Assembly: GCA_937969495.1 (NCBI GenBank)
Contig: CALBVY010000037.1
Coordinates: 1 to 64,000 of the forward strand
Length of the DNA: 64,000 bases
Reading direction: 5' to 3'
Source: an uncultured Verrucomicrobiales bacterium
Lineage (GTDB): Bacteria > Verrucomicrobiota > Verrucomicrobiia > Verrucomicrobiales > Akkermansiaceae
The position numbers were made by a program, and so were the translations under genes. Below are positions 1 through 64,000 of this stretch, piece by piece (the stretch's first letter is position 1; each line of letters begins with the position of its first letter). The notes beneath the pieces are model-generated. The model was not told where the DNA came from and ran no database searches. It saw only the letters and a list, made by a program, of their open reading frames with translations.

Positions 1-880
1 CATACCTTTTTATCCCCTTGGCATTTTCTACGCTATGCGCGTGATTTGCTAAAGTTTCACCAGTATTGATCACACGAATATCCTCCTTAAGATAACGTGC
101 AGCTATATCGTTGGGGTAAAAATCATATGGAGTTAGCCCTATTACATCAGCTGGCGAAGGCACACCAGCAAACTCAGCAAAGGCTTTATTAGCAATGATG
201 TATTCTCCCTCTACATCGCGAATGTAGATGCTATCAGGTATGCTATCAAGAAGGGTGCGGAGAGTGTTATGCTCTTTTTCCAGAGCATTTTTTGCTTCTA
301 CCATTTCGGTGACATTACTGGAAACGCCAAAGGTTCCAATGATCCTGCCACGATGATCTCTGAGGGGCGACTTGGATGTTAGAACCCACGCATCCCCTCC
401 CCCTGGGAGATTTTCTTTTTCAATAAATCTTTCCCTACCTTCACCACTGGCAAGAATCTGAATTTCATCCTGACGGTTTTTGTTAGCGCTCTCAGGCTCT
501 AGAAAATCGGCATCTGACTTTCCGATCATCTCCTCTGGCGTCATACCAGAGTAATCAGCAAGAGCTTTATTAACCTGTAGAAACTTAGACTCACGGTCTT
601 TAAAGTAAATCCATGTAGGCAGGGTATCCATAAGTGCGTGGAAGTAGCGCTTCATCTCATCTCGTTGGTTCCGTGCACGCTTTAACGCAGACTTGCTCTC
701 CCAAAGCTCCCGCCTCACTGTCCTCGAGGCACTCACTATCAGGATAATCATCCATAACCCAAACCCTAAGCTAAGCCACCTTACCCATGAGGGGATATCA
801 TATCCCATAGCTAGCACGACAAGAAGCATGGCAAGCACCGCACCCATGAATACAAACAGTCGATCTCTTCCTAATTTCAC
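1..880 (-). CDS. PAS-domain membrane sensor protein, C-terminus beyond window
   Basis: An open frame runs from a GTG at 880 (or ATG at 847) off the left edge. The first ~60 residues hold two hydrophobic segments after a basic start (KLGRDRL), then a charged, probably coiled stretch (ESKSALKRARNQRDEMKRY). Two tandem PAS domains follow: the first around DTLPTWIYFKDRESKF, ending near GRIIGTFGVSSNVTE, and the second around DSIPDSIYIRDVEGEY. PAS pairs behind membrane anchors usually feed a histidine kinase or GGDEF output, but that part lies outside the window, so the output is unknown. The GTG start is preferred because it keeps the basic residues before the first membrane segment. No ribosome binding site is visible for either start. 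Confidence 0.75.
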   Translation of the reverse strand, partial: MKLGRDRLFVFMGAVLAMLLVVLAMGYDIPSWVRWLSLGFGLWMIILIVSASRTVRRELWESKSALKRARNQRDEMKRYFHALMDTLPTWIYFKDRESKFLQVNKALADYSGMTPEEMIGKSDADFLEPESANKNRQDEIQILASGEGRERFIEKENLPGGGDAWVLTSKSPLRDHRGRIIGTFGVSSNVTEMVEAKNALEKEHNTLRTLLDSIPDSIYIRDVEGEYIIANKAFAEFAGVPSPADVIGLTPYDFYPNDIAARYLKEDIRVINTGETLANHAHSVENAKGIKRY

Positions 881-995
881 ACTTTCATTAAATCATAGTA
901 GGTAAAATTGACGAGATATATTCAAAGTGAAGTATCTCAGGGAGATTCAGCTAGGGAGAGAAAATAATCCCGTTTTTGCATCACAGTATTGATGA

Positions 996-1024
996 TTGAC
1001 AACTGCTAGAAACCCCACTATTAC
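996..1024 (+). promoter_or_regulatory. candidate sigma-70-type promoter for the glycosyltransferase gene
   Basis: TTGACA at 996-1001 is followed after 17 bases by TATTAC at 1019-1024. Spacing and the -35 box are ideal and the -10 box is fair. It points at the gene starting at 1112 and would leave a leader of about 80 nt containing the C-tract repeat. The hairpin at 1026-1037 overlaps the expected start of transcription, which argues for caution. Confidence 0.35.
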
Positions 1025-1046
1025 ACCGCTTCAGCGGGTTTTTTGT
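1012..1046 (+). terminator. small GC hairpin followed by a T run
   Basis: CCGC-TTCA-GCGG (1026-1037) is followed by G and a run of T, and the flanking AAACCC (1012-1017) can pair with GGGTTT, giving terminator shape. No plus-strand gene ends just upstream, so it may terminate a short unannotated transcript, act as an attenuator, or be coincidental. Confidence 0.35.
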
Positions 1047-1065
1047 ATTAAGCTCTTTTCTGAAA

Positions 1066-1100
1066 CTCCCCCCCACTTCCCCCCCCACTTCCCCCCCAAC
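1066..1100 (+). repeat. tandem C-tract repeat (C7, C8, C7) in a gene leader
   Basis: Three runs of 7, 8 and 7 cytosines (1068-1074, 1079-1086, 1091-1097) are separated by ACTT, with a period of about 12 bases. The repeat ends 14 bases before the ATG at 1112. The opposite strand carries three long G runs, enough for a quadruplex. Homopolymer runs of this length are prone to slippage. Confidence 0.9.
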
Positions 1101-1111
1101 TTTATCACATC

Positions 1112-2623
1112 ATGGACTGGCTTTGGTATACTTCTTACTTTCTCGTTCTCATTGGTTTATCCGGCTACGGCTTCCACCGGCTCATGATCCTGACGCTGTA
1201 TTTAAAGCACTCCCGTAAGCAGCCGGAGCCGATGGAACACTTTGAGGAACTACCATTAGTTACCGTGCAGCTACCTTGTTTCAATGAAATGCACGTCATG
1301 GAGCGGCTTCTTAATTCCGTCTCAGCCATGGATTACCCCAAGGATAAGTTACATATCCAAGTGCTTGATGACTCTACTGATGAAACAACAGAAATCTGTA
1401 AAACAGAGGTAGCCAAGCTGATCGAGCGCGGCTTTGACGCCGAGCATATTCACCGCACAGACCGTAGTGGATACAAGGCTGGAGCACTAGAAAACGGCAC
1501 GGACTCAGCAAAAGGTGAATACCTCTTCATCCTCGATGCAGATTTTGTCCCTAATCCAGATGTGCTGAAAAAAACCATTCATTACTTCACGGATCACAAG
1601 ATTGGTATGATCCAGACACGCTGGGAGCATATTAACCGCACTTTTAACGCCCTCACAAGAGTTCAAGCCATGTTCCTTGATGGCCACCTTGAGCTTGAGC
1701 AAACTGCCCGTAACCGCAGTGGCCGCTTTTTCACCTTTAACGGCACAGCTGGCATTTGGCGTAAATCATGTATTGCCGATGCCGGTGGCTGGGAGCACGA
1801 CACCCTCACCGAAGACATGGATCTGAGCTATCGTGCGCAGCTCAAAGGCTGGAAGTTTGTGTTCTTAAACAACGTCACTACTCCAGCAGAGCTCCCTGTT
1901 GACATGGAAGGCTTTAAGAGTCAGCAGCACCGCTGGACGAAGGGATCTATCCAAGTGTGTAAAAAAATCCTCCTCGATATCTGGAAAAGTAAGGCCCCTC
2001 TATTTTGCAAAATGGAAGCCACAGCGCATCTGACGTCCAACTTCGCTTATCTATTACTCTTCCTCCTCTGCTTCCTGATCTATCCCAAGCAGCACTCAGA
2101 GCTCACATGGTTTGCTGAAAATGGTCTCTCAGAGCATTTACTGAATTTCCCCATCTTTTTCTTTGGTTCTGTCTCGGTCGCTATGTTCTATGTCATGAGT
2201 CAGAAAGCGCTACGCCCGAAGACGTGGATCAAAGACATCCTCTACCTCCCTCTGTTACTTGCACTGGGTATAGGTATGTCTGTTAACAATGCTAAAGCTG
2301 TGATAGAAGCGCTTTTCAATCATGAGACCAGCTTTGTGCGCACCCCTAAGCACGGTATCAATGGGAGCCAGAAGCAGGAAAAGGCTGCATTTAAGCAAAG
2401 CCGATACAAGGCGATCAAGTCCCTAACTCCATTTGTAGAGCTTGCCTTTGGTTTATTCTTCACCGTGGTGGTAGTGGATAACGCCCTTAGCAACAATTGG
2501 ATCGCCACAGTTCTTTTACTGCCTTTCCCCGTTGGTTTCTTCTACACGTCTCTGAGTTCACTTAGTCAGCAGCTTCCTAGTCTTTTGGCCTCACGTTCAG
2601 AAGAAAAAGTAACCAAAAAGTAA
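1112..2623 (+). CDS. Cellulose-synthase-like family 2 glycosyltransferase
   Basis: This is a processive inner-membrane glycosyltransferase that transfers sugar from a nucleotide sugar to a growing polysaccharide on the cytoplasmic face. The GT2 signature is complete: LDDS (residues 85-88), DAD (142-144), TED (233-235) and QQHRW (271-275). One membrane segment lies at residues ~5-30 before the catalytic domain, and about four follow it (residues ~300-500). The 503-residue length matches CslA/mannan-synthase-like bacterial enzymes and is shorter than BcsA, with no PilZ domain. The product cannot be told from sequence. The gene stands alone with no BcsB-like or export partner, and is followed by an L,D-transpeptidase. 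The ATG at 1112 has no Shine-Dalgarno sequence and lies just after the C-tract repeat. Confidence 0.85.
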   Translation: MDWLWYTSYFLVLIGLSGYGFHRLMILTLYLKHSRKQPEPMEHFEELPLVTVQLPCFNEMHVMERLLNSVSAMDYPKDKLHIQVLDDSTDETTEICKTEVAKLIERGFDAEHIHRTDRSGYKAGALENGTDSAKGEYLFILDADFVPNPDVLKKTIHYFTDHKIGMIQTRWEHINRTFNALTRVQAMFLDGHLELEQTARNRSGRFFTFNGTAGIWRKSCIADAGGWEHDTLTEDMDLSYRAQLKGWKFVFLNNVTTPAELPVDMEGFKSQQHRWTKGSIQVCKKILLDIWKSKAPLFCKMEATAHLTSNFAYLLLFLLCFLIYPKQHSELTWFAENGLSEHLLNFPIFFFGSVSVAMFYVMSQKALRPKTWIKDILYLPLLLALGIGMSVNNAKAVIEALFNHETSFVRTPKHGINGSQKQEKAAFKQSRYKAIKSLTPFVELAFGLFFTVVVVDNALSNNWIATVLLLPFPVGFFYTSLSSLSQQLPSLLASRSEEKVTKK

Positions 2624-2660
2624 TTGATTACTCTGGAGCAGATACAATAAGTCTTTGGGT

Positions 2661-3281
2661 ATGTTTAATCTATTTTCTCCAAAAGCACTCAGCCTCATCC
2701 TGACAGCCATTGGCACGGTATGCTTACTTAGTAGCTGCAGTGACGGTGATCCGCGAAATGGCGTTATTGTCAGCGTCAAAGATCAGCGTATGCTTCTGGT
2801 AAAAGGTGGCCAACCAGTAAAAAGCTACCCTATTTCTACTTCCAAGTTTGGCCTTGGAGATCAACGAGGCAGTAATCGCACCCCCATTGGGCGGATGGAA
2901 GTGGCCAAGAAAATTGGCCAAGGCGCACCTGTGGGATCGGTCTTTAAAAGCCGCCGCCGCACGGGTGAAATCCTGCGCCCAAACGCTCCCGGCAGAGACC
3001 CTATCGTAACACGTATTCTCTGGCTTCGAGGTAAACAATCCAGCACCCGTAACGCTTTTAGACGCTATATCTATATCCACGGAACCCCAGAGGAATCTAC
3101 CATCGGGCGCCCCAGAAGCTATGGCTGTATCCGGATGAAATCACGTGACGTCATCGATCTTTATGGACAGCTGGGCGTAGGCTCTCAAGTTCAAGTCATC
3201 CGAGGTTCATTAGTTAGCACTCAGGCTGGGAAAAATTACCTCGCCTCGCAGTCTAGCTATCTCCCTGCAGCAGGAAACTAA
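2661..3281 (+). CDS. L,D-transpeptidase (YkuD family) lipoprotein
   Basis: The YkuD catalytic motif is intact: HGTP (His140) followed 16 residues later by SYGCIR (nucleophile Cys156). Enzymes of this family form 3-3 peptidoglycan cross-links or attach proteins to peptidoglycan. The N-terminus has a signal sequence ending LLSSC, with Cys26 as the likely lipidated residue, so the enzyme should be anchored in the periplasm. I chose the ATG at 2661; an in-frame TTG six bases earlier adds only two residues. It lies 37 bases behind the glycosyltransferase and may share its transcript. The residues after the catalytic site (~50) show no recognised domain. Confidence 0.88.
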   Translation: MFNLFSPKALSLILTAIGTVCLLSSCSDGDPRNGVIVSVKDQRMLLVKGGQPVKSYPISTSKFGLGDQRGSNRTPIGRMEVAKKIGQGAPVGSVFKSRRRTGEILRPNAPGRDPIVTRILWLRGKQSSTRNAFRRYIYIHGTPEESTIGRPRSYGCIRMKSRDVIDLYGQLGVGSQVQVIRGSLVSTQAGKNYLASQSSYLPAAGN

Positions 3282-3401
3282 GCCTGCACTCGGAAAAACT
3301 TCATCTTTTCCTCGCCATGGAGCTTGACACAGATGGCAAAATAGGTAATTTCACCGCCCCTAAGTAATTCATTTTCCTAAACACTTTCTAAAAGTCCCAC
3401 C

Positions 3402-3659
3402 ATGGCCAATTCACAATCAGCACTCAAGCGCGTCCGCCAAAATCAGACTCGCACTATCCGTAACAAGACGCTTTCTAGCCGCATGAAAACCCTTCGTAAG
3501 AAGACCCTTGCTGCTGTTGAGGCTGGTGATAAGGAATCTGCACAAAAGAGTTTCTCTGAGTTTGCCTCTGCTGTAGACAAATGTGAGAAAAATAACATCA
3601 TCCACAAAAACAAAGCTGCAAACTTAAAGAGCAAAACTCAAAAGCACCTTGTAAGCTAA
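3402..3659 (+). CDS. rpsT: 30S ribosomal protein S20
   Basis: The 85-residue basic helical protein begins ANSQSALKRVRQNQ and has the S20 pattern of Lys/Arg-rich helices. S20 binds 16S rRNA early in small-subunit assembly. Length and start fit the family. The start is preceded by CCCACC rather than a Shine-Dalgarno sequence. The gene is single and closed by a strong terminator 27 bases downstream. Confidence 0.95.
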   Translation: MANSQSALKRVRQNQTRTIRNKTLSSRMKTLRKKTLAAVEAGDKESAQKSFSEFASAVDKCEKNNIIHKNKAANLKSKTQKHLVS

Positions 3660-3685
3660 ATACCTACTTTGGTTCCCAATTTTTT

Positions 3686-3724
3686 AAAAAAGCGGCTCCG
3701 TTGATCTCGGTGCCGCTTTTTTTA
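3686..3724 (+). terminator. intrinsic terminator after rpsT
   Basis: AAAAAGCGGC (3686-3695) pairs with GCCGCTTTTT (3712-3721) around a 16-base loop, and the stem runs into a T tract. Confidence 0.88.
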
Positions 3725-3800
3725 TATCCTTAATACACGTGCATACAGCGCGTATTTTTCCTAGACAATCCCCTACTCCAGCGCGAAATTACTTTCAGTG

Positions 3801-4034
3801 ATGACACAACCATTCCAGCAACAGTCCAGACTCGATAAGGCAAAAGAAATCGCCAATAATCCTGGAAATTATAAGGTATGTGAAGGGTGTGATTCCATCG
3901 TAGGCTCCGCCACCATCATTTGCCCAAACTGCCATGGCTATCGCTTTGATCCAGAAGCCACTCGCGTAGTCGATCAAGCAGTCTGGCTAGGCCGCCATGA
4001 GCAAACATCGGTAACGGCAGAAGATTTACACTGA
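3801..4034 (+). CDS. Small zinc-ribbon protein
   Basis: The 77-residue protein carries two cysteine pairs (VCEGC and ICPNCHGYRF) about 15 residues apart, a typical zinc ribbon. It has no signal peptide or membrane segment. I chose the ATG at 3801 over the GTG immediately before it. It sits 19 bases upstream of a GreA/GreB-like gene, suggesting co-transcription. No specific function is recognised; short zinc ribbons of this kind often bind nucleic acid or protein partners. Confidence 0.7.
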   Translation: MTQPFQQQSRLDKAKEIANNPGNYKVCEGCDSIVGSATIICPNCHGYRFDPEATRVVDQAVWLGRHEQTSVTAEDLH

Positions 4035-4053
4035 TATTCCTCTTTTCCACCTC

Positions 4054-4512
4054 ATGAAAGATCAGCTTGTCCGTGAGATCACGGCACGCCTAAGCCAGCA
4101 GCTTAATACCATGCTGGAGGCTGCCAAGGCTACACATGAAGCCGCCACTGGTGATGAGGGCAAACAAGAAGGAAAATATGATACCCGCGCACTAGAAGCC
4201 TCTTATCTAGCTGATGCACAAGCAGAACAAAGCCAAACACTCGCCCACGCACTGCATGTCTTTAAGCAGCTGAAGCTCGATAGCTTTTCCCCGGATGCAG
4301 AAATCACACCTGGAGCTCTGGTAGAAACTGAGCTCGATGGCACGATTAGCTATTTTCTCCTCACCCCCTGTGCTGGCGGCATCAGTATCCCTTACGAGAC
4401 TGGCGAACTGACTACTTTATCACCCGAAGCTCCCCTCTATCAGGATTTATTAGGTCAACAAGCAGGTGATCTCATCGAAGCTTCTGGCATGATGATCCTA
4501 GAGGTTAGTTGA
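4054..4512 (+). CDS. GreA/GreB-like transcription-factor family protein
   Basis: The 152-residue cytoplasmic protein starts with a helical region (~1-75) containing the conserved stretch KYDTRALEASYLADAQ. A beta-rich domain follows (~90-152) with GALVETELDG, SPLY-like and GDLIEA segments resembling the GreA/GreB C-terminal FKBP-like domain. GreA and GreB rescue backtracked RNA polymerase; relatives of this layout are often annotated as Gre-like or Rnk-like. The N-terminal acidic tip needed for transcript cleavage is not evident, so the role may differ. It follows the zinc-ribbon gene closely. The family call rests on pattern memory rather than an alignment. Confidence 0.55.
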   Translation: MKDQLVREITARLSQQLNTMLEAAKATHEAATGDEGKQEGKYDTRALEASYLADAQAEQSQTLAHALHVFKQLKLDSFSPDAEITPGALVETELDGTISYFLLTPCAGGISIPYETGELTTLSPEAPLYQDLLGQQAGDLIEASGMMILEVS

Positions 4513-4575
4513 ATTTCTTTTCTATCTTTGCATTCCATTGTTTGCAAAATCAGCCTCACAAGTTAAGACTCCGCC

Positions 4576-5928
4576 ATGTGGAAAGGAAGATTCGCAAAAG
4601 CTACCGCAGATCTCGTACAACAGTATGGAGAATCTATTTCTTATGACTGGCGTTTATACCGGCACGATGTCGCTGGCTCCATTGCTCACGCTCGCGCACA
4701 AGTAAAAGCAGGGCTACTTACCGAGGAGGAATTCTCAAGTATTGAAAAGGGGCTGCGCGAGGTAGAAGAGGAAATTGCTAGTGGGCATTTTAATTTTTCC
4801 ATTGAGCTGGAAGATATCCACATGAATATCGAGTCAGCATTGACCGAAAAAATCGGTGCTGCCGGAGCTAAGCTCCACACAGCGCGCTCCAGAAATGATC
4901 AGGTAGCTACAGATACCCGCTTGTATTGCCGTGAGGAAATCGATGCTCTCACCGTTCTCATTAGCGGTTTACAGTCCGCACTCATCACCCAGGCTGAGCA
5001 GCACGCAGCCTCAGTCATCCCTGGCTACACGCACTTACAACGTGGACAGCCTGTCACCGTTGGCCACCACCTTCTCGCTTATGTAGAAATGTTAGGCCGT
5101 GATAAATCCAGACTAACTGACTGCCGGAAACGGGTTAACATTTCCCCCCTTGGCTCGGGAGCGCTTGCTGGCTCCACCATTAACTTGGACCGGCAACAGA
5201 TCGCGGACGAACTAGGCTTTGATGCGGTAACGACGAACTCCATGGACGCAATCTCTGACCGTGATTACATCGCAGAGTTTCTCTTTACCATGGCATTGAT
5301 CGGCACCCATCTCTCACGCCTATCAGAAGATCTTATTCTCTGGTGCAGCTCTGAGTTTGGCTTTGCCACATTAAGTGATGCACACACCACCGGCTCTTCA
5401 CTGATGCCACAGAAGAAAAACCCAGATGTCTGTGAGCTGACACGCGGTAAAACAGGCCGCTTATACGGTAATCTCATCGCACTACTCACCTCCGCTAAGG
5501 GGTTACCCCTGACTTACAATCGTGATCTTCAAGAGGATAAAGAACCCCTTTTTGACTCCATTGACACCCTCAAGATCGCACTTGCAGTCAACACAGAGAT
5601 GATCGCAGAAATGGCCATTAATGTAGAAGCATGTGAAGCCGCAGCCTCTGACCCTCTCCTACTTGCCACCGATCTAGCAGATTACTTAGTTAAAAATGGC
5701 GTACCTTTCAGGCAGGCACATGAGTTAGTAGGTCAGGCTGTAGCTGCCAGTGTCTCCTCAGATACACCACTCGACAAACTCGACCTCAGCACGATCTCTG
5801 AGCACTATGGAGCAGATGCACAAACAGTGTTTAATCTCCAAACAGCCCTCAAGGCTAGGACGAATCCAGGTGCCCCAAGTATTGAAAACGTTCTTGCTGA
5901 AGTGAAACGGTGGAAAGATTCTGTTTGA
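4576..5928 (+). CDS. argH: Argininosuccinate lyase
   Basis: It catalyses the last step of arginine synthesis, splitting argininosuccinate into arginine and fumarate in the cytoplasm. The 450 residues match the family. The fumarase/aspartase superfamily signature GSSLMPQKKNPD is intact (around residue 275), as are HTARSRNDQVATD and the catalytic-His region YTHLQRGQPVTVGHH. The start ATG is followed by WKGRF, the usual N-terminus. No other arginine genes are adjacent. The gene lies 63 bases downstream of the Gre-like gene and may be independent. Confidence 0.96.
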   Translation: MWKGRFAKATADLVQQYGESISYDWRLYRHDVAGSIAHARAQVKAGLLTEEEFSSIEKGLREVEEEIASGHFNFSIELEDIHMNIESALTEKIGAAGAKLHTARSRNDQVATDTRLYCREEIDALTVLISGLQSALITQAEQHAASVIPGYTHLQRGQPVTVGHHLLAYVEMLGRDKSRLTDCRKRVNISPLGSGALAGSTINLDRQQIADELGFDAVTTNSMDAISDRDYIAEFLFTMALIGTHLSRLSEDLILWCSSEFGFATLSDAHTTGSSLMPQKKNPDVCELTRGKTGRLYGNLIALLTSAKGLPLTYNRDLQEDKEPLFDSIDTLKIALAVNTEMIAEMAINVEACEAAASDPLLLATDLADYLVKNGVPFRQAHELVGQAVAASVSSDTPLDKLDLSTISEHYGADAQTVFNLQTALKARTNPGAPSIENVLAEVKRWKDSV

Positions 5929-5977
5929 TCGTTTTTTCACATGCAGATCTTCTGTTTCATGCTTATCATCAAACACG

Positions 5978-6436
5978 ATGAAAACATACCTAAGCATTGC
6001 CACTGCCGCTCTTTTTTCCTTCTACGTAACTCCTAACGTATCAGCACACTGCCAAGTTCCGTGTGGGATTTATACCGATGACACTGTCCTCAAAGACCTT
6101 CATACCCATCAGGCTACCATTGCCAAGGCGATGAAAGAAATCACTGCGCTTTCTAGCGATGCGGGGAAAAATGCTAACCAAATTACACGTTGGGTAGTCA
6201 ATAAAGAATCCCACGCCGTTAAAATCCAAAACACCATGTTGGATTACTTTCTTGCTCAGCGCCTCAAGCCAGCAGACTTGGAAAGTGATAAAGAAGCCTA
6301 CCTAAAAAAGCTGACACTCAGCCATCAAATCATCGTTTTAGCGATGAAGTGTAAACAAGGCACTGACCCTGAAGTAGCAAAAAAACTGCACACCACGATC
6401 ACGCAGTTTGCTGCTGCTTATCATAAGAAAAAATAA
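5978..6436 (+). CDS. sodN: Nickel superoxide dismutase with N-terminal export signal
   Basis: Ni-SOD converts superoxide to oxygen and hydrogen peroxide. The nickel hook is clear: HCQVPCGIYTD, with His24, Cys25 and Cys29 equivalent to His1, Cys2 and Cys6 of the mature enzyme. The rest is a four-helix region, and the mature length of ~129 residues is near the family's ~117. The first 23 residues form a Sec-type signal peptide (basic start, hydrophobic core) ending VSA, so cleavage before His24 would expose the nickel-binding amine directly. In Streptomyces and marine bacteria a dedicated protease (SodX) does this job; none is adjacent here. The gene is monocistronic and ends at a shared bidirectional terminator. 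Confidence 0.88.
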   Translation: MKTYLSIATAALFSFYVTPNVSAHCQVPCGIYTDDTVLKDLHTHQATIAKAMKEITALSSDAGKNANQITRWVVNKESHAVKIQNTMLDYFLAQRLKPADLESDKEAYLKKLTLSHQIIVLAMKCKQGTDPEVAKKLHTTITQFAAAYHKKK

Positions 6437-6456
6437 CACACCCTGTGTGAAAAACC

Positions 6457-6498
6457 TCCTCCACCAGGCCACTGATCTGATGGAGGATATTTTTTTTA
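6457..6498. terminator. bidirectional terminator between sodN and the barrel gene
   Basis: TCCTCCA (6457-6463) pairs with TGGAGGA (6481-6487). A T run follows on the plus strand, and an A run before the left arm gives a T run on the minus strand, so it can serve both converging genes. Confidence 0.75.
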
Positions 6499-6509
6499 TT
6501 AGATGTTAA

Positions 6510-7544
6510 TTAGAACGCCCTTTGCCAGCCAATGGTAAAGCTATAATCTCTATTCATTCCCACACCGTGCGCGTTTTGATAAATAGGCACAAGAACTTCA
6601 GCGGCGATCCTATTTCCACGCATGAAGCCCTTTTGAAATAAGACATTCACGCCCAGTCCAGCCTCCAGCACTTCACCTCCGTAGTTTTCCTGAAAATGCT
6701 GAGGTGCCACACGAGGCACAAGCCGATCAAACTCACCATCAATACGATCTTGAAGCGTGTAGTTTAAACGCGCTGACACACTTATGGAGCGATTTACCTT
6801 ACGCGCCACCCAGGTGGTGAAGTTCAGCGAGTCTCCATAGGAAAAACCTGTATCATTCTGATCTTCGAGCCCCAATCTACCAGACAGCTGTGCGCCCCAA
6901 GAAAAGTGCTCTGCCTGCCCTAAATAAGTAGCACCTAACTTCAGATCCCAGGTGCCGCTACCCAGCTGCATACCAAAAGGCATATAGGTGCCTCGATCTA
7001 TTTCATCGACTTCAGCGGTAGGCAAAACCACACCCAGATTAAAATGCACGCGGTGATGATCAGCATCATAAACTTGAAATAAAGCCCCTATCGTCACATC
7101 TCCCAGACCTTCACTGGTGTGATTAAAGGGACTCATCATCGCAGAACGAGGCTCCACACGCATATCTTTACGCACGTAGTTAAGCATCGCCATCAATGTC
7201 ACCTGATCAGTAGGTGCATACATTAGCCCCACCATGTGCATTTCCATTTCCATCTCAGCGGCGGCGGCCATAAAGCCGAGATCATAGACACCTTGGTTCG
7301 TCAATTTATTTGATCCATCACGATGACCATCCATGGCCATCTGCATATAACGATACGAGAGCATCCACTCGCCTGCACCGTGAGTGTGATCGCCCATCAC
7401 CCCGATGGGCGCATGGCTATCTACTCGATGAGTATCATAAGCGTCATGGTCATGGTTAGTACATGGTGTAAATTCACCGGCCTGAAGGCCTGAAGAGAGC
7501 CCTAGAGTCAAAGCTAGGGGCATTGATTGTAGAATAGTTTTCAT
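6510..7544 (-). CDS. His/Met-rich outer-membrane beta-barrel protein
   Basis: The 344-residue protein has a signal peptide ending LQA at residue ~22, a His-rich N-terminal segment (CTNHDHDAYDTHR, MGDHTHGAGEW) and many alternating beta strands ending in a terminal aromatic residue (GWQRAF), as in outer-membrane barrels. Residues ~65-105 are rich in methionine (MAMDGHRDG, MEMEMHMVG). Relatives are usually named transporter or meta-pathway phenol-degradation-like protein; no substrate is established. The His/Met clusters suggest contact with a soft metal such as copper. A gene for a small membrane protein with a C-x-x-C motif lies 191 bases upstream on the same strand, and the two may be linked. 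Confidence 0.65.
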   Translation of the reverse strand: MKTILQSMPLALTLGLSSGLQAGEFTPCTNHDHDAYDTHRVDSHAPIGVMGDHTHGAGEWMLSYRYMQMAMDGHRDGSNKLTNQGVYDLGFMAAAAEMEMEMHMVGLMYAPTDQVTLMAMLNYVRKDMRVEPRSAMMSPFNHTSEGLGDVTIGALFQVYDADHHRVHFNLGVVLPTAEVDEIDRGTYMPFGMQLGSGTWDLKLGATYLGQAEHFSWGAQLSGRLGLEDQNDTGFSYGDSLNFTTWVARKVNRSISVSARLNYTLQDRIDGEFDRLVPRVAPQHFQENYGGEVLEAGLGVNVLFQKGFMRGNRIAAEVLVPIYQNAHGVGMNRDYSFTIGWQRAF

Positions 7545-7701
7545 AAGATTGTAATGAGTTAGTTCTCCGTCTTAGGTAAAACGTGGACGAAGACACGCAC
7601 GAAACCTCCGCCCGTTTGGACAAGGACCTTGAGGTGATCGGTTTTCAAAAAAACCCGCACTCGCCCTGTAAAAAATGGGCGTTAGTCATACGGATGATAT
7701 C

Positions 7702-7723
7702 CCACGGCAGTAAATCTGCGGTG
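7702..7723 (-). other. intergenic hairpin between the membrane-protein and barrel genes
   Basis: CCACGGCAG (7702-7710) and CTGCGGTGG (7715-7723) form a 9-bp stem with one mismatch, just after the stop codon of the minus-strand gene ending at 7736. A second pairing, CGCCC/GGGCG, lies near 7665-7685 and is followed on the minus strand by a T run. Together they may form a partial terminator or processing site in the 191-base gap. Confidence 0.45.
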
Positions 7724-7735
7724 GCTTAAAAAAAA

Positions 7736-8179
7736 TCATGCCACGCACTGGGGGGGCGGAACCTCAGGTGCAATCAATAAACCATGAGGAAAAATAACAT
7801 CATCTACTCCGATGTTACCCCCTGATGCTAGAACTTTGGGTGCCTGCCGTGGATGAAGATCATCATCATGGTAAACGGCATAAGTCTTCAGCACCTCTAC
7901 CCGATCTCCACCAGCAGGAGTCTGAGGCTCTGGTTCAGACTTTTGTTGCAGAGCACGGGCAGCCTTACAAAACTTACAAGCAGGAGCTTCCGTGATCACC
8001 TGCACAATGTGTTCCATGCCACCAGCCTTCTGAGCCATATCATACCAGCCATAAGACTGAATGAGCATAGGTAGCAAACCACTGATCAGAAGGGTCAGAA
8101 AAAGAATAAAGCCTACTCGTAGACCCTTAATCGCCGCGCAGCTTAAGTGAACCAGCGGTGCTGTCAGAACAGTGTTCAT
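7736..8179 (-). CDS. Small membrane protein with C-x-x-C motif, possible metal-linked role
   Basis: The 147-residue protein has one strong membrane segment (residues ~20-42, GFILFLTLLISGLLPMLIQS) followed by an outward segment with ACKFCKAAR and a Pro/Asp/His-rich tail ending in PPPQC. The C-x-x-C shortly after a membrane anchor resembles DUF2946-type proteins that often sit beside copper-handling genes; that resemblance is not proof. It lies upstream of, and on the same strand as, the His/Met-rich barrel. The start codon is divergent from the alpha/beta hydrolase gene 126 bases away. Confidence 0.5.
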   Translation of the reverse strand: MNTVLTAPLVHLSCAAIKGLRVGFILFLTLLISGLLPMLIQSYGWYDMAQKAGGMEHIVQVITEAPACKFCKAARALQQKSEPEPQTPAGGDRVEVLKTYAVYHDDDLHPRQAPKVLASGGNIGVDDVIFPHGLLIAPEVPPPQCVA

Positions 8180-8271
8180 TCCTAGAGCCCTTGACGTAGT
8201 TTACATCCAGATATCAGTCAATGGATTTCAGCCAAGAAACACTCTCCATAATCCCCAGACTTAATCCTCCC

Positions 8272-8300
8272 TTGACTCTGTTGGGTATTTGAAAAAAATA
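8272..8300 (+). promoter_or_regulatory. candidate promoter very close to the hydrolase start codon
   Basis: TTGACT (8272-8277), a 17-base spacer and AAAATA (8295-8300) fit a sigma-70 layout. The -10 box ends five bases before the ATG at 8306, so transcription would begin almost at the start codon, giving a leaderless or nearly leaderless message. Confidence 0.35.
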
Positions 8301-8305
8301 ATGCC

Positions 8306-9082
8306 ATGCGTCTTTCATACCAAACTATCGGCAGTGCCTCAGATTCCCCGCTACTATTTCTTCACGGCCTTGGTGCTGGTAGTGTGCAAACAACATCCGC
8401 TTTTACCCATCTTGATGGTCATTACGTTATCGCCCCAGACATGCCAGGGCATGGTGAGAGTCAGGACTTCTCTCCTGATGATATGAGTTTCGACAACTTC
8501 GCAGATCTCGTGATCGAGCTCATGGATAGCCTCGGACTCGATACAATCAATCTGGGCGGACTATCCATGGGCTCAGGTATCAGCCTTAATATAGCACTCC
8601 GCTATCCAGAACGGGTCAAAAAGCTCATCCTTCTGCGCCCCTCATGGCTAAGCGATAAAAAACCTAATCATCTAAAACTCGTTGCTTTTGTCGGGCAATG
8701 GATCGAACAAGGAGGCATCGATTTCGCTCAGCAGAAACTAAAGTCAGATCTCGATTTCCAACAACTCAGTGCTGATAACCAACCTGTGGCAGACTCGATT
8801 ACAGGATTATTTGGCCGCCCTACTACAGCGGCCTCCACAGCCGTGCTCTATAAAATGTGGCAGGACGCTCCGTTTTCCTCACCAGAGGCTCTCTCCGCTA
8901 TTGCGAACCCAAGTCTGGTGCTAACAACAAGTAGAGATGAACTCCACCCACAGTCCACTGCCGATGTCATCGCCACCCATCTCCCTAATGCGCAAACAGC
9001 AGATCTGCCACCTCGCTACCATGATTCAAAAAGCTATGGCGTAGCACTAAATACCATTGTTGGGAAATTTTTAGCCTGTTAA
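8306..9082 (+). CDS. Alpha/beta hydrolase
   Basis: The 258-residue protein has the alpha/beta-hydrolase layout: oxyanion-hole motif LHGLGAG (residues 19-25), DMPGHGES (45-52), the nucleophile elbow GLSMG (Ser87), a likely acidic residue in TTSRDELHP, and a candidate catalytic His near the C-terminus (PPRYHDS). It has no signal peptide. The family covers esterases, lactonases and C-C hydrolases, and the substrate cannot be read from sequence. It lies 18 bases upstream of a PAS-AraC regulator and may share its transcript, which hints at a link with the sugar-phosphate cassette beyond. Confidence 0.75.
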   Translation: MRLSYQTIGSASDSPLLFLHGLGAGSVQTTSAFTHLDGHYVIAPDMPGHGESQDFSPDDMSFDNFADLVIELMDSLGLDTINLGGLSMGSGISLNIALRYPERVKKLILLRPSWLSDKKPNHLKLVAFVGQWIEQGGIDFAQQKLKSDLDFQQLSADNQPVADSITGLFGRPTTAASTAVLYKMWQDAPFSSPEALSAIANPSLVLTTSRDELHPQSTADVIATHLPNAQTADLPPRYHDSKSYGVALNTIVGKFLAC

Positions 9083-9100
9083 GCACTTCACGAACAGTCC

Positions 9101-9853
9101 ATGGGCTGTTTAAATCGGCACATGCAGGACGACGTTTTTTTTCAAGAAAACAATATCGGGCATCACATCGCCACCATCTTTGATGAATTAGCAGGTTTCA
9201 CTTATTTTGTTAAGGACGCAAATCTACGCTATGTCGCTTTTAATCAAAGCTTACTCAGGCTATTTGGTGTCGATGATAGCACCGAGGTCTTGGGTAAAAA
9301 AGACGGCGATTTTATGCCAGATCATATCGTAAAATCAATCCGCAAAGACGATCTCAAAATCCTTGAAACCGGGCAATCAATCCTCAATCGCATTGAGCTC
9401 GTGCCGACCGGTAATGGCTTTGTTGATTGGTCCACCACCACCAAAAAACCCCTCCCCAATGATCGTGGAGAAATCTGCGGCATCATCGGTGTCACCCGCC
9501 CATTCAGTCAGAGTAAGGCATCACTCCAGCAGTCTGATGAGCTGGGCCCTGCACTCACCATAATGCACCAATCATTCCGCAAAAACATCGCCATTACCGA
9601 ACTTGCCGCCACCGCTCACCTCTCTCTGAGCTCCTTCCAGAGAAAATTTAAAAGCTGCTTTGGCATGTCACCTAAGGAGTACATGCGTCACCTCAAAGTG
9701 CAAGACGCCTGTCACAAGATTGTGCAAACAACCGAGACGTTTGCCGAGATCAGCTACGCGTGTGGTTTTTCTGACCAAAGCCACTTCTCTCGGGAATTCA
9801 GCAGAATCATGAAAGAGCCACCATCGTCCTACCGATCACGCTTTAAGCGCTAA
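9101..9853 (+). CDS. PAS-domain AraC-family transcriptional regulator
   Basis: A PAS sensory domain (residues ~25-140, FTYFVKDANLRYVAFNQSLL region) precedes a C-terminal AraC-type double helix-turn-helix (~150-250) with the signature SFQRKFKSCFGMSPKEYMR and SYACGFSDQSHFSREF. It probably senses a small ligand or redox state and activates a nearby operon. The five-gene sugar-phosphate cassette begins 113 bases downstream in the same direction and is the obvious candidate target. The start may be the ATG at 9101 or at 9122; the second removes seven residues with no domain role. Confidence 0.8.
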   Translation: MGCLNRHMQDDVFFQENNIGHHIATIFDELAGFTYFVKDANLRYVAFNQSLLRLFGVDDSTEVLGKKDGDFMPDHIVKSIRKDDLKILETGQSILNRIELVPTGNGFVDWSTTTKKPLPNDRGEICGIIGVTRPFSQSKASLQQSDELGPALTIMHQSFRKNIAITELAATAHLSLSSFQRKFKSCFGMSPKEYMRHLKVQDACHKIVQTTETFAEISYACGFSDQSHFSREFSRIMKEPPSSYRSRFKR

Positions 9854-9965
9854 ATACCCCATTGACCATTTTATTCATAAATATGCTTGGATTTTTCAAG
9901 ACAAAAGCCACTTAACGGTCTAAATCTTATTGCAGAATTAATCACTATTCACGCATTCATCTATT

Positions 9966-10826
9966 ATGATCACTAAACGTATATCCACAGAAACCATTCT
10001 CGCTAATCTGAAACGTAAAGTCGATGCTCGCGAGCCCATTATGATCTCATCCGCAGGCAGTGGCCTCGTCGCCAAACTCCAGGAAGCCGCAGGCACAGAT
10101 TGCATCAATACCTTTTCAGGAGCTCGCCTCCGCGCCAATGGCATGGGCACCATGTCCATGATGTGGCCCATCCTTGATTCTAATAAACAGACACTGAACT
10201 ACACCCGCGAAGACATCATGCCAGCCATTGAGGGTAAGGCCTTTGTGTGTGCATGCCTGAATGCTAACGATCCCCTCAAGGACATGCATATGGTTCTCCA
10301 AGAATGCAAGGACATGGGCGTTAATGCAGCATCAAACATCGGCCCATCCATTTCCTACGTCGATAAAGATTCTGAAATCTTCAAGGTCATGAGCTCTGCA
10401 GGAATCACCCTCGATAACGAAATCGAAATGCTTAAGTATGCCCGTGAGGAAATGGACATGGTCTCCGTAGGTCTCGGCTTTACCTTGGAGGACTCCATTC
10501 GCATCTGCGGCGAGGCTAAACCACACATTTTCTGCTTCCACGCCGGCACTACCCAAGGCGGCCTGAAAGGCTATTCCGGTGGTATGACACTCGAAGAGAC
10601 AGCCGCCGTCACGGAGGAAGCTTACGCAAAGTGCCGTGAAGTTCACCCAGACGTCATCCTCGTGGCTCACGGCGCAGCTCTGGAAAAACCAGAAGACGCC
10701 CAGTATATCCTTGATCACACATCTGGCCATGGATTCTGGACAGGTTCATCTACCGAGCGTCTACCTATTGAACAAGCTGTTTCCAAAGCCGCCAAAGACT
10801 TTGCTGACCTTCGCTTTTCCAAGTAA
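9966..10826 (+). CDS. Phosphoenolpyruvate-hydrolase-like TIM-barrel protein (Tm-1 C-terminal domain family)
   Basis: The 286-residue cytoplasmic protein matches the family named PEP_hydrolase, a TIM barrel related to PEP mutase/isocitrate-lyase-type enzymes. It shows ISSAGSGLVAKLQEAAG near the start, SNIGPSISY, HAGTTQGGLKGY and a conserved AHGAALEKPEDAQY. The same domain is fused behind a Tm-1-like domain in plant and fungal proteins. The reaction is not established; a C-C bond cleavage or hydrolysis of a phosphorylated keto-acid is plausible. It is the first gene of a tightly spaced cassette (18 bases to the Tm-1-like gene). The start ATG has only ATCTATT before it, with no Shine-Dalgarno sequence. 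Confidence 0.8.
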   Translation: MITKRISTETILANLKRKVDAREPIMISSAGSGLVAKLQEAAGTDCINTFSGARLRANGMGTMSMMWPILDSNKQTLNYTREDIMPAIEGKAFVCACLNANDPLKDMHMVLQECKDMGVNAASNIGPSISYVDKDSEIFKVMSSAGITLDNEIEMLKYAREEMDMVSVGLGFTLEDSIRICGEAKPHIFCFHAGTTQGGLKGYSGGMTLEETAAVTEEAYAKCREVHPDVILVAHGAALEKPEDAQYILDHTSGHGFWTGSSTERLPIEQAVSKAAKDFADLRFSK

Positions 10827-10844
10827 TCCCTACTCAAAACTCCC

Positions 10845-12062
10845 ATGAAAACGATCGCCATTCTCGCAACCCTCGACACCAAAGCCGATGAAGCTGACTT
10901 CATGCGGCAGGAAATAACACGTCTAGGCGGTAAGGCGCTTATCATCGATATCAGCGTGGTTGGCGAGTCTCTACTGGAAGCTGATATTACCAAAGAGCAA
11001 GTCATTGAAGCAGGTGGCAGCACCCTGACAGAACTTCTTGATCAACCTAGCCGTGAGAAAGCTAGCCCTGTGATCGTTAAAGGGGCTACCAAGATCCTCG
11101 TGGATCTCCAGATAGCGGGCACAGTACATGCCGTCGTAACATTAGGCGGCACACAGGGCACATCCACCTGTGCACCCATCCTTCAGGCACTCCCCTACGG
11201 CTTCCCCAAGGTGATGTTATCCACCGCAGCTTCCGGAGACACCTCTCCCTTTGTTGGTATCAAGGACATCACCATGATGTTCGCCGTTTCTGACATCCTC
11301 GGCCTTAATGTTTTCTCCCGCAAAATCCTCGCTAACGCCGCTGCATCTGCATGGGGCATGGCACAGGTAGAGCAGTGCATTACCAAATCCACCGCTAAAG
11401 GTGTCATCGGCATGTCCAATCTGGGAGTCCTCACCAAGGGCGCTATGCACGCAATTAACCTCTTCGAGGAAGCTGGCTACGAGGTCATTACCTTCCACGC
11501 CATTGGTGCTGGTGGTGACGCTATGGAGCAAATGATGAAGGAAGGCATCATTACCGCCGTATTTGACTACGCCATGGGTGAAATTGCCGATGGATGCTTT
11601 GACGCACTCCGCGCTGCAGGCCCTGAGCGACTCACTACAGCTGGAAAACTAGGTCTCCCACAAGTCATCTGCCCCGGAGGCTCCGAGCACCTCGGACTGC
11701 TGGTCAGCGAACCTAACAAAATCCCATCTGGCTGGGAAGATCACCTAATCACTTGGCACACGCCTTACGTATTTGTCCCCCGTCTCAATGCTGAGGAACA
11801 AGCCAAAGTCGCGAACACCATTGGCGAACGCCTTCAAAGCGCTAAGGATAAAACCGCCTTCATCATGCCTCTCAAAGGCGTCTCTAGCTACTCCGCCGAA
11901 GGTGGTGAACTCTACAACACCGATCTAGATGCAGCCTACTGGGAGTCACTTCAAAAGGCTCTCCCAGACCACATTGAACTAGAATCTTTAGACTTAACAG
12001 CTGAAGACCCAGCCTTCGTCGAGCACGCCGTCACCAAACTCATCGGCATGATCGAATCTTAA
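10845..12062 (+). CDS. Tm-1-like (UPF0261) ATP-binding protein
   Basis: The 405-residue protein matches the UPF0261/Tm-1 N-terminal domain along its full length: an N-terminal strand-helix unit (TIAILATLDTKADEADFM), a glycine-rich loop LGGTQGTS near residue 90, and FHAIGAGGDAMEQMM in the second half. Tomato Tm-1 of this family binds ATP and blocks a viral replicase; the bacterial role is unknown. Its constant pairing with the PEP-hydrolase-like gene just upstream suggests one enzyme made of two subunits. No signal peptide or membrane segment is present. Confidence 0.82.
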   Translation: MKTIAILATLDTKADEADFMRQEITRLGGKALIIDISVVGESLLEADITKEQVIEAGGSTLTELLDQPSREKASPVIVKGATKILVDLQIAGTVHAVVTLGGTQGTSTCAPILQALPYGFPKVMLSTAASGDTSPFVGIKDITMMFAVSDILGLNVFSRKILANAAASAWGMAQVEQCITKSTAKGVIGMSNLGVLTKGAMHAINLFEEAGYEVITFHAIGAGGDAMEQMMKEGIITAVFDYAMGEIADGCFDALRAAGPERLTTAGKLGLPQVICPGGSEHLGLLVSEPNKIPSGWEDHLITWHTPYVFVPRLNAEEQAKVANTIGERLQSAKDKTAFIMPLKGVSSYSAEGGELYNTDLDAAYWESLQKALPDHIELESLDLTAEDPAFVEHAVTKLIGMIES

Positions 12063-12119
12063 TAAAACACTTTCTAACCTAGAAAAAACAACCAACTAAC
12101 AAACTAACCAACTACCACT

Positions 12120-12998
12120 ATGGCAGACTTAGACGACATCAGAGATGGAGACAACTTCGGTCTCAACACTCCCGCAGACACTAGCGCATTTTACCTTAAA
12201 GGCCTTAATAACGCCTCATGGGGACTAAAAAACCGCATGTCACGTATTTTCAACCGTAAGTCCGGACGCACCGTGATGCTTGCTTTTGACCACGGTTTCC
12301 TCATGGGACCTACTTCTGGTCTTGAGCGCATCGATCTTAACATTGCTCCACTGGCAGCACACGCAGACTGCCTTATGGGCTGTCGCGGTATGATCCGCAC
12401 CAGCATTCCTGCTGATAACACAAAGCCAATCTGCCTTCGTACTGATACCGGCACAACCATCCTCACAGAAATGAACCACAACGTGCTCATCTCCGAGGAA
12501 GAGGCCGTTAGCATGAACGTATCCGCAATGGCAGCTATGCTCTCCATTGGTGATGCAGACACTGAGGCATCCACCATCGCAAACTTCAGCCGCCTCGTTG
12601 ACATCGGTAATAAATATTCCATCCCTGTCATGGGCGTTACCGCTGTTGGTAAGGACATGGCTCGTGACTCACGTTACTTCGGCCTGGCTTCCCGCGTGTG
12701 TGCTGAGAACGGTGCCTCTATCGTAAAAACATACTACACAGAGGGCTTCGAAAACGTGGTAGCTGCATGCCCAGTGCCTATCGTGATCGCTGGCGGTAAG
12801 AAGCTTCCTGAGCTTGAGGCTCTTGAGCTCTGCTATAAGGCCATTCAGTGTGGCGCTTCCGGTGTTGACATGGGACGGAACGTCTTCCAGTCCGAGGCAC
12901 CACTGGCCATGATGACTGCCGTTAAGGAAGTCGTCCACAATGACGCCACACCAGCTGAAGCTTTTGATGTTTATAACACCGTCAAAAACGAAGCCTAA
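12120..12998 (+). CDS. LsrF-like class I aldolase/thiolase
   Basis: The 292-residue protein is strikingly similar in layout to E. coli LsrF (3-hydroxy-5-phosphonooxypentane-2,4-dione thiolase): start MADLDDIRDG, MLAFDHGFLMGPTSGLERID, TAVGKDMARDSRYF and IVIAGGKKLPE. The Lys in IVKTYY falls at residue 203 and the His in AFDHG at 58, the positions I recall as catalytic in LsrF. LsrF moves an acetyl group from phosphorylated AI-2 product to CoA. No lsrK, lsrG or Lsr transporter is visible here, so the substrate may be another phosphorylated branched or linear sugar derivative. A 57-base gap separates it from the Tm-1-like gene. Confidence 0.8.
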   Translation: MADLDDIRDGDNFGLNTPADTSAFYLKGLNNASWGLKNRMSRIFNRKSGRTVMLAFDHGFLMGPTSGLERIDLNIAPLAAHADCLMGCRGMIRTSIPADNTKPICLRTDTGTTILTEMNHNVLISEEEAVSMNVSAMAAMLSIGDADTEASTIANFSRLVDIGNKYSIPVMGVTAVGKDMARDSRYFGLASRVCAENGASIVKTYYTEGFENVVAACPVPIVIAGGKKLPELEALELCYKAIQCGASGVDMGRNVFQSEAPLAMMTAVKEVVHNDATPAEAFDVYNTVKNEA

Positions 12999-13015
12999 GC
13001 ACCATCAAAATTATC

Positions 13016-13046
13016 GATTCGGCCGATCGCTTAGATCGGCCGAATC
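13016..13046 (+). terminator. perfect 13-bp hairpin between cassette genes
   Basis: GATTCGGCCGATC (13016-13028) and GATCGGCCGAATC (13034-13046) are exact inverted repeats around GCTTA, followed by CCCCTTTT. It lies between the LsrF-like and epimerase-like genes, so it may be a weak terminator that lowers downstream expression, or an mRNA-processing or stabilising hairpin. Confidence 0.7.
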
Positions 13047-13058
13047 CCCTTTTCCACC

Positions 13059-13748
13059 ATGACTCATTCAGACAGACTCGCGCGACTCAAAGCAGCCACC
13101 ACTGGTGATCCACAGCTAAGCATCGGCACCCTAACAGGGAACATGATGCATCACGCTGATGAGATTAAAACCCTTGAGGAGAACGGCATTCATCTACTCC
13201 ACCTTGATGTCATGGACGGCACAATCTGGCCAAAAATTTCCGTAGGCTCTGGTTTTCTAGCTGGTTTGCAAACAGACCTGCTTAAAGATGTTCACCTACT
13301 CACCTCTCATCCAGAGAAACACGTTGCAGATTTTGCAGCAGCAGGAGCTGATATCATCACCGTTCAAATCGAAGACTGTGCTGATCTCCCAGCCACACTC
13401 AACAATATACGCGAAGCTGGCTGCCTCTCTAGTGTCGGAATCTATCCTACCACCGCTATCGAAGAGCTACTTCCCCATCTCGAACTCTGCGATGTGGTAT
13501 TCCTACTTTCCATCGGTCCTGACACCGGTAAACAAACGTTTTTTGATGTCGTATCAACACGTATCACACAGCTCCGCGAACTTAAGCCAGATCTTATCAT
13601 CGCCATCGATGGAGCTGTAAAAAAAGACAACGTCGGTGAGCTAGCCACATTTAAATCTGACCTCATTGTCACTGGCTCTGCCATTTTCGATGGTCATGAT
13701 GCTGCTGCCAATATCCATCATATGCAAGCTGCCATCCAGCAGGCTTAG
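13059..13748 (+). CDS. Ribulose-phosphate 3-epimerase-like protein
   Basis: The 229-residue TIM barrel has the epimerase family marks: HLDVMDG (residues 48-54), DVHLLTSHPE in the place of the usual DVHLM, and AIDGAVKKDN near the phosphate-binding end. The family epimerises ketopentose or ketohexose phosphates at C3. The sequence around LSIGPDTGKQTFFD departs from the usual gripper, so the substrate may differ from ribulose 5-phosphate; the Lsr operon of Salmonella likewise carries an epimerase-like gene (lsrE). It sits 12 bases after a strong hairpin and 33 bases before an SDR gene. Confidence 0.78.
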   Translation: MTHSDRLARLKAATTGDPQLSIGTLTGNMMHHADEIKTLEENGIHLLHLDVMDGTIWPKISVGSGFLAGLQTDLLKDVHLLTSHPEKHVADFAAAGADIITVQIEDCADLPATLNNIREAGCLSSVGIYPTTAIEELLPHLELCDVVFLLSIGPDTGKQTFFDVVSTRITQLRELKPDLIIAIDGAVKKDNVGELATFKSDLIVTGSAIFDGHDAAANIHHMQAAIQQA

Positions 13749-13781
13749 TTTATTTTTTATCATCAACAATTCTTTATTACC

Positions 13782-14606
13782 ATGTCCCAACAACTTCTCG
13801 AAAAAGCCCAAAAGCGCAAAGCTAGCTTCTCCGTATCTCCTGAGCCACTCAAGCCACATGCTGGCAAAATAGCCATCGTCACCGGAGCATGCGGAGGGAT
13901 CGGCCGCGCCACTGCTGAAAAATTGCACGCAGACGGAGCAATCGTCGTTGGCATGGATATTAACCCCGCCGTCACCGAAAACCTCAAGGGCGAGGGCATT
14001 AGTGGTGTCGTGTGTGACATCACTGACGACGCAGCCCTCGAAGCCGCAGTGGACCAAGTTATCGCCGATCATGGCGGGCTGGATATCATCGTCGCCAATG
14101 CAGGCATTTTTAAATCAGGAGAATACATTGAGGTGTTAGGAGACAGCTGGGATCTCCACATGAAGATTAATCTCACTGCTACGCAGCGTTTCCTTCGCTT
14201 TTCTATACCCTATCTTAAAGAAGGTATTGACGCATCGATCATCATCATCGGCTCGCGTAACTTCAGTGCCCCTGGCCCAGGTGCTGCAGCTTACTCAGTA
14301 ACGAAGGCTGGCGTCACTCAGTTAGCACGTGTAGCAGCTCTTGAACTCGCCCCATTTGGCGTCCGTGTTAACACCCTTCATCCTGATGCTGTTTTTGATA
14401 CTGAAATCTGGACAGAGGAAGCACTGAAAAAATCCGCAGATCGCTATGGCATGAGCGTAGCAGAGTATAAGACCAAGAACCTACTCCGCACAGAGATCAA
14501 GTCCACAGATATCGCCTTACTCGTCAGCACCGTCGCTGGCCCTGCATTTAAAGCCACCACAGGAGCGCAAATCCCCATCGACGGGGGGAACGATCGCGTG
14601 ATCTAA
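13782..14606 (+). CDS. Short-chain dehydrogenase resembling the SDR half of bifunctional rhamnulose-phosphate aldolase/dehydrogenase
   Basis: This is an NAD(P)-dependent oxidoreductase. The dinucleotide motif TGACGGIG (residues ~33-40), NAG, the catalytic Ser in IIGSRN and YSVTK are present. The segment YGMSVAEYKTKNLLRTEI near the C-terminus is typical of the dehydrogenase domain of YuxG/RhaD-type bifunctional proteins (aldolase plus lactaldehyde-type dehydrogenase). Here only ~25 residues precede the SDR domain, so the aldolase half is missing. It is the last gene of the cassette, which suggests the pathway yields or consumes an aldehyde or hydroxyketone. Confidence 0.78.
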   Translation: MSQQLLEKAQKRKASFSVSPEPLKPHAGKIAIVTGACGGIGRATAEKLHADGAIVVGMDINPAVTENLKGEGISGVVCDITDDAALEAAVDQVIADHGGLDIIVANAGIFKSGEYIEVLGDSWDLHMKINLTATQRFLRFSIPYLKEGIDASIIIIGSRNFSAPGPGAAAYSVTKAGVTQLARVAALELAPFGVRVNTLHPDAVFDTEIWTEEALKKSADRYGMSVAEYKTKNLLRTEIKSTDIALLVSTVAGPAFKATTGAQIPIDGGNDRVI

Positions 14607-14702
14607 CCCCATAACGCAACACAATGTTCTCTTTGTGGTAATGATACCCTAGAAATTCATCCTTGATGGTTTTCTTTAGATTAGCCATCATTGCAGTTAA
14701 TT

Positions 14703-15107
14703 ATGACGGCAATATCCTCACCTCGTAAAACCAAGGTTCTCATCGTCGATGATGAACCTGATTTCACCCACATGCTAAAGCTCAATCTGGATAGCACGGG
14801 AGACTATGAGGTGATGGCTACCAATGAGGCTCTTGATGCCAAGGCTATCGCCACAGATTTTAAGCCCGATATCCTACTCCTTGACGTAGTAATGCCAGGT
14901 ATGGATGGAGGCGATGTCCTCAGAGAAATCCGCACCATCCCCAGCCTAACAAAAGTGCCCGTAATTATGATTTCAGCATTAATCTCTAGTATGGAAGTAT
15001 CGCAAGATGAAGTAGCGGATACAGGCGATTGCGTCATGCTTCCTAAGCCAGTGAGACTAGAAAAGCTCCTTATCACCATGGAGCAAGTACTATCAGGCCA
15101 GTTATAG
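14703..15107 (+). CDS. Single-domain response regulator (receiver only)
   Basis: The 134-residue CheY-like receiver has acidic residues DDEPD near residue 20, the phosphorylation site in LLLDVVMPGMDG, and a conserved Lys in LPKPVRLEKLL. No output domain follows, so it probably passes signal by protein contact. I chose the ATG at 14703 over an upstream TTG. No kinase gene is adjacent; the nearest sensor is the partial PAS protein at the left edge, which is far away. A palindrome lies 33 bases downstream. Confidence 0.85.
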   Translation: MTAISSPRKTKVLIVDDEPDFTHMLKLNLDSTGDYEVMATNEALDAKAIATDFKPDILLLDVVMPGMDGGDVLREIRTIPSLTKVPVIMISALISSMEVSQDEVADTGDCVMLPKPVRLEKLLITMEQVLSGQL

Positions 15108-15140
15108 ATCACTTCCCTACTTCTCTCAAAAACTCAAAGA

Positions 15141-15166
15141 GTCTGAAAAAAAGATATTTTTCAGAC
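15141..15166 (+). terminator. perfect 10-bp palindromic hairpin after the response regulator
   Basis: GTCTGAAAAA (15141-15150) and TTTTTCAGAC (15157-15166) are exact inverted repeats around AAGATA. No separate T run follows; the T tract is inside the stem. It could terminate in either direction or be an operator for the large gene starting at 15215. Confidence 0.55.
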
Positions 15167-15214
15167 GTATTGAACCCAACTTGGTTTCCTTCATCATCTT
15201 TTTAAATCAACCTC

Positions 15215-18200
15215 ATGAAACACACGCGTAATAAAATAACAGCATTTATTGCTACCTTGGCAATTACCACTCCCATGGCCTTTGCCAAAGCTGAAGACCA
15301 CTTGGTTTTCGAGGGCTCAGAAGGCCAAGGAAAGGGAAAACACATCGTCCTCATCGCTGGAGATGAAGAATACCGCTCTGAAGAAGCCATGCCCATGTTA
15401 GGCCAGCTACTTGCTAAGCACCACGGTTTTAAGTGCACCGTACTCTTTTCACTTGATGAAACTGGTAATGTTGACCCAAAAGCACAGCGTAGTCTTTCTC
15501 ACTCTCAGTCTCTCGATTCCGCAGACCTAATCGTGATGAGTATCCGTTTCCGTAAATGGGATGACGCCTCCATGGAGCGCTTCCATAATGCTTATTTGCG
15601 TGGCACACCGATGGTGACCTTGCGTACATCCAATCACGGTTTTAATTTCCCGGCTAAAAGCAAATGGGCTAAATATTCTTTTAATGCTAAAAAAGAAACG
15701 GGCTGGAGAGGCGGCTTCGGTATGCACCTCTTCGGCATGACATGGATCTCACACCACGGAAAACATAAGGTAGAAGGATGCCGTTCCGTTGTTGAGGAAT
15801 CCAATAAAAACCACGATATTCTCAATGGTGTAGGCACTATCTTCGCTGAGTCAGATGTCTATACCGCACGGCCACCAGCAAGTGTTAATATCCTATTGCG
15901 TGGACTTGTTACCGAGACATTAAAGTCAGATTCAAAAGCAGTAGAAGGTAAGAAAAATAATCCTATCCAACCCATCGCATGGACTTCGCTCCACAAAAAC
16001 GACGAAGGGAAAACCAATAAGATTTTTAACACCACTATGGGCGCTGCCAGTGATCTAGATGATGCTAATCTACGCAGACTCGTGGTTAATGCTTGTTTCT
16101 GGGGCCTAGATATCAAGGTGCCTGCTCAAGCCAATGTCGATGTCCCATCTGGCTACAAACCTACATTCTATGGCTTCAAAAATGCTCAGAAAGGCAAAAA
16201 ACCCGCACACTTTATCCCAAGTGATCATTCAAGCACATTCATCCAACCAGCCAAAGGTAAACAAGACGGAACTATTCCTGTCATGACCATTTCAACGGCG
16301 CCAAGTAAACTAGAAATCAAAGACAAAGGTAACATTGTTATCCTCGGTGCCGGAATGGCTTCTCGGATGATGAAATACAGTCACTTTGAAACGGAGCTCC
16401 AGCTTCGCTACCCTAACAAAAAACTCACTATCCGCAATATTGCCGATGAAGGTAATACACCAGCATTTCGCCCTCACCCAGGCCGTGGAAATCAATTTGC
16501 ATTCCCAGGTGCTAAGGAGCTTTACCAGCAATACAAATATGGACAGAGCGGTAAAGCTAGGGGGCACTTCGAAAGTCCTGACCAGTGGCTTACTCGTTTA
16601 AAGCCAGATACTATTATTGCATTTTTTGGTTTTAATTCTTCTTTCCGTGGTGAAGCCGGACTGGATCTTTATAAAAAGGAGTTAACCATGTTCATCGATC
16701 ACACTCTAGGACAGAAATACAATGGTAAAGAAGCTCCTCAGCTAGCCATCGTCTCCCCTACTGCTATTCAAAATCTATCCACTACCCACAACACTCCAGT
16801 AGGAGACACACAAAATAAAAACCTCGCGCTTTATACCACTGCAATGAAGGAAATTTGCGCAGCCAAGGGGGTGCTTTTTGTTGATGCATTCTCTCCATCA
16901 AAGAGCTTCTTTGAGCAATCTAAGGAAGCACTTACTGTCGACGGAGCATTACTTACCAGCCAAGGTTACCAATGGCTGGCCGGTCGCTTAGCCGATGACT
17001 TATTTGGCAAAGTCGCACCTAATCCAGAACATAGAAAACTCGTTCATGATGCTGTAGTTGAGAAAAACTGGGTCTGGCATAATCTTTACAAAATCCCCAA
17101 CGGTGTGCACGTCTATGGCCGCCGCTACAAGCCATACGGCCCTGGCAATTATCCATTCGAGCTTAAAAAACTCGCAGAAATGACAGAACTCCGCGACTGG
17201 GCTATCTGGCGAGCCAATAACGGGAAAACTGCTGATCTCAAAGTTGCTGATGCAAAAACAAGCAAACTACCAGAAGTTAAAACCAACTACAAACCATCCG
17301 AGAAGAATGGAAGTTCTAATTACTTAACAGGTCAAGAAACCATCACAAAACTGAAAGTTCCAAAGGGTTATAAAATTGAACTCTTCGCAGATGAGAAGCG
17401 TTTCCCTGATCTCGCTAACCCTGTCCAAATTTCCTTTGATAGCAAGGGGCGTCTCTGGGCCGCATGCATGCCCTCCTACCCTCACTGGAAACCAGGTGAT
17501 CCACGCCCTAGTGATAAGCTCCTTATCTTTGAGGACACCAATAATGATGGAAAGGCTGATAAACAAATCGTCTTCTATGATAAGCTTCACCTCAGTATTG
17601 GTTTTGAGATTGCACCTGAAGGCGTCTACGTTTCCCAAGCTGATTCATTAATTCTCCTCAGTGATACTGATGGCGATGATAAGGCAGACAAAAAAGAGTA
17701 TCTTCTCAGTGGCTTTGACGATCATGATACTCACCACGCCATCTCAGCGTTCTGCGCTGATCCCTCAGGAGCTATCTACATGGGTGAAGGAGTTTTTCTA
17801 CACTCTGATATCGAAACAGTCTATGGACCCAAACGCGGCACCAATGGTGGATTTTTCCGCTATAATCCTAAGCGCCGTCACTTAGAACGCTCAGCTCAGC
17901 TAGCTATTCCTAACCCATGGGGCACAGCCTTTGATAAGTGGGGACAGAACTTCTTCCTACAAACTTCTGGATCAAAATTAAACTGGATGATGCCTGGAAC
18001 TGTTAAGCTTAAATATGGCCACAGCATGACTGCCAGCAAAGACCTCATCCGAACCGAGAAAGTGCGCCCAACATCTGGCTTAGAAATCATGTCTAGCCGC
18101 CACTTCCCCGATGAAGTTCAAGGAGACATGCTCTTGTGTAACAACATTGGTTTCCTAGGAATTAAACAGCACCAAGTCGAGGAAGATGGAACAGGCTATA

Positions 18201-19375
18201 AGTTCACCTACCGCCAAGATCTCCTCAAATCTGAAGAAGGCAACTTCCGCCCAGTGGATCTAGAAATTGCCCCAGACGGCTCACTTTATGTCATCGACTG
18301 GAGTAACATGCTCATCGGGCACATGCAGCACAGTGCACGTGATCCACATCGTGACCACGTCCACGGCCGGATCTACCGTATCACTTATCCATCTCGTCCT
18401 CTAGTGAAGCCAGCCAAGATCCACGGCGCCTCCATTGATGAACTTCTTGAGAATCTTAAACTCTATGAAGACCGAACTCGTTATCGTACTCGCCGTGAGC
18501 TTCGTGGTCGTGACACCAGTGATGTGCTTGCGAAGGTGAAAACTTGGATCAAAGGCCTCAATAAGTCCGCGGCTAACTATGAGCACCAGCTTCTTGAAGC
18601 GCTCTGGGTAACATGGGGACATAATCAGATTGATCAAACGCTTCTCAATCAGCTGCTCAAATCTTCTGACCACAAAATCCGTGCAGCAGCAGTCCGAGCC
18701 ATTCGCTATAATGGTCACCAGATTGCCAATCAAGTAGACTTACTCAAGCAAGCCGCTGGAGACAAACATAGCCGAGTCCGCCTAGAAGCCATCACTGCAG
18801 CTTCTTGGCTTGCTAAAGATGATGGCTTAACTGTGCTCGCCATTGCCAAAGAACAGCCCATTGATAATTGGATGAAAAGCTCTGTAAGAACTGCAGAATC
18901 TACACTCAAGGAAATATTTAAAACCCCCAAACCTACCAAAATAAGTGTTCCTGAACACCTCAAAGGAGACGCAAAAGAACTCTTCACAATGGGTAAAGAG
19001 GTGTATCACCGTGATGCCCACTGCGCCACTTGTCACCAAGCTGACGGTAAAGGGCTACCCAGTGCTGGCTTCCCTCCGTTAGCAAAGACCAAGTGGGTTA
19101 ATGAAAACCCTGAGCGCCTTATCAAGCTTACCCTCAAGGGACTTAATGGCCCGATCGAAGTAAACGGTAAAAAATACAATGGTTCGATGATTTCATTTGA
19201 AGGCCTACTTAATGATCGTGAAATTGCAGCTGTGCTTACTTATACAAGAAACAGCTTTGGTAATAAGGCCAGTGCTATTGACCCCAAGATGGTCAAAAAA
19301 ATCCGTGCAGATATGAAAGGTCAGTCAGACTCGTTAAATGCTGAGGAACTGCTAAAACAGCACCCACACAAATAA
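15215..19375 (+). CDS. Multidomain ThuA / GDSL-like / PVC-type membrane-bound dehydrogenase-cytochrome c protein
   Basis: The 1386-residue exported protein has a signal peptide (residues 1-~24, ending AFAKA). In order it carries: a ThuA-like domain (~44-300; HIVLIAGDEEYRSEEAMPML, TLRTSNHGFNF); a GDSL/SGNH-like domain (~365-620; VILGAGMASRMMKY); a beta-propeller of the Pirellula/Verrucomicrobium dehydrogenase type (~715-1060) with calcium-like loops DTNNDGKAD and DTDGDDKAD; a HEAT-like helical region (~1080-1250); and a C-terminal cytochrome c domain with CATCH (Cys1270, Cys1273, His1274) and a candidate axial Met in YNGSM. Such proteins are typical of Planctomycetota and Verrucomicrobiota and are thought to oxidise sugars in the periplasm, passing electrons to the haem. 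The gene is single and ends at a strong terminator. Confidence 0.88.
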   Translation: MKHTRNKITAFIATLAITTPMAFAKAEDHLVFEGSEGQGKGKHIVLIAGDEEYRSEEAMPMLGQLLAKHHGFKCTVLFSLDETGNVDPKAQRSLSHSQSLDSADLIVMSIRFRKWDDASMERFHNAYLRGTPMVTLRTSNHGFNFPAKSKWAKYSFNAKKETGWRGGFGMHLFGMTWISHHGKHKVEGCRSVVEESNKNHDILNGVGTIFAESDVYTARPPASVNILLRGLVTETLKSDSKAVEGKKNNPIQPIAWTSLHKNDEGKTNKIFNTTMGAASDLDDANLRRLVVNACFWGLDIKVPAQANVDVPSGYKPTFYGFKNAQKGKKPAHFIPSDHSSTFIQPAKGKQDGTIPVMTISTAPSKLEIKDKGNIVILGAGMASRMMKYSHFETELQLRYPNKKLTIRNIADEGNTPAFRPHPGRGNQFAFPGAKELYQQYKYGQSGKARGHFESPDQWLTRLKPDTIIAFFGFNSSFRGEAGLDLYKKELTMFIDHTLGQKYNGKEAPQLAIVSPTAIQNLSTTHNTPVGDTQNKNLALYTTAMKEICAAKGVLFVDAFSPSKSFFEQSKEALTVDGALLTSQGYQWLAGRLADDLFGKVAPNPEHRKLVHDAVVEKNWVWHNLYKIPNGVHVYGRRYKPYGPGNYPFELKKLAEMTELRDWAIWRANNGKTADLKVADAKTSKLPEVKTNYKPSEKNGSSNYLTGQETITKLKVPKGYKIELFADEKRFPDLANPVQISFDSKGRLWAACMPSYPHWKPGDPRPSDKLLIFEDTNNDGKADKQIVFYDKLHLSIGFEIAPEGVYVSQADSLILLSDTDGDDKADKKEYLLSGFDDHDTHHAISAFCADPSGAIYMGEGVFLHSDIETVYGPKRGTNGGFFRYNPKRRHLERSAQLAIPNPWGTAFDKWGQNFFLQTSGSKLNWMMPGTVKLKYGHSMTASKDLIRTEKVRPTSGLEIMSSRHFPDEVQGDMLLCNNIGFLGIKQHQVEEDGTGYKFTYRQDLLKSEEGNFRPVDLEIAPDGSLYVIDWSNMLIGHMQHSARDPHRDHVHGRIYRITYPSRPLVKPAKIHGASIDELLENLKLYEDRTRYRTRRELRGRDTSDVLAKVKTWIKGLNKSAANYEHQLLEALWVTWGHNQIDQTLLNQLLKSSDHKIRAAAVRAIRYNGHQIANQVDLLKQAAGDKHSRVRLEAITAASWLAKDDGLTVLAIAKEQPIDNWMKSSVRTAESTLKEIFKTPKPTKISVPEHLKGDAKELFTMGKEVYHRDAHCATCHQADGKGLPSAGFPPLAKTKWVNENPERLIKLTLKGLNGPIEVNGKKYNGSMISFEGLLNDREIAAVLTYTRNSFGNKASAIDPKMVKKIRADMKGQSDSLNAEELLKQHPHK

Positions 19376-19403
19376 AACTCACCTGCTAAACGCCTACTTC
19401 AAC

Positions 19404-19438
19404 CTCTCGTTCTGCACCTAGAACGAGAGCGTTTTTTT
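19404..19438 (+). terminator. intrinsic terminator after the large haem protein gene
   Basis: CTCTCGTTCT (19404-19413) and AGAACGAGAG (19420-19429) pair perfectly around a six-base loop and are followed by CG and seven T. Confidence 0.92.
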
Positions 19439-19487
19439 ATCGTATTATAAGGTAAATGGTTGGATCAGCTACTTTTATAGAGATTTC

Positions 19488-19805
19488 TTAATCGTCAATT
19501 TCTTCCAGAAGAGTTCTTAAGGCTTTGATTAGCTGCTCCTTTGCATCAGACTTATCTTCAATATATTCGTTATAGATAACACTCTTAATTCCAAGACGAC
19601 CTTTAACAATTTCGGATGTAGGGTCATGTGATAGCACAATATCTGCCACCATCTGCGGATCAACAGACTCAACAATCAAGGTTGATTTATTACGCATTTT
19701 CACCGTAAGGATGTCTCCCTCTATACGACCAGAGGATACTTCCCAAGAATTCCATAAAAGCTTAACTTCAGGTTCTTTATCCGTGATAATAACAAGTTTT
19801 CTCAT
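19488..19805 (-). CDS. Conserved-looking hypothetical protein, 105 aa
   Basis: I do not recognise this protein. It is soluble with no signal peptide, an N-terminal beta-rich half (KLVIITDKEPEVKLLWNSWE) and a charged helical C-terminus (EQLIKALRTLLEEIDD). The ATG at 19805 is chosen because the longer frame to 19844 adds 13 unlikely residues overlapping the spacer after plsC. It follows plsC by 43 bases and is probably the last gene of the tyrA-aroA-cmk-plsC operon. Confidence 0.6.
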   Translation of the reverse strand: MRKLVIITDKEPEVKLLWNSWEVSSGRIEGDILTVKMRNKSTLIVESVDPQMVADIVLSHDPTSEIVKGRLGIKSVIYNEYIEDKSDAKEQLIKALRTLLEEIDD

Positions 19806-19848
19806 CGTGTATTTGTTTCTATAAAGTTTACACAGCTGAAGCACTAGA

Positions 19849-20457
19849 TCACATTTCCAGTTTCGCGATCTCGGACATAATCCTATCCGCTATTTTCTGA
19901 TAATCATCACGGCCTTTTGCCTTGAGCTCTTCCGGGGTGAAGGTGATAGGATCTCCTATAACCAGTGTGATGGGGCAAAAATTGAGCTTCCCTGAACCTC
20001 TGGGCAATGCCTGACGAGCGCCGAAGATACGGACAGGCTGCACCACTGCTTTACTTTTAGCCACGATCAAGCCTGTGCCAGGCTGTCCTTCTTGAAGTTC
20101 ACCATCCAGAGTTCTAGCCCCCTCAGGGAAAACAACAACTTGCTGGTCTTGCTTAAGGAGTTTGATGATGGTTTTGAGACTGGTCATATCCGGCCGTTCT
20201 TGATCAACAGGGATGGAATTTAGACGAGGGTAAAGCCAAGCGCCAAAACCACGAAAAAGAGTCTTTCGTGCGAGATAATAAACCTCTTGATCATAGGCAA
20301 TACCAACCAAAGGTGGATCAAGAAAACTCTCATGATTGGATGCAATCACTACTGGCCCCTCGGTAACGAGCTTCTCTTTTCCAATCACTCGATAGGAAAA
20401 AAAAGCGATGAAACATTTCTGCCACAAGGTATAGCAAAACCAGTAAATTGTCTTCAT
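19849..20457 (-). CDS. plsC: 1-acyl-glycerol-3-phosphate acyltransferase
   Basis: It adds the second acyl chain in phospholipid synthesis, forming phosphatidic acid at the inner membrane. The acyltransferase motifs are intact: NHESFLD (H-x4-D) and FPEGART, with the usual spacing and a hydrophobic N-terminus. At 202 residues it is a short member of the family. It overlaps the end of cmk by four bases, so the two are translationally coupled. The cmk-plsC order is common in several phyla. Confidence 0.88.
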   Translation of the reverse strand: MKTIYWFCYTLWQKCFIAFFSYRVIGKEKLVTEGPVVIASNHESFLDPPLVGIAYDQEVYYLARKTLFRGFGAWLYPRLNSIPVDQERPDMTSLKTIIKLLKQDQQVVVFPEGARTLDGELQEGQPGTGLIVAKSKAVVQPVRIFGARQALPRGSGKLNFCPITLVIGDPITFTPEELKAKGRDDYQKIADRIMSEIAKLEM

Positions 20458-21125
20458 TCTATTGATTGTAAGTTAGTTTTCATTCCTTGCTCGAGGAGCG
20501 TCTGGAAGGCTGCCTCAACGACTTCATCGATATTCATCTCAGAACTATCGATGACTGTAGCTCCATCTGCGATCATTAATGGAGATATTTTACGCTTACT
20601 ATCCTCCGCGTCTCGCTTGCTGACCACATCTTTCAGCCCCTCCGCTGAACGGCGAGCCAGACGCACCTCCTCAGAGGCATCGATATAAATTTTATAAGGC
20701 GTATCAGGAAAAACCACGGAGCCAATATCCCGACCTTCCATGATAAGACTCCCTAGCTGCAAGTATTCTCTCTGTTTTTCCACTAAGAGGTAACGAACCT
20801 CTGGAATAGCAGCTACGGCTGAGACACGCTCATTCACGGCATCTTCTCGGAGAGCCCCCCCAGGATCAGTGCCATTAATTAAAATAGTCGATGTCCCATC
20901 TGCCACACCACAGGTGATTTCTAGCTGATCGAGCATAGTAAGTACCTCGGCGGTATTTTGCGCATCAATTCCCTGTTCTAAGGTCGCCCACGCGATAGCA
21001 CGATACATGGCTCCACTGTTCACCATGATCAGGCCAAGACGCTTAGCTAATCGACGCGCGACGGTACTTTTTCCAGAAGCGGCTGGCCCATCAATGGCAA
21101 CCGCAAAGTAAGAATTTTTAGACAT
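20454..21125 (-). CDS. cmk: Cytidylate kinase
   Basis: It phosphorylates CMP and dCMP using ATP. The P-loop GPAASGKST (residues ~12-20) is followed by VNSGAMYRAIAW, GRDIGSVVFPD and the arginine-rich lid VRLARRSAE. Length (223) fits the family. It overlaps plsC by four bases and follows aroA by 28 bases, forming one operon. Confidence 0.95.
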   Translation of the reverse strand: MSKNSYFAVAIDGPAASGKSTVARRLAKRLGLIMVNSGAMYRAIAWATLEQGIDAQNTAEVLTMLDQLEITCGVADGTSTILINGTDPGGALREDAVNERVSAVAAIPEVRYLLVEKQREYLQLGSLIMEGRDIGSVVFPDTPYKIYIDASEEVRLARRSAEGLKDVVSKRDAEDSKRKISPLMIADGATVIDSSEMNIDEVVEAAFQTLLEQGMKTNLQSIE

Positions 21126-21153
21126 AGGTAGAATAAATGGGGAGCAGATCGAT

Positions 21154-22476
21154 TTATGCTGGTGATTTACCAGACTGAATGGCGGCTAGATGGTCTACAA
21201 AGCCAGGGTAGGAAGTGTTGATACAATCAGTATTCGTAAGCACCATCTCCCCCTGTGCATAAAGTCCAGCGATGGCAAAGGCCATAGCAATCCGGTGATC
21301 ACCATAGCTATCTAAAGTCTCGCCATGGAGTGGACTTCCTCCTGTAATCTCCATGCCGTCTTCAAATTCTTCCACATTTCCTCCTATGGCACGAAGGTTA
21401 GTGGCTACAGTAGCGATGCGGTCACTCTCCTTAACACGAAGCTCCTTAGCATTACGAATGCTTGTTTTCCCCTGCGCAAGAGCACCTGCAACAGCGAGAA
21501 TAGGCACTTCATCGATGAGGTTAGGCACCTCTTCAGGTTTGACCTCCGTGCCATGAAGTTGCTGCCCAGTGACCTCAATATTACCATAGGGCTCTCCATA
21601 TTCCTCAGAAAGCACCACCTTTTCGATCTTAGCCCCCATGCGAATAAGGACATCGAGAAGGGCTGTGCGGGTAGCATTTAAGCCCACATTTTTAATCAGG
21701 AGATACGCACCAGGCATACAGGCGGCAGCGACAATCCAGAAGGAAGCAGAGGAAATATCTCCAGGTATCCGGAAGTCACGGGCATTAGGAATCTGCCCAC
21801 CACTCACGGAAATTTCATCACCTTCTCGGAGCGAGTTGATCTGAAAATAAGCCAGCATACGCTCGGTGTGATCACGCGTCTCATTGGGCTGCACCACAGC
21901 GGTCTTACCCTCTGTAAAAAGCCCAGCTAACAGAATAGCACTTTTCACCTGCGCACTAGCCACCGGCATTTCATAAGTAATCCCCTTCAGCTCCCCTCCC
22001 GTGATTCGGAGTGGCGCACAGCCAGGCTTCTCTCCTCGTGTTTGAATAGAAGCTCCCATCTGCTCCAGTGGCTTGGTAATCCTCCCCATTGGGCGGGAGC
22101 AAAGCGATGCATCACCAGTAAGGACAGACTCAAAGGGCTGCGCCGCTAACAAACCTGCTAGTAAACGCATACCCGTTCCAGAGTTTCCACAGTCTACTTC
22201 TTCTGTAGGCTGAGAAAGCTGCATGTTTCTTCCCCTGATAATCAAAGAAGTAGGTCCATAGCCATCCAGAGATTCTAATACTTCATACTCCACGCCTAAG
22301 CTAGCCATCGCATTAAGCGTACAGAGACAATCTTCGCTAGGTAGATAATTATCAATTTTACATTCGCCGTTAGAAAGACCAGCCAAGATGGCGGCGCGGT
22401 GCGAAATACTTTTATCTCCAGGGACTTCAAATTCTGCCCTGAATGTATGGATCGGCTTAACCTTAATGGATGACAT
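21154..22476 (-). CDS. aroA: 3-phosphoshikimate 1-carboxyvinyltransferase (EPSP synthase)
   Basis: It joins shikimate 3-phosphate and PEP in the chorismate pathway. The family signatures are present: PGDKSISHRAAILAGLS near the N-terminus, DCGNSGTGMRLLAGLLA, and KESDRIATVATNLRAIG with DSYGDHRIAMAFAIAG near the C-terminus. The 440-residue length is standard. It is preceded by tyrA (48 bases) and followed by cmk, so aromatic synthesis is co-expressed with lipid and nucleotide genes. Confidence 0.96.
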   Translation of the reverse strand: MSSIKVKPIHTFRAEFEVPGDKSISHRAAILAGLSNGECKIDNYLPSEDCLCTLNAMASLGVEYEVLESLDGYGPTSLIIRGRNMQLSQPTEEVDCGNSGTGMRLLAGLLAAQPFESVLTGDASLCSRPMGRITKPLEQMGASIQTRGEKPGCAPLRITGGELKGITYEMPVASAQVKSAILLAGLFTEGKTAVVQPNETRDHTERMLAYFQINSLREGDEISVSGGQIPNARDFRIPGDISSASFWIVAAACMPGAYLLIKNVGLNATRTALLDVLIRMGAKIEKVVLSEEYGEPYGNIEVTGQQLHGTEVKPEEVPNLIDEVPILAVAGALAQGKTSIRNAKELRVKESDRIATVATNLRAIGGNVEEFEDGMEITGGSPLHGETLDSYGDHRIAMAFAIAGLYAQGEMVLTNTDCINTSYPGFVDHLAAIQSGKSPA

Positions 22477-22524
22477 GGTGATGAGTGTTGTAAAATAATG
22501 GTGCAGAACGGCGATGAAAACTGC

Positions 22525-23391
22525 TTAATCTGTGTCTGAATTTTGCATTGGCACGAGAGCATCGCGCAGTCCCTTAGCTTCTTGCAGTAAATTCACGATC
22601 TCTACTTCGCTGGAATCCTCTAGCAAGGCAAGCATTTCACGCAAGTAGCTAATCGCCTCTTCAATAGGTTCTTTTAATGCAGCACGGTTACGTAAAAAAA
22701 TCTCCGCCCACATACCTGGGTGCCCAGAGGCAACACGGGTGGTATCACGCATACCATTACCGGCCAACTCCCCATCGGCTGGATGTTTTAATCCTACCAA
22801 GGCTCCAATAGAAGCTAACATATGAGGAAAATGGCTAATTCTCGCCATAGCGCGATCATGTTCCTCAGATGACGTTAGATAACAATGACAGCCAAGAGCT
22901 TCCCAAAAATGACGTAGCGAGGTGACATCACGTTCTGAATGCTGTGCATCATTGGTGATCACACAGGCTGCATTGACAAATAAATCATCTCGGGCAGCAC
23001 TTACGCCTGTTTGTTCAGACCCCGCCATCGGGTGACTGCCCATGTATTTTGCTTCAGAGCGCTTCACTAACTCCTCCAGCGTATCGCGTGGCGTAAGCTT
23101 TACACTACCCACATCCGTAATAATCACGCCAGCTAAGGACACACTGGCAGCTGCGGCCTCTAAAATTTCCAGCATGGCACCCACGGGAGATGCAAGGATA
23201 ATAAGCTGGGCTCCCTGCACCACCTGAGCAAGATCACCACTGGCAGATATAATCCCGCACTCACGAGCCTCGGCAATGGCACTCTCACGCCTTCCCCAGA
23301 GTGCGATGTGGGTATTTGGTAGGCGTTTTTGTACCGCCAATGCGATCGAGCCACCAAGCAGGCCACTACCAAGAACAGCAATCTTTTTCAT
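22525..23391 (-). CDS. tyrA: Prephenate dehydrogenase
   Basis: It oxidises prephenate toward tyrosine using NAD(P). The N-terminal Rossmann motif GSGLLGGSIALAV (residues ~8-20) and the central SHPMAGSEQTGV are diagnostic; the helical C-terminus carries RDTTRVASGHPGMW. At 288 residues it is a single-function enzyme with no chorismate mutase or ACT domain. It heads the operon that continues through aroA, cmk and plsC. Confidence 0.93.
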   Translation of the reverse strand: MKKIAVLGSGLLGGSIALAVQKRLPNTHIALWGRRESAIAEARECGIISASGDLAQVVQGAQLIILASPVGAMLEILEAAAASVSLAGVIITDVGSVKLTPRDTLEELVKRSEAKYMGSHPMAGSEQTGVSAARDDLFVNAACVITNDAQHSERDVTSLRHFWEALGCHCYLTSSEEHDRAMARISHFPHMLASIGALVGLKHPADGELAGNGMRDTTRVASGHPGMWAEIFLRNRAALKEPIEEAISYLREMLALLEDSSEVEIVNLLQEAKGLRDALVPMQNSDTD

Positions 23392-23426
23392 GCGCGCTCA
23401 TCACTGCCATGCGTGGCATTAAATGC

Positions 23427-23462
23427 AAGAACCGACGCGCTGAAATTGCGGCATCGGTTCTT
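23427..23462 (-). terminator. inverted repeat between the lipoprotein gene and tyrA
   Basis: AAGAACCGA (23427-23435) and TCGGTTCTT (23454-23462) are exact inverted repeats with an 18-base loop. It lies 51 bases past the stop of the minus-strand lipoprotein gene and 36 bases before tyrA, so it may end the former or regulate the latter. The following T content is weak. Confidence 0.45.
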
Positions 23463-23512
23463 AGTAAAGTGGGTATTGAGTTTTTAAAAATCAACGATTT
23501 ACTCTAAAATGC

Positions 23513-23938
23513 TTACGGCACACGGAACTTGTGGGTAAGATCAGCATCTTCAGGATCTCTCACCAATTTTCCTGAAGCGACACCTCTGATATCCACAATA
23601 TTCTGAGTATATGGATTAAAGACAAAGCCCTCTTTACCCGGCACTGCAGTGGCTGTGGGGTAATTTGGCTTGGCTGGCTTAGGTGCTGAGACCGTATTAT
23701 TCTCTGCTGCTAATTTCTTACGGCGAGCTGCCTCTTTTTGTTTTAGTCGACGGCGATCTGCTTCAATCTGACGCTGTTTTTCATCAGTAGCAGTCTGCTG
23801 AACTTGTTGTTCTGGCTGAGCTTGTTGCGATGGTTCTTGACTTTGGCCTTGCTGTCCAGGATATGGCGGATATGGGGCACAAGCTCCAATGAGAGCTACA
23901 AAGCCCAATGAACAAATGAGTTTAGTTAAATCCTTCAT
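23513..23938 (-). CDS. Hypothetical lipoprotein with Gln/Pro-rich and coiled region
   Basis: The 141-residue protein has a lipoprotein signal (VALIGAC, Cys20 likely lipidated), then a Pro/Gly/Gln-rich linker and a charged, probably helical stretch (EKQRQIEADRRRLKQKEAAR), and a C-terminal segment KEGFVFNPYTQNIVDIRG. The last part resembles short C-terminal modules of other verrucomicrobial lipoproteins, but I recognise no family function. It likely sits in the periplasm on a membrane. It is monocistronic or precedes tyrA. Confidence 0.65.
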   Translation of the reverse strand: MKDLTKLICSLGFVALIGACAPYPPYPGQQGQSQEPSQQAQPEQQVQQTATDEKQRQIEADRRRLKQKEAARRKKLAAENNTVSAPKPAKPNYPTATAVPGKEGFVFNPYTQNIVDIRGVASGKLVRDPEDADLTHKFRVP

Positions 23939-24044
23939 GATATGAGGTTGGTTTTTTAAAAAATAGAAGTTTTCGATAAGTGAGAAGACGTTTTAGTTTT
24001 CCCCCTTAAGCACTACAAGTCAAGCCCCAGACATCTTCTTACGA

Positions 24045-24085
24045 CAAAAAAAAGACGGGGTTCTCCCTGATTTGGAAGTCCCCCG
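24045..24085 (-). terminator. terminator after the mechanosensitive-channel-like gene
   Basis: On the minus strand CGGGG (24085-24081) pairs with CCCCG (24060-24056), with further pairing of TTCC/GGGA inside, and is followed by TC and a run of eight T. Confidence 0.75.
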
Positions 24086-24109
24086 CCCTATGAATCGAGT
24101 TAATTTTGA

Positions 24110-25327
24110 TTATCCCTTACGGTCAAGCCAGCGAGCAACAAATTCTTTGCCGCCAAGGCCGATCGCGATAGCTCCACCAATACCGAAGGCAGTAGCAAGC
24201 GCGTAGATCGCAAACTGATAAGGAAGATCCGTCAGCTCAGGTGCAAGATTTGCACGCTTCAGCGCAACCACTGTGACCAGCACGATGATGGCGATACGAG
24301 CAACCTTCGCAAGAGTGATGTTCTTATCAGCAAGATTTGTGTAAGCAAACTTGGAAAGCAGAAGACCTGCACCAAAGACGATTACAGCAAGGAGAATACG
24401 GAAGTATCCGTCTACAAAGCCTTCAGAAGCGCCAGACAGCACGTCAATCTTAAGCTCATTGATAGCAGCACTTACCATAAGAACCGTAATGCTGATCATA
24501 ACAACAAGGCCAACAACACCACTTAGTGAGCGGCTACCTTCCTGTGGAACATCTAAGCCAAGCTTAGCAGGCCACTGATTGGCACCTGCTGCATCAAGAA
24601 GATTCGTGATAAGTTTACGAGCAATCTGACCAATCATAATACCAATAGCAACAAGAACGCTGGCAATGATAAGGTTAGGTACTGCACCGAGAATTTGATT
24701 TACAATATCACCAACTGGCTTGGATACGCTCTCAATTTTGAGTAGCTCCAGAACAGCTGGAGTGAAAAGCAACACGATGAAGCAGTAGAGCGCTGTCACC
24801 AAGGCCTTAGCAATAGGAGTCTGACCAGGCTTTGAGCCAAGACGCTCATCCAGCTTAGCACCCTCTAGTAAACCTCCAGTGAGGTTTTTGATGATCTTAG
24901 CGACCATGAGCACGAAGTAGAGAAGCACACCAGCACCAAGAACATTGGGGATGAAGTTCAAAAACTGGCTCAATAAGTTCTGCAGCGGACCACTAATGCT
25001 ATCTAGCTTGGCAATACCTAGTGAGATAATAACCAAGAAAAGAAGCAGCAGGTAGTAAACAAAACTTGCGATGCCTTTCTCAGAACCACTCTTATGGCCG
25101 ATCATTGCTGCAAGTTTATCATCGATATCCGTTTTACTAAGAGCCTTAACAACAAGACTCCGGATAACGCCAGCAAATATGCGTCCGACGAGGAACACGA
25201 CAATAGCTAGGAGTATAGACCCGAATGAGCCCAGGGCACCCACACCATCTTGAACGGTGCGGAAGAATTTAGTCAGCGTTTCCCCAAACGAGAGGTCGGC
25301 TGCAAGTAGATGCATTGTTTGTATCAT
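24110..25327 (-). CDS. Mechanosensitive-channel-like polytopic membrane protein (CmpX type)
   Basis: The 405-residue inner-membrane protein has about nine hydrophobic segments. It contains repeated units of the conserved TM-helix family: an N-terminal VGRIFAGVIRSLVVKAL and a central IGIMIGQIARKLITNLL, each followed by a short charged link. The final segment FGIGGAIAIGLGGKEF resembles the pore helix of MscS relatives, but the large soluble beta domain of MscS is absent. Proteins like this (CmpX-type) are linked to membrane tension or envelope stress. The ATG at 25327 is used; another Met lies four residues in. The gene is monocistronic. Confidence 0.7.
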   Translation of the reverse strand: MIQTMHLLAADLSFGETLTKFFRTVQDGVGALGSFGSILLAIVVFLVGRIFAGVIRSLVVKALSKTDIDDKLAAMIGHKSGSEKGIASFVYYLLLLFLVIISLGIAKLDSISGPLQNLLSQFLNFIPNVLGAGVLLYFVLMVAKIIKNLTGGLLEGAKLDERLGSKPGQTPIAKALVTALYCFIVLLFTPAVLELLKIESVSKPVGDIVNQILGAVPNLIIASVLVAIGIMIGQIARKLITNLLDAAGANQWPAKLGLDVPQEGSRSLSGVVGLVVMISITVLMVSAAINELKIDVLSGASEGFVDGYFRILLAVIVFGAGLLLSKFAYTNLADKNITLAKVARIAIIVLVTVVALKRANLAPELTDLPYQFAIYALATAFGIGGAIAIGLGGKEFVARWLDRKG

Positions 25328-25514
25328 TGTATTATTATGGTTGTATCTGCGCTGTCACGGCACGTGAAAATTGCCGAGTAATTTGATAGTGCGTCGTTAG
25401 GCTAAACAAAAAATTCTATCATATCAAGCCTGCCAACGTGATATTTGAGTATTAATCAGGTCTTGATTGTCACAGAGAATTTCAGAACATCTCTACCTAC
25501 TTGTATTTTCCACT

Positions 25515-26561
25515 ATGCCAAGCTCATTAGAAACACCCAAGATCAAACATAACTTACTGAGTATGATACGCTCAGAAAAGATTTCGGATTTGAAATTTCA
25601 GGCAATGGCGATGGATATATTTCATTTTCAGTTCACATATAATATACCTTATCAAAAATATTGTAAGTCACTTGGACGATCTCCAGAGCATGTCAAACAC
25701 TGGCATGACATTCCACGGATCAGCACAGATGCTTTTAAAAACACGGATCACCCACTCTGCACCAGTGATCATACACAAGCTCAACGCAGCTTTTTAACTT
25801 CAGGAACTACCAGTGAAGTCCGTGGTCAGCACTATTTCCCTTCTCTTGATCTTTATGAAACATCGATTTTGCAGGCTTGGACTAGGCTATCACTCCCAAA
25901 GCCATCAACACTTGTCTTCCTAACACCTCACCCTGATCATACACCGCATTCATCGCTGAGTCACATGATGGGCGTTCTATCTAAGTATTATAAGGATGCA
26001 GAAAGCATCCATGCCATATCGGAAAACGGCACCATGGATAGAGAAAAAATCAATAACCTCGCAGGCCATACCAGACCCGTAGCCATACTCGGTACCGCTA
26101 TTGCTTTTTTACATCTGTTCGAAAACACTTCTCTCTCCCTGCCCTCTGACAGCTTTGCCATGGAAACCGGCGGCTACAAGGGAACCAAAAGACACTTGCA
26201 TAAAAAAGACCTCTACAGCCTGTTCACTCAAAAGCTCGGTCTCCCACAAGATTCTGTGATCAATGAATACTCGATGACAGAACTCAGCAGTCAGTTCTAC
26301 ACCCGTGGTCTCGACCAGCCCCATGCAGGTCCGCCATGGACAAGAACGCGAGTCATTGATCCCCGCACTGGCAAAGATGCCGCACATGGAGAGCCCGGAT
26401 ATCTCGCCATCTATGATCTCGCTAATCTTTACTCCGTCATCGCCCTGCAAACTCAAGATATTGCCATTGCAGAGAACCATGGATGCTTCACACTCCTCGG
26501 ACGTGATCCTACAGCACTCCCAAGAGGGTGTTCCAGAGCTGCAGATGATACCCTTGGATAA
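25515..26561 (+). CDS. LuxE-like acyl-protein synthetase
   Basis: The 348-residue protein matches the LuxE family: an AMP-binding-like motif FLTSGTTSEVRG near residue 95 and a C-terminal half with YSMTELSSQFY. LuxE activates fatty acids with ATP and passes the acyl group to LuxC for reduction to aldehyde. The next gene, three bases away, is LuxC-like, so the pair forms a fatty-acid reductase unit. No luxA, luxB or luxD is present in the window. I chose the ATG at 25515; a TTG at 25467 is less likely. Confidence 0.78.
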   Translation: MPSSLETPKIKHNLLSMIRSEKISDLKFQAMAMDIFHFQFTYNIPYQKYCKSLGRSPEHVKHWHDIPRISTDAFKNTDHPLCTSDHTQAQRSFLTSGTTSEVRGQHYFPSLDLYETSILQAWTRLSLPKPSTLVFLTPHPDHTPHSSLSHMMGVLSKYYKDAESIHAISENGTMDREKINNLAGHTRPVAILGTAIAFLHLFENTSLSLPSDSFAMETGGYKGTKRHLHKKDLYSLFTQKLGLPQDSVINEYSMTELSSQFYTRGLDQPHAGPPWTRTRVIDPRTGKDAAHGEPGYLAIYDLANLYSVIALQTQDIAIAENHGCFTLLGRDPTALPRGCSRAADDTLG

Positions 26562-26564
26562 AAA

Positions 26565-27641
26565 ATGACCACCACCCAAGAAAGAACCCAACTCATCGCC
26601 GAGGCATATAGCTCGCGCACAGCGATGGAGCTATTAGGAGAGATCCGCTGCGAGCAGCTCACAGAGTGGTTAGCCGCCGAGCTTGGACATGCCGACATAC
26701 TGGATGAGTTCCATCCGCACGGCACACTTCGCAGCCGCGCCTACGCCCCATCATCTATTCTTCACATCGTCAGTGGAAATACTTCACATGCCGCGCTCCA
26801 AAGCCTCTTACGCGGCTTAGTGATCGGCTCGCATAACATCATTAAACTTCCTACCCTCGGTCTTCCTGATTTTGAAAACTGGCTCGAAACACTCCCTGCC
26901 GAGCTATCTAAGATGGTAAGCACGCATAGAAATCTAACCGATAAACATTACCAACAAGCAGACGTTATCATTGCTATTGGCTCAGACGAGACCATTGCAG
27001 AAGTACATAGCCATCTCCTCCCTCATCAGAGATTCATCCCCCATGGGCACAAGGTCTCCATCGCTGTCGTCACAGCAGATTTCGAAAATGCCGCCCGTCT
27101 AGCAGCCAGAGACTGCTCGCTATACAATCAACGTGGCTGCCTCTCACCTCATGCCGTTTATATCAAGGGAGATACCTCTTTGTTTGCCCAGATGATGGCC
27201 GAGGAAATGGAATGCTATGCCCGTGAAGCCCCTCCTCAATCACTATCGCTTTCTGAAGCTGGCGCTGTGCAGAATCTCAGACAAACCACTCAGTTTATCG
27301 CAGCGAACGATCCCAGCACTCAACTCTGGCAGAGTGCTGATAATCTTGATTGGACGATTATTCTAGAAGCTGACTCATCCTTAAAACTTTCCTGCTTAAA
27401 CCGCTGCGTCTACATCAAGCCTCTCCCTGAAAAGCTCAGCACCACCACGCTCGGGCCTGAGGCCAGCCACCTTTCCTCCATCGCACTTCATCCTTTTTCC
27501 CACAAAACAGCTACATCCTTAGCCCAACTTCCAGCACACCGCATCTGCCCATTAGGCAGCAGTCAGCAGCCTAACCTCTTCTGGCACCACGATGGCTTTG
27601 CGCCATTGGCATCCTTAGTGAAATGGAAGGATCTCGGCTAA
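26565..27641 (+). CDS. LuxC-like acyl-CoA/acyl-protein reductase
   Basis: The 358-residue protein matches the acyl-CoA reductase LuxC family, related to aldehyde dehydrogenases: HIVSGNTSHAALQSLLRGL near residue 70, IAIGSDETIAE around 140, and the likely acyl-accepting Cys in NQRGCLSPHAVYI. It reduces an activated acyl chain to aldehyde with NADPH. It starts three bases after luxE, so the two are coupled. The acyl substrate and the use of the aldehyde are unknown; wax, hydrocarbon or modified lipid synthesis are options. Confidence 0.78.
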   Translation: MTTTQERTQLIAEAYSSRTAMELLGEIRCEQLTEWLAAELGHADILDEFHPHGTLRSRAYAPSSILHIVSGNTSHAALQSLLRGLVIGSHNIIKLPTLGLPDFENWLETLPAELSKMVSTHRNLTDKHYQQADVIIAIGSDETIAEVHSHLLPHQRFIPHGHKVSIAVVTADFENAARLAARDCSLYNQRGCLSPHAVYIKGDTSLFAQMMAEEMECYAREAPPQSLSLSEAGAVQNLRQTTQFIAANDPSTQLWQSADNLDWTIILEADSSLKLSCLNRCVYIKPLPEKLSTTTLGPEASHLSSIALHPFSHKTATSLAQLPAHRICPLGSSQQPNLFWHHDGFAPLASLVKWKDLG

Positions 27642-27658
27642 CACAACTCACTCATATT

Positions 27659-27883
27659 ATGTTTGATCCACCCGTCATCACCACAGGAATTATCCTCAGC
27701 TCACCACAACCTAAGATTTACTACGTAGAGCTTGCTAATGGAAAAAAAATCATCGGCCACGTCGCCAAGGCGATGCAACACCTTCATGAATCGCTCAAAA
27801 GTAATGTTAGAGTAACTCTTGAAATGACTCCCTATGACTTTGAAAAAGGCCGCATCAGTGCCATTCTAGATTCGGAGAGCTAG
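27659..27883 (+). CDS. infA: Translation initiation factor IF-1-like protein
   Basis: The 74-residue OB-fold protein aligns by eye with IF-1: YYVELANGKKIIGHVAKAMQ corresponds to the VELENGHKVLAHISGKMR segment of E. coli, and VRVTLEMTPYDFEKGRI to VTVELSPYDLTRGRI. IF-1 binds the ribosomal A site during initiation. It departs from the consensus at the N-terminus (FDPPVITTGIIL) and lacks the usual basic C-terminal end, so it may be a paralogue. The ATG at 27659 is preferred over 27623, which overlaps luxC. It follows luxC by 17 bases and converges with cysE, overlapping its end by four bases. Confidence 0.7.
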   Translation: MFDPPVITTGIILSSPQPKIYYVELANGKKIIGHVAKAMQHLHESLKSNVRVTLEMTPYDFEKGRISAILDSES

Positions 27884-28740
27884 CTCTGATCACCTTCGCA
27901 GAGCCGTTGGTTCATCCCCAGTGCAGGATTCCCCTGAACGCTCTTACCCATCACAACTGCGGGCACTCCAGCCACCGTGGTATACTTCGCTACATCTTCG
28001 AGCACCACACTGCCCGCTCCCACTTTAGCGCATTCGCCAATCGTCACTCGGCCTAGAATTTTAGCCCCTGCTCCAATCAACACTCCTGAACATACAATCG
28101 GGTGCCGATCACCAGTAACCTTCCCTGTTCCCCCTAGTGTCACTTCATGCAGAATAGACACATCATCTTCTACAATAGATGTTTCACCAATGACCAGTGA
28201 GGTAGCATGATCTAATAAAATACCACACCCAATCCGCGCCGCCGGGTGAATATCCGCAGCAAAAATCTCACTCCCAATACTCTGGAAATACAAGGCCAGT
28301 GCCCTTCTGTCATGCTGCCACAGATGATGCGCCACCCGATACGCCGTGATGGCAAGAAAACCTTTGTAAAAAAGCAGCGGCTCCAGTGCTGATTGGCATG
28401 CTGGATCACGATCTACAATCGCCTGCATATCTCTCGCAGCACTACACACCAGTTTTTCATTACTTGTTAAAATATCAAGCAACAGCGGCTCTAGCTCATC
28501 TCGCTGCATATCCTCACGAGCCAACTTCCTCGCCAAACGAGCCGCCAAACCCTGGGCCATATTCTCGCGGCTAAGCACCACATCCGTAAGTAAATGTCTA
28601 AGCTGAGGCTCAGCCTCCACAATGACAGCTGCCGCCTCTTTTACCTCCAGCCATATCTGCGTTAGCTCATTACTGCTCAGGCGGCCATGACATACCTTAA
28701 AACTCTTGGCTCTGGTATTGATCGTATTTTTATGTTCCAT
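27880..28740 (-). CDS. cysE: Serine O-acetyltransferase
   Basis: It makes O-acetylserine from serine and acetyl-CoA, the first step of cysteine synthesis. The N-terminal helical domain (~1-165) is followed by a left-handed beta helix of hexapeptide repeats with DIHPAARIGCGILLDHA, ILHEVTLGGTGK and DRHPIVCSGVLIGAGA, including the catalytic His/Asp set. At 286 residues it is a normal CysE. It is divergent from an Rrf2-type regulator only eight bases away, which suggests shared control. cysK is located separately at 38.6 kb. Confidence 0.95.
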   Translation of the reverse strand: MEHKNTINTRAKSFKVCHGRLSSNELTQIWLEVKEAAAVIVEAEPQLRHLLTDVVLSRENMAQGLAARLARKLAREDMQRDELEPLLLDILTSNEKLVCSAARDMQAIVDRDPACQSALEPLLFYKGFLAITAYRVAHHLWQHDRRALALYFQSIGSEIFAADIHPAARIGCGILLDHATSLVIGETSIVEDDVSILHEVTLGGTGKVTGDRHPIVCSGVLIGAGAKILGRVTIGECAKVGAGSVVLEDVAKYTTVAGVPAVVMGKSVQGNPALGMNQRLCEGDQS

Positions 28741-28748
28741 TTCGATTT

Positions 28749-29156
28749 GTGAGGATTTCTCAAAAACTTGAATACGCGTGCCGTGCCATGATTCAACTAG
28801 CTAAGCACCACGATGGACAAACTCTTACACGACTTGATGACCTAGCGCAACGCGAAGCCGTGTCTGCAAACTTTTTAGTGCAAATCCTTAACGATCTTAA
28901 GCGCAGCGGCCTCATCATCAGTAAACGTGGCCAATCTGGTGGCTACCTTCTAGCAAAAGAACCCCGTGACATCAGCCTACAGCACATCACCATGTCTGTG
29001 GAACCAGGTATGATGACTGCTAACATCTCCACACAAGGAGAATCTGGAGGCTCCGTGCAAGAAGCATGGACCAGCGTCAACCAATCTCTTAATAAAGCAC
29101 TCAGCGAGATCACTCTGGATACACTCATCTCAGAAGCTCCCATGTTCTACATCTAG
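28749..29156 (+). CDS. Rrf2-family transcriptional regulator, CymR-like
   Basis: The 135-residue winged-helix protein starts MRISQKLEYACRAMIQLA, with the recognition region SANFLVQILNDLKRSGLI and a wing SKRGQSGGYLLAK, both typical of Rrf2. The three clustered cysteines that hold the Fe-S cluster in IscR are absent, so it is more like CymR, which controls cysteine metabolism with CysK. The adjacent divergent cysE supports this. The GTG start at 28749 is needed to keep the N-terminal helix; the next Met (residue 14) would cut into the DNA-binding domain. Confidence 0.82.
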   Translation: MRISQKLEYACRAMIQLAKHHDGQTLTRLDDLAQREAVSANFLVQILNDLKRSGLIISKRGQSGGYLLAKEPRDISLQHITMSVEPGMMTANISTQGESGGSVQEAWTSVNQSLNKALSEITLDTLISEAPMFYI

Positions 29157-29193
29157 GCGTAACCCACAGAAAACTAACATACATTATTTCAGC

Positions 29194-29997
29194 ATGGTTA
29201 CGCCGCTAAGATTGCTACCGAGCATACTGTCTATTGCCTATCTACTATCAGGCTCGCTACACGCTCAAGAGGTATTAACAGCACCTAATAAAAATGCCGA
29301 GCCTATCAACCAACGCCGAGCTTACGGCAACGCCTGCGGCCCAGCATCACTCCTGAATGCTTTTCAATACGGTGACAAAAAATGGCAAAAAGCCTACACC
29401 TCCGTGCAGGGCAAAGACAGCCGCAGTCGCATCCGCCATGTCATCGCAACATGGGGTAATAAACCATCCAAACACATCAAAGGCGTTAAACGCTGGAACG
29501 TCAAACAGGGTATCAATCTACTCGATCTCACAGACATGGCAAACGAGATGCGCTCTGCCCATTTTCTCCCGAAGATCAAAAATGAAATCCTCACACTGCA
29601 ATCAGGTGAATCAAGAACACAGCTCCTCCAGCGCAGCCATAGCCGGATGGCTAAATCACTTAAAAAAGGCCTACCCCCCATTATCAGTATCCGCCGCTAC
29701 GCTTACCGCTATAGCGATGACGTCGGGCAGAAATCATGGTGGCCTATCCGCGCCCACTTTGTTGTTGTTATTGAAATCCCTAAAAAATTACCCAAAGACT
29801 CCCAATCATTCAAAATCCGCTACGTAGATCCTTACGGCGGATATACCAGAACAGGCACGATCAGCGCAGCCACTGGAGATTTCATCCACTCCCCTTTCCT
29901 GATAGCTAACTTCCCTCACACATCCGTAGGCGGCTACCTCCTAAAAAATCAAGAAAAGTCCGAGCTCAGCTTCTGTGCCATTATTGGAAGATGGTAA
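29194..29997 (+). CDS. Exported C39-like papain-fold protease
   Basis: The 267-residue protein has a signal peptide ending LHA (residue ~24). A papain-like triad is visible: Cys48 in YGNACGPASLLNAF, His in RAHFVVVIEIP, and Asp in YVDPYGG, in the order seen in C39-like peptidases. Such proteins cut peptides or act as thiol hydrolases outside the cytoplasm. No ABC transporter is adjacent, so it is not an obvious leader-peptide protease. It follows the Rrf2 regulator by 37 bases but its regulation is unknown. Confidence 0.68.
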   Translation: MVTPLRLLPSILSIAYLLSGSLHAQEVLTAPNKNAEPINQRRAYGNACGPASLLNAFQYGDKKWQKAYTSVQGKDSRSRIRHVIATWGNKPSKHIKGVKRWNVKQGINLLDLTDMANEMRSAHFLPKIKNEILTLQSGESRTQLLQRSHSRMAKSLKKGLPPIISIRRYAYRYSDDVGQKSWWPIRAHFVVVIEIPKKLPKDSQSFKIRYVDPYGGYTRTGTISAATGDFIHSPFLIANFPHTSVGGYLLKNQEKSELSFCAIIGRW

Positions 29998-30042
29998 ACT
30001 TTTTATCGTAACCAATACCATCAACTCTTTGATCTCATTTCA

Positions 30043-30165
30043 GCAGAACGTTTTCAGACCTGTCACTAGCTACCGGGAGTGCCTTTTCAGTTCTGGCTCA
30101 GCTTTCCCCCCTCAAACTTCGAGTCCACTACGGTAGCGGGCTGGACAAGTTTCAAGCTGTTCTGC
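30043..30165 (-). repeat. attC-like imperfect inverted repeat after the TM-TPR ORF
   Basis: Reading the minus strand, GCAGAAC (30165-30159) and GTTCTGC (30049-30043) are exact inverted complements at the outer ends of a 123-base element. Inside, CTTGTC/GACAGG-like and GCTACCG/CGGTAGC arms pair again with small unpaired spacers. This R''-L''...L'-R' layout and length are those of integron attC sites, though the outer boxes depart from the RYYYAAC/GTTRRRY consensus outside AAC and GTT. It begins 60 bases after the stop of the ORF at 30225. Confidence 0.55.
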
Positions 30166-30224
30166 CTGCGTCGAATTCAGCGCTTTGAGATGCCTTGCAA
30201 GTTCACGGCTGACTATTGATTTAA

Positions 30225-30686
30225 TTAAGTTATATATTCAGCTTTAGCGATACGTCTATTCAGTTTTTTTTGATACTTCTCTGCAAGACTTACTTGTCCA
30301 GAGATTCCACTTATGGAAATGAGCTCCTCATATGCTTCCAGTTCGTCTGGATAGTAATGAATTATCTTTCGATATTCATAAATTGCTTCAACATAGCGTG
30401 CCTCTTTTGCATATCGTCGGGCAAGAATGTAAGTAAGCATTGGCTTTCTAAATTTATCGTCGGGAAATATAATTGAAGTAAAAATCCTACTAAAGAACTC
30501 ACAGAGAGGTATAACTGTCTCTGGTACAGTAAAAAGAATGGAGATGATTAGAGCCGAAAACCCATAGATCATGTAAGCAGCAGATGAGAACGAAGAAATC
30601 TCAAATGCTTTGCCCATAAGTAGGAAAAAACCGATGAAAGATACAGCTGAGAGTGTCCAGCGGAGCGCAAAGAATTTTTTTTTCAT
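30225..30686 (-). CDS. Hypothetical membrane protein with TPR-like tail
   Basis: The 153-residue protein has two membrane segments (residues ~5-27 and ~37-60) followed by a soluble tail with a TPR-like helix pair (ARYVEAIYEYRKIIHYYPDE, EAYEELISISG). Function is not recognised. I chose the ATG at 30686, which begins MKKKFF before the first membrane segment; a GTG at 30716 would run into the junction element. It is one of four same-direction short ORFs between attC-like sites. Confidence 0.55.
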   Translation of the reverse strand: MKKKFFALRWTLSAVSFIGFFLLMGKAFEISSFSSAAYMIYGFSALIISILFTVPETVIPLCEFFSRIFTSIIFPDDKFRKPMLTYILARRYAKEARYVEAIYEYRKIIHYYPDELEAYEELISISGISGQVSLAEKYQKKLNRRIAKAEYIT

Positions 30687-30716
30687 TTTATCCAACCTTT
30701 GAGGTAACTCACGCAC

Positions 30717-30748
30717 GGTAGCGCGTTGAGCCCACCGACTTGTTCTAC
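30717..30748 (-). repeat. short degenerate attC-like junction
   Basis: On the minus strand GTAGAACAAGTCG begins at the last base of the lipoprotein stop codon, and CGGTGGGCTCAACGCG follows directly. Both halves match the two ends of the larger junction at 32324-32442 and the one at 31645-31701, but the middle is missing, so a deletion form is likely. Confidence 0.45.
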
Positions 30749-31239
30749 TAGTTTTTGATAACTTTGGAGGTTACCATCTTTTTAGAACTTTCATCTTCGA
30801 TCCAGACACAAGACGACTCCTTTCCGGCTACTCCATTTACTCTATAAACCTCATTTGGCTCAGGTGTGAATGAAACATCTCCCTGAACATATTTTTTTGC
30901 ATTCCCCGACATCGAATCAAATAATGCCGCGCCATCAGCTGCATAAATATTTCCTCCGGAAATTGTCAACGTAATCGGTTTTCCCGCAGGGACGATTCTC
31001 TTCGAATCTTTCAAGATAACACCCATACCACCGCCATATAGAGTAGCCATCGGAGAATTTCTATCCAGCTTGCCATCAATCTTAGATACTTGGAATGCCT
31101 CAGCCTTAATTGCTCCTGTTTTACTAGCTGTATCCTTAATTACAGCTGTTGGCCCAGTATAACCCTCGGGCAGCTGATAAGAGCTAATACAACTCGAAAC
31201 TAGTATAGCGATGAATGGCAAGGTGAGATATTTGGTCAT
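30748..31239 (-). CDS. Hypothetical lipoprotein
   Basis: The 163-residue protein has a lipoprotein signal with LVSSC (Cys17) and a beta-rich mature part (TGPTAVIKDTASKTG, GKPITLTISGG, PNEVYRVNGV). No family is recognised. Its stop codon touches an attC-like junction, as expected for a cassette gene. About 140 bases upstream lie two small hairpins (near 31260-31285 and 31300-31320) and then the IS110 remnant. Confidence 0.6.
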   Translation of the reverse strand: MTKYLTLPFIAILVSSCISSYQLPEGYTGPTAVIKDTASKTGAIKAEAFQVSKIDGKLDRNSPMATLYGGGMGVILKDSKRIVPAGKPITLTISGGNIYAADGAALFDSMSGNAKKYVQGDVSFTPEPNEVYRVNGVAGKESSCVWIEDESSKKMVTSKVIKN

Positions 31240-31376
31240 GAACTTTGTAGAAATTGTATGGCTGAAACGAATGATGGTTCAGCTGGATCATGTTATGATA
31301 GTGGCGTTACCGCTATCGCCTATATCGAGGGCTAATCCAGAAAGGAACAAAGCCGCATGTTAAACGCAGTAACATT
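31240..31376. other. gene-free stretch with two small hairpins
   Basis: This gap before the IS110 remnant contains GCTGAAAC...GTTCAGC (about 31262-31283) and GATAGTGG...CCGCTATC (about 31299-31320). They lie upstream of the lipoprotein gene on the minus strand and could form leader structures or be junction debris. No ORF is credible here. Confidence 0.4.
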
Positions 31377-31470
31377 ATGAACACTATACTACATCGGACT
31401 CGACGTCCACAAGGATACAATCACCATTCCCCATACATTTTCAGGTTCACGCAAGGTCGGCACCCGATGA
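31377..31470 (+). pseudogene. Remnant of an IS110-family transposase N-terminus
   Basis: The frame at 31384-31470 reads LYYIGLDVHKDTITIP and ends in a stop 12 codons later. YIGLDVHKDT is the N-terminal DEDD-domain signature of IS110/IS1111 transposases, with Asp as the first catalytic residue. An ATG at 31377 is out of frame by one base with it, so the start is broken as well. No further transposase sequence or clear ends are seen downstream to 31722. Confidence 0.72.
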
Positions 31471-31644
31471 TGTTATGAATTGGCTCTTGGAAATAAGAGG
31501 TGATCACTCGATTCGAAAGAGGTTTCAAGGCCACTAGTGAAGACCAAAAAATGAGGTAACCCTGAGTCCTCGCATACTTGATTCAGACTCGCAGACCACA
31601 CTTGCCCGAGGGCAGGGCTTCGACAGTAGGTTAAAGGTTGGATA
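31471..31644. other. gene-free decayed stretch
   Basis: No credible ORF, RNA or hairpin array is visible here. It probably represents decayed insertion-sequence or cassette DNA. Confidence 0.4.
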
Positions 31645-31701
31645 GTTATAGCGAATTGAACTCACCGTAATGCAGGTGTTGAGAGCTACGTCTTGTTCTC
31701 C
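31645..31701 (-). repeat. degenerate attC-like junction after the YdcF ORF
   Basis: On the minus strand GGAGAACAAGACG (31701-31689) begins 21 bases after the YdcF stop codon, and CGGTGAGTTCAATTCGC follows ~20 bases later. Both ends resemble the junctions at 32324-32442 and 30717-30748. The 57-base length equals short attC sites, but the two outer boxes are not complementary, so it is likely inactive. Confidence 0.45.
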
Positions 31702-31722
31702 TGGTTGGTTTCTCGGCGCGGA

Positions 31723-32310
31723 TTAGTCGCCAGTCACCACATAGTGGTTATAGAAATAAACCTCTCGAACAAGAAATCCAAGCTTCGTTCTCAGCGAACG
31801 ATAGCGGGAAGTCGGAGTCGGTGATGTGACAGCAGAGATCCCGAGGTCACCCGCCATCACGGAAGCTCGCTTCAGATGCAATGGGTCACTCACAATAATT
31901 GCAGTTTTGAGTCCGGTTGAGTCCATCAAACACTTCGCTTCTACCAGATTCTGGTGGGTTGTCCGCGACTTTGTCTCCATTAGCAGTGCGCTCTTGCTAA
32001 CGCCCTCAGCGACGGCAAAAGAGACACCAACCTCACTCTCCGCATGGGATGCACCGTCTCCATATCCGCCAGTGAAAATAATCATCGAAGCCTCGCCCTG
32101 CTGAAACAGCGCGATTGCATGTCTGATCCTCTCCTCAAAAACCGGGGATGGCTTATCGCCGTGCGCTGCTGCACCGAGAACTATGATGCAGTCTGATCCC
32201 TTGGAATGATCCTTTCCGCCGAAACTCCAGATCATCACTCCGACGATCACGAACCATGCGAAGAAGGCTACCGCCAGCCAAAGCAGGATCTTTAAGTTGC
32301 GACGTTTCAT
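31723..32310 (-). CDS. YdcF/DUF218-family envelope protein
   Basis: The 195-residue protein has one N-terminal membrane anchor (residues ~8-30) and a DUF218 domain: DCIIVLGAAAHGDKPSP, FTGGYGDGASHAESEVG, MDSTGLKTAIIVSDPLHLKRA. E. coli relatives SanA, ElyC and YdcF act at the envelope, affecting peptidoglycan or barrier integrity; the chemistry is not settled. The gene is flanked on both sides by attC-like junctions, 14 bases separating its ATG from the upstream junction. That makes it the best candidate for a mobile cassette gene. Confidence 0.8.
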   Translation of the reverse strand: MKRRNLKILLWLAVAFFAWFVIVGVMIWSFGGKDHSKGSDCIIVLGAAAHGDKPSPVFEERIRHAIALFQQGEASMIIFTGGYGDGASHAESEVGVSFAVAEGVSKSALLMETKSRTTHQNLVEAKCLMDSTGLKTAIIVSDPLHLKRASVMAGDLGISAVTSPTPTSRYRSLRTKLGFLVREVYFYNHYVVTGD

Positions 32311-32323
32311 ACAATTTTTATAA

Positions 32324-32442
32324 GGCGAACGTAGAGCTCACCGCAGCCTAGGCAACAGCAAACATATTATTAAGGGGTTTTCTCCAACCGCACCAAACAA
32401 AATCGCGGATGGTTAGCTGTCGAGCAAAGATACTTGTTAGGC
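32324..32442 (-). repeat. Best attC-like site: 119-base imperfect inverted repeat
   Basis: On the minus strand GCCTAAC (32442-32436) fits the RYYYAAC consensus exactly and begins six bases after the stop codon of the upstream ORF. The opposite end is GTTCGCC (32330-32324). Inner arms GCTCGACAGC and GCTGCGGTGAGC pair with extra bases on one side, as attC L boxes do. The left end GCCTAACAAGT and the right end TGAGCTC..ACGTT match the consensus used to amplify environmental cassettes. The next ORF starts 14 bases downstream. Confidence 0.65.
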
Positions 32443-32448
32443 TTATTC

Positions 32449-32823
32449 TTATGATAAGCCTGGAATTCTATATTGCTTACGACACGAGGAACACTCTACA
32501 ACTCTCCATATAGTTTCATCCTTAAATCCAAATATTTGACTCTCTGAGATCGATATAGTGCTAATATTTTTCATCCTGCAACCACACTCCGAACATCGAG
32601 GGAGTGATACCAACGCTTTAAAAAGAATAGTTAACATAAACAACCCAACGCCAACCATGAAAGACCATACAAGCACAGTCTGCAAAGTGTCCTCCGCAGC
32701 ATATGCCTCCTGCCTGTAAAGAGCACAACTACCAGCAACTGCAGGAATCAAAGAAACACTCATTACATGCATCATATTCCGCAAATGAAACCTCTTGAGT
32801 TCGGGTGGAAACGAAGAATTCAT
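32449..32823 (-). CDS. Hypothetical membrane protein with zinc-ribbon tail
   Basis: The 124-residue protein has two membrane segments (residues ~20-40 and ~50-75) and a C-terminal zinc-ribbon-like part with CSECGC and CSSCRKQYR about 30 residues apart. Function is not recognised. I chose the ATG at 32823; the sequence GTTCGGC (attC R'-like) ends three bases before it on the minus strand. The stop lies six bases before the best attC-like site, so ORF plus site have the form of a gene cassette. Confidence 0.6.
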   Translation of the reverse strand: MNSSFPPELKRFHLRNMMHVMSVSLIPAVAGSCALYRQEAYAAEDTLQTVLVWSFMVGVGLFMLTILFKALVSLPRCSECGCRMKNISTISISESQIFGFKDETIWRVVECSSCRKQYRIPGLS

Positions 32824-32833
32824 TTTGCCGAAC

Positions 32834-33130
32834 AGTATAATGAGTTGACTTAATATCAAATCGTTTTGGATTCGATAACATTAGGAATATCTTACACAAT
32901 CCGACGTGAAAGCCTAATTTCGCTTAGTATTTATCCTCGAAAAACCGGGGACGACAAGGAGTTTTCATTGTATATATCCGTCTATTTAAGATATCTATTG
33001 TTTCTGATATCACCCTTAGAATGAATACCCTGAAATGATTTTATGGAGGTAAAGAGTGAGATAGCTCCACATAGCTCATGGTTTATTAAAAGCTATTGTG
33101 TATGCCTTTTCGAAAATACATCACCCCCAT
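32834..33130. other. AT-rich gene-free stretch beside the array
   Basis: No ORF of note, RNA gene or clear repeat is visible between the first cassette-like ORF and the tRNA terminator. A second attC box to pair with the GTTCGGC at 32833-32827 was looked for and not found. Confidence 0.5.
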
Positions 33131-33175
33131 AAAACATTTCACCTCAGCCCTGAAATCCAGAGCTGAGGTGAAATG
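33131..33175 (-). terminator. terminator starting inside the tRNA-Glu CCA end
   Basis: CATTTCACCTCAGC (33135-33148) and GCTGAGGTGAAATG (33162-33175) are exact 14-base inverted repeats, followed on the minus strand by GTTTTATG. The upstream arm overlaps the last two bases of the encoded CCA. Confidence 0.85.
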
Positions 33176-33248
33176 GCAACCTGTACGGGACTCGAACCCG
33201 TGTTGCCGCCGTGAAAGGGCGGAGTCCTAACCACTAGACGAACAGGTC
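33174..33248 (-). tRNA. tRNA-Glu (anticodon TTC)
   Basis: The minus strand folds into a full cloverleaf: acceptor GACCTGT/ACAGGTT (first pair G-U), anticodon stem CCGCC/GGCGG around CTTTCAC with TTC, and a T arm with GGTTCGAGTCC. CCA is encoded (33176-33174). It is read away from kdsD and toward the cassette-like region. Confidence 0.97.
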
Positions 33249-33397
33249 GCTTTCTTGTGGTGCGCTAAGCGCGGGCGGAAATTGCCATAACTTCCCAGAT
33301 AGGCAAGAAAAAATGATGTGAAATTTTACTTTCTCCAAAAACCTTTCATATTTTTACCCTTTTAGCATCACCGCGCCTTGGATAGATATAGGCAGTT

Positions 33398-34375
33398 ATG
33401 GAAATAAATTGCGTGGAAAAAGGTCGGCGTGTCTTTGAAATGGAGATCGAGGAGCTGCATCGAGTTTCCCAATCTTTAGCGGAGCCCTTCACTGAGGCTG
33501 TCGCCACGCTCAAGAAGACGCTAGACGCTCAAGGAAAGATCGTAGTCATCGGTATTGGTAAGTCTGGAAATATCGGCCACAAGATTGCTGCCACACTGAA
33601 TTCTACAGGAGCTACCTCGGTGGTGCTTAATTCACAAAATGCGCTACACGGTGATCTGGGGATCCTCTCAGATGGTGATGCTGTCATCGCCCTCTCCTAT
33701 TCTGGAGAAACCTCGGAATTGATCGATCTCCTCCCCTTTCTGAAACGTTTTGACGTCCGTATGATTGGTATCACTGGTCAGCTGGAATCAACATTAGGAA
33801 AACATAGTGATGTTACCCTACTGACTACGGTAAACCGTGAGGCATGCCCTCTCAATCTAGCGCCCACCTCGTCTTCTACGGCAATGCTGGTTATGGGTGA
33901 CGCCCTAGCGATGACGCTCTTAGAGTCACGGGGCTTTACCGAAGATGATTTCTCACGCTTTCATCCAGGCGGATCACTGGGGCGCGCGCTCTTAACCAAG
34001 GTCTCTGACATCATGCGTTCAGGAGCTGACCTTGCCTGTATTTCTCTACAAGCCACGGTGCACGATGCTCTTAGTGCCATGTCTCACGCGCGGAGTGGTG
34101 CCTGTGTCATCACCGCCGCTGATGGCACACTGGCGGGTATCTTCACGCACGGTGACTTTGCTCGCTCATTCCAAGAGAATGCCGATATTGGCTCCCACTC
34201 GATTCGCGAGCTTATGACCGCGAGCCCTATCACACTTAATTCCGACTCTCTGGCGGCAGAAGCGGTAAGCACGATTGGCACACACCGCATCGATGATATT
34301 GTTGTCTTAGACCCAGCGGGAAAACCCATCGGTCTCGTGGACACCCAAGACTTTGCACGATTAAAACTCATCTAA
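33398..34375 (+). CDS. kdsD: Arabinose-5-phosphate isomerase (KpsF/GutQ family)
   Basis: It converts ribulose 5-phosphate to arabinose 5-phosphate, the first step toward Kdo for lipopolysaccharide. A SIS domain (residues ~40-170; GIGKSGNIGHKIAATLNSTG, HGDLGIL, ALSYSGETSEL) is followed by two CBS domains (~205-325; VSDIMRSG, IRELMTASPITL). The 325-residue length is standard. It is followed 12 bases later by a lipoprotein gene. Presence of this gene supports a Gram-negative envelope with LPS. Confidence 0.93.
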   Translation: MEINCVEKGRRVFEMEIEELHRVSQSLAEPFTEAVATLKKTLDAQGKIVVIGIGKSGNIGHKIAATLNSTGATSVVLNSQNALHGDLGILSDGDAVIALSYSGETSELIDLLPFLKRFDVRMIGITGQLESTLGKHSDVTLLTTVNREACPLNLAPTSSSTAMLVMGDALAMTLLESRGFTEDDFSRFHPGGSLGRALLTKVSDIMRSGADLACISLQATVHDALSAMSHARSGACVITAADGTLAGIFTHGDFARSFQENADIGSHSIRELMTASPITLNSDSLAAEAVSTIGTHRIDDIVVLDPAGKPIGLVDTQDFARLKLI

Positions 34376-34387
34376 ACTTCAACGATT

Positions 34388-34918
34388 ATGAAATACGGCA
34401 AGCTTAATCTTTTTCTATTCTCACTAGCACTTCTAGGCATCACCTCCTGCGGGGAGCCAGATCCGTCTAAGCTCCCTACCATCAGCACTCCAGCCAATGC
34501 TCAGGTAGATCTCAGTAAAATCTCTCTAAGTATCAGTAATGCTACCATTACCCGTATCAATAATAACAATTACAGATTAAACTTCGACTACACGCTAACT
34601 AACACCGCAGGTGCTCACCTTTCTTTTGTCTGCATTTATGACAGCACAGATGAGATGATCGAAGTGGAACTTACTGACCAAATGCAACAGCGAATCGTCC
34701 CTAGCAAACGTCCGATGGAAGGTCTCACACTCACAGAGCCTCGCCCTCTAAAAATCCTTCATGGCAGCACCACAAGAAACTACCAAGCGCCACTCATGCC
34801 TGAGCTACGTGATGCGGGAGATCCCATCACGCTCCGAGTCCGTCTGCATGCGCCATCGCGCTATGATGAACTGCGTAGTAGCATCGAAGCTCCATCAATC
34901 ACCATTCCTTGGCCATAG
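34388..34918 (+). CDS. Hypothetical lipoprotein
   Basis: The 176-residue protein has a signal with GITSC (Cys21 as likely lipidation site) and a beta-rich mature domain resembling an Ig-like or LEA-type fold (ISNATITRINNNNYRLNFDY, TRNYQAPLMPE). No family is recognised. It lies 12 bases after kdsD and is probably co-transcribed, which may hint at an envelope role. Confidence 0.62.
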   Translation: MKYGKLNLFLFSLALLGITSCGEPDPSKLPTISTPANAQVDLSKISLSISNATITRINNNNYRLNFDYTLTNTAGAHLSFVCIYDSTDEMIEVELTDQMQQRIVPSKRPMEGLTLTEPRPLKILHGSTTRNYQAPLMPELRDAGDPITLRVRLHAPSRYDELRSSIEAPSITIPWP

Positions 34919-35026
34919 AATCGAGCTAATTTGAATCTTGCAACTTCAGGCCGCCTCACCAAACTGCGCGCCCAAGTAAAACGTCTTTATTTATTTTTTA
35001 AACAACCCAATAACTATCCAAAATCC

Positions 35027-35593
35027 ATGGCATCCATCGTAGCAACCAACGTCAAAAAAGGTCAATGTATCAAGTATGAAGGTGAAACAGGTATCGTCCT
35101 GAATCTCGAACACCGTACCCCAGGAAAAGGTAACGCGCTCATCGCAGCCACCATCCGATCATTCCAAACTGGCAAGACTAAGACCATCCGCTTTGCCTCC
35201 AGTGACAAAGTAGAAATCGTAGAAACAGACCGTCAGAAACTAGAATTTTCCTACGCAGATCCTACTGGCTTCAACTTCATGGATATGAACACCTATGAAA
35301 CGATTACCCTCAACGAAGAACTCATCGGCGATAACAAAAACTACCTCGTTGAAGGTATGACAGCCGAGGTCCTCTTTCTCGAAGAGAATGCTGTCACCGT
35401 AGATGTGCCCGCCGTTGTTGAGCTCACCGTCACTGAATCCTCTGAGGGCATCAAGGGAGACACTGCTAACAACCCCACCAAGCCAGCCACTCTGGAAACA
35501 GGGCTCGTGGTTCAAGTCCCCTTGTTTGTCAAACCTGGTGACAAGCTGAAAATCAACACCACAGACGGCTCTTACTCTGGACGCGCTAACTAA
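35027..35593 (+). CDS. efp: Elongation factor P
   Basis: EF-P relieves ribosome stalling at proline runs. With the ATG at 35027 the 188-residue length is standard and the tip lysine falls at residue 34 in TPGKGNA, the position modified in E. coli. Three beta-barrel domains are recognisable, ending in VKPGDKLKINTTDGSYSGR. The longer frame to 34931 is rejected because it adds unrelated residues. The start is preceded by AAATCC without a Shine-Dalgarno sequence. The modifying enzymes are not in the window. Confidence 0.96.
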   Translation: MASIVATNVKKGQCIKYEGETGIVLNLEHRTPGKGNALIAATIRSFQTGKTKTIRFASSDKVEIVETDRQKLEFSYADPTGFNFMDMNTYETITLNEELIGDNKNYLVEGMTAEVLFLEENAVTVDVPAVVELTVTESSEGIKGDTANNPTKPATLETGLVVQVPLFVKPGDKLKINTTDGSYSGRAN

Positions 35594-35782
35594 GACCATT
35601 TATCGAACCCCCACTCTGTGCACCGTCATAACCTGGAATGATCAATTCCTTCAGCTCTTCCGCAAATGCGCCGAACTTGATCGCAGTGGCAATGATGATT
35701 GCATTACATGATCGAATTTCTTCGAAACCAAAACCACGCCTAACTAGAATCACCTCTTCAAACTAACTATTTTATTTCATCC

Positions 35783-36409
35783 ATGAAAGATTACCAAGGC
35801 GAGGAAATCCTCGTAGTCACACGCGAGCTATTTGATAAGCTCGGAGATTTCCAAGGCATCCATACTCAGGTCGATCACTACCTACCAGAGCTCCTACACC
35901 CATCTAACAATTTCTTTACTGCTCGTGGCCCTGCTGAGGAAGACCCCAGCCATAAGCAGCTGATCCCCTACTGTATTTTCCGGGTAAAAGATGCAGAAAG
36001 CACCCGCTACCTTCATTATACACGAGGCAAATCCGGCGGTGAATCTCGCCTACACGCGCAAGTATCTATAGGCATCGGTGGCCATATCAATCCAGTAGAT
36101 CATCGCGAAGACCACCTCGGCTTAGACACCTACATGGCAGGTGTAGAAAGAGAGATTGATGAGGAGCTCAATATTGGAGGGAACTACACGAATAAAATTG
36201 TTGCCCTACTCAACGATGATTCCAACAGCGTTGGTCAAGTTCACTTAGGCATTGTCCACATGATCGACTTAGAGACAGATGACGTAATGGCAAACGAAGA
36301 CGCCATTGCTAACCTCGCTCTTACAACTCTTGATGAGCTACGAGGAGATCTTTACGAACGGTTAGAAACATGGACGCGCTACTGCGTAGATAACATCGAG
36401 AGCTTGTAA
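35783..36409 (+). CDS. Nudix-like hydrolase
   Basis: The 208-residue protein carries a Nudix box in modified form: GIGGHINPVDH, then after an insertion AGVEREIDEELNI, giving the G...REIDEEL core that binds Mg and hydrolyses nucleoside diphosphate-linked compounds. The segment LLNDDSNSVGQVHLGIVHMI follows. Substrate is unknown. Relatives are annotated as predicted phosphoesterase of the MutT family. The gap of 189 bases to efp shows no other gene. Confidence 0.72.
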   Translation: MKDYQGEEILVVTRELFDKLGDFQGIHTQVDHYLPELLHPSNNFFTARGPAEEDPSHKQLIPYCIFRVKDAESTRYLHYTRGKSGGESRLHAQVSIGIGGHINPVDHREDHLGLDTYMAGVEREIDEELNIGGNYTNKIVALLNDDSNSVGQVHLGIVHMIDLETDDVMANEDAIANLALTTLDELRGDLYERLETWTRYCVDNIESL

Positions 36410-36487
36410 ACTAAACAGCTCATGCACAGCCTGTTTGAAAGTTTTTTTCAGCTGACATTCATCAATGATACCGCATATTGATAACCT

Positions 36488-37342
36488 ATGACTGGACTTA
36501 TCCTCAAAATCGACTGCCCAGACCAGCCGAGTGTCGTCTCCAAAATAGCCTCCTATGTAGCGGACTATTCTGGTAGCCTGGTAGAATTTTCCCAATTTAC
36601 CAATACTCAGCTAGCCAAGTTTTTTGCCCGAGTGCAGATTAATACATCTAATCTCAGCGTTGATGTGGAAGATTTCATCAGTGGCTTTACAACGCTGGGA
36701 AAGTCACTCTCTGCAAGCTGGAATTTCCGCCGACTACCTTACAAGATGCGCACCGCAGTGATGGTGACAAAGACCGATCACTGCCTCAATGAAATCCTCT
36801 GGCGCACCAGTCTAGGTGAACTACCCATTGAAATCACCTCCGTGATTGGGAATCGTGACAACTGCCAAAAAATCGCAGAACAAGCCAAACTACCCTTCCA
36901 CTTCATTGATATGGACGGAGAGAAAAAAGAAGCTGGGTTCCGTAAAGTCCACGAGATCCTAAAAGAAGAAAACGTAGAACTCACGGTATTAGCACGGTTT
37001 ATGCAGATTTTACCTAACTGGTTTTGTGACAAACACAGTGGGAAAATCATCAATATCCACCACTCATTCCTACCTGCTTTCATCGGCGCTCACCCTTATA
37101 GGCAAGCTTATGAACGTGGCGTAAAACTCATTGGAGCTACATGCCACTACGTCACCAGTGATTTGGATGCAGGCCCTATTATCGAACAAGAAGTGCAGCG
37201 TGTGCAACACTTCCATACGCCTAAAGACCTAATGCGCTTAGGCCGTGACTGTGAACGTGATGCCATTGCACGTGGTATCCGCTACCACGTGCATGATCGT
37301 ACTATCATCCACGAAAATCGTGCCATTGTTTTCCCCGACTAA
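36488..37342 (+). CDS. purU: Formyltetrahydrofolate deformylase
   Basis: It hydrolyses 10-formyl-THF to formate and THF, balancing one-carbon pools. An N-terminal ACT domain (residues ~1-85, LILKIDCPDQPSVVSKIASY) is followed by a formyltransferase-like domain (~90-284) with NIHHSFLPAFIGAHPY and TSDLDAGPIIEQEV, holding the catalytic His and Asp. At 284 residues it is the usual size. It converges with proA, leaving an eight-base gap. Confidence 0.95.
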   Translation: MTGLILKIDCPDQPSVVSKIASYVADYSGSLVEFSQFTNTQLAKFFARVQINTSNLSVDVEDFISGFTTLGKSLSASWNFRRLPYKMRTAVMVTKTDHCLNEILWRTSLGELPIEITSVIGNRDNCQKIAEQAKLPFHFIDMDGEKKEAGFRKVHEILKEENVELTVLARFMQILPNWFCDKHSGKIINIHHSFLPAFIGAHPYRQAYERGVKLIGATCHYVTSDLDAGPIIEQEVQRVQHFHTPKDLMRLGRDCERDAIARGIRYHVHDRTIIHENRAIVFPD

Positions 37343-37350
37343 GCGAAAAA

Positions 37351-38634
37351 CTAAGTTGTAGCATTTAATGTCCTAGTCTGACCAGTGCCCCGAATACGGT
37401 ACTGGTAGGATGTCAGCTCACGCAAAGCCATCGGCCCACGAGCATGTAGCTTATCCGTAGAAATACCAATCTCAGCTCCGAAGCCAAACTCTCCACCGTC
37501 ACTAAAACGCGTAGATACATTATGAAAAACACAGGCACTATCAATCCTACTAATAAAGCTCTCTGCCCGCTCCTGATCAGCAGTGACGATACAGTCTGAA
37601 TGACGAGAGCTATGAGTATTGATATGGTCAATTGCCTCAGACATACTCTCCACCACCTTGATTGCGATAACAAGATCCAGATATTCAGCATCCCAGTCTT
37701 CCGCCGCAGCAGGCTGCACCCTATCTACTAGTATACCTATCGTCTTTTTGCAGCCACGCATTTCCACACCCTTTTCTGCAAAAACCTCAGCCATTTTTGG
37801 CAGGAAATCTTCTGCCACAGTAGCATGCACAAGCAGAGTTTCTAGAGCATTACAAACACCTGGCTTCTGTGTCTTTGCATCATCTGCTAGAGACACTGCC
37901 ATCTCAATATCAGCAGCTCTATCAACATAGGTGTGGCAAATACCATCGTAATGCTTAATCACTGGCATACGCGCGAGAGAAACCACTGTTTCTATCAGCC
38001 CTTTACCACCACGAGGAATAATAACATCAAGCCACTGATCCATACCCGCCATGACACTGACACTTTGCCGGTCTGTAAAAGGGATCAGCTGAATAGCATT
38101 CACTGGTAACCCAGCTTTCTCACCTCCAGACTGAAGTGCTGCAGCTAGAGCTTTATTTGAATGAATAGCCTCAGAGCCACCTCGAAGAATGGTAGCATTC
38201 CCTGATTTAAGACAAAGCACCGCCGCATCACTAGTCACATTAGGACGACTCTCGTAAATGATTCCAATGACGCCAATAGGAACACGAAGTTGCTGAATAT
38301 GCACACCATTAGGCCGCGTCCACTCCTCCAGCACCTCACCTACAGGATCCGGAAGATCTGCGACTTCTTCTACTCCAGAAGCAATCGCCTCAAGACGAAC
38401 AGGATCTAACCGAAGACGATCTAACATAGCGGAAGTTAGTCCATTCTCCTCACCTGCTTGAAGATCCAATAGATTAGCTCTTAAAATCTCATCTTCATGT
38501 TCGCGTAGCCCAATAGCCATCGAACGAAGAATGTTATTTTTTGTCTTTGAATCCAGCGTCGCCAAAGCATGTGCCGCAGCTCTCGCTTTAGCACCCATAC
38601 CTAGAATAATTTCTTTAATTTCTTCGTTGTCCAT
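37351..38634 (-). CDS. proA: Glutamate-5-semialdehyde dehydrogenase (gamma-glutamyl phosphate reductase)
   Basis: It reduces gamma-glutamyl phosphate with NADPH in proline synthesis. The aldehyde-dehydrogenase fold is complete; the catalytic Cys is in TQKPGVCNALETLLVH, with GVIGIIYESRPNVTSDAA and SDGGEFGFGAEIGISTDKLHARGP near the C-terminus. Length is 427. It follows cysK by 11 bases in the same direction, so they form a two-gene operon; proB is not here. Confidence 0.96.
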   Translation of the reverse strand: MDNEEIKEIILGMGAKARAAAHALATLDSKTKNNILRSMAIGLREHEDEILRANLLDLQAGEENGLTSAMLDRLRLDPVRLEAIASGVEEVADLPDPVGEVLEEWTRPNGVHIQQLRVPIGVIGIIYESRPNVTSDAAVLCLKSGNATILRGGSEAIHSNKALAAALQSGGEKAGLPVNAIQLIPFTDRQSVSVMAGMDQWLDVIIPRGGKGLIETVVSLARMPVIKHYDGICHTYVDRAADIEMAVSLADDAKTQKPGVCNALETLLVHATVAEDFLPKMAEVFAEKGVEMRGCKKTIGILVDRVQPAAAEDWDAEYLDLVIAIKVVESMSEAIDHINTHSSRHSDCIVTADQERAESFISRIDSACVFHNVSTRFSDGGEFGFGAEIGISTDKLHARGPMALRELTSYQYRIRGTGQTRTLNATT

Positions 38635-38645
38635 ATGACGTAATA

Positions 38646-39611
38646 TTAAATATCTGATACCTCTAGTTGGCTTACCTCGTCTTTTATTTGCTGAGCGAGA
38701 GGCGTACTGAGATAACGCTCCGTGCTACTACAGCCTACAGTCACGATCCTTTTACCAGCAAACTCTGGACGCTTGGCTAACTGAATAGCCGACCAAATAT
38801 TAGCCCCACTAGAAATACCCACAGGTAATCCCTCATTCTGAGCAACATTCTGCGCCATTGCAAAAGCATCCTCATTAGAAACCTGAAGCACCTCATCAAT
38901 AATATCCACATTGAGATTACCAGGAATAAAGCCTGCACCAATCCCCTGAATCTTATGTGGACCAGGCTTCCCTCCAGAAATCACAGGACTATCCGTAGGC
39001 TCTACCGCAAAGGACTTCATGTCACAGCGGCTTTTTAACACTTCACTCACGCCGGTAATCGTCCCGCCAGTGCCTACTCCAGCAACAAAGGCATCAATTT
39101 TACCATCGGTAGCGGCCCAGATTTCTTCCGCAGTCGTCTGGCGATGTGCCTCTGGGTTTGCAGGATTATCAAACTGACTAGGACCAAAAGCACCTTCGCC
39201 AAGCTCTTCGACCATTTGTTTAGCCTTTAAAATAGCTCCTCCCATCCCCTTTGGCCCAGGAGTTAGCACGATTTCCGCGCCCAGCATACGGAGTAGCACT
39301 CGGCGCTCCATAGACATCGTTTCCGGCATAGTGAGAATACAACGGTAACCTTTAGCCCGAGCAACAAATGCCAGTGCTATGCCTGTGTTTCCAGAGGTTG
39401 GCTCCACAATGGTACCTCCCGGTTGAAGCAAGCCGTCTTGCTCAGCAGCCTGAATCATCGAGCGCCCTATCCGATCTTTAACACTAAAGAGCGGATTAAA
39501 AAATTCACACTTTACGAGGATCTCGGCATCCAGCCCTTGGGTGACGTAATTAAGTTTAACCAATGGGGTATTACCGACGGTATCTACTAGGTTGTTTGCT
39601 ATAGTGGTCAT
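38646..39611 (-). CDS. cysK: Cysteine synthase A
   Basis: This PLP enzyme makes cysteine from O-acetylserine and sulfide. PLP Lys is in [13 protein letters not shown] (residue ~44); [11 protein letters not shown] and [11 protein letters not shown] are intact. Length 321 fits CysK. The C-terminal residues end SDI, not the classic. It leads the cysK-proA unit and complements cysE at 27.9 kb. Confidence 0.94.
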
Positions 39612-39746
39612 AATAATGGAATGTTTGTTGTTTAATCTGCCACTGACTCTCGCCGATTCATCTCAGCAATCAAGCTTGATTCGCCTCATACTTCGTCATG
39701 TTCTGAAAATCCGTGCCTTTCCTAAAAATTATGATAAAAACCCCTC

Positions 39747-40853
39747 GTGTCTGCTATTGAAAAAAACACCACCTCTCTTCTAGGGCTCAGTAAAAAAGAC
39801 CTAGAAACATTCTTCACCAACGCCGGTGAAAAGCCCTATCGCGCTAAGCAGGTACAGGAGTGGATCTTCCAACAACGTGTGCAAGAAATCTCAGAGATGA
39901 CCAATCTCTCAGCACCACTCCGCGAGCGCCTCTCTGCGGAATTCCACCTCTCTGACATGACACATGTAGAGACTAAGGGCTCTGCTGATACTACGCGTAA
40001 GTTTCTCTTCCGCCTCCACGATGGCCGTTATGTGGAGACCGTCTTTATCCCAGCCTCCAAGGGGCTGAATGGTAGACAATCAGATAGGAAAACAATCTGC
40101 GTATCCTCTCAAGTAGGCTGCGCATTTGGCTGTAAATTCTGCGCTTCTGGCCTAGCCGGCTTTACCCGAAACCTCAGTGCAGCAGAAATCGTAGGCCAAA
40201 TGATGATGGTGGAAAAAATCACAGGAGACACCATCAATAACATCGTCTTTATGGGAATGGGTGAGCCTCTGGCTAACATCAAAAATCTCATTCAATCATT
40301 AGAAATAATTACCAGTCACTGGGGTCTAAATATTGGCGCACGCCACATCACTGTATCTACTTCCGGTCTAGCTCCAGCGATCAAAAAACTCGCTGAGTTC
40401 CCAGTCCCTATCCGCTTAGCGATCTCTCTGCATGGCGCCACCGATGACGTCCGTGACCTCATCATGCCCGTCAATAAAAAGTGGCAGATTAAGGAGTTGT
40501 TCGAATCACTTCATTACTGGAGAAAGCACAAAAAACAAAAAATTTCCTTAGAGTATATTCTTATTCAGGGAGTAAACGACTCCATGGAACAAGCCAGTAT
40601 CCTTGCCAAACGCGCCAAGGGGATTAATGCAAAAGTCAACCTCATCCCCTACAACACCGTAGAGGGCCTAGACTGGGTGCGTCCATCTGAAGAAGTATGC
40701 TACGCATTCCGTGACATCATCGCAGGGGCAGGAATCAATACCACCCTCCGCTTAGAGAAAGGCCATGATATCAACGCCGCCTGCGGACAGCTTAGGCTGA
40801 AAAAGGAAACAGCTGAGGGCATCATCCCTGCACCCGTCAAGGCTGGCAGGTGA
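39747..40853 (+). CDS. rlmN: Dual-specificity rRNA/tRNA adenine C2-methyltransferase RlmN
   Basis: This radical-SAM enzyme methylates A2503 of 23S rRNA and A37 of some tRNAs. The cluster motif CAFGCKFC (C-x3-C-x2-C) lies near residue 127, followed by GMGEPLANI. The C-terminal mechanistic Cys lies in DINAACGQL. The GTG start gives 368 residues, normal for the family. It converges with a glutaredoxin gene six bases away. Confidence 0.95.
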   Translation: MSAIEKNTTSLLGLSKKDLETFFTNAGEKPYRAKQVQEWIFQQRVQEISEMTNLSAPLRERLSAEFHLSDMTHVETKGSADTTRKFLFRLHDGRYVETVFIPASKGLNGRQSDRKTICVSSQVGCAFGCKFCASGLAGFTRNLSAAEIVGQMMMVEKITGDTINNIVFMGMGEPLANIKNLIQSLEIITSHWGLNIGARHITVSTSGLAPAIKKLAEFPVPIRLAISLHGATDDVRDLIMPVNKKWQIKELFESLHYWRKHKKQKISLEYILIQGVNDSMEQASILAKRAKGINAKVNLIPYNTVEGLDWVRPSEEVCYAFRDIIAGAGINTTLRLEKGHDINAACGQLRLKKETAEGIIPAPVKAGR

Positions 40854-40859
40854 AGTATA

Positions 40860-41171
40860 TTAATGGTCAGGACAGCTACTATCCGTAGGAGCATCAGCAG
40901 GCACTGTGCTGGCTTGGATAAACTGCTTTTCCACGAGATACTGCTCCACCTCATCACCTGAAACATCAGCAAGCATATCACCATTTACCATCACACAAGG
41001 ACTCAGTGGCTGGCCACTTTTCTGCTCCATTTCCCAACGAAACGCTGGATTTTTGATAATATCCTTCTCGGTGAATTCAAGATCATACTTACGCATAATA
41101 GCGCGTACGCCCTCGCTCCAGCCGCAAAAAGTTTTCAGGTAGCAGATGATTTCAGGATTAGTTTCACTCAT
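40860..41171 (-). CDS. Glutaredoxin-family protein (C-x-x-S)
   Basis: With the ATG at 41171 the 103-residue protein has a thioredoxin-like fold: IICYLKTFCGWSEG, where CGWS (Cys16) is a monothiol-type active site, and LSPCVMVNG with the cis-Pro equivalent. It probably handles glutathione-type mixed disulfides or Fe-S carriers. The C-terminal tail ends SSCPDH. The longer frame to 41243 is rejected because it adds 24 residues not typical of the family. Confidence 0.8.
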   Translation of the reverse strand: MSETNPEIICYLKTFCGWSEGVRAIMRKYDLEFTEKDIIKNPAFRWEMEQKSGQPLSPCVMVNGDMLADVSGDEVEQYLVEKQFIQASTVPADAPTDSSCPDH

Positions 41172-41413
41172 AAAATTTAAAAGGTAGTTTGCCCCATCAA
41201 ATGACTCCATTAACACACTCTTTGCAACATGAATTATCACCAATAAACAGACGAAGGAATCAGCGTATCTAAATACACTATCAATTCAGTATTAACGAGA
41301 ATACAATCAATGAAGCTTTTAAGGTGTTCTATTCAGCCCAGATGTTGCATTCCTAGAAATCTAAATTATCTATCTAGGTTAAAGTCAACGCTCCTACACA
41401 TCTCCTCTGCGTC

Positions 41414-41671
41414 ATGCCACACAAGATTTACCAAGCCACCATCTCAGCAAACGGCGAACTCATCGACGGCTCACCGATCAACGAACTTTCTGCTGGTGAC
41501 CAGCTAGAACTTTGCATCAATGGCCAGCAACTCGTAAGTAATACGAATCCCCTCACCCTCCTTGGGCGTAGAAAAGAATACCTACCGCACTCCCATCATT
41601 TCGAGCTGACAGCTTTTCAACCCCAGCCCAATGGCACCTGCCAACTTCGCTACACGTTGAAAAAGCATTAG
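41414..41671 (+). CDS. Small hypothetical protein, 85 aa
   Basis: This soluble basic protein begins MPHKIYQATISANGELIDG and is beta-rich throughout. No family is recognised. It converges with the large TPR-like gene and overlaps its end by four bases. The reading frame is moderately convincing from the convergent fit and codon pattern, but it has no Shine-Dalgarno sequence. Confidence 0.45.
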   Translation: MPHKIYQATISANGELIDGSPINELSAGDQLELCINGQQLVSNTNPLTLLGRRKEYLPHSHHFELTAFQPQPNGTCQLRYTLKKH

Positions 41672-43605
41672 CTCGCAGCCTGAGCGCTAGGACGCTGATA
41701 GACAGCACCTAATATCTCACGGCATTCCGCAACGCTATACTTGGAGACAACAGTAGCAAGAACGGCGTCACCATAACCTTTACGAAGCAGATTCATATCT
41801 TCAACCCAAGCACCACAAGAAGCATCACTCATCACGCGGTGGAGACTCAGTAATTTTGAGAATGCAGTGAGGTCCTTGCTACAAGCCGAGGTAATAAGTT
41901 GGAGGTAATCAACATTAGCCATATCACGGGCAACTGTCACGATAGGAAGAAGCTGCCCCGCATCCACATTACTGTACTTTGCCGATAGCTGCTCAAAAAA
42001 GACCGAGCCATCCTGAGGTGCCAAAGCTACTAACTGAGTGCGCCCATCTAGTTCACGCGGTGGCTCATGGCCTTCCGTCTTCGGTTTACGCACGATACTT
42101 GTGGCTACGGAACTAGTCACAGGGCGCGCAACGGGGGCAGTCACAGGTTTACTAACAGCATGACTAACGGATTGCTTCGGTTGCGCCTCACTCGCCGCCA
42201 CTGAACCTGTCAATGAAGTTGGAGATGTTTGAGCGGCTGGTTCATCTGTTGATTTAGAACGCTTAAAGACGGATTTAAGAGAGCCTAGCAATCCTCCACT
42301 ATTAGCCTTTGGCTGTTCAGTATGGCGCTCCGCTAAAACGTTAGCGACCATATCACTCACATCCTCTTTGATCTCGATAGGTTTCTCGGGCTCTTCCACC
42401 TTGCTAGGTGTATCGTCAGCCTGAGCTACTTTTGCGATCACTTGACTCACCTCTGCTTGATGATTATTAAAATCTCCTTCAGGGCGCGATGCCGGCTCTA
42501 TCGCTGCTAGATCAGATAAACTAGCAACTCTCGCGGTAGCCTCCTTCGCTTTTGCTTGAATAGCCGCTGTTGCTTCAGCACTCTGACTAACAGGCGTGGC
42601 AGGTTGCTGATCTTGAGAAGATGGCTGCTGCACTTGCTCAGCAAATGGTTCCGTATCAGCAACGGGCTTCAGCATCGGTTTTTCTGGAGCCACCTGCTCT
42701 TGCACATGGGAGCTTACACTGGAAGTCGAAGTTTCTGCAGTAGCAGGCACATCACTTTTTTCATCTTGCTGGTCACCACCAGCAGATGCTTGCCCTTCTT
42801 CCATTTCTTTGTGTTTGAAAAAATTCACCAATGAAGAATGTGATTCTTCTTCGTTAACTGCTTCCTTTTGGAGTGAACTTTCTTGAGTCTGTTGTTTAGC
42901 TCCAGCTTCAGAAGCTGGTGGCAGCACTGGCTTGGGCTCCCGAACAGGACTGCTTGGGAGCGGCGTCGAACTCACAGCATCTGAGTTTGATCTTTCAACT
43001 GGTGCTGTTTGTTTGACAGGGGCCTTCAAAGGTACTCGCTGGGTGACCGAGTTGAGCAGCATTTCCGCGGCAGAACCTTCCCCCTCGGTTGAATCATCGA
43101 CGAGATCAGAAACACTCATATCGCGTGGACCTTCCCATGGAAAATCATCAACCTCCACCAGATCTTCCCAGTGATCATCACCACTATCCGCATTCATCAG
43201 CGACATCTCAAAATCTTTATCAATGAGCTCTATATTTTTGGCGGTAGCTACACCATAGAATCTTAAAGCCTGCAGAGCTAAACCTTCCTTCAGCAGAGCC
43301 TTGGCAATATTTAAGTATTCTTCAGGGTTGTCTTGATTGGTCTCAATCATCGTGGATACCAAACGCACGGCGCGTGCAGGCTGCCCCATCGCAACTACTC
43401 TGACCGTAAATACCACTTCCTCCGTTACAGGAGGAACCTCTGGCGCAGCCCATATAAGTTTTGAAGCATCAAGATAGAGACCTTCATCGTAAAGAACCTG
43501 CACCACTCTTTTGCGCGTCGCCCAATCATCTGGGCTTTGCTCGACCAGTTTAATCAGTAATTCCTGAGCGCCGTCAAATCCGTTGATTGAATTAGTTAAT
43601 ATCAT
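41668..43605 (-). CDS. Large TPR-like / low-complexity protein
   Basis: The ~645-residue protein has an N-terminal helical-repeat region (residues ~1-140; DWATRKRVVQVLYDEGLYLD, NPEEYLNIAKALLKEGLALQ) like TPRs. A long Ser/Pro/Glu/Gln-rich, probably disordered middle (~150-480) follows, then a folded C-terminal domain (~490-645) with TQLVALAPQDGSVFFEQLSA. No signal peptide or membrane anchor is seen with this start; a GTG-free alternative ATG at 43620 adds five hydrophobic residues. Function is unknown. It is divergent from the oxidase gene, and the low-complexity part would be variable between strains. Confidence 0.65.
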   Translation of the reverse strand: MILTNSINGFDGAQELLIKLVEQSPDDWATRKRVVQVLYDEGLYLDASKLIWAAPEVPPVTEEVVFTVRVVAMGQPARAVRLVSTMIETNQDNPEEYLNIAKALLKEGLALQALRFYGVATAKNIELIDKDFEMSLMNADSGDDHWEDLVEVDDFPWEGPRDMSVSDLVDDSTEGEGSAAEMLLNSVTQRVPLKAPVKQTAPVERSNSDAVSSTPLPSSPVREPKPVLPPASEAGAKQQTQESSLQKEAVNEEESHSSLVNFFKHKEMEEGQASAGGDQQDEKSDVPATAETSTSSVSSHVQEQVAPEKPMLKPVADTEPFAEQVQQPSSQDQQPATPVSQSAEATAAIQAKAKEATARVASLSDLAAIEPASRPEGDFNNHQAEVSQVIAKVAQADDTPSKVEEPEKPIEIKEDVSDMVANVLAERHTEQPKANSGGLLGSLKSVFKRSKSTDEPAAQTSPTSLTGSVAASEAQPKQSVSHAVSKPVTAPVARPVTSSVATSIVRKPKTEGHEPPRELDGRTQLVALAPQDGSVFFEQLSAKYSNVDAGQLLPIVTVARDMANVDYLQLITSACSKDLTAFSKLLSLHRVMSDASCGAWVEDMNLLRKGYGDAVLATVVSKYSVAECREILGAVYQRPSAQAAS

Positions 43606-43815
43606 AAATAAAAATAGCAAATGTATAGGGTTTCTTACTATATAATTAAACCAGATGTCAATGTTGAATATTTAGAAATGTTAAAATTACAACATCATCA
43701 ATACAGGTTTTTCAAAAAGATAACCCAAAAAAAGCTCTTGTCTTCCAAAATTTTCGTAAAATTTGAAAGCAGTGCGCAAAAAGTATCGCCAAAGCTCATC
43801 ACGCTTGGTTTTCTC

Positions 43816-45204
43816 ATGCCTGTGGAAAAAAGCTCAACAACCGCCATTCTCGGAGCTGGAATCACTGGCCTCTGTATCGCTCACGCGCTACGGAAATCAG
43901 GTCAAAAATGCCACATCATCGAAAGTAGTGACCGTGTTGGAGGAGCCCTACAAAGCACTCAGGAGCACGGCTTCCTAGCAGAGCATGGACCGAACAGTCT
44001 ACTCCTGAAAGATCGGCGCGTTCTGGAGCTTCTTGAGCAAATTAACCTTGGCGGCTCTCACATTCAAGACGCCCGCCCGGAGGCACATAATCGCTTCATC
44101 GTTCATCAAGGGAAACTTTGCAAGATGCCTCACACTCCACTCAATATGCTTCGCAGTCCGTTATTTAGTCTGGGTGGTGCACTAAGAGTTGCTAGAGAAC
44201 CATTGATAGGACGCTACCAGGGTGAACAAGAAGAGAGCTTCGCAGACTTTGTTAGAAGACGGTTAGGCCGTGAGATATTAGAGAGCGCTGCTGGACCATT
44301 TGTCAGCGGCATTTACGCAGGTGACCCTGAGCGCCTATCTATTCGCTACGCCTTCCCTCGGCTCTGGAAGCTTGAAAATACGCATCGCTCCCTACTGCTC
44401 GGCGCCCTCAAGATGCGCAAAGATAAACATAAAGATACACACACCACATCCCCCACACGCACCATTTCATTCAGAGACGGCCTCGCGATGCTTCCGCGAG
44501 CGCTAGCCCAGAATCTCTCTGAGGGTGAACTTAAATTACAAACCAATATTACTCATATCACCCCGCTTGATGGCGGATGGAAACTGACATGGACCACCTC
44601 TCAAGGAAATCAGGAATCTCACCTCTATAGCCGTCTGATCATCACAGTGCCGCATCACCGGATCAGCACACTCCCCTTACCAAGTGATGTGATACAACAA
44701 CTTACTCCTGTTTCCGCCATTGAGTCACCACCTGTTACCAGTCGGGTCTTTGGCTTCAAACGCGAGCAAGTAGAGCATCCGCTCGATGGCTTTGGGATGC
44801 TAATTAAGGCGGCTGAAAAAAGCCCCCTACTCGGCGTTCTATTTTCATCTAGCATGTTTGATCATCGCGCTCCAAATGGCCACATTACCCTCACCTGTAT
44901 GATGGGCGGAGTAAAAAACCCACAGTATGCAGAAAACACGGATCAAGTGGTGCTGGACGAACTCAAAAAGCTCCTCGGAGTCAGAGGCACTCCCACCTTC
45001 CGCCACAGCACCAGCTGGCAACACGCCATCCCCCAATACAACATTGGCTACTCTAAGGTGCTGAATGCTCTCAAAGATTGCGAAAGCTCACACCCTGGAC
45101 TTCACTTTGCCGGGAACTACCGTAATGGTATCTCCGTGACGGACTGCATCATCAACGGGCTCAATCTTGGTCACCACCTAGGTCATTACAAAAAATCACC
45201 TTGA
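43816..45204 (+). CDS. hemY: Protoporphyrinogen oxidase-like FAD enzyme
   Basis: The 462-residue flavoprotein has an N-terminal FAD motif AILGAGITGLCIAHAL (residues ~10-25), GPNSLL and a C-terminal FAD-binding stretch GNYRNGISVTDCIING, all typical of HemY-type oxidases that aromatise (copro)protoporphyrinogen for haem. The ATG at 43816 is selected; the frame to 43621 adds 65 AT-biased residues with no family match. The neighbour ftsY follows by 102 bases. Confidence 0.85.
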   Translation: MPVEKSSTTAILGAGITGLCIAHALRKSGQKCHIIESSDRVGGALQSTQEHGFLAEHGPNSLLLKDRRVLELLEQINLGGSHIQDARPEAHNRFIVHQGKLCKMPHTPLNMLRSPLFSLGGALRVAREPLIGRYQGEQEESFADFVRRRLGREILESAAGPFVSGIYAGDPERLSIRYAFPRLWKLENTHRSLLLGALKMRKDKHKDTHTTSPTRTISFRDGLAMLPRALAQNLSEGELKLQTNITHITPLDGGWKLTWTTSQGNQESHLYSRLIITVPHHRISTLPLPSDVIQQLTPVSAIESPPVTSRVFGFKREQVEHPLDGFGMLIKAAEKSPLLGVLFSSSMFDHRAPNGHITLTCMMGGVKNPQYAENTDQVVLDELKKLLGVRGTPTFRHSTSWQHAIPQYNIGYSKVLNALKDCESSHPGLHFAGNYRNGISVTDCIINGLNLGHHLGHYKKSP

Positions 45205-45306
45205 GCGAACAGGAACCAAGACTCACCTCAGCCAGCTCAAAAGTCTTGCGGAACGCGCACTCCACCGTTACATGCAGCCACTTCTTATTTAGAACCCACT
45301 TTCATC

Positions 45307-46158
45307 ATGGCAGGATTTTTCAAAAAGCTTCTTAACAAAGTCACCAACAAAGCAGAAATTGACTGGGATGAGTTAGAGGCTGATCTGATAGGAGCCGATC
45401 TAGGCGCCCGCACCACCATGTCCATCATCGATGAGCTCCAAGACATGGGCCGAAAGATCTCTGGTGATGATGTCATTGATGTCTGTAAGCAGCATATTGC
45501 CAGTATCCTGAAGGAAGATAGCGCCCCACTCACACCGCGCAGCGATGGAAAACCCATGGTTATTCTCGTAGTTGGCGTCAATGGCACAGGGAAAACAACC
45601 TCTTCCGCCAAGCTTGCTTACCTCCTTAAACAACAAGGCCACTCCGTCATGCTAGCCGCCGCAGACACCTTCAGAGCAGCAGCCGTAGAACAGCTAGGAC
45701 TCTGGGGAGAACGCCTCAGTATCCCCGTGGTAAAGGGCGCACATAATGCAGATCCTGCCTCCGTCTGCTACACCGCTCACCAGCAAGCCACCTCTTCTGG
45801 CACCCAATTTCTAATCTGTGACACAGCCGGAAGGATTCACACACGCCATAATCTAATGCAGGAGCTAGGGAAAATCAAACGCACCCTTGGAAAACAGGAC
45901 GAGGAAGCTCCCCATCAGACACTATTAGTCGTAGACGCCACCACAGGCAGTAACGCCCTCACCCAAGCCAAGGAATTTAATAAAGCCATTAAGCTAGACG
46001 GCATGATCGTTACCAAGATGGATGGCTCTGGCAAAGGTGGCGTAGCCGTCTTAATCCAAAAAGAACTTGGTCTATCCACACGCTTTATCGGTCTCGGCGA
46101 AGAGCCTGAGCTATTTCAGGTCTTTAAAAAACAAGAATTTGTTGAAGGTATTCTCTAA
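45307..46158 (+). CDS. ftsY: Signal recognition particle receptor FtsY
   Basis: This SRP-type GTPase docks nascent membrane proteins at the translocon. The NG domain is complete: G1 GVNGTGKTTSSAKLAYLL, AADTFRAAAVEQL, DTAGRIHT, TKMDGSGKGG. At 283 residues it lacks the long acidic A domain of E. coli FtsY, as in many phyla. It begins MAGFFKKLLNKV, a short amphipathic membrane-binding helix. It converges with nth. Confidence 0.95.
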   Translation: MAGFFKKLLNKVTNKAEIDWDELEADLIGADLGARTTMSIIDELQDMGRKISGDDVIDVCKQHIASILKEDSAPLTPRSDGKPMVILVVGVNGTGKTTSSAKLAYLLKQQGHSVMLAAADTFRAAAVEQLGLWGERLSIPVVKGAHNADPASVCYTAHQQATSSGTQFLICDTAGRIHTRHNLMQELGKIKRTLGKQDEEAPHQTLLVVDATTGSNALTQAKEFNKAIKLDGMIVTKMDGSGKGGVAVLIQKELGLSTRFIGLGEEPELFQVFKKQEFVEGIL

Positions 46159-46185
46159 CCACGGAGGCCACTCAACCCCTTGATC

Positions 46186-46812
46186 TTAGGATCCATTAAC
46201 CGTGCTGCAAATTTCACAGACACTACCATCACAGCCACCACGCGCGGTGCAATACTCCCGACCGTAAAAAATAATTTGTAAATGGAGCTTATTCCATTTC
46301 TCACGAGGCATTAGTCGCTTAAGATAGCGCTCCGTCTCCACCACATTTTTACCAGGACTAAGCCGCCAACGTTTGGCGAGACGATGAATATGAGTATCCA
46401 CTGGAAATGCAGGCACACCAAATGCCTGCGCCATCACCACTGAAGCCGTTTTATGCCCCACTCCCGGGAGCTCCTCAAGAGCATCAAAATCGGCAGGCAC
46501 TTCCCCTCCATACCTCTCCACAAGAATACGCGAGAGCTCTGATATAGCTTTAGATTTTCGTGGAGAGAGGCCGCAAGGACGAATAATTGCCTTAATATCC
46601 TCCACCGCCACATGCATCATCTTATGAGGCGAATCCGCTAACTTAAAAAGCGCAGGGGTAACCTGGTTCACTCTAACGTCAGTGCATTGGGCCGAGAGTA
46701 ACACCGCTACAAGCAATGTATAAGGATCGCTATGATCCAGAGGAATAGGTGTTTCAGGGTAGAGCTCCTCTAGTCGCTTTACAATAAAGTCGGCGCGTTC
46801 TTGCTTGGTCAC
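46186..46812 (-). CDS. nth: Endonuclease III (DNA glycosylase/AP lyase)
   Basis: It removes oxidised pyrimidines. The helix-hairpin-helix ELPGVGHKTASVV carries the catalytic Lys, and the catalytic Asp is in FPVDTHIHRL. The C-terminal Fe-S cysteines are C-x5-C-x4-C-x2-C (from YCTARGGC to CEICS), not the classic C-x6-C-x2-C-x5-C, though four cysteines remain. Length 208 is standard. Confidence 0.92.
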   Translation of the reverse strand: MTKQERADFIVKRLEELYPETPIPLDHSDPYTLLVAVLLSAQCTDVRVNQVTPALFKLADSPHKMMHVAVEDIKAIIRPCGLSPRKSKAISELSRILVERYGGEVPADFDALEELPGVGHKTASVVMAQAFGVPAFPVDTHIHRLAKRWRLSPGKNVVETERYLKRLMPREKWNKLHLQIIFYGREYCTARGGCDGSVCEICSTVNGS

Positions 46813-46892
46813 TGTAGCACCTTAACGCGCGGCTTTAAAAAAGGGAAAAGTAATTTTACCCATAATGCTTCATACTCAAAAGCAGGTCACAC

Positions 46893-47528
46893 CTAATTAG
46901 TGACATAAGCATCACCCATCTTACGCTTACAGGCGTAATACATCTTACGGCAGTGCGCATACCCCTTACGCCCTTTGAGTAAATTCAAACTACGCTGAAA
47001 AGACCCCCACTGAACCACGGTAATTTCCGTCTTCCGGGTGCCCCATTTATTCATCAGCCACAGACTTGGTTTAAAAATATCAATGGTATTTGTCCCCACC
47101 AGAGCAGAACCATAATCATCGACCACATAAGTGTATGGAAGACCCTTGATACGAAACACCGTTCCTAACGGATACACCGACCAATCAGCCGCAGCACTAC
47201 GGACAGCCCCGTATTTAAGAACCGTACCACTGGCATTCATACGACCAAAGGCACCAGGCTCCATTTCCATATGGGAATATGCCGTGGTGCGCACATAACG
47301 AGTCCGGTTAGACATTTTACTGTATGTCGGCATACCATGTTTGTCTTTGGGCAGAGCAGCAGACTTACTGATCAGTGCTGGTGATGCTATCGGCGGGAGA
47401 AATGCCTTTTTCTTAACTCCCGCTTTAGTAGGCTTTTTAGATACTGTCGGTGTATGATTAGCACTACAGCTAGCAAAAGCACAGAGAGAAAAACATCCGA
47501 GACTGATCCATAAAGGTTTTAAAAACAT
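46893..47528 (-). CDS. Lipoprotein with 3D (Asp-box) domain
   Basis: The 211-residue protein has a signal ending in FASC (Cys21, weak lipobox) and a C-terminal 3D domain of the type found in MltA-like and RpfB-linked proteins: VRTTAYSHMEMEPGAFG and YVVDDYGSALVGTNTIDIF, with the conserved aspartates. The domain is a double-psi barrel linked to peptidoglycan cleavage. The ATG at 47528 is used; the longer frame adds 15 unlikely residues. The rest of the C-terminus is Lys/Tyr-rich. Confidence 0.75.
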   Translation of the reverse strand: MFLKPLWISLGCFSLCAFASCSANHTPTVSKKPTKAGVKKKAFLPPIASPALISKSAALPKDKHGMPTYSKMSNRTRYVRTTAYSHMEMEPGAFGRMNASGTVLKYGAVRSAAADWSVYPLGTVFRIKGLPYTYVVDDYGSALVGTNTIDIFKPSLWLMNKWGTRKTEITVVQWGSFQRSLNLLKGRKGYAHCRKMYYACKRKMGDAYVTN

Positions 47529-47875
47529 AATCAATTGGGGGTAGCAGGTTGATAAACGGTGAACTTCAGGCATTACAGAAATGATTGATAAAAGCTGATA
47601 TTAAACTTTTGAAAAGGATCTTCCGTGACAAATCTGTAATATGTCAGCAAAAGCTTGGCAATACTTTTCCATCTCATTGAACATCAAAATGGCACACTTA
47701 GCACCACATAACTCATTCATTAATAATCACTAAATTCATCAAACAAGAACATAAACCCCACCGTATTCGGCAAAGCATCACAACCACCCCATTAGCCTTT
47801 ACTCATCAACATCACCCAAAATGCCGCATATCCTTCTTGCATCCTCTCTGACAATGATTATGGATCTCTTCCATC
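47529..47875. other. gene-free gap upstream of transaldolase
   Basis: This 347-base gap holds no credible gene or strong hairpin. TTGCAT near 47838 with TATGGA about 16 bases on would be a weak promoter very close to the transaldolase ATG. I see no riboswitch or leader peptide. Confidence 0.5.
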
Positions 47876-48841
47876 ATGAGTTCAGCCAATCATCTCGACC
47901 AACTTAAAAAATACACCACCGTCGTTGCCGACACAGGAGATTTCACCTCCATGGAGGAATACCAACCACAGGATGCTACAACCAACCCATCCCTCATCCT
48001 ACAAGCAGCGGCCAAGCCAGAATATAAACACCTCGTCGAACAAGCTGTTAATGAGCACAAAGACTCCGGCCTCACAGGCAAGGCTCTACTCGAAAGCATT
48101 ATCGACCGTATCCTCATTCTCTTTGGCCTTGAAATTCTTAAGATCGTGCCCGGCCGAGTCTCCACCGAAGTAGACGCACGTCTTTCATTTGACACCGCTG
48201 GCACCGTCGCCAAAGCTCGCCACCTCATCGCCCTTTATGAGAAGGAAGGCATCAGCAAAGACCGCATCCTCATTAAAATTGCCTCCACTTGGGAAGGCAT
48301 ACGCGCCGCAGAAGAACTAGAGCGTGAAGGTATCCATTGTAACCTCACGCTACTTTTTGCTTTTGCTCAGGCAGTTGCTTGCGCCGAGGCAAAAGTCCAG
48401 CTGATCTCTCCCTTCGTTGGTCGTATCTACGATTGGTATAAAAAAGATACAGGTATCGACTATCAAGGCGCTGAAGACCCAGGAGTGCTGTCAGTCACTC
48501 AGATTTACAACTACTACAAAAAATTCGGATACAAAACCGAGGTGATGGGCGCATCATTTCGCAATACTGGACAGATCACCGAGCTCGCTGGCTGTGACCT
48601 CCTCACCATCAGCCCCGGATTACTCGAAGAACTTCAAAACACCGAAGGTGAACTCAAGTGCAAGCTCACAGAAGACGCTGCCCAAGCCTGTGATCAAGAG
48701 CAAATCTCGCTCGATGAAACCGCCTTCCGCTTTATGTTTAATGAAGATGCAATGGCCACAGAGAAAACTGCCCAAGGCATCCGAAGCTTCTCTGCCGATA
48801 TCGTAAAATTAGAGAATTTGATCTTAGACATACTCGGTTAA
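47876..48841 (+). CDS. tal: Transaldolase
   Basis: It moves a dihydroxyacetone unit between sugar phosphates in the pentose phosphate pathway. [13 protein letters not shown] near residue 33 and the Schiff-base Lys in [11 protein letters not shown] (residue ~132) are intact; the 321-residue length matches the TalB class. An ATG start with TCTTCCATC upstream is used. The gene closes at a strong terminator. Confidence 0.96.
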
Positions 48842-48890
48842 AAATCGCTTTTAATTACTGAGAGTTAATTTCAGTAGATCAAGAATCAAA

Positions 48891-48925
48891 AAAAACGGCA
48901 TGTTTACACAAAACATGCCGTTTTT
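48891..48925 (+). terminator. intrinsic terminator after transaldolase
   Basis: AAAAACGGCATGTTT (48891-48905) and AAACATGCCGTTTTT (48911-48925) pair over 15 bases with a five-base loop; the A and T runs make it bidirectional in form. Confidence 0.92.
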
Positions 48926-48992
48926 AGTTTTACAAAATCGCTAAGCCAGCGTAAATGAGCCCCGAAACACCAATCTTTCACCTAACCAGCTT

Positions 48993-50720
48993 ATGAGCAC
49001 TCAAGAAATGGACGGAGCACAAGCTCTCATCAAAACCCTCGATAGCCTCGGAGTCGAATATATTTTCGGATACTCTGGCGGAGCCGCTATTCCGATCTTT
49101 GATGCCCTCGTCACCGTAAAGACCAATATCGAGTTCGTACTCGCGCGTCACGAGCAAGGCTGCTGCCATATGGCGGATGGCTACGCACGCGCCACAGGCA
49201 AACCAGCCGTTGTCCTCGTAACATCGGGCCCAGGTGCTGGTAACACCATCACCGGCATTATGACCGCGCAAATGGACTCTGTGCCCATGATTATCCTCTG
49301 CGGCCAACAAGTAACATGGATGCTAGGTAAGGACGCCTTCCAAGAAGCTGACACTTTTGGCATCACCATGCCCATCGTAAAACACAATTACTTGGTCAAA
49401 GATACCAATGACATCCCACGTGTAGCGCGTGAAGCCCACCACATCGCCACCAGTGGAAGACCAGGACCAGTCCTCATTGATCTCCCCAAAGATATCACCC
49501 AAGGGCCATTCTCTGGCGATATGGACCCTGAGCTGGATCTTCCGGGATACCAACCAGAGAAATCTTATTCTGTAGATGCTCATGGGATTGATGAAGCACT
49601 ACAACTTATCCACAAAGCACAGAGGCCGCTTATTCTAGCAGGTCATGGCGCCATGATTTCCGGCGCTGATGCCGAACTCAAGGAACTTGCAGAAACTTTG
49701 CAATGCCCTGTGACCTCTACCTTACTCGGTAAGGGCGTCTTCCCAGAAGAGCACCCGCTTTCAGTAGGTATGTTAGGCATGCATGGCACCGCTTACGCGA
49801 ACAAAGCCGTCTGCGCCTGTGATGTCCTCATCAACATCGGCTCACGTTTTGATGACCGCATCATCGGCCAAGCAGACCAATTTTGTAAGAACGCAAAAAC
49901 TATCCACATCGATATCGATGCCTCTGAAATGGATAAGATGATCCAGACAGATGTCAAAATCATTGCCGATGCAAAAACAGCCTTAAAAGAAATCAACAAA
50001 CGGATTTCAGGCCTCCCCACTGAGCCCTGGCTTGCTAAGATTGAAACATGGAAAAAGAAATACCCACTCTCCTACCGTAAACAAGGCGGCCTACGAATGC
50101 AGCAAGTCATTGACGAAATGTATCAAATCGCAGGGGGGGATGCCATCGTTACCACAGACGTTGGTCAGCACCAAATGTGGGCTGCACAATTTTATAAAAC
50201 CAATGCCTCATGGAAATGGATCTCATCTGGTGGCGCTGGCACCATGGGCTTTGGATTCCCCGCTGCCATTGGAGCACAGTTTGCTTGCCCCGATCAAACT
50301 GTCATCTCTATCAGTGGTGATGGAGGCTTCCAGATGACACTCTTTGAACTATCCACCGTAGCCCTGCATAAGCTTCCAGTAAAAATCGTCGTCCTCAATA
50401 ACCACTACCTCGGCATGGTTCGTCAGTGGCAAGAACTCTTCTTTGATGGTCGCGAATCCGGTGTAGACCTCGAAGGTAACCCTGACTTCTGCAAGCTCGC
50501 AGCCGCCTATGGCATCCCATCATTTAACATCAAGCGCCCTGCCGATGTCAGAAAGCAGTTAGAAAAAGCCTTTGCGATTAAAGACGGCCCTGTGCTCATC
50601 CACGCCGAGTGCATCAAGAGCGATAACGTTTTCCCAATGATACCGGCTGGCGCGGCTCTCGAAGACATGCTCACAGAGCCACCAAAACATAAAATGGCTA
50701 AGCCAACAGGATCCACCTAA
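48993..50720 (+). CDS. ilvB: Acetolactate synthase large subunit
   Basis: This ThDP/FAD enzyme condenses pyruvate into acetolactate (valine, leucine) or acetohydroxybutyrate (isoleucine). The catalytic Glu region HEQGCCHMADGYARATG, the FAD-binding middle, and the ThDP motif SGDGGFQMT...NN are intact. Length 575 is standard. The small subunit gene follows by 53 bases. No leader attenuator is evident upstream; the terminator of transaldolase lies 68 bases before. Confidence 0.96.
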   Translation: MSTQEMDGAQALIKTLDSLGVEYIFGYSGGAAIPIFDALVTVKTNIEFVLARHEQGCCHMADGYARATGKPAVVLVTSGPGAGNTITGIMTAQMDSVPMIILCGQQVTWMLGKDAFQEADTFGITMPIVKHNYLVKDTNDIPRVAREAHHIATSGRPGPVLIDLPKDITQGPFSGDMDPELDLPGYQPEKSYSVDAHGIDEALQLIHKAQRPLILAGHGAMISGADAELKELAETLQCPVTSTLLGKGVFPEEHPLSVGMLGMHGTAYANKAVCACDVLINIGSRFDDRIIGQADQFCKNAKTIHIDIDASEMDKMIQTDVKIIADAKTALKEINKRISGLPTEPWLAKIETWKKKYPLSYRKQGGLRMQQVIDEMYQIAGGDAIVTTDVGQHQMWAAQFYKTNASWKWISSGGAGTMGFGFPAAIGAQFACPDQTVISISGDGGFQMTLFELSTVALHKLPVKIVVLNNHYLGMVRQWQELFFDGRESGVDLEGNPDFCKLAAAYGIPSFNIKRPADVRKQLEKAFAIKDGPVLIHAECIKSDNVFPMIPAGAALEDMLTEPPKHKMAKPTGST

Positions 50721-50773
50721 CCCCCCAAGCTTTTCCTGTTCATCTACTCAATTTACACTAACAAAATTCTACC

Positions 50774-51310
50774 ATGTCTCTTGTAACTACCGATCTCCCA
50801 CCGGAAAACCTCACCCCGGAAACCCCCATCCACACTCTTTCCGTACTCGTCAACAACAAGCCAGGTGTCCTTATGCGTATCTGCCAAGTTTTTGCTCGGC
50901 GTGGATATAACATTGATTCACTCGTTGTCTCAGAAGGACGGAATAAAGAATTTGCACGTATGACCATCGGCGTCAGTGGAGATCCTGATGGCCTTGATCA
51001 AATCATTCTCCAGGTCAACAAACTCGTGGATGCCATTCACTGCTTTGAGCACAACAGCGATGAATCCGTGGTCAAAGAGCTTCTATTAATTAAATTCTTA
51101 GTCCAGAAAACAGAGCGCACAGAAGCCCTGCAAATCATCGATCATTACGGAGGAAAAACCGTTGACCTCACCCCAACATCAATGATTGCCATGATCAACG
51201 GAGGCTCCTCCAAAATCGATGCGGCACTCGCCATGTTCTCACAGTTCGAGATCGTGGAAACCGTGCGCACAGGCAAAGTGGTCATGGCGCGCAGTGACAC
51301 CCCCACCTAA
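50774..51310 (+). CDS. ilvN: Acetolactate synthase small subunit
   Basis: This regulatory subunit gives valine feedback to IlvB. The N-terminal ACT domain is clear (LSVLVNNKPGVLMRICQVFARRG, residues ~22-45), followed by an ALS-type C-terminal domain. Length 178 is usual. It follows ilvB closely and converges with the inositol-monophosphatase-like gene six bases away. Confidence 0.95.
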   Translation: MSLVTTDLPPENLTPETPIHTLSVLVNNKPGVLMRICQVFARRGYNIDSLVVSEGRNKEFARMTIGVSGDPDGLDQIILQVNKLVDAIHCFEHNSDESVVKELLLIKFLVQKTERTEALQIIDHYGGKTVDLTPTSMIAMINGGSSKIDAALAMFSQFEIVETVRTGKVVMARSDTPT

Positions 51311-51315
51311 GTGGC

Positions 51316-52131
51316 TTAATCCAGCTGATAAGCTGCCGCCACTTTTCCCAACAATAGAGGATGCACCTGCGGCAGCCCGGCTACCATCAGCCGGTCAGCA
51401 AACATATTAAATGGCTCTCCATGGTGATTACTCACCACGATACCATTTTCCTCCATCATCAGGACACCTGCGGCAATATCGTAAGGCTGAAGATCCGTCT
51501 CCCAAAACCCCTGATGCCAGCCCATAGCCAGATGAGCTACGTCAAGGGCAGCACTCCCAGAACGGCGGATACCACGCCCCAGCGTCAAGACACCTGCTGC
51601 AGCTGTAAAAAACTGATCCGCAATATCAGGTGACCGATAAGGGAAACCCGTAGAGAATAGCGCCTCTGACACATCCGCATCAGGATAACGAGGCTTACAA
51701 AGCTCACCATTATAAGCCACTCCCTGTCCTTTAATACAGGTGAATAGCTCATCAGAAAACGGTTTATAAACCACCCCTAACAAAGGGATACCGTGCTTCA
51801 CAAGCGCTACGGAAACGGAAAACTGATCGAGCCCACTCAGATAGTTTGTCGTCCCATCGAGAGGATCCACAATCCACACCAGATCTTGGCCCCCCTTTTT
51901 ACCGCTCTCCTCACCATAGAAACCAGCATTGCTAACCAGAGGCAACAAACCCTCAGCGAGAATTTTCTCTGACTCAACATCCACAAAAGAAACCGTCTCC
52001 CGCACCGCTTTCATATCACTGGCATCATCCGGCATCTGACGGAAATATTGCAGCTGAAACGCCCCCACCCTCCTAACAATATTGACCGTTAAATTTAACA
52101 CAGAGGTAAGTTCATCCATGTGCAGCATCAT
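51316..52131 (-). CDS. suhB: Inositol monophosphatase-family protein
   Basis: The 271-residue Mg-dependent phosphatase has the metal-site motifs GEESGKKGG and WIVDPLDGTTNYLSG and a C-terminal DVAHLAMGWHQGFWETDL near the third site. Substrates in the family include inositol phosphates, 3'-phosphoadenosine phosphate and NADP, so the symbol is given for the family only. The ATG at 52131 is used; Met residues follow at positions 2 and 5. Confidence 0.85.
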   Translation of the reverse strand: MMLHMDELTSVLNLTVNIVRRVGAFQLQYFRQMPDDASDMKAVRETVSFVDVESEKILAEGLLPLVSNAGFYGEESGKKGGQDLVWIVDPLDGTTNYLSGLDQFSVSVALVKHGIPLLGVVYKPFSDELFTCIKGQGVAYNGELCKPRYPDADVSEALFSTGFPYRSPDIADQFFTAAAGVLTLGRGIRRSGSAALDVAHLAMGWHQGFWETDLQPYDIAAGVLMMEENGIVVSNHHGEPFNMFADRLMVAGLPQVHPLLLGKVAAAYQLD

Positions 52132-52226
52132 GCTAAATGCACAGCAGTCAGAAAAGATGAAATAAAAAAAAACTGAACATCCAGAAATGACATCAACCCC
52201 TTGCGCAAATCAAGATAACATGCTAA

Positions 52227-53270
52227 ATGCCCCGCATCATGCCAGTAGCCACACCCAAACAATATGCCGCCATGCTTGATGCTGCCCAAGAGGGTGGCTA
52301 TGCATATCCAGCAATCAACATCACCTCACTAACAACGATTAGCGGTGCGCTCAAAGCTTTTGCTGAAGCCGGCTCAGATGGCATTATTCAAGTTTCCACG
52401 GGGGGCGGCAGCTTCGCCTCCGGAACATCGGTAGCAGATGAAGCCTTTGGCGCCATCATCCTCGCAGAGGCCACACACCGATTAGCTGAGAAATACGATA
52501 TCCTCGTAGCGCTCCACACCGATCACTGCCATCCACAGAAAGTAGAAAGCTTTTTAAAACCCCTCCTGCAAGCTTCACGCGAACGTATCGCTGAGGGTAA
52601 AGGTCCTCTTTTCCAATCTCACATGTTTGACGGCTCTGTCGTTGAACTTGATGAGAATATGGCCATCTCCAAAGAGCTCCTCGCAGAGTGCGCAGAGCTC
52701 GATATCATCTTAGAAATCGAAGCTGGCTGTGTAGGCGGAGAAGAAGATGGCCATGATACCTCAGGCCTACCTGCGGAAAAGCTCTACACATCACCAGAGG
52801 ATATGATGCAAGTTTATGAAACACTTCACGAAGTAGGCCGTTTCATGTTTGCCGCCACCTTTGGTAATGTCCACGGCGCGTACAAGCCAGGCTCAGTTAA
52901 ACTTCAACCCACCATTCTCAAAGACGGTCAAAAAGTCGTCACAGATAAATATGGCGCCGAGGCAGAGATGGATCTCGTCTTCCACGGCGGCTCAGGATCA
53001 TCACTTGAAGACATCCGCGAGACCCTCGATTACGGTGTGGTTAAAATGAATATTGATACCGATACTCAATACGCATTTACACGCCCCATCGTCACCCACA
53101 TATGCGAAAATATCGAAGGAGTACTTAAAATCGATGGTGAAGTAGGCAACAAAAAAGTCTACGATCCCCGCGGCTACCTCAAAAAGGCAGAACAAGGTCT
53201 CTGTGACCGCCTCAAAGTAGCCTGTGACGATCTGCTCTCTACCGGAAAGTCAATCTACGGCAAAGTCTAA
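52227..53270 (+). CDS. fba: Class II fructose-bisphosphate aldolase
   Basis: This zinc aldolase of glycolysis and gluconeogenesis splits fructose 1,6-bisphosphate. Zn ligands lie in ALHTDHCHP, TFGNVHGAYKPG and VFHGGSGSS; NIDTDTQYAFTR binds phosphate. At 347 residues it is near the type A size. It begins at the ATG at 52227; a second ATG four codons on is possible. It is followed by a membrane protein gene 70 bases away. Confidence 0.95.
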   Translation: MPRIMPVATPKQYAAMLDAAQEGGYAYPAINITSLTTISGALKAFAEAGSDGIIQVSTGGGSFASGTSVADEAFGAIILAEATHRLAEKYDILVALHTDHCHPQKVESFLKPLLQASRERIAEGKGPLFQSHMFDGSVVELDENMAISKELLAECAELDIILEIEAGCVGGEEDGHDTSGLPAEKLYTSPEDMMQVYETLHEVGRFMFAATFGNVHGAYKPGSVKLQPTILKDGQKVVTDKYGAEAEMDLVFHGGSGSSLEDIRETLDYGVVKMNIDTDTQYAFTRPIVTHICENIEGVLKIDGEVGNKKVYDPRGYLKKAEQGLCDRLKVACDDLLSTGKSIYGKV

Positions 53271-53340
53271 GGATTTTACCACCAAAGGCAGCTCAGCACC
53301 TCGCTGGCACCACTATTTGCTAGCCTTACTCTACCTCAAC

Positions 53341-54072
53341 ATGTCCCAAAAAAATCAAGATAACCCTCTAGCTAACATCATGTGGAATGTCCTCATTCCC
53401 GTGGTAGCTCTCAGCTTTCTTGGGAAAAATGGCGACAAATTTTGGAATATAGGTCCTGTCTGGGGAATGCTCGTCGCGGTATCACTCCCCTTGATCTACG
53501 GCATCCACCACTTAATAAAAACAAAGAAGCCTAACTTCTTCTCAATTTTAGGCGTGGTTAGCATCGTATTAACAGGAGGGATCGCAATCATGGCTTATCA
53601 GGATAACGGCACTGTCGATGAACAAGCCCCTCTCTGGTTTGCACTCAAAGAAGCCGCCATTCCATTTGTCTTTGGTATCACCATCCTCATTTCTCACTGG
53701 ACTAAGACTCCTCTGGTGCGTGTTTTTCTCTACAACCCTGATTTTTTTAACATCCCACTGATTGAAAAACGCATCAAAGAAAAAGAAAAAGAACCTGAGT
53801 ATAAAAAACTCATCTTCAGCGGAACACTACTTCTAGCAGGTTCCTTTTTCATCAGCATGGTAATGAACTACTTCCTCGCCATGTATTTCCTCAATGGCAA
53901 TACAGGCTCACAAGAAGACTTTAATTCAGGCGTTGCGAAACTCACAGGATGGGGATTTGCCGTCATCGGCGTCCCCATGCTCGTCATTCTTATGATCACC
54001 ATGTGGAAGTTCGTGTCCAGTCTCAAGAAATTAACAGGCATGGACAACGAAGAAATCCTGCTCCCTCGCTAG
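53341..54072 (+). CDS. Polytopic membrane protein, VC0807-like
   Basis: The 243-residue protein has about six membrane segments (starting IMWNVLIPVVALSFLG) and ends in a short charged tail. The pattern resembles the VC0807/DUF3159-like family of small inner-membrane proteins related to septation protein A; the family has no settled role. I chose the ATG at 53341 because the frame extended to 53224 overlaps fba. Confidence 0.65.
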   Translation: MSQKNQDNPLANIMWNVLIPVVALSFLGKNGDKFWNIGPVWGMLVAVSLPLIYGIHHLIKTKKPNFFSILGVVSIVLTGGIAIMAYQDNGTVDEQAPLWFALKEAAIPFVFGITILISHWTKTPLVRVFLYNPDFFNIPLIEKRIKEKEKEPEYKKLIFSGTLLLAGSFFISMVMNYFLAMYFLNGNTGSQEDFNSGVAKLTGWGFAVIGVPMLVILMITMWKFVSSLKKLTGMDNEEILLPR

Positions 54073-54089
54073 AGATAGATCTGCGTTAA

Positions 54090-54119
54090 AACAGGATACG
54101 CAAGATCCTGTCTTTTTTA
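54090..54119 (+). terminator. intrinsic terminator after the membrane protein
   Basis: ACAGGAT (54091-54097) and ATCCTGT (54105-54111) form a 7-bp stem with loop ACGCAAG, followed by CTTTTTT. Confidence 0.85.
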
Positions 54120-54404
54120 ATCCACCATGTTATCGACACGGGAAGCAAGCTCCACGTCAATATCGGTAACGCCTCCTACATCCTCTGTCATAAGACGTAA
54201 AGTCACCTTACAGTCACGGATATCAATTTCTGGAAAATGTTGAGCTTCATTCACAATTTCGGCAATATCATTTACGAAATCAATACTCTCCATGTATTCC
54301 TCAAATTCAATGGTACGGGTAATGCTATCTCCCTCAACTTCCCACTCAGGGCAGCGCTTAAGGGCTTCATCTAGTTCATCGGCTGGAATCAATTCTTCTG
54401 ACAT
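54117..54404 (-). CDS. phhB: Pterin-4a-carbinolamine dehydratase
   Basis: This small enzyme recycles the cofactor of aromatic amino acid hydroxylases, or acts in molybdopterin-type metabolism. With ATG at 54404 it has 95 residues, the usual size, and the signature NEAQHFPEIDIRDCKVTLRL, a variant in which the first His of the usual HHP pair is Gln. No hydroxylase gene is visible in the window. Confidence 0.85.
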   Translation of the reverse strand: MSEELIPADELDEALKRCPEWEVEGDSITRTIEFEEYMESIDFVNDIAEIVNEAQHFPEIDIRDCKVTLRLMTEDVGGVTDIDVELASRVDNMVD

Positions 54405-54550
54405 ATGGATAAATAGTAAGTCGTTTCTGGTAGGCAAAGATTGATTGCTTTTTAACTATCTTGGCAAGCATCTTTATTTCTCTTTTTTATTTTATTCCTC
54501 AAAAATCACTATTTGCATATCTGAAATAGTGCGTATATCATTCTACCACA

Positions 54551-54991
54551 ATGAAAATCCTTTTATTCCTTAGCCTTCCACTGTTGTTCCTTGTTGTCAG
54601 TTGTACGAGCACACCCACCAGCCGTATCGAAAAAAACCCAGCACTCTACAACGATCTAAGCTCGAAACATAAGAAGCTGGTCAGTGAAGGAAAAATCACC
54701 AAAGGCATGAGTAAACCTGCAGTCTTCCTCGCCATGGGGCATCCAGACCGTAAAATAGACGGCAACAAGGACGGTAAAAACTTTTCGCGCTGGGCATACT
54801 CTGTGATGACCCCAATCTATAGCAACGGATTTAGACCTTACTACGGCTATGGTTATGGCCGTTACGGTCATAGATCCCGATACGGAATTGGCTATCACCC
54901 GTCTATTCACTATGTTCCTAGCCGAGGAGCTTCTGTCGAGTTCATCAATGAAAAAGTCACTAACTGGAGTGTAGCTAGCCATAATTTTTAA
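54551..54991 (+). CDS. Hypothetical Gly/Tyr-rich lipoprotein
   Basis: The 146-residue protein has a lipobox LVVSC (Cys18) and a short SmpA-like half (KGMSKPAVFLAMGHPDRK). A Gly/Tyr/Arg-rich run (about 92-118, GYGYGRYGHRSRYG) follows, then VEFINEKVTNWS. It resembles outer-membrane-linked lipoproteins, but the function is unknown. It is monocistronic and converges with the histone-like gene. Confidence 0.62.
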   Translation: MKILLFLSLPLLFLVVSCTSTPTSRIEKNPALYNDLSSKHKKLVSEGKITKGMSKPAVFLAMGHPDRKIDGNKDGKNFSRWAYSVMTPIYSNGFRPYYGYGYGRYGHRSRYGIGYHPSIHYVPSRGASVEFINEKVTNWSVASHNF

Positions 54992-54999
54992 CCAAAAAA

Positions 55000-55032
55000 A
55001 GAGACCAACTCGTATAAAACAAGCTGGTCTCT
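55000..55032 (-). terminator. terminator after the histone-like gene
   Basis: AGAGACCA (55000-55007) pairs with TGGTCTCT (55025-55032); on the minus strand it is followed by a T run (complement of the A run at 54994-55000), so it ends the gene at 55060. Confidence 0.82.
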
Positions 55033-55059
55033 TATCAAAAAATAAATTGTAACGCGGAA

Positions 55060-55326
55060 TTACTCCTCGTCCTTTTTAGTTACCTCTTTCTTAGCAGCTT
55101 TTTTAGCTACCGCTTTTTTAGCAGCTGTTTTTTTAACTGCCTTTTTCGCCGCAGCCTTTTTTGCTGTCTTTTTGGTAGCTGTCTTTTTAGCGGCTACTTT
55201 TTTTACCGTCTTCTTCACAGGACTAGACTCCTTACGCGCAATACTGGCTTTCTTTTGCTCGTTTTTGCGCTTTAGATACAGTTTACGGCGACTACGTTTG
55301 ATGGTTTTGTTATGTTGCTTACCCAT
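55060..55326 (-). CDS. Histone-H1-like Lys/Ala-rich DNA-binding protein
   Basis: The 88-residue basic protein has an N-terminal basic region (QHNKTIKRSRRKLYLKRKNE, residues 4-23) and a C-terminal half of AAKK/VKKT-type repeats (residues ~38-84), ending in KKDEE. The repeats resemble eukaryotic histone H1 tails and chlamydial Hc1/Hc2. A nucleoid role is likely. The ATG at 55326 is used; the longer frame adds 19 atypical residues. Confidence 0.78.
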   Translation of the reverse strand: MGKQHNKTIKRSRRKLYLKRKNEQKKASIARKESSPVKKTVKKVAAKKTATKKTAKKAAAKKAVKKTAAKKAVAKKAAKKEVTKKDEE

Positions 55327-55417
55327 AGGAAAAAATAATTGTGTAGGGGAATTAACGCCTTGTGAGATACCAAGCAAGCTCAAAGTAGCTAATCTCGCTG
55401 TTTCCAGCAGTATACCC

Positions 55418-56989
55418 TCATCGCCGGGTCCCTGTAAGCCGGTAAAATGTATCAGAGCTCACCTCACGAGCTGCCCGGATAGAATCCCCGCTCATGGCAA
55501 GAATACGCTCTAAACAAATTTTTTGATCCTCTTCACTCACAAATTCCATACCAACTAGCGCACGCCCCACTCTCTCACCAGAGTATGTGTAGTTAAAATA
55601 ACAAAGACTCGCAATATCCTTGATCTGATTCATAAACTGCAGAAAAGCACCCGCCCGTTCAGGGAACTCGATATTGATAAACAAGGGGTACGCAAATAGT
55701 TCAGGTGAATAATTGATAATTCGGTAAACCACATCCTCATCTTGAGAAACCTCACTAACACTTGCACCTCTTGCGGCTAGCACTTCTTCTAACTGACTGT
55801 AGTCTTCCTCTGATCCAATAAAACCAATCACAGGATACTGCACCTGAGATTCAACACGGCCATACTGTAAATCCACAATACTAATATGCTCTGGCACTTG
55901 TTGGAGAAATTGCACTAACGAACCACAGCCTTCTGGAATAGGAACTCTCAGATAACGGCGTTGATTAGAGCCTATTCCAGCCCTACCTGAAATCCCACTC
56001 AACTGGGCAAAATCCATATTTGCACCACTAATGATAGTCAGCACTTTTTCACCAGCCGCTACTTCTCCTACTTCGTTATGCTGATAAAATCCAGCTAATG
56101 CCATCGCACCACTCGGCTCAGGGATAACCCGTATAGACTCCCACAATGTCCGCATGGAATGGCACACTTCATTATTAGTCACCGTAACAACGCCATCTAA
56201 CAAATTATTGCAGTATTCAAAAGTATTCCCCCCCACTTTCCTCACCGCAGTACCATCACAAAAAACATCCACATAATCTAATTCCACTGGAGCTCCCTGC
56301 TCGATCGCCAACTTCATCGAGGCTTGCTCAACACCTTCCACACCGTAGATCTTAATTTCTGGCCAATAACGCTTTAGCCAACAAGCCAAAGCCGCAGCTA
56401 AGCCACCACCCCCAATAGCCACATAAGCACGATCAAATGGCCCTTGACCACTCATCACCACTTCATCTGCAAGTGTTCCCTGCCCACCCATCACCGCAAA
56501 ATCGTCATAGGGGTGAATATAAACACCTGATGTAGATTGACAAAATTCCCTAGCAGCAACACCTGCATCATCATAGGTGTCGCCAATTAATCGGATCTCC
56601 ACATGATCACCACCAAACCGAAGCACCTCACGTTGCTTGACCTCAGGAGTAGAGCGCGGCATAAAAATTGTAGCCTGGCATGCCAGAGCCTTCGCCGCCA
56701 GGGCCACCCCTTGGGCATGATTACCTGCAGAAGCGGCTACAATACCTTTTAACCGATCTGCAGGACTCAGTGCAGCCATGGCGTTATAAGCCCCACGCCA
56801 TTTGTATGCCTTAATCGGACCTAAATCTTCACGCTTAACCCAGACATCAGCATCCACATTCGGTAAAGGCAAGCGCTCTAATGGAGTAGGCTCGCCCACA
56901 CTATACACTCTCTCACGCGCCATGAGAATCTCGCTAAATAGGCGATCTGTCTCGGAGCAATGAGATTCAAGAATGCTGTCAGTTTTCAT
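55418..56989 (-). CDS. ilvA: Threonine dehydratase (biosynthetic)
   Basis: This PLP enzyme makes 2-oxobutanoate from threonine for isoleucine. The PLP Lys lies in GPIKAYKWRGAYNAM (residue ~56); SAGNHAQGVALAAKAL and IGGGGLAAALACWL bind cofactor. The C-terminal part (residues ~345-523) holds two ACT-like domains for isoleucine feedback. Length 523 fits. It complements ilvB-ilvN at 49-51 kb. Confidence 0.95.
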   Translation of the reverse strand: MKTDSILESHCSETDRLFSEILMARERVYSVGEPTPLERLPLPNVDADVWVKREDLGPIKAYKWRGAYNAMAALSPADRLKGIVAASAGNHAQGVALAAKALACQATIFMPRSTPEVKQREVLRFGGDHVEIRLIGDTYDDAGVAAREFCQSTSGVYIHPYDDFAVMGGQGTLADEVVMSGQGPFDRAYVAIGGGGLAAALACWLKRYWPEIKIYGVEGVEQASMKLAIEQGAPVELDYVDVFCDGTAVRKVGGNTFEYCNNLLDGVVTVTNNEVCHSMRTLWESIRVIPEPSGAMALAGFYQHNEVGEVAAGEKVLTIISGANMDFAQLSGISGRAGIGSNQRRYLRVPIPEGCGSLVQFLQQVPEHISIVDLQYGRVESQVQYPVIGFIGSEEDYSQLEEVLAARGASVSEVSQDEDVVYRIINYSPELFAYPLFINIEFPERAGAFLQFMNQIKDIASLCYFNYTYSGERVGRALVGMEFVSEEDQKICLERILAMSGDSIRAAREVSSDTFYRLTGTRR

Positions 56990-57050
56990 AAGTTTTGAAA
57001 TAGGGTAATTCTACCGTTTAGTCCACGGTCAATCCATTGGAATCATACAC

Positions 57051-57085
57051 AAAAAACCCGAATTGCGATCTCAGCAATCCGGGTT
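57051..57085 (-). terminator. intrinsic terminator of the secY end of the spc operon
   Basis: On the minus strand AACCCGGATTGC (57085-57074) pairs with GCAATTCGGGTT (57066-57055) with one mismatch, followed by TTTTG. It closes the ribosomal operon after secY. Confidence 0.85.
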
Positions 57086-57106
57086 GAGAAATGCTCAGAT
57101 ATTTGA

Positions 57107-58615
57107 TTATCCGTTGTAAATCCAGTAGGAAACGCCCACCACAACAACAACAGCAATGAATACCCATAGGTAAACCATTGCACTGCTAGAAGCACGTTCA
57201 CCAGTATTCTGAAGACGATCGTAGCGGCCTTTGATTTTTCCTTTGCGGAGGAAACCATCATAGTTGCGCTGTAACAAGTGAGTCTCCACTTGGCGCATAA
57301 AGTCCAGCAGCACACCCACAATAATCAAAAGACTGGTTCCACCAAAGAAGGAAGTAACAAGAAACGGCAATTCACTACCAATGATACCTCGCGGCATTTG
57401 GGCTACCACCCAAGGAAGAATAAAGATGATGGTTAGGAAAATAGCACCAGCAAAGGTCAAACGCGTCATGGTGAAATCAAGAAAGTCAGCCGTAGGCTTA
57501 CCTGGACGCACCCCGGGGATATATCCACCGCTACGCTTCAGGTTCTCAGAAATTTCACTAGGCTGGAACATAGTAGCCACCCAGAAATAAGAGAAGAAGA
57601 AGATCATGACACCTGCGATCAGGTAATAACCCAGCTCACCACCAGCAAGCATGTTTTGCAATTTAACAGACCATTCTGCTGTAGGAAATGCTTGAGAAAG
57701 AACGAAACTTGGTAATGAAAGGATCGCCGTGGCAAAAATGATCGGCATCACACCTGCGTAGTTCACCTTAAGCGGGAGATACTGAGTCTGGCCACCGAGC
57801 TGCTTACGCCCCATGACACGCTTAGCATACTGCACCGCGATTCTGCGCTGCGCCTGAGTAATGGCAATCGTAGCTGCAATTACAAAAATTAAGAACGCTA
57901 CTAGGAAAACAAGGAAGGCCGCAGCACCAGAACCTGCATCACCTGAAATCAACGTCTGCCATGTAATCACGAGAGCGCCAGGAAGAGCGGAAATAATATT
58001 AACCGTAATGATAAGAGAGATACCATTACCTAAACCACGATCCGTGATCTGATCACCAATCCACATCAGAAGAAGCGTGCCAGTAACAATAGTCAACACC
58101 GTCATCGCAATGAAAGCCATGCCATGATTAGGCACTACTTCACCAAAAGCACTAATCCCTCCAAGACCAGGAATATTACCCGGGTTCTTAAGACTAATAG
58201 CGAGCAAATAACCCTGCACCAAGGCAATCACGATCGTAATCGCCCGAGTATATTGATTAATTTTCTCACGCCCACCATCTTCACGAGCAAGCTTAGAGAG
58301 CTTAGGCACCACAGCTGTCATCAGCTGCATCATGATAGATGCCGAAATATAGGGCATGATACCAAGGGCAAAGACACCCATCTTCTGGAGACCACCACCG
58401 GAAAAGAATCCAAGCATGGCTCCTACGGCAGCACCAGCACCTTGATCACCACCCTTAGACTGCTTGTCCTGTAAGTAGTCAGCAATGACACTGGCATCCA
58501 CACCCGGAAGGGTAACGTGGACACCGAGACGGACGATGACGATCATCGCCAAAGTAAAAAGGATGCGCTCCCGGAGTTCCGGGACTTTCCATGTGCTCGC
58601 AAATGCGGAGATCAT
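57107..58615 (-). CDS. secY: Preprotein translocase subunit SecY
   Basis: This is the channel subunit of the Sec translocon, with ten membrane helices. Hallmarks include the plug region, LGIMPYISASIMMQLM, and ISLIITVNIISALPG; the C-terminus ends in a hydrophobic helix. At 502 residues it is slightly longer than E. coli SecY (443), mostly in loops such as DKQSKGGDQGAGAAVG near residue 60. It is the last gene of the operon; adk, map and infA do not follow. Confidence 0.96.
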   Translation of the reverse strand: MISAFASTWKVPELRERILFTLAMIVIVRLGVHVTLPGVDASVIADYLQDKQSKGGDQGAGAAVGAMLGFFSGGGLQKMGVFALGIMPYISASIMMQLMTAVVPKLSKLAREDGGREKINQYTRAITIVIALVQGYLLAISLKNPGNIPGLGGISAFGEVVPNHGMAFIAMTVLTIVTGTLLLMWIGDQITDRGLGNGISLIITVNIISALPGALVITWQTLISGDAGSGAAAFLVFLVAFLIFVIAATIAITQAQRRIAVQYAKRVMGRKQLGGQTQYLPLKVNYAGVMPIIFATAILSLPSFVLSQAFPTAEWSVKLQNMLAGGELGYYLIAGVMIFFFSYFWVATMFQPSEISENLKRSGGYIPGVRPGKPTADFLDFTMTRLTFAGAIFLTIIFILPWVVAQMPRGIIGSELPFLVTSFFGGTSLLIIVGVLLDFMRQVETHLLQRNYDGFLRKGKIKGRYDRLQNTGERASSSAMVYLWVFIAVVVVVGVSYWIYNG

Positions 58616-58758
58616 CGGGTATTGAGTTTATCAGTTAAAAGTTAAGTTGTTTGCCAGTTCTAGTGGCGCGTAGGGGTTATACGCATAGAGAGGAAGCGCG
58701 CAAGCACTTCCCCTCCACAATGATGAGTTATTTCATGATCGCGAAGCAGGGTGCTTGC

Positions 58759-59208
58759 TTAGCTAGCGGCAGCAATGGAGCCACCAGATTTTTCAATTTT
58801 CTCTTTCGCAGAAGCACTGACCTTGCAGCCTTCTACAGTAAGCTTTTTAGAAAGCTCACCATTACCAAGCACCTTGACAGCATCATAGGTACCCTTAACA
58901 AGGCGAGCTTCTTTAAGAGACTCCATATTGACAGTAGCTCCATCTTCAAAGCGATCGTTAAGATCGGCTACGTTGACAACAGCTATCTTATCTTGGAAAC
59001 GTGTGTTATTGAAACCACGCTTAGGAAGACGGCGGTGAAGTGGCATCTGACCACCCTCAAAGCCGGGGCGAACACCACCACCTGAGCGGGACTTCTGTCC
59101 CTTATGCCCACGGCCTGATGTCTTACCTAGGCCAGAGCTTTCGCCGCAACCAAGACGCTTCACACGGTGCTTAGCACCTGGGCGTGGTTTAAGATTATGT
59201 AAATTCAT
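58759..59208 (-). CDS. rplO: 50S ribosomal protein L15
   Basis: The 149-residue protein has the L15 signature [13 protein letters not shown] and [12 protein letters not shown], with the basic N-terminus binding 23S rRNA. It follows rpsE by 44 bases and rpmD is absent from that gap. Confidence 0.95.
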
Positions 59209-59252
59209 GATGATTTAGATTAAAGGATTGAGTTTTAAATTTGAGCAATCAA

Positions 59253-59930
59253 TTAGAGTGACTCTTTGACTTGCTTACCACGGCTAGCGAGGACTTGCTC
59301 ACGAGTACGGAGCTGAGAAAGAGCTTTCACAGTGGCCTTAACGACATTTGCGTGATTATTGGAACCAAGACTCTTTCCTAAAACGTCAGTAATACCAACG
59401 GCTTCGCAAACAGCACGCACACCACCACCAGCGATAATCCCTGTTCCTGGGCATGCAGGCTTAAGGAGCACTACTCCACCACCATGTTCGGCTTGAACTT
59501 CGTGTGGAATGGTTCCGTTTACTAGCTTTACACTCTGGAGTGAACGCTTGGCATCATCACTACCCTTACGGATACATTCGATGACTTCTTGCGCCTTCCC
59601 AAAGCCGATTCCGACGCGACCTTCCTTGTCACCTGATACCATTAGGGCAGAGAAACTAAAGCGACGACCACCCTTAACAACCTTAGCACAACGGTTGATG
59701 AAAACGACCTTCTCATGAAGTTCCTTTCCGTCATCGGTCATTGGCTTTGGAGGAGCTTGGCGCGGTGGGCGCTCACGGCGTCCGCCACGTCCTCCGCGTC
59801 CGCCACCACGGCGATCATCGGATTTAGGAGCGTCTGCTGCTGGAGCATCTGTCTTTACTGCTGCATCAGCAGCGGGTGCGGCCTTCTCGGCAGCTTCTGA
59901 AGAACTTTTTTCTGTTGGATTGTCAGCCAT
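59253..59930 (-). CDS. rpsE: 30S ribosomal protein S5 with N-terminal extension
   Basis: The S5 core starts near residue 68 ([20 protein letters not shown]) and includes [10 protein letters not shown] and the C-terminal [12 protein letters not shown]. Ahead of it lies a ~65-residue extension: an Ala/Asp/Glu-rich stretch (residues ~1-39), then an RGG-type stretch (40-52, [13 protein letters not shown]) and Pro/Arg (RPPRQAPPK). Standard S5 has ~165 residues; this one has 225. The extension probably binds RNA or proteins at the ribosome surface. Confidence 0.95.
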
Positions 59931-59944
59931 GATAAATAGATGGT

Positions 59945-60301
59945 TTAGAATTGAAGGCCGGCTTCACGAGCGGCTTCTGCGAGGGCTTTGATTTTGCCGT
60001 GGTAGAGATGACCACCACGATCGAATACCACCTTTTCAATGTTAGCTTCCTTGGCGCGCTTAGCGACAAGTTCACCCACTTTGGCGGCTGTTTCCTGGTT
60101 AGATGCTGCTTTTTCGATACCTTTATCGATACTTGAAGCAGCACAAATTGTGTTACCCGCAGTATCATCAATGACCTGCGCATAAATATGCTGATTTGAG
60201 TAGCAGACTGCGAGACGCGGGCAGACAGGAGTGCCAGACACCTTCTTACGGATGCGGCGGTGAATACGCCTGCGAACTTCTTTACGATTGAGAGTGCTCA
60301 T
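59945..60301 (-). CDS. rplR: 50S ribosomal protein L18
   Basis: The 118-residue 5S rRNA-binding protein has the L18 signature [21 protein letters not shown] at the C-terminus (20-residue window quoted in part) and [10 protein letters not shown] near the start. It lies between rplF and rpsE in normal order. Confidence 0.95.
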
Positions 60302-60347
60302 TTTCTGAAAATTGTTAGTATATAATAGTTAGCGATATAGGCACAGA

Positions 60348-60887
60348 TTACTGGACGCTCTTACCTGCCTTACGGCGAACGCGCTCACCTACGTAGCGGA
60401 CTCCCTTACCCTTAAATGGCTCAGGTGGGTAGTAACGACGGACTTCAGCGGCGAACTGACCGACAAGTTGCTTATCGATTCCTTCCACCTTGATATTAGT
60501 GGTGCCATCGACTGTAACAGTGAGACCCTCAGGAATAGGGTGTAAAATCGGGTGAGACTTTCCAAGGCTCAAGTCAAGCTCCTTGCCCTTAACAGCAGCA
60601 CGGAAACCTACACCTTGAATTTCTAATTGCTTAACGAAGCCAGCGCTAACGCCCTCGACCATGTTACTGATCAAGCTACGTGAGGTGCCGTGAAGAGCGC
60701 GCACAACGCGGTGCTCGCTGTTACGTTTCACAGTGACGGTGCCGCCCTCTTCTGCAAGAGTGATGCCCGTGGGCATAGTCCACTCAAGCTTACCCTTAGG
60801 GCCTTCTACGGTTACAAGACCAGAGGCGTCAGACTTGATGCTAACTTTTTCTGGTAGTGTGATATCTTTTAATCCAATACGTGACAT
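60348..60887 (-). CDS. rplF: 50S ribosomal protein L6
   Basis: The 179-residue protein has two L6 repeats and the C-terminal signature PEPFKGKGVRYVGERVRRKA. It is one of only two genes here with a clear Shine-Dalgarno sequence: GAAGG ends eight bases before the ATG. Confidence 0.96.
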   Translation of the reverse strand: MSRIGLKDITLPEKVSIKSDASGLVTVEGPKGKLEWTMPTGITLAEEGGTVTVKRNSEHRVVRALHGTSRSLISNMVEGVSAGFVKQLEIQGVGFRAAVKGKELDLSLGKSHPILHPIPEGLTVTVDGTTNIKVEGIDKQLVGQFAAEVRRYYPPEPFKGKGVRYVGERVRRKAGKSVQ

Positions 60888-60895
60888 GGTATTAT

Positions 60896-60902
60896 CCTTC
60901 TT
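60896..60902 (-). promoter_or_regulatory. strong ribosome binding site of rplF
   Basis: AAGAAGG on the minus strand, eight bases upstream of the ATG. The stretch between, ATAATACC, is identical to that in front of rplP. Confidence 0.75.
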
Positions 60903-60931
60903 TGGTTAAATAGTTTAAAAACGGGCGGTGA

Positions 60932-61330
60932 CTACCAAACGAATGCGAGGATCTCGCCGCCGAGCTTTTCCCTACGTGCATGTGTTCCTGTCTTCAATCC
61001 CTTAGGAGTGGAAACGATGGAGATGCCGAGGCCATTGAGGACACGCGGGATTTCTCCCGCACCAACGTAGCGGCGGATTCCTGGCTTGGAAACGCGCTTG
61101 AGATCTGTAAGAACGGCGGTGCCGTTATCAGAGTATTTGACTTTCACTTTAATCTCTTTGAAATTCTCAGTGCTTACTTCGTAGTTCCAGATGTAGCCTT
61201 CGGCTTCGAGGATTTTTGCGATTTCCTCTTTAATCTTGGAATGAGGTGCGGTGAAAAACTCATTACCTGCGCGTGATGCGTTCTTCAGGCGTGTGAGAAA
61301 GTCAGAAATGGGGTCACTTAAAACTGCCAT
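60932..61330 (-). CDS. rpsH: 30S ribosomal protein S8
   Basis: The 132-residue protein has the S8 pattern DPISDFLTRLKNASRA and the C-terminal TPKGLKTGTHARREKLGGEI. It normally follows rpsN, which is absent from the 42-base gap to rplE. Confidence 0.96.
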   Translation of the reverse strand: MAVLSDPISDFLTRLKNASRAGNEFFTAPHSKIKEEIAKILEAEGYIWNYEVSTENFKEIKVKVKYSDNGTAVLTDLKRVSKPGIRRYVGAGEIPRVLNGLGISIVSTPKGLKTGTHARREKLGGEILAFVW

Positions 61331-61372
61331 AGTGCTTGTAGTTCGTTAAATATTTAGATGATGGATAATGGA

Positions 61373-61945
61373 CTAAGCGGCAGCTTCGTCTTCGGATTTT
61401 TTAGGCTCACGGAATGGCATACCAAGCGCCTTAAGGAGCGCACGGCCTTCGTCATCGCTAGGAGCGGAGGTGACAAAAATAAGGTCAAATCCAAGCTGAC
61501 GCTTGATCTGATCGAGCTCAATCTCAGGAAAAATAGACTGATCATTGATACCAACAGCGTAGTTACCACGGCCATCGAAACTCTTAGGAGAAATACCACG
61601 GAAGTCACGAATGTTAGGCGCGGTGATATTGATGAAGCGATCAAGGAACTCCCACATATGATTACCACGGAGAGTAACACGTGCGCCAACAGCCTCGCCC
61701 TCGCGAACCTTGAAGTTAGCTACACTCTTACGAGCGTATGAGATACTTGGCTTCTGGCCAGTGATCTTTGAAATATCTTCGATAGCGTCTTCCACTGCTT
61801 GCTTGCGGTCTGAGGCAGAGCCAACGTGAGTGGTGACAACGATTTTCTCAAGCACAGGGACTTGATGAGGATTGGTGTAGCCTTGTTCTTTGGTAAGAGC
61901 TGGCACGACCTTGTCCTTGTAGTAGGTCTGTAATGTAGGTTTCAT
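61373..61945 (-). CDS. rplE: 50S ribosomal protein L5
   Basis: The 190-residue 5S rRNA-binding protein has VGSASDRKQAVEDAIEDI and the C-terminal FDLIFVTSAPSDDEGRALL. The tail EPKKSEDEAAA is an acidic addition. Order with rplX and rpsH is conserved. Confidence 0.96.
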   Translation of the reverse strand: MKPTLQTYYKDKVVPALTKEQGYTNPHQVPVLEKIVVTTHVGSASDRKQAVEDAIEDISKITGQKPSISYARKSVANFKVREGEAVGARVTLRGNHMWEFLDRFINITAPNIRDFRGISPKSFDGRGNYAVGINDQSIFPEIELDQIKRQLGFDLIFVTSAPSDDEGRALLKALGMPFREPKKSEDEAAA

Positions 61946-62039
61946 AATAGCGGGTCAGCTTAGTGTTGTTTAGTCGCTTAAGCGCGTTTGGTTTTTAGCC
62001 TGAGAAAGTTGATTGACTATCCCCTGCTGAAAGTTTTCG

Positions 62040-62270
62040 TTAGGAGATTTTTTTTACGTTAGAAATGGCGATAGCGCCATCTTGCTCGAGTATTCCACCG
62101 TCCGGGTGCTGCTCTGACTTACGGATAGCTTTTTTGATGATGCGAACACCTTCTACAACTACCTGTGCCTTTTCAGCGTTTACGGAAAGTACGGTGCCTT
62201 GCTTACCTTTGTGGTTGCCAGCGATGACTTCAACTTGGTCACCTTTGCTTACGTGGGTCTTAGTTCTCAT
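62040..62270 (-). CDS. rplX: 50S ribosomal protein L24
   Basis: The 76-residue protein has the KOW motif [19 protein letters not shown] and [17 protein letters not shown]. It follows rplN by 27 bases. No Shine-Dalgarno sequence is visible. Confidence 0.95.
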
Positions 62271-62297
62271 GGTCTTGAGTAAAATTGGAAATTAGGA

Positions 62298-62663
62298 TTA
62301 GAGCACCTCGGGAGCGAGGGAGACGATTTTCATGTAGCGCTTCTCACGCAGCTCACGAGCAACGGGGCCGAAGATGCGTGTGCCTTTCGGGTTACCGTCC
62401 TTATCAATGATAACGATGGCGTTATTATCAAAACGGAGCACTGAGCCATCTGCCCGACGGACAGGGTATGCTGAACGCACGACCACGGCTTTGACTACCT
62501 CACCTTTTTTAATACTGGCAGTGGGGATAGACTCGCGCACGTGAGCGGTGATGATATCACCGACGCGAGCCACCTTAGTGCGCTTGCCAATGACACCAAT
62601 CATCTTGGCGACGCGAGCGCCAGTGTTATCGGCGATTTGAACTTTGGATTCCATTTGGATCAT
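62298..62663 (-). CDS. rplN: 50S ribosomal protein L14
   Basis: The 121-residue protein begins [17 protein letters not shown] and has [10 protein letters not shown] and [15 protein letters not shown], all L14 marks. Length is normal. Confidence 0.96.
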
Positions 62664-62734
62664 GGCGAAAAATGTTGTGTTTGATAGTTATTGATTCGTA
62701 ATTATCTGCGTTACTTCGAGAGTGACACTGAAAA

Positions 62735-63001
62735 TTAGTGAGTGAGGACTTCTTGGAGCTTCCAGCACTTTTTCTTAGAAATAGGTCTGGTCTCGATGAT
62801 ACTGACTTTATCGCCTACTGCGGCATCGCCATTTTCATCGTGTGCGTAGAATTTCTTAGATCTCTTGATGATCTTCTTGAAACGAGGGTGTGGCACGCGG
62901 TTTGTATATTCAACAACGATGGTTTTATCCATTGATGTTGAAATAACGATACCAACGCGAGTCTTGCGAAGACCGGCAGATTGAGTGTTTGATTCGCTCA
63001 T
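62735..63001 (-). CDS. rpsQ: 30S ribosomal protein S17
   Basis: The 88-residue protein has SMDKTIVVEYTNRVPHPRF and KSKKFYAHDE-like residues (KRSKKFYAHDENGDAAVGD) and the C-terminal ETRPISKKKCWKL, all typical of S17. Normal operon order after rpmC. Confidence 0.95.
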   Translation of the reverse strand: MSESNTQSAGLRKTRVGIVISTSMDKTIVVEYTNRVPHPRFKKIIKRSKKFYAHDENGDAAVGDKVSIIETRPISKKKCWKLQEVLTH

Positions 63002-63040
63002 GGTGAAATTGATTGTTAGTTAGATTGATAAAACCTTCGC

Positions 63041-63244
63041 TTAGCCCTGTTGACGGCGCTGAGTGAGGATAGTCTGGACACGAGCAGTCTCGCGACGGAC
63101 GAGACGGCGACGAGCCGTATTCTCTAGCTGGCCAGTAGCCTGCTGAAGACGAAGATTAAGCGCCTCTTGCTTGAGGTCACGAAGACGGCCGGTGAGTTCC
63201 TCTGTAGAGAGCTCGCGGATTTCTGTGATTTTGGTCTGAGCCAT
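63041..63244 (-). CDS. rpmC: 50S ribosomal protein L29
   Basis: The 67-residue helical protein has [20 protein letters not shown] and [17 protein letters not shown], the L29 signature. Confidence 0.95.
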
Positions 63245-63282
63245 GGCTTAGAATAATGAGTTGTGAATAGTGACTGATGGAT

Positions 63283-63702
63283 TTAGCCGTGGTTACCACG
63301 AACAATGAAACGGGTAGGAACTCCCAGCTTGTAGGAAGCAAGACGTAGTGCGCCCTTAGCTGCAGATTCTGATACACCACCAACTTCAAAAAGCATTGTG
63401 CCAGGGCGGATCACAGCGACCCATGCCTCAACAGCACCTTTACCTTTACCCATACGAGTTTCAGGTGGGCGGCCAGTGATGGACTTATGAGGGAACACAC
63501 GAATCCAGACTTTTCCTTTACGCTTGAGTTTACGGTTGATGGCAACACGGCAGGCTTCAATCTGACGGTTCGTCATCCATCCGCGACCGAGGCACTGCAG
63601 ACCGAAGTCACCGAAGGCTACGGTATTTCCGCGCTGGGCGTTACCGCCGCGATTTCCGCGCTGAGTCTTGCGGAACTTCACTCTTTTTGGCATTAATGGC
63701 AT
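63283..63702 (-). CDS. rplP: 50S ribosomal protein L16
   Basis: The 139-residue protein has [16 protein letters not shown] and [20 protein letters not shown], diagnostic for L16. It carries the strongest Shine-Dalgarno sequence in the window (AGGAGG, eight-base spacing). Confidence 0.96.
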
Positions 63703-63710
63703 GGTATTAT

Positions 63711-63716
63711 CCTCCT
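63711..63716 (-). promoter_or_regulatory. strong ribosome binding site of rplP
   Basis: AGGAGG on the minus strand with ATAATACC between it and the ATG. Nearly all other genes in the operon lack such a site. Confidence 0.85.
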
Positions 63717-63752
63717 AGGTAAATGTTAAAATTTCTTATTTAATGGACCCAA

Positions 63753-64000
63753 TTAACGGGCGTTATTACGGTCACGGCGTTGGCCTCCACCACGTGGACG
63801 ACCTCCTCCAGAATCTTGCTGTTCTGTTTCTTCCTTCTTATTGATCCAAGTCTTGATACCAATGATACCGTAGACGGTGCGGGCTTCTGCAAAACCGTAA
63901 TCGATAGGCACTCGCAGTGTTTGTAGTGGCACTTTGCCTTCACGGTACCATTCAGCACGGGCAATATCAGCACCTCCAAGACGACCTGCGCAACGGATGC
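63753..64000 (-). CDS. rpsC: 30S ribosomal protein S3, C-terminal part (N-terminus beyond window)
   Basis: The frame read from the right edge gives [20 protein letters not shown] and [17 protein letters not shown], the C-terminal S3 domain, and ends in a Gly/Arg-rich tail ([18 protein letters not shown]). The stop is at 63755-63753. It continues the S10/spc operon leftward into rplP with a normal spacing of 50 bases. Confidence 0.93.

Follow-up and report, generated by a model that had tools for sequence, protein, structure and literature searches.

Four short open reading frames (ORFs) lie on the minus strand of the window, the 64,000-nt stretch of DNA analyzed here, and each is followed by an inverted-repeat junction. 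The question raised by this locus is whether it is an integron cassette array and, if so, how the cassettes were captured where no integrase gene is found. The original prediction had proposed an orphan or decayed array, and its four ORFs and four junctions are real. We have found that this array, which belongs to an Akkermansiaceae-like marine bacterium, is an eroded integron consisting of an attI site and four captured cassettes, with no adjoining integrase gene. It is an attI-headed CALIN that is indeed decayed, and an IS110-like remnant interrupts part of it, but an attI-like site has been retained. The array is situated inside a 75-kb contig (C37), flanked by 30 kb on one side and 42 kb on the other, and every cassette comprises one ORF and an attC, all reading away from attI.

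In order to evaluate the junctions, covariance models of attC, our own rather than those of IntegronFinder, were built from sites beside integron integrases in related genomes, with the window left out. A mixed alignment of all attC types misplaced the L' arm and was split into two, giving models R1 and R2; the model structure includes compensatory changes in 17 of 18 pairs and both of the conserved extrahelical columns that an attC should have. Three junctions matched these models (E about 1e-5 to 8e-7), bearing out the reading of the locus as a cassette array. The first, attC1 (32324..32442, minus strand; R'' GCCTAAC, R' GTTCGCC), scored 31.3 bits with R2 (E 1.3e-5, whole window). The second, attC2 (31583..31701, minus strand; R'' GGAGAAC), scored 37.8 bits with R1 (E 7.8e-7); its right arm and R' are degraded, and its family is that of the attC sites of a related genome, G029, with 79% identity over 102-117 nt to attC sites of an intI-linked array there. 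This junction had been ended at ~31640, which required correction, as it extends to ~31583. The third, attC3 (30690..30748, minus strand; R'' GTAGAAC, R' GTTGGAT), is short, having lost its central portion, and scored 32.8 bits with R1 (E 1.1e-5) and 17.4 bits with R2. The fourth, attC4 (30043..30165, minus strand), is a weak candidate: R'' GCAGAAC and R' GTTCTGC are complementary at 7/7 positions, and an unfiltered R1 search gave 11.3 bits (E 0.042 over 3.3 kb) with an alignment spanning the full model. Its R' box stops exactly at 30043, the left limit originally assigned to the array. Thus, three model matches of about E 1e-5 or better and one weak match are clustered within 2.4 kb, where a CALIN calls for at least two attC sites, and attC1, attC3 and attC4 fit the full attC structure (R''/R' with AAC/GTT, L''/L' arms and extrahelical bases).

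Three of the junctions had been described as sharing both ends. The R''-AACAAG left end is common to them, but the CGGTG(A/G)G(C/T)TC "right end" was mis-registered: it occupies the right end of junction 1 (CGGTGAGCTC), is central in attC2 (31659-31668) and falls in the left half of attC3 (30729-30738). The feature truly shared at the right end, where intact, is ACGTTNNNC. The pattern AACAAG-N4..12-GCTC has 66 occurrences in 2.47 Mb, three of which fall on one strand inside this single 1.7-kb stretch of the array, a clustering that is more than chance. R1 and R2 found nothing else in the 64-kb window up to E = 10, and all matches were on the minus strand. A strict R/L-box heuristic scan missed the window sites, and a search of Rfam, which has no attC family, returned only tRNA-Glu at the gathering threshold. 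Single-stranded DNA folding z-scores (0.05, 1.22, -0.63 and -0.21 for the window sites vs -1.96 to 0.19 for intact sites) gave no separation, do not discriminate even for intact sites, and are given no weight here.

All four cassette ORFs are on the minus strand. Cassette 1 (32449..32823) encodes a 124-aa zinc-ribbon membrane protein and, of the three ORFs searched (those of cassettes 1, 3 and 4), is the only one shown to be a cassette in another array: a homologue with 60% identity, in the related genome G012 (contig C23), has an attC on both sides. Cassette 2 (31723..32310) encodes a 195-aa YdcF/ElyC-like DUF218 protein (Pfam PF02698, E 3e-26), and cassette 3 (30748..31239) a 163-aa lipoprotein whose homologue in G018 (65%) has no attC nearby. 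Cassette 4 (30225..30686) encodes a 153-aa membrane protein with a TPR-like tail; it matched no Pfam family above cut-off, and the homologues examined have no attC nearby. Its start is probably ATG 30686 rather than the GTG 30716 first assumed, since the latter falls within attC3. Padloc gave no match for the four ORFs. The 5' boundary of cassette 3, TTCTAC (31252-31247), matches the R'' of attC3 at 6/6 positions. Comparison of the other 5' ends (TTRRRY) with their own R'' gave 6/7 for cassette 1, one mismatch for cassette 2 and no match for cassette 4.

The head of the array, which the original prediction did not cover, holds an attI-like core, AAGTCAACTCATTATACTG^TT (32831..32851, minus strand), with the crossover between G 32833 and T 32832. 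This core matches the intI-linked attI of a related genome (G013, contig C1) at 17/21 positions, and a score of at least 17 was reached in none of 20 shuffles of the 64 kb. A pattern search of 14 genus genomes returned 10 matches vs 0 with a reversed control, and the core is common to intI-linked sites of G013, G008, G014 and others. It lies at the end of a 187-bp leader (32830..33016, minus strand) that recurs on another contig of the same genome (C85:5716-5902; blastn, 87% identity over 184-187 nt). The identity between the two leaders ends exactly at the G^TT crossover, after which each is followed by an unrelated, different cassette. Both the sequence match and the recurrence of the leader indicate that the G^TT of this putative attI adjoins the first cassette, as in a complete integron. 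The window leader agrees with the genome's own intI-linked attI, on C89, over no more than the last ~20 bases. Mean identity of the core vs the rest of the leader is 86.7% vs 67.0% in G013 and 86.4% vs 85.3% for the window/C85 pair; the core is clearly conserved above the rest of the leader in the former, and this difference is absent from the latter.

No intI gene had been noted in the window, and none is present there or elsewhere on its 75-kb contig. A TIGR02249 search of the genome had no match on C37, and tblastn with three IntI proteins found nothing in the window, so attI stands at this locus with no intI beside it. The term "orphan" is therefore apt locally but not genome-wide, as two integron integrases are encoded on other contigs (C43, 383 bits; C67, 354 bits, with its 5' end on C89; cut-off 265). 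Further attC arrays of this genome are located on C83, C89, C46 and others.

Other integrase-less platforms are present in this genome and in a relative. C85 is a second such locus of the same genome, internal to its contig, with a window-type leader and a different cassette; TauE does not adjoin dksA in the two relatives examined. G013 contains five further integrase-less leaders, internal to contigs of 80-347 kb, with 110-217 nt of homology to its intI-linked leader or, for C6c, to other orphan leaders. These head different ORFs, and attC sites were detected downstream of four of the five; none was detected at C6c, and at C13 the first lies 2.9 kb off with a boundary that does not match. Outside the window, the 5' end of the cassette agrees with its own R'' at 7/7 positions in four of six intI-less loci (C85 and G013:C6a, C6b and C4). 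Over 11 platforms, 42 of 44 variable letters agree between the cassette 5' end and the R'' of the first attC, which none of 200,000 permutations equaled; for the five of these platforms that lack intI, the window's among them, the count is 19 of 20.

A breakpoint in synteny coincides with the array. On its right are a terminator hairpin and tRNA-Glu (33122..33248, minus strand; tRNA at 33174-33248), which adjoins kdsD in 11 genus genomes, and similarity to relatives ends at ~33122. On its left is a conserved C39-like secreted protein gene (29194..29997, plus strand) belonging to a SerAT-Rrf2-C39 block that is conserved in G013, G010, G008 and G011 at a place separate from the tRNA-Glu block (in G011, Rrf2 was not detected). 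As the left flank derives from a different syntenic block, no direct empty site can be defined at tRNA-Glu. In the relatives examined the two flank blocks are apart, and none of the four ORFs is found at them.

Between attC2 and the cassette 3 ORF lies an IS110-like remnant (31253..31527, plus strand), made up of a left end and an N-terminal transposase vestige, YIGLDVHKDTITI, and assigned to IS110 by eye from a conserved N-terminal motif. It abuts the TTCTAC at the 5' boundary of cassette 3 exactly, and its target preference is inferred from this one clear boundary. Copies occur elsewhere in the genome at C48:1111-1385 (82%) and C40:3305-3564 (76%). A 277-bp repeat before cassette 3 was considered as a second leader and ruled out; it is the IS110-like left end, and its other copies do not end at G^TT.

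Taken as an integrase-less platform, the locus probably received its cassettes through an integrase encoded elsewhere in the genome, and we infer that such capture in trans is to be favored over local loss of intI after cassette capture. The first cassette would have entered by site-specific insertion at the G^TT of attI, and the later ones follow in the usual attI-distal order, with an integron integrase from elsewhere in the genome acting in trans on the window platform. Decay has since set in: the attC arms have degraded, and an IS110-like element entered the boundary of cassettes 2 and 3 and then shrank to a remnant, with the array now at a synteny breakpoint.

The strongest competitor, which we regard as appreciably less probable, is ordinary decay, in which every orphan platform began as a complete integron, or as a duplicated copy, and then lost intI by deletion, with nothing acting in trans. 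CALINs are commonly taken as degraded integrons (PMC9024848, PMC8618304), the window attC sites score 8-38 bits, far under other arrays of the genome (over 100 bits), and an IS remnant lies within the array. Yet a tblastn search for intI remnants was negative both for the window and for the sequence upstream of every orphan leader, and the first cassettes differ among orphan platforms, whereas duplicates of an entire integron would have them in common. At C85 and G013:C6a, C6b and C4 the boundaries match 7/7 and the units are intact, and therefore insertion there is not ancient. Decay would also call for intI to have been lost independently at least six times across two genomes. An identical picture would result had intI been deleted at each locus. 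The shared leader segments cannot separate the two histories because they end far short of the expected start of intI, which in G013:C1 is ~640 nt from the crossover.

Two further explanations are very improbable, to a similar degree. Cassettes may instead have entered ordinary attG-like genomic sites with no attI, as IntI uses secondary GNT sites (PMC10127599) and attG sites (PMC12901181). This is already disfavored by leader homology: the first cassette is preceded not by a random site but by a leader of 130-217 nt common to several loci and, in G013, to the intI-linked attI as well. Misjoining of the array of a complete integron to C37 during assembly would fit with the inflation of CALIN counts in drafts (PMC9024848) and with the fragmented integron contigs of this genome (C89/C67), but the array lies in the interior of C37, which is 75 kb long, and the C85 and G013 platforms are internal too. 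That these are merely four adjacent genes separated by palindromes of another kind, for example terminators, as the palindromic junctions and the nearby tRNA terminator might suggest, is refuted by the attC model matches, along with the attI core, the boundary matches, the homologous cassette in another array and the lack of any minus-strand terminator-like site coinciding with the attC sites.

Capture by an integrase acting in trans bears on the origin of CALINs, for which off-target insertion, intI loss and rearrangement are proposed routes (PMC8618304). An intI-less array with attI, together with several dispersed leaders per genome that head different intact cassettes, points to a further, testable route, that of capture in trans at an extra attI. 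Integrons of this Akkermansiaceae-like genus may be distributed systems, a proposal to which we give slightly less than even odds. In such a system a single integrase, or a few of them, would act on numerous attI platforms scattered over the chromosome, every platform having a leader and cassettes of its own, and captured genes could go to several loci instead of a single array. Descriptions of attI sites outside class 1 are poor (PMC9024848), and the cores aligned here supply, for one bacterial group, a motif to look for elsewhere. A search of a limited body of literature for dispersed, multiple or orphan attI sites returned no relevant paper.

Among known systems, the locus resembles CALINs in having at least two tandem attC sites, each after one ORF and in one direction, with no intI nearby. 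It differs in the attI-like site and leader at its head, which recur elsewhere with other cassettes; CALINs are defined by attC and the absence of intI, and attI outside class 1 is not sought (PMC9024848). The IS110-like end positioned exactly at a cassette boundary recalls the attC-targeting IS1111/IS110 elements ISKpn4 and ISPst6 (PMC11187229), although only a remnant with the left end is present here. Delta-attI-type cassettes of class 1/2 (PMC12901181) likewise place attI copies away from the intI-proximal position. In those, the attI piece takes the place of the attC that would follow an ORF of the array (PMC12901181), whereas the window leader is upstream of the first cassette and such leaders occur at separate chromosomal loci. 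Sedentary chromosomal integrons share with the window its attI, cassettes and attC families, all as in the intI-linked arrays of relatives, and differ from it in having intI at the locus.

Four minus-strand ORFs, bounded by a C39-like gene (ending at 29997) and a tRNA-Glu gene (33174-33248) on the right flank, make up a decayed CALIN, an integrase-less cassette array, carrying an attI-like site. The locus lies on a 75-kb contig (C37) of a 2.47-Mb draft genome (G000). Where relatives of the flanking kdsD carry names, they are Akkermansiaceae MAGs, most of them marine or sediment types to judge by their titles. Numbered from the attI-like end, cassette 1 encodes a zinc-ribbon membrane protein, cassette 2 a YdcF/ElyC-like DUF218 protein (PF02698, 3e-26), cassette 3 a lipoprotein, and cassette 4 a membrane protein whose tail is TPR-like. 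For three of these ORFs, searches of Pfam, NCBIfam and Padloc gave no match above cut-off.

Integron integrases were searched for with TIGR02249 across 39 genomes, and 17, including G000, had matches over the cut-off, flanked by attC arrays with sites one ORF apart. Covariance models were built from relatives' sites. An alignment of 19 attC sites (one from G000, none from the window) showed compensatory changes in 17 of 18 pairs, with unpaired columns in the left arm as expected of attC extrahelical bases; with R boxes added it became model R1, while R2 was made from eight sites of the G012/G013 type. The covariance search suggested in the original prediction, run with both models on the entire 64-kb window and reported up to E = 10, returned three sites: attC2 (31583-31701; R1, 37.8 bits, 7.8e-7), attC3 (30690-30748; R1, 32.8 bits, 1.1e-5, also matched by R2) and attC1 (32324-32442; R2, 31.3 bits, 1.3e-5). 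With filters off, R1 gave a weak fourth, attC4 (30043-30165; 11.3 bits, E 0.042 in 3.3 kb), aligned at full length with boxes R'' GCAGAAC and R' GTTCTGC. Each ORF is followed by one of these four sites, all of them minus-strand, and no further R1 or R2 match was found in the window (E <= 10, filters on). The window sites are degraded, since R1 exceeds 100 bits at intact arrays elsewhere in G000.

In a cassette, agreement is expected between the 5' end and the R'' box of the attC that belongs to it. The first letters of cassette 3 are TTCTAC, against GTAGAAC in attC3, and cassette 1 agrees at 6 of 7 positions; agreement is poorer for cassettes 2 and 4. Direct evidence that the zinc-ribbon ORF is a gene cassette comes from a 60% identical homologue on contig C23 of G012, because it sits between two attC sites, one closing just before it and another opening just after (R2, 80 and 116 bits), with boundaries GTTGGGC/GCCCAAC, among other ORFs and five attC sites in 3.4 kb. 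No attC was found near the lipoprotein and TPR homologues examined.

The absence of intI noted originally holds for the window and contig C37, but not for the genome, which has integrases on C43 (383 bits) and C67 (354 bits). The latter has its 5' end on C89, which overlaps C67 with identical sequence and carries three attC sites upstream of the integrase. The C43 integrase lies inside a 610-aa ORF (1501-3330 of locus L001) with ~290 additional N-terminal residues; comparably long frames occur in G011 and G013 (741 and 723 aa). In G029 (C1) and G030 (C79), the attI-like site follows intI on the same strand, unlike the usual divergent layout, and in G029 the cassettes share that strand.

The leader preceding cassette 1 (32830-33016, 187 bp) has a second copy at C85:5716-5902, with 87% identity that stops at ACTG^TTC in both, a different cassette lying beyond each. 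The C85 cassette has a terminal attC (87.7 bits). Past it, at 6664-6800 of locus L138, another AACAAGATTGTGGGCTC motif and a weak attC match (15 bits) perhaps mark a further decayed cassette. The leader's last ~20 bases match the site separating intI from the first cassette in related integrons, namely GAGTCAACTAATAACACTG^TT in G013:C1 and sites in G008:C11, G014:C181, G012:C24, G029 and, more loosely, G000's own C89. The window core agrees with the G013 site at 17/21 positions; none of 20 shuffled 64-kb sequences scored as high. A 20-base core pattern (<= 3 mismatches) had 10 matches in 14 genus genomes, against none for the reversed control; six were in G013, where a single one lies next to intI. 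The orphan leaders of G013 share 110-217 nt of homology with the intI-linked leader, except C6c, which is instead homologous to other orphan leaders. The G013 leaders precede different ORFs, including a kinase and a small lipoprotein, and four of the five orphan loci have attC downstream. One G013 array (locus L159 on C6, ~4480-9640) holds three attI leaders, the internal one, with an altered core, ATTCTGTT, preceding a YefM/YoeB-like toxin-antitoxin pair.

Across 11 platforms (leader plus cassettes), 42 of 44 variable letters agree between the cassette 5' end and the first attC R'', which none of 200,000 permutations reached; for the five intI-less platforms tested, window included, the count is 19 of 20. 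Site-specific cassette insertion at intI-less attI leaders is well supported for C85 and three to four G013 loci and, through homology, for the window. The sequence evidence leans towards an integrase that acted in trans rather than a local one that was later lost: tblastn upstream of the orphan leaders turned up no trace of intI, homologous leaders carry differing first cassettes, and 7/7 boundaries are intact. The decayed state of the window array and the absence of core conservation between the window and C85 leaders are neutral or speak against action in trans. No report of dispersed attI platforms was found in the literature searched, whose coverage left out most subscription journals.

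The tRNA-Glu gene adjoins kdsD in eleven genus genomes and the SerAT-Rrf2-C39 block is kept in several relatives. Since these blocks were not seen joined as in the window in the relatives examined, and similarity to relatives stops at 33122, past the tRNA terminator, the array sits at a synteny breakpoint (32860-33122). Neither the four ORFs nor any attC was found beside either block in those relatives. Recombination between attI-like sites can yield inversions (PMC10127599); one at this locus would be conjecture.

Between cassettes 2 and 3 lies an IS110-like remnant (31253-31527), a ~275-bp repeated unit comprising an IS110-like left end and an N-terminal transposase vestige, with other G000 copies at C48:1111-1385 and C40:3305-3564. 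In each of the three copies an ORF starts directly after the unit; an attC remnant accompanies the ORF at C48, and the window copy ends precisely where cassette 3 has its 5' boundary. The unit may be an IS with a preference for cassette boundaries, and IS1111-family elements targeting one attC end are known (PMC11187229).
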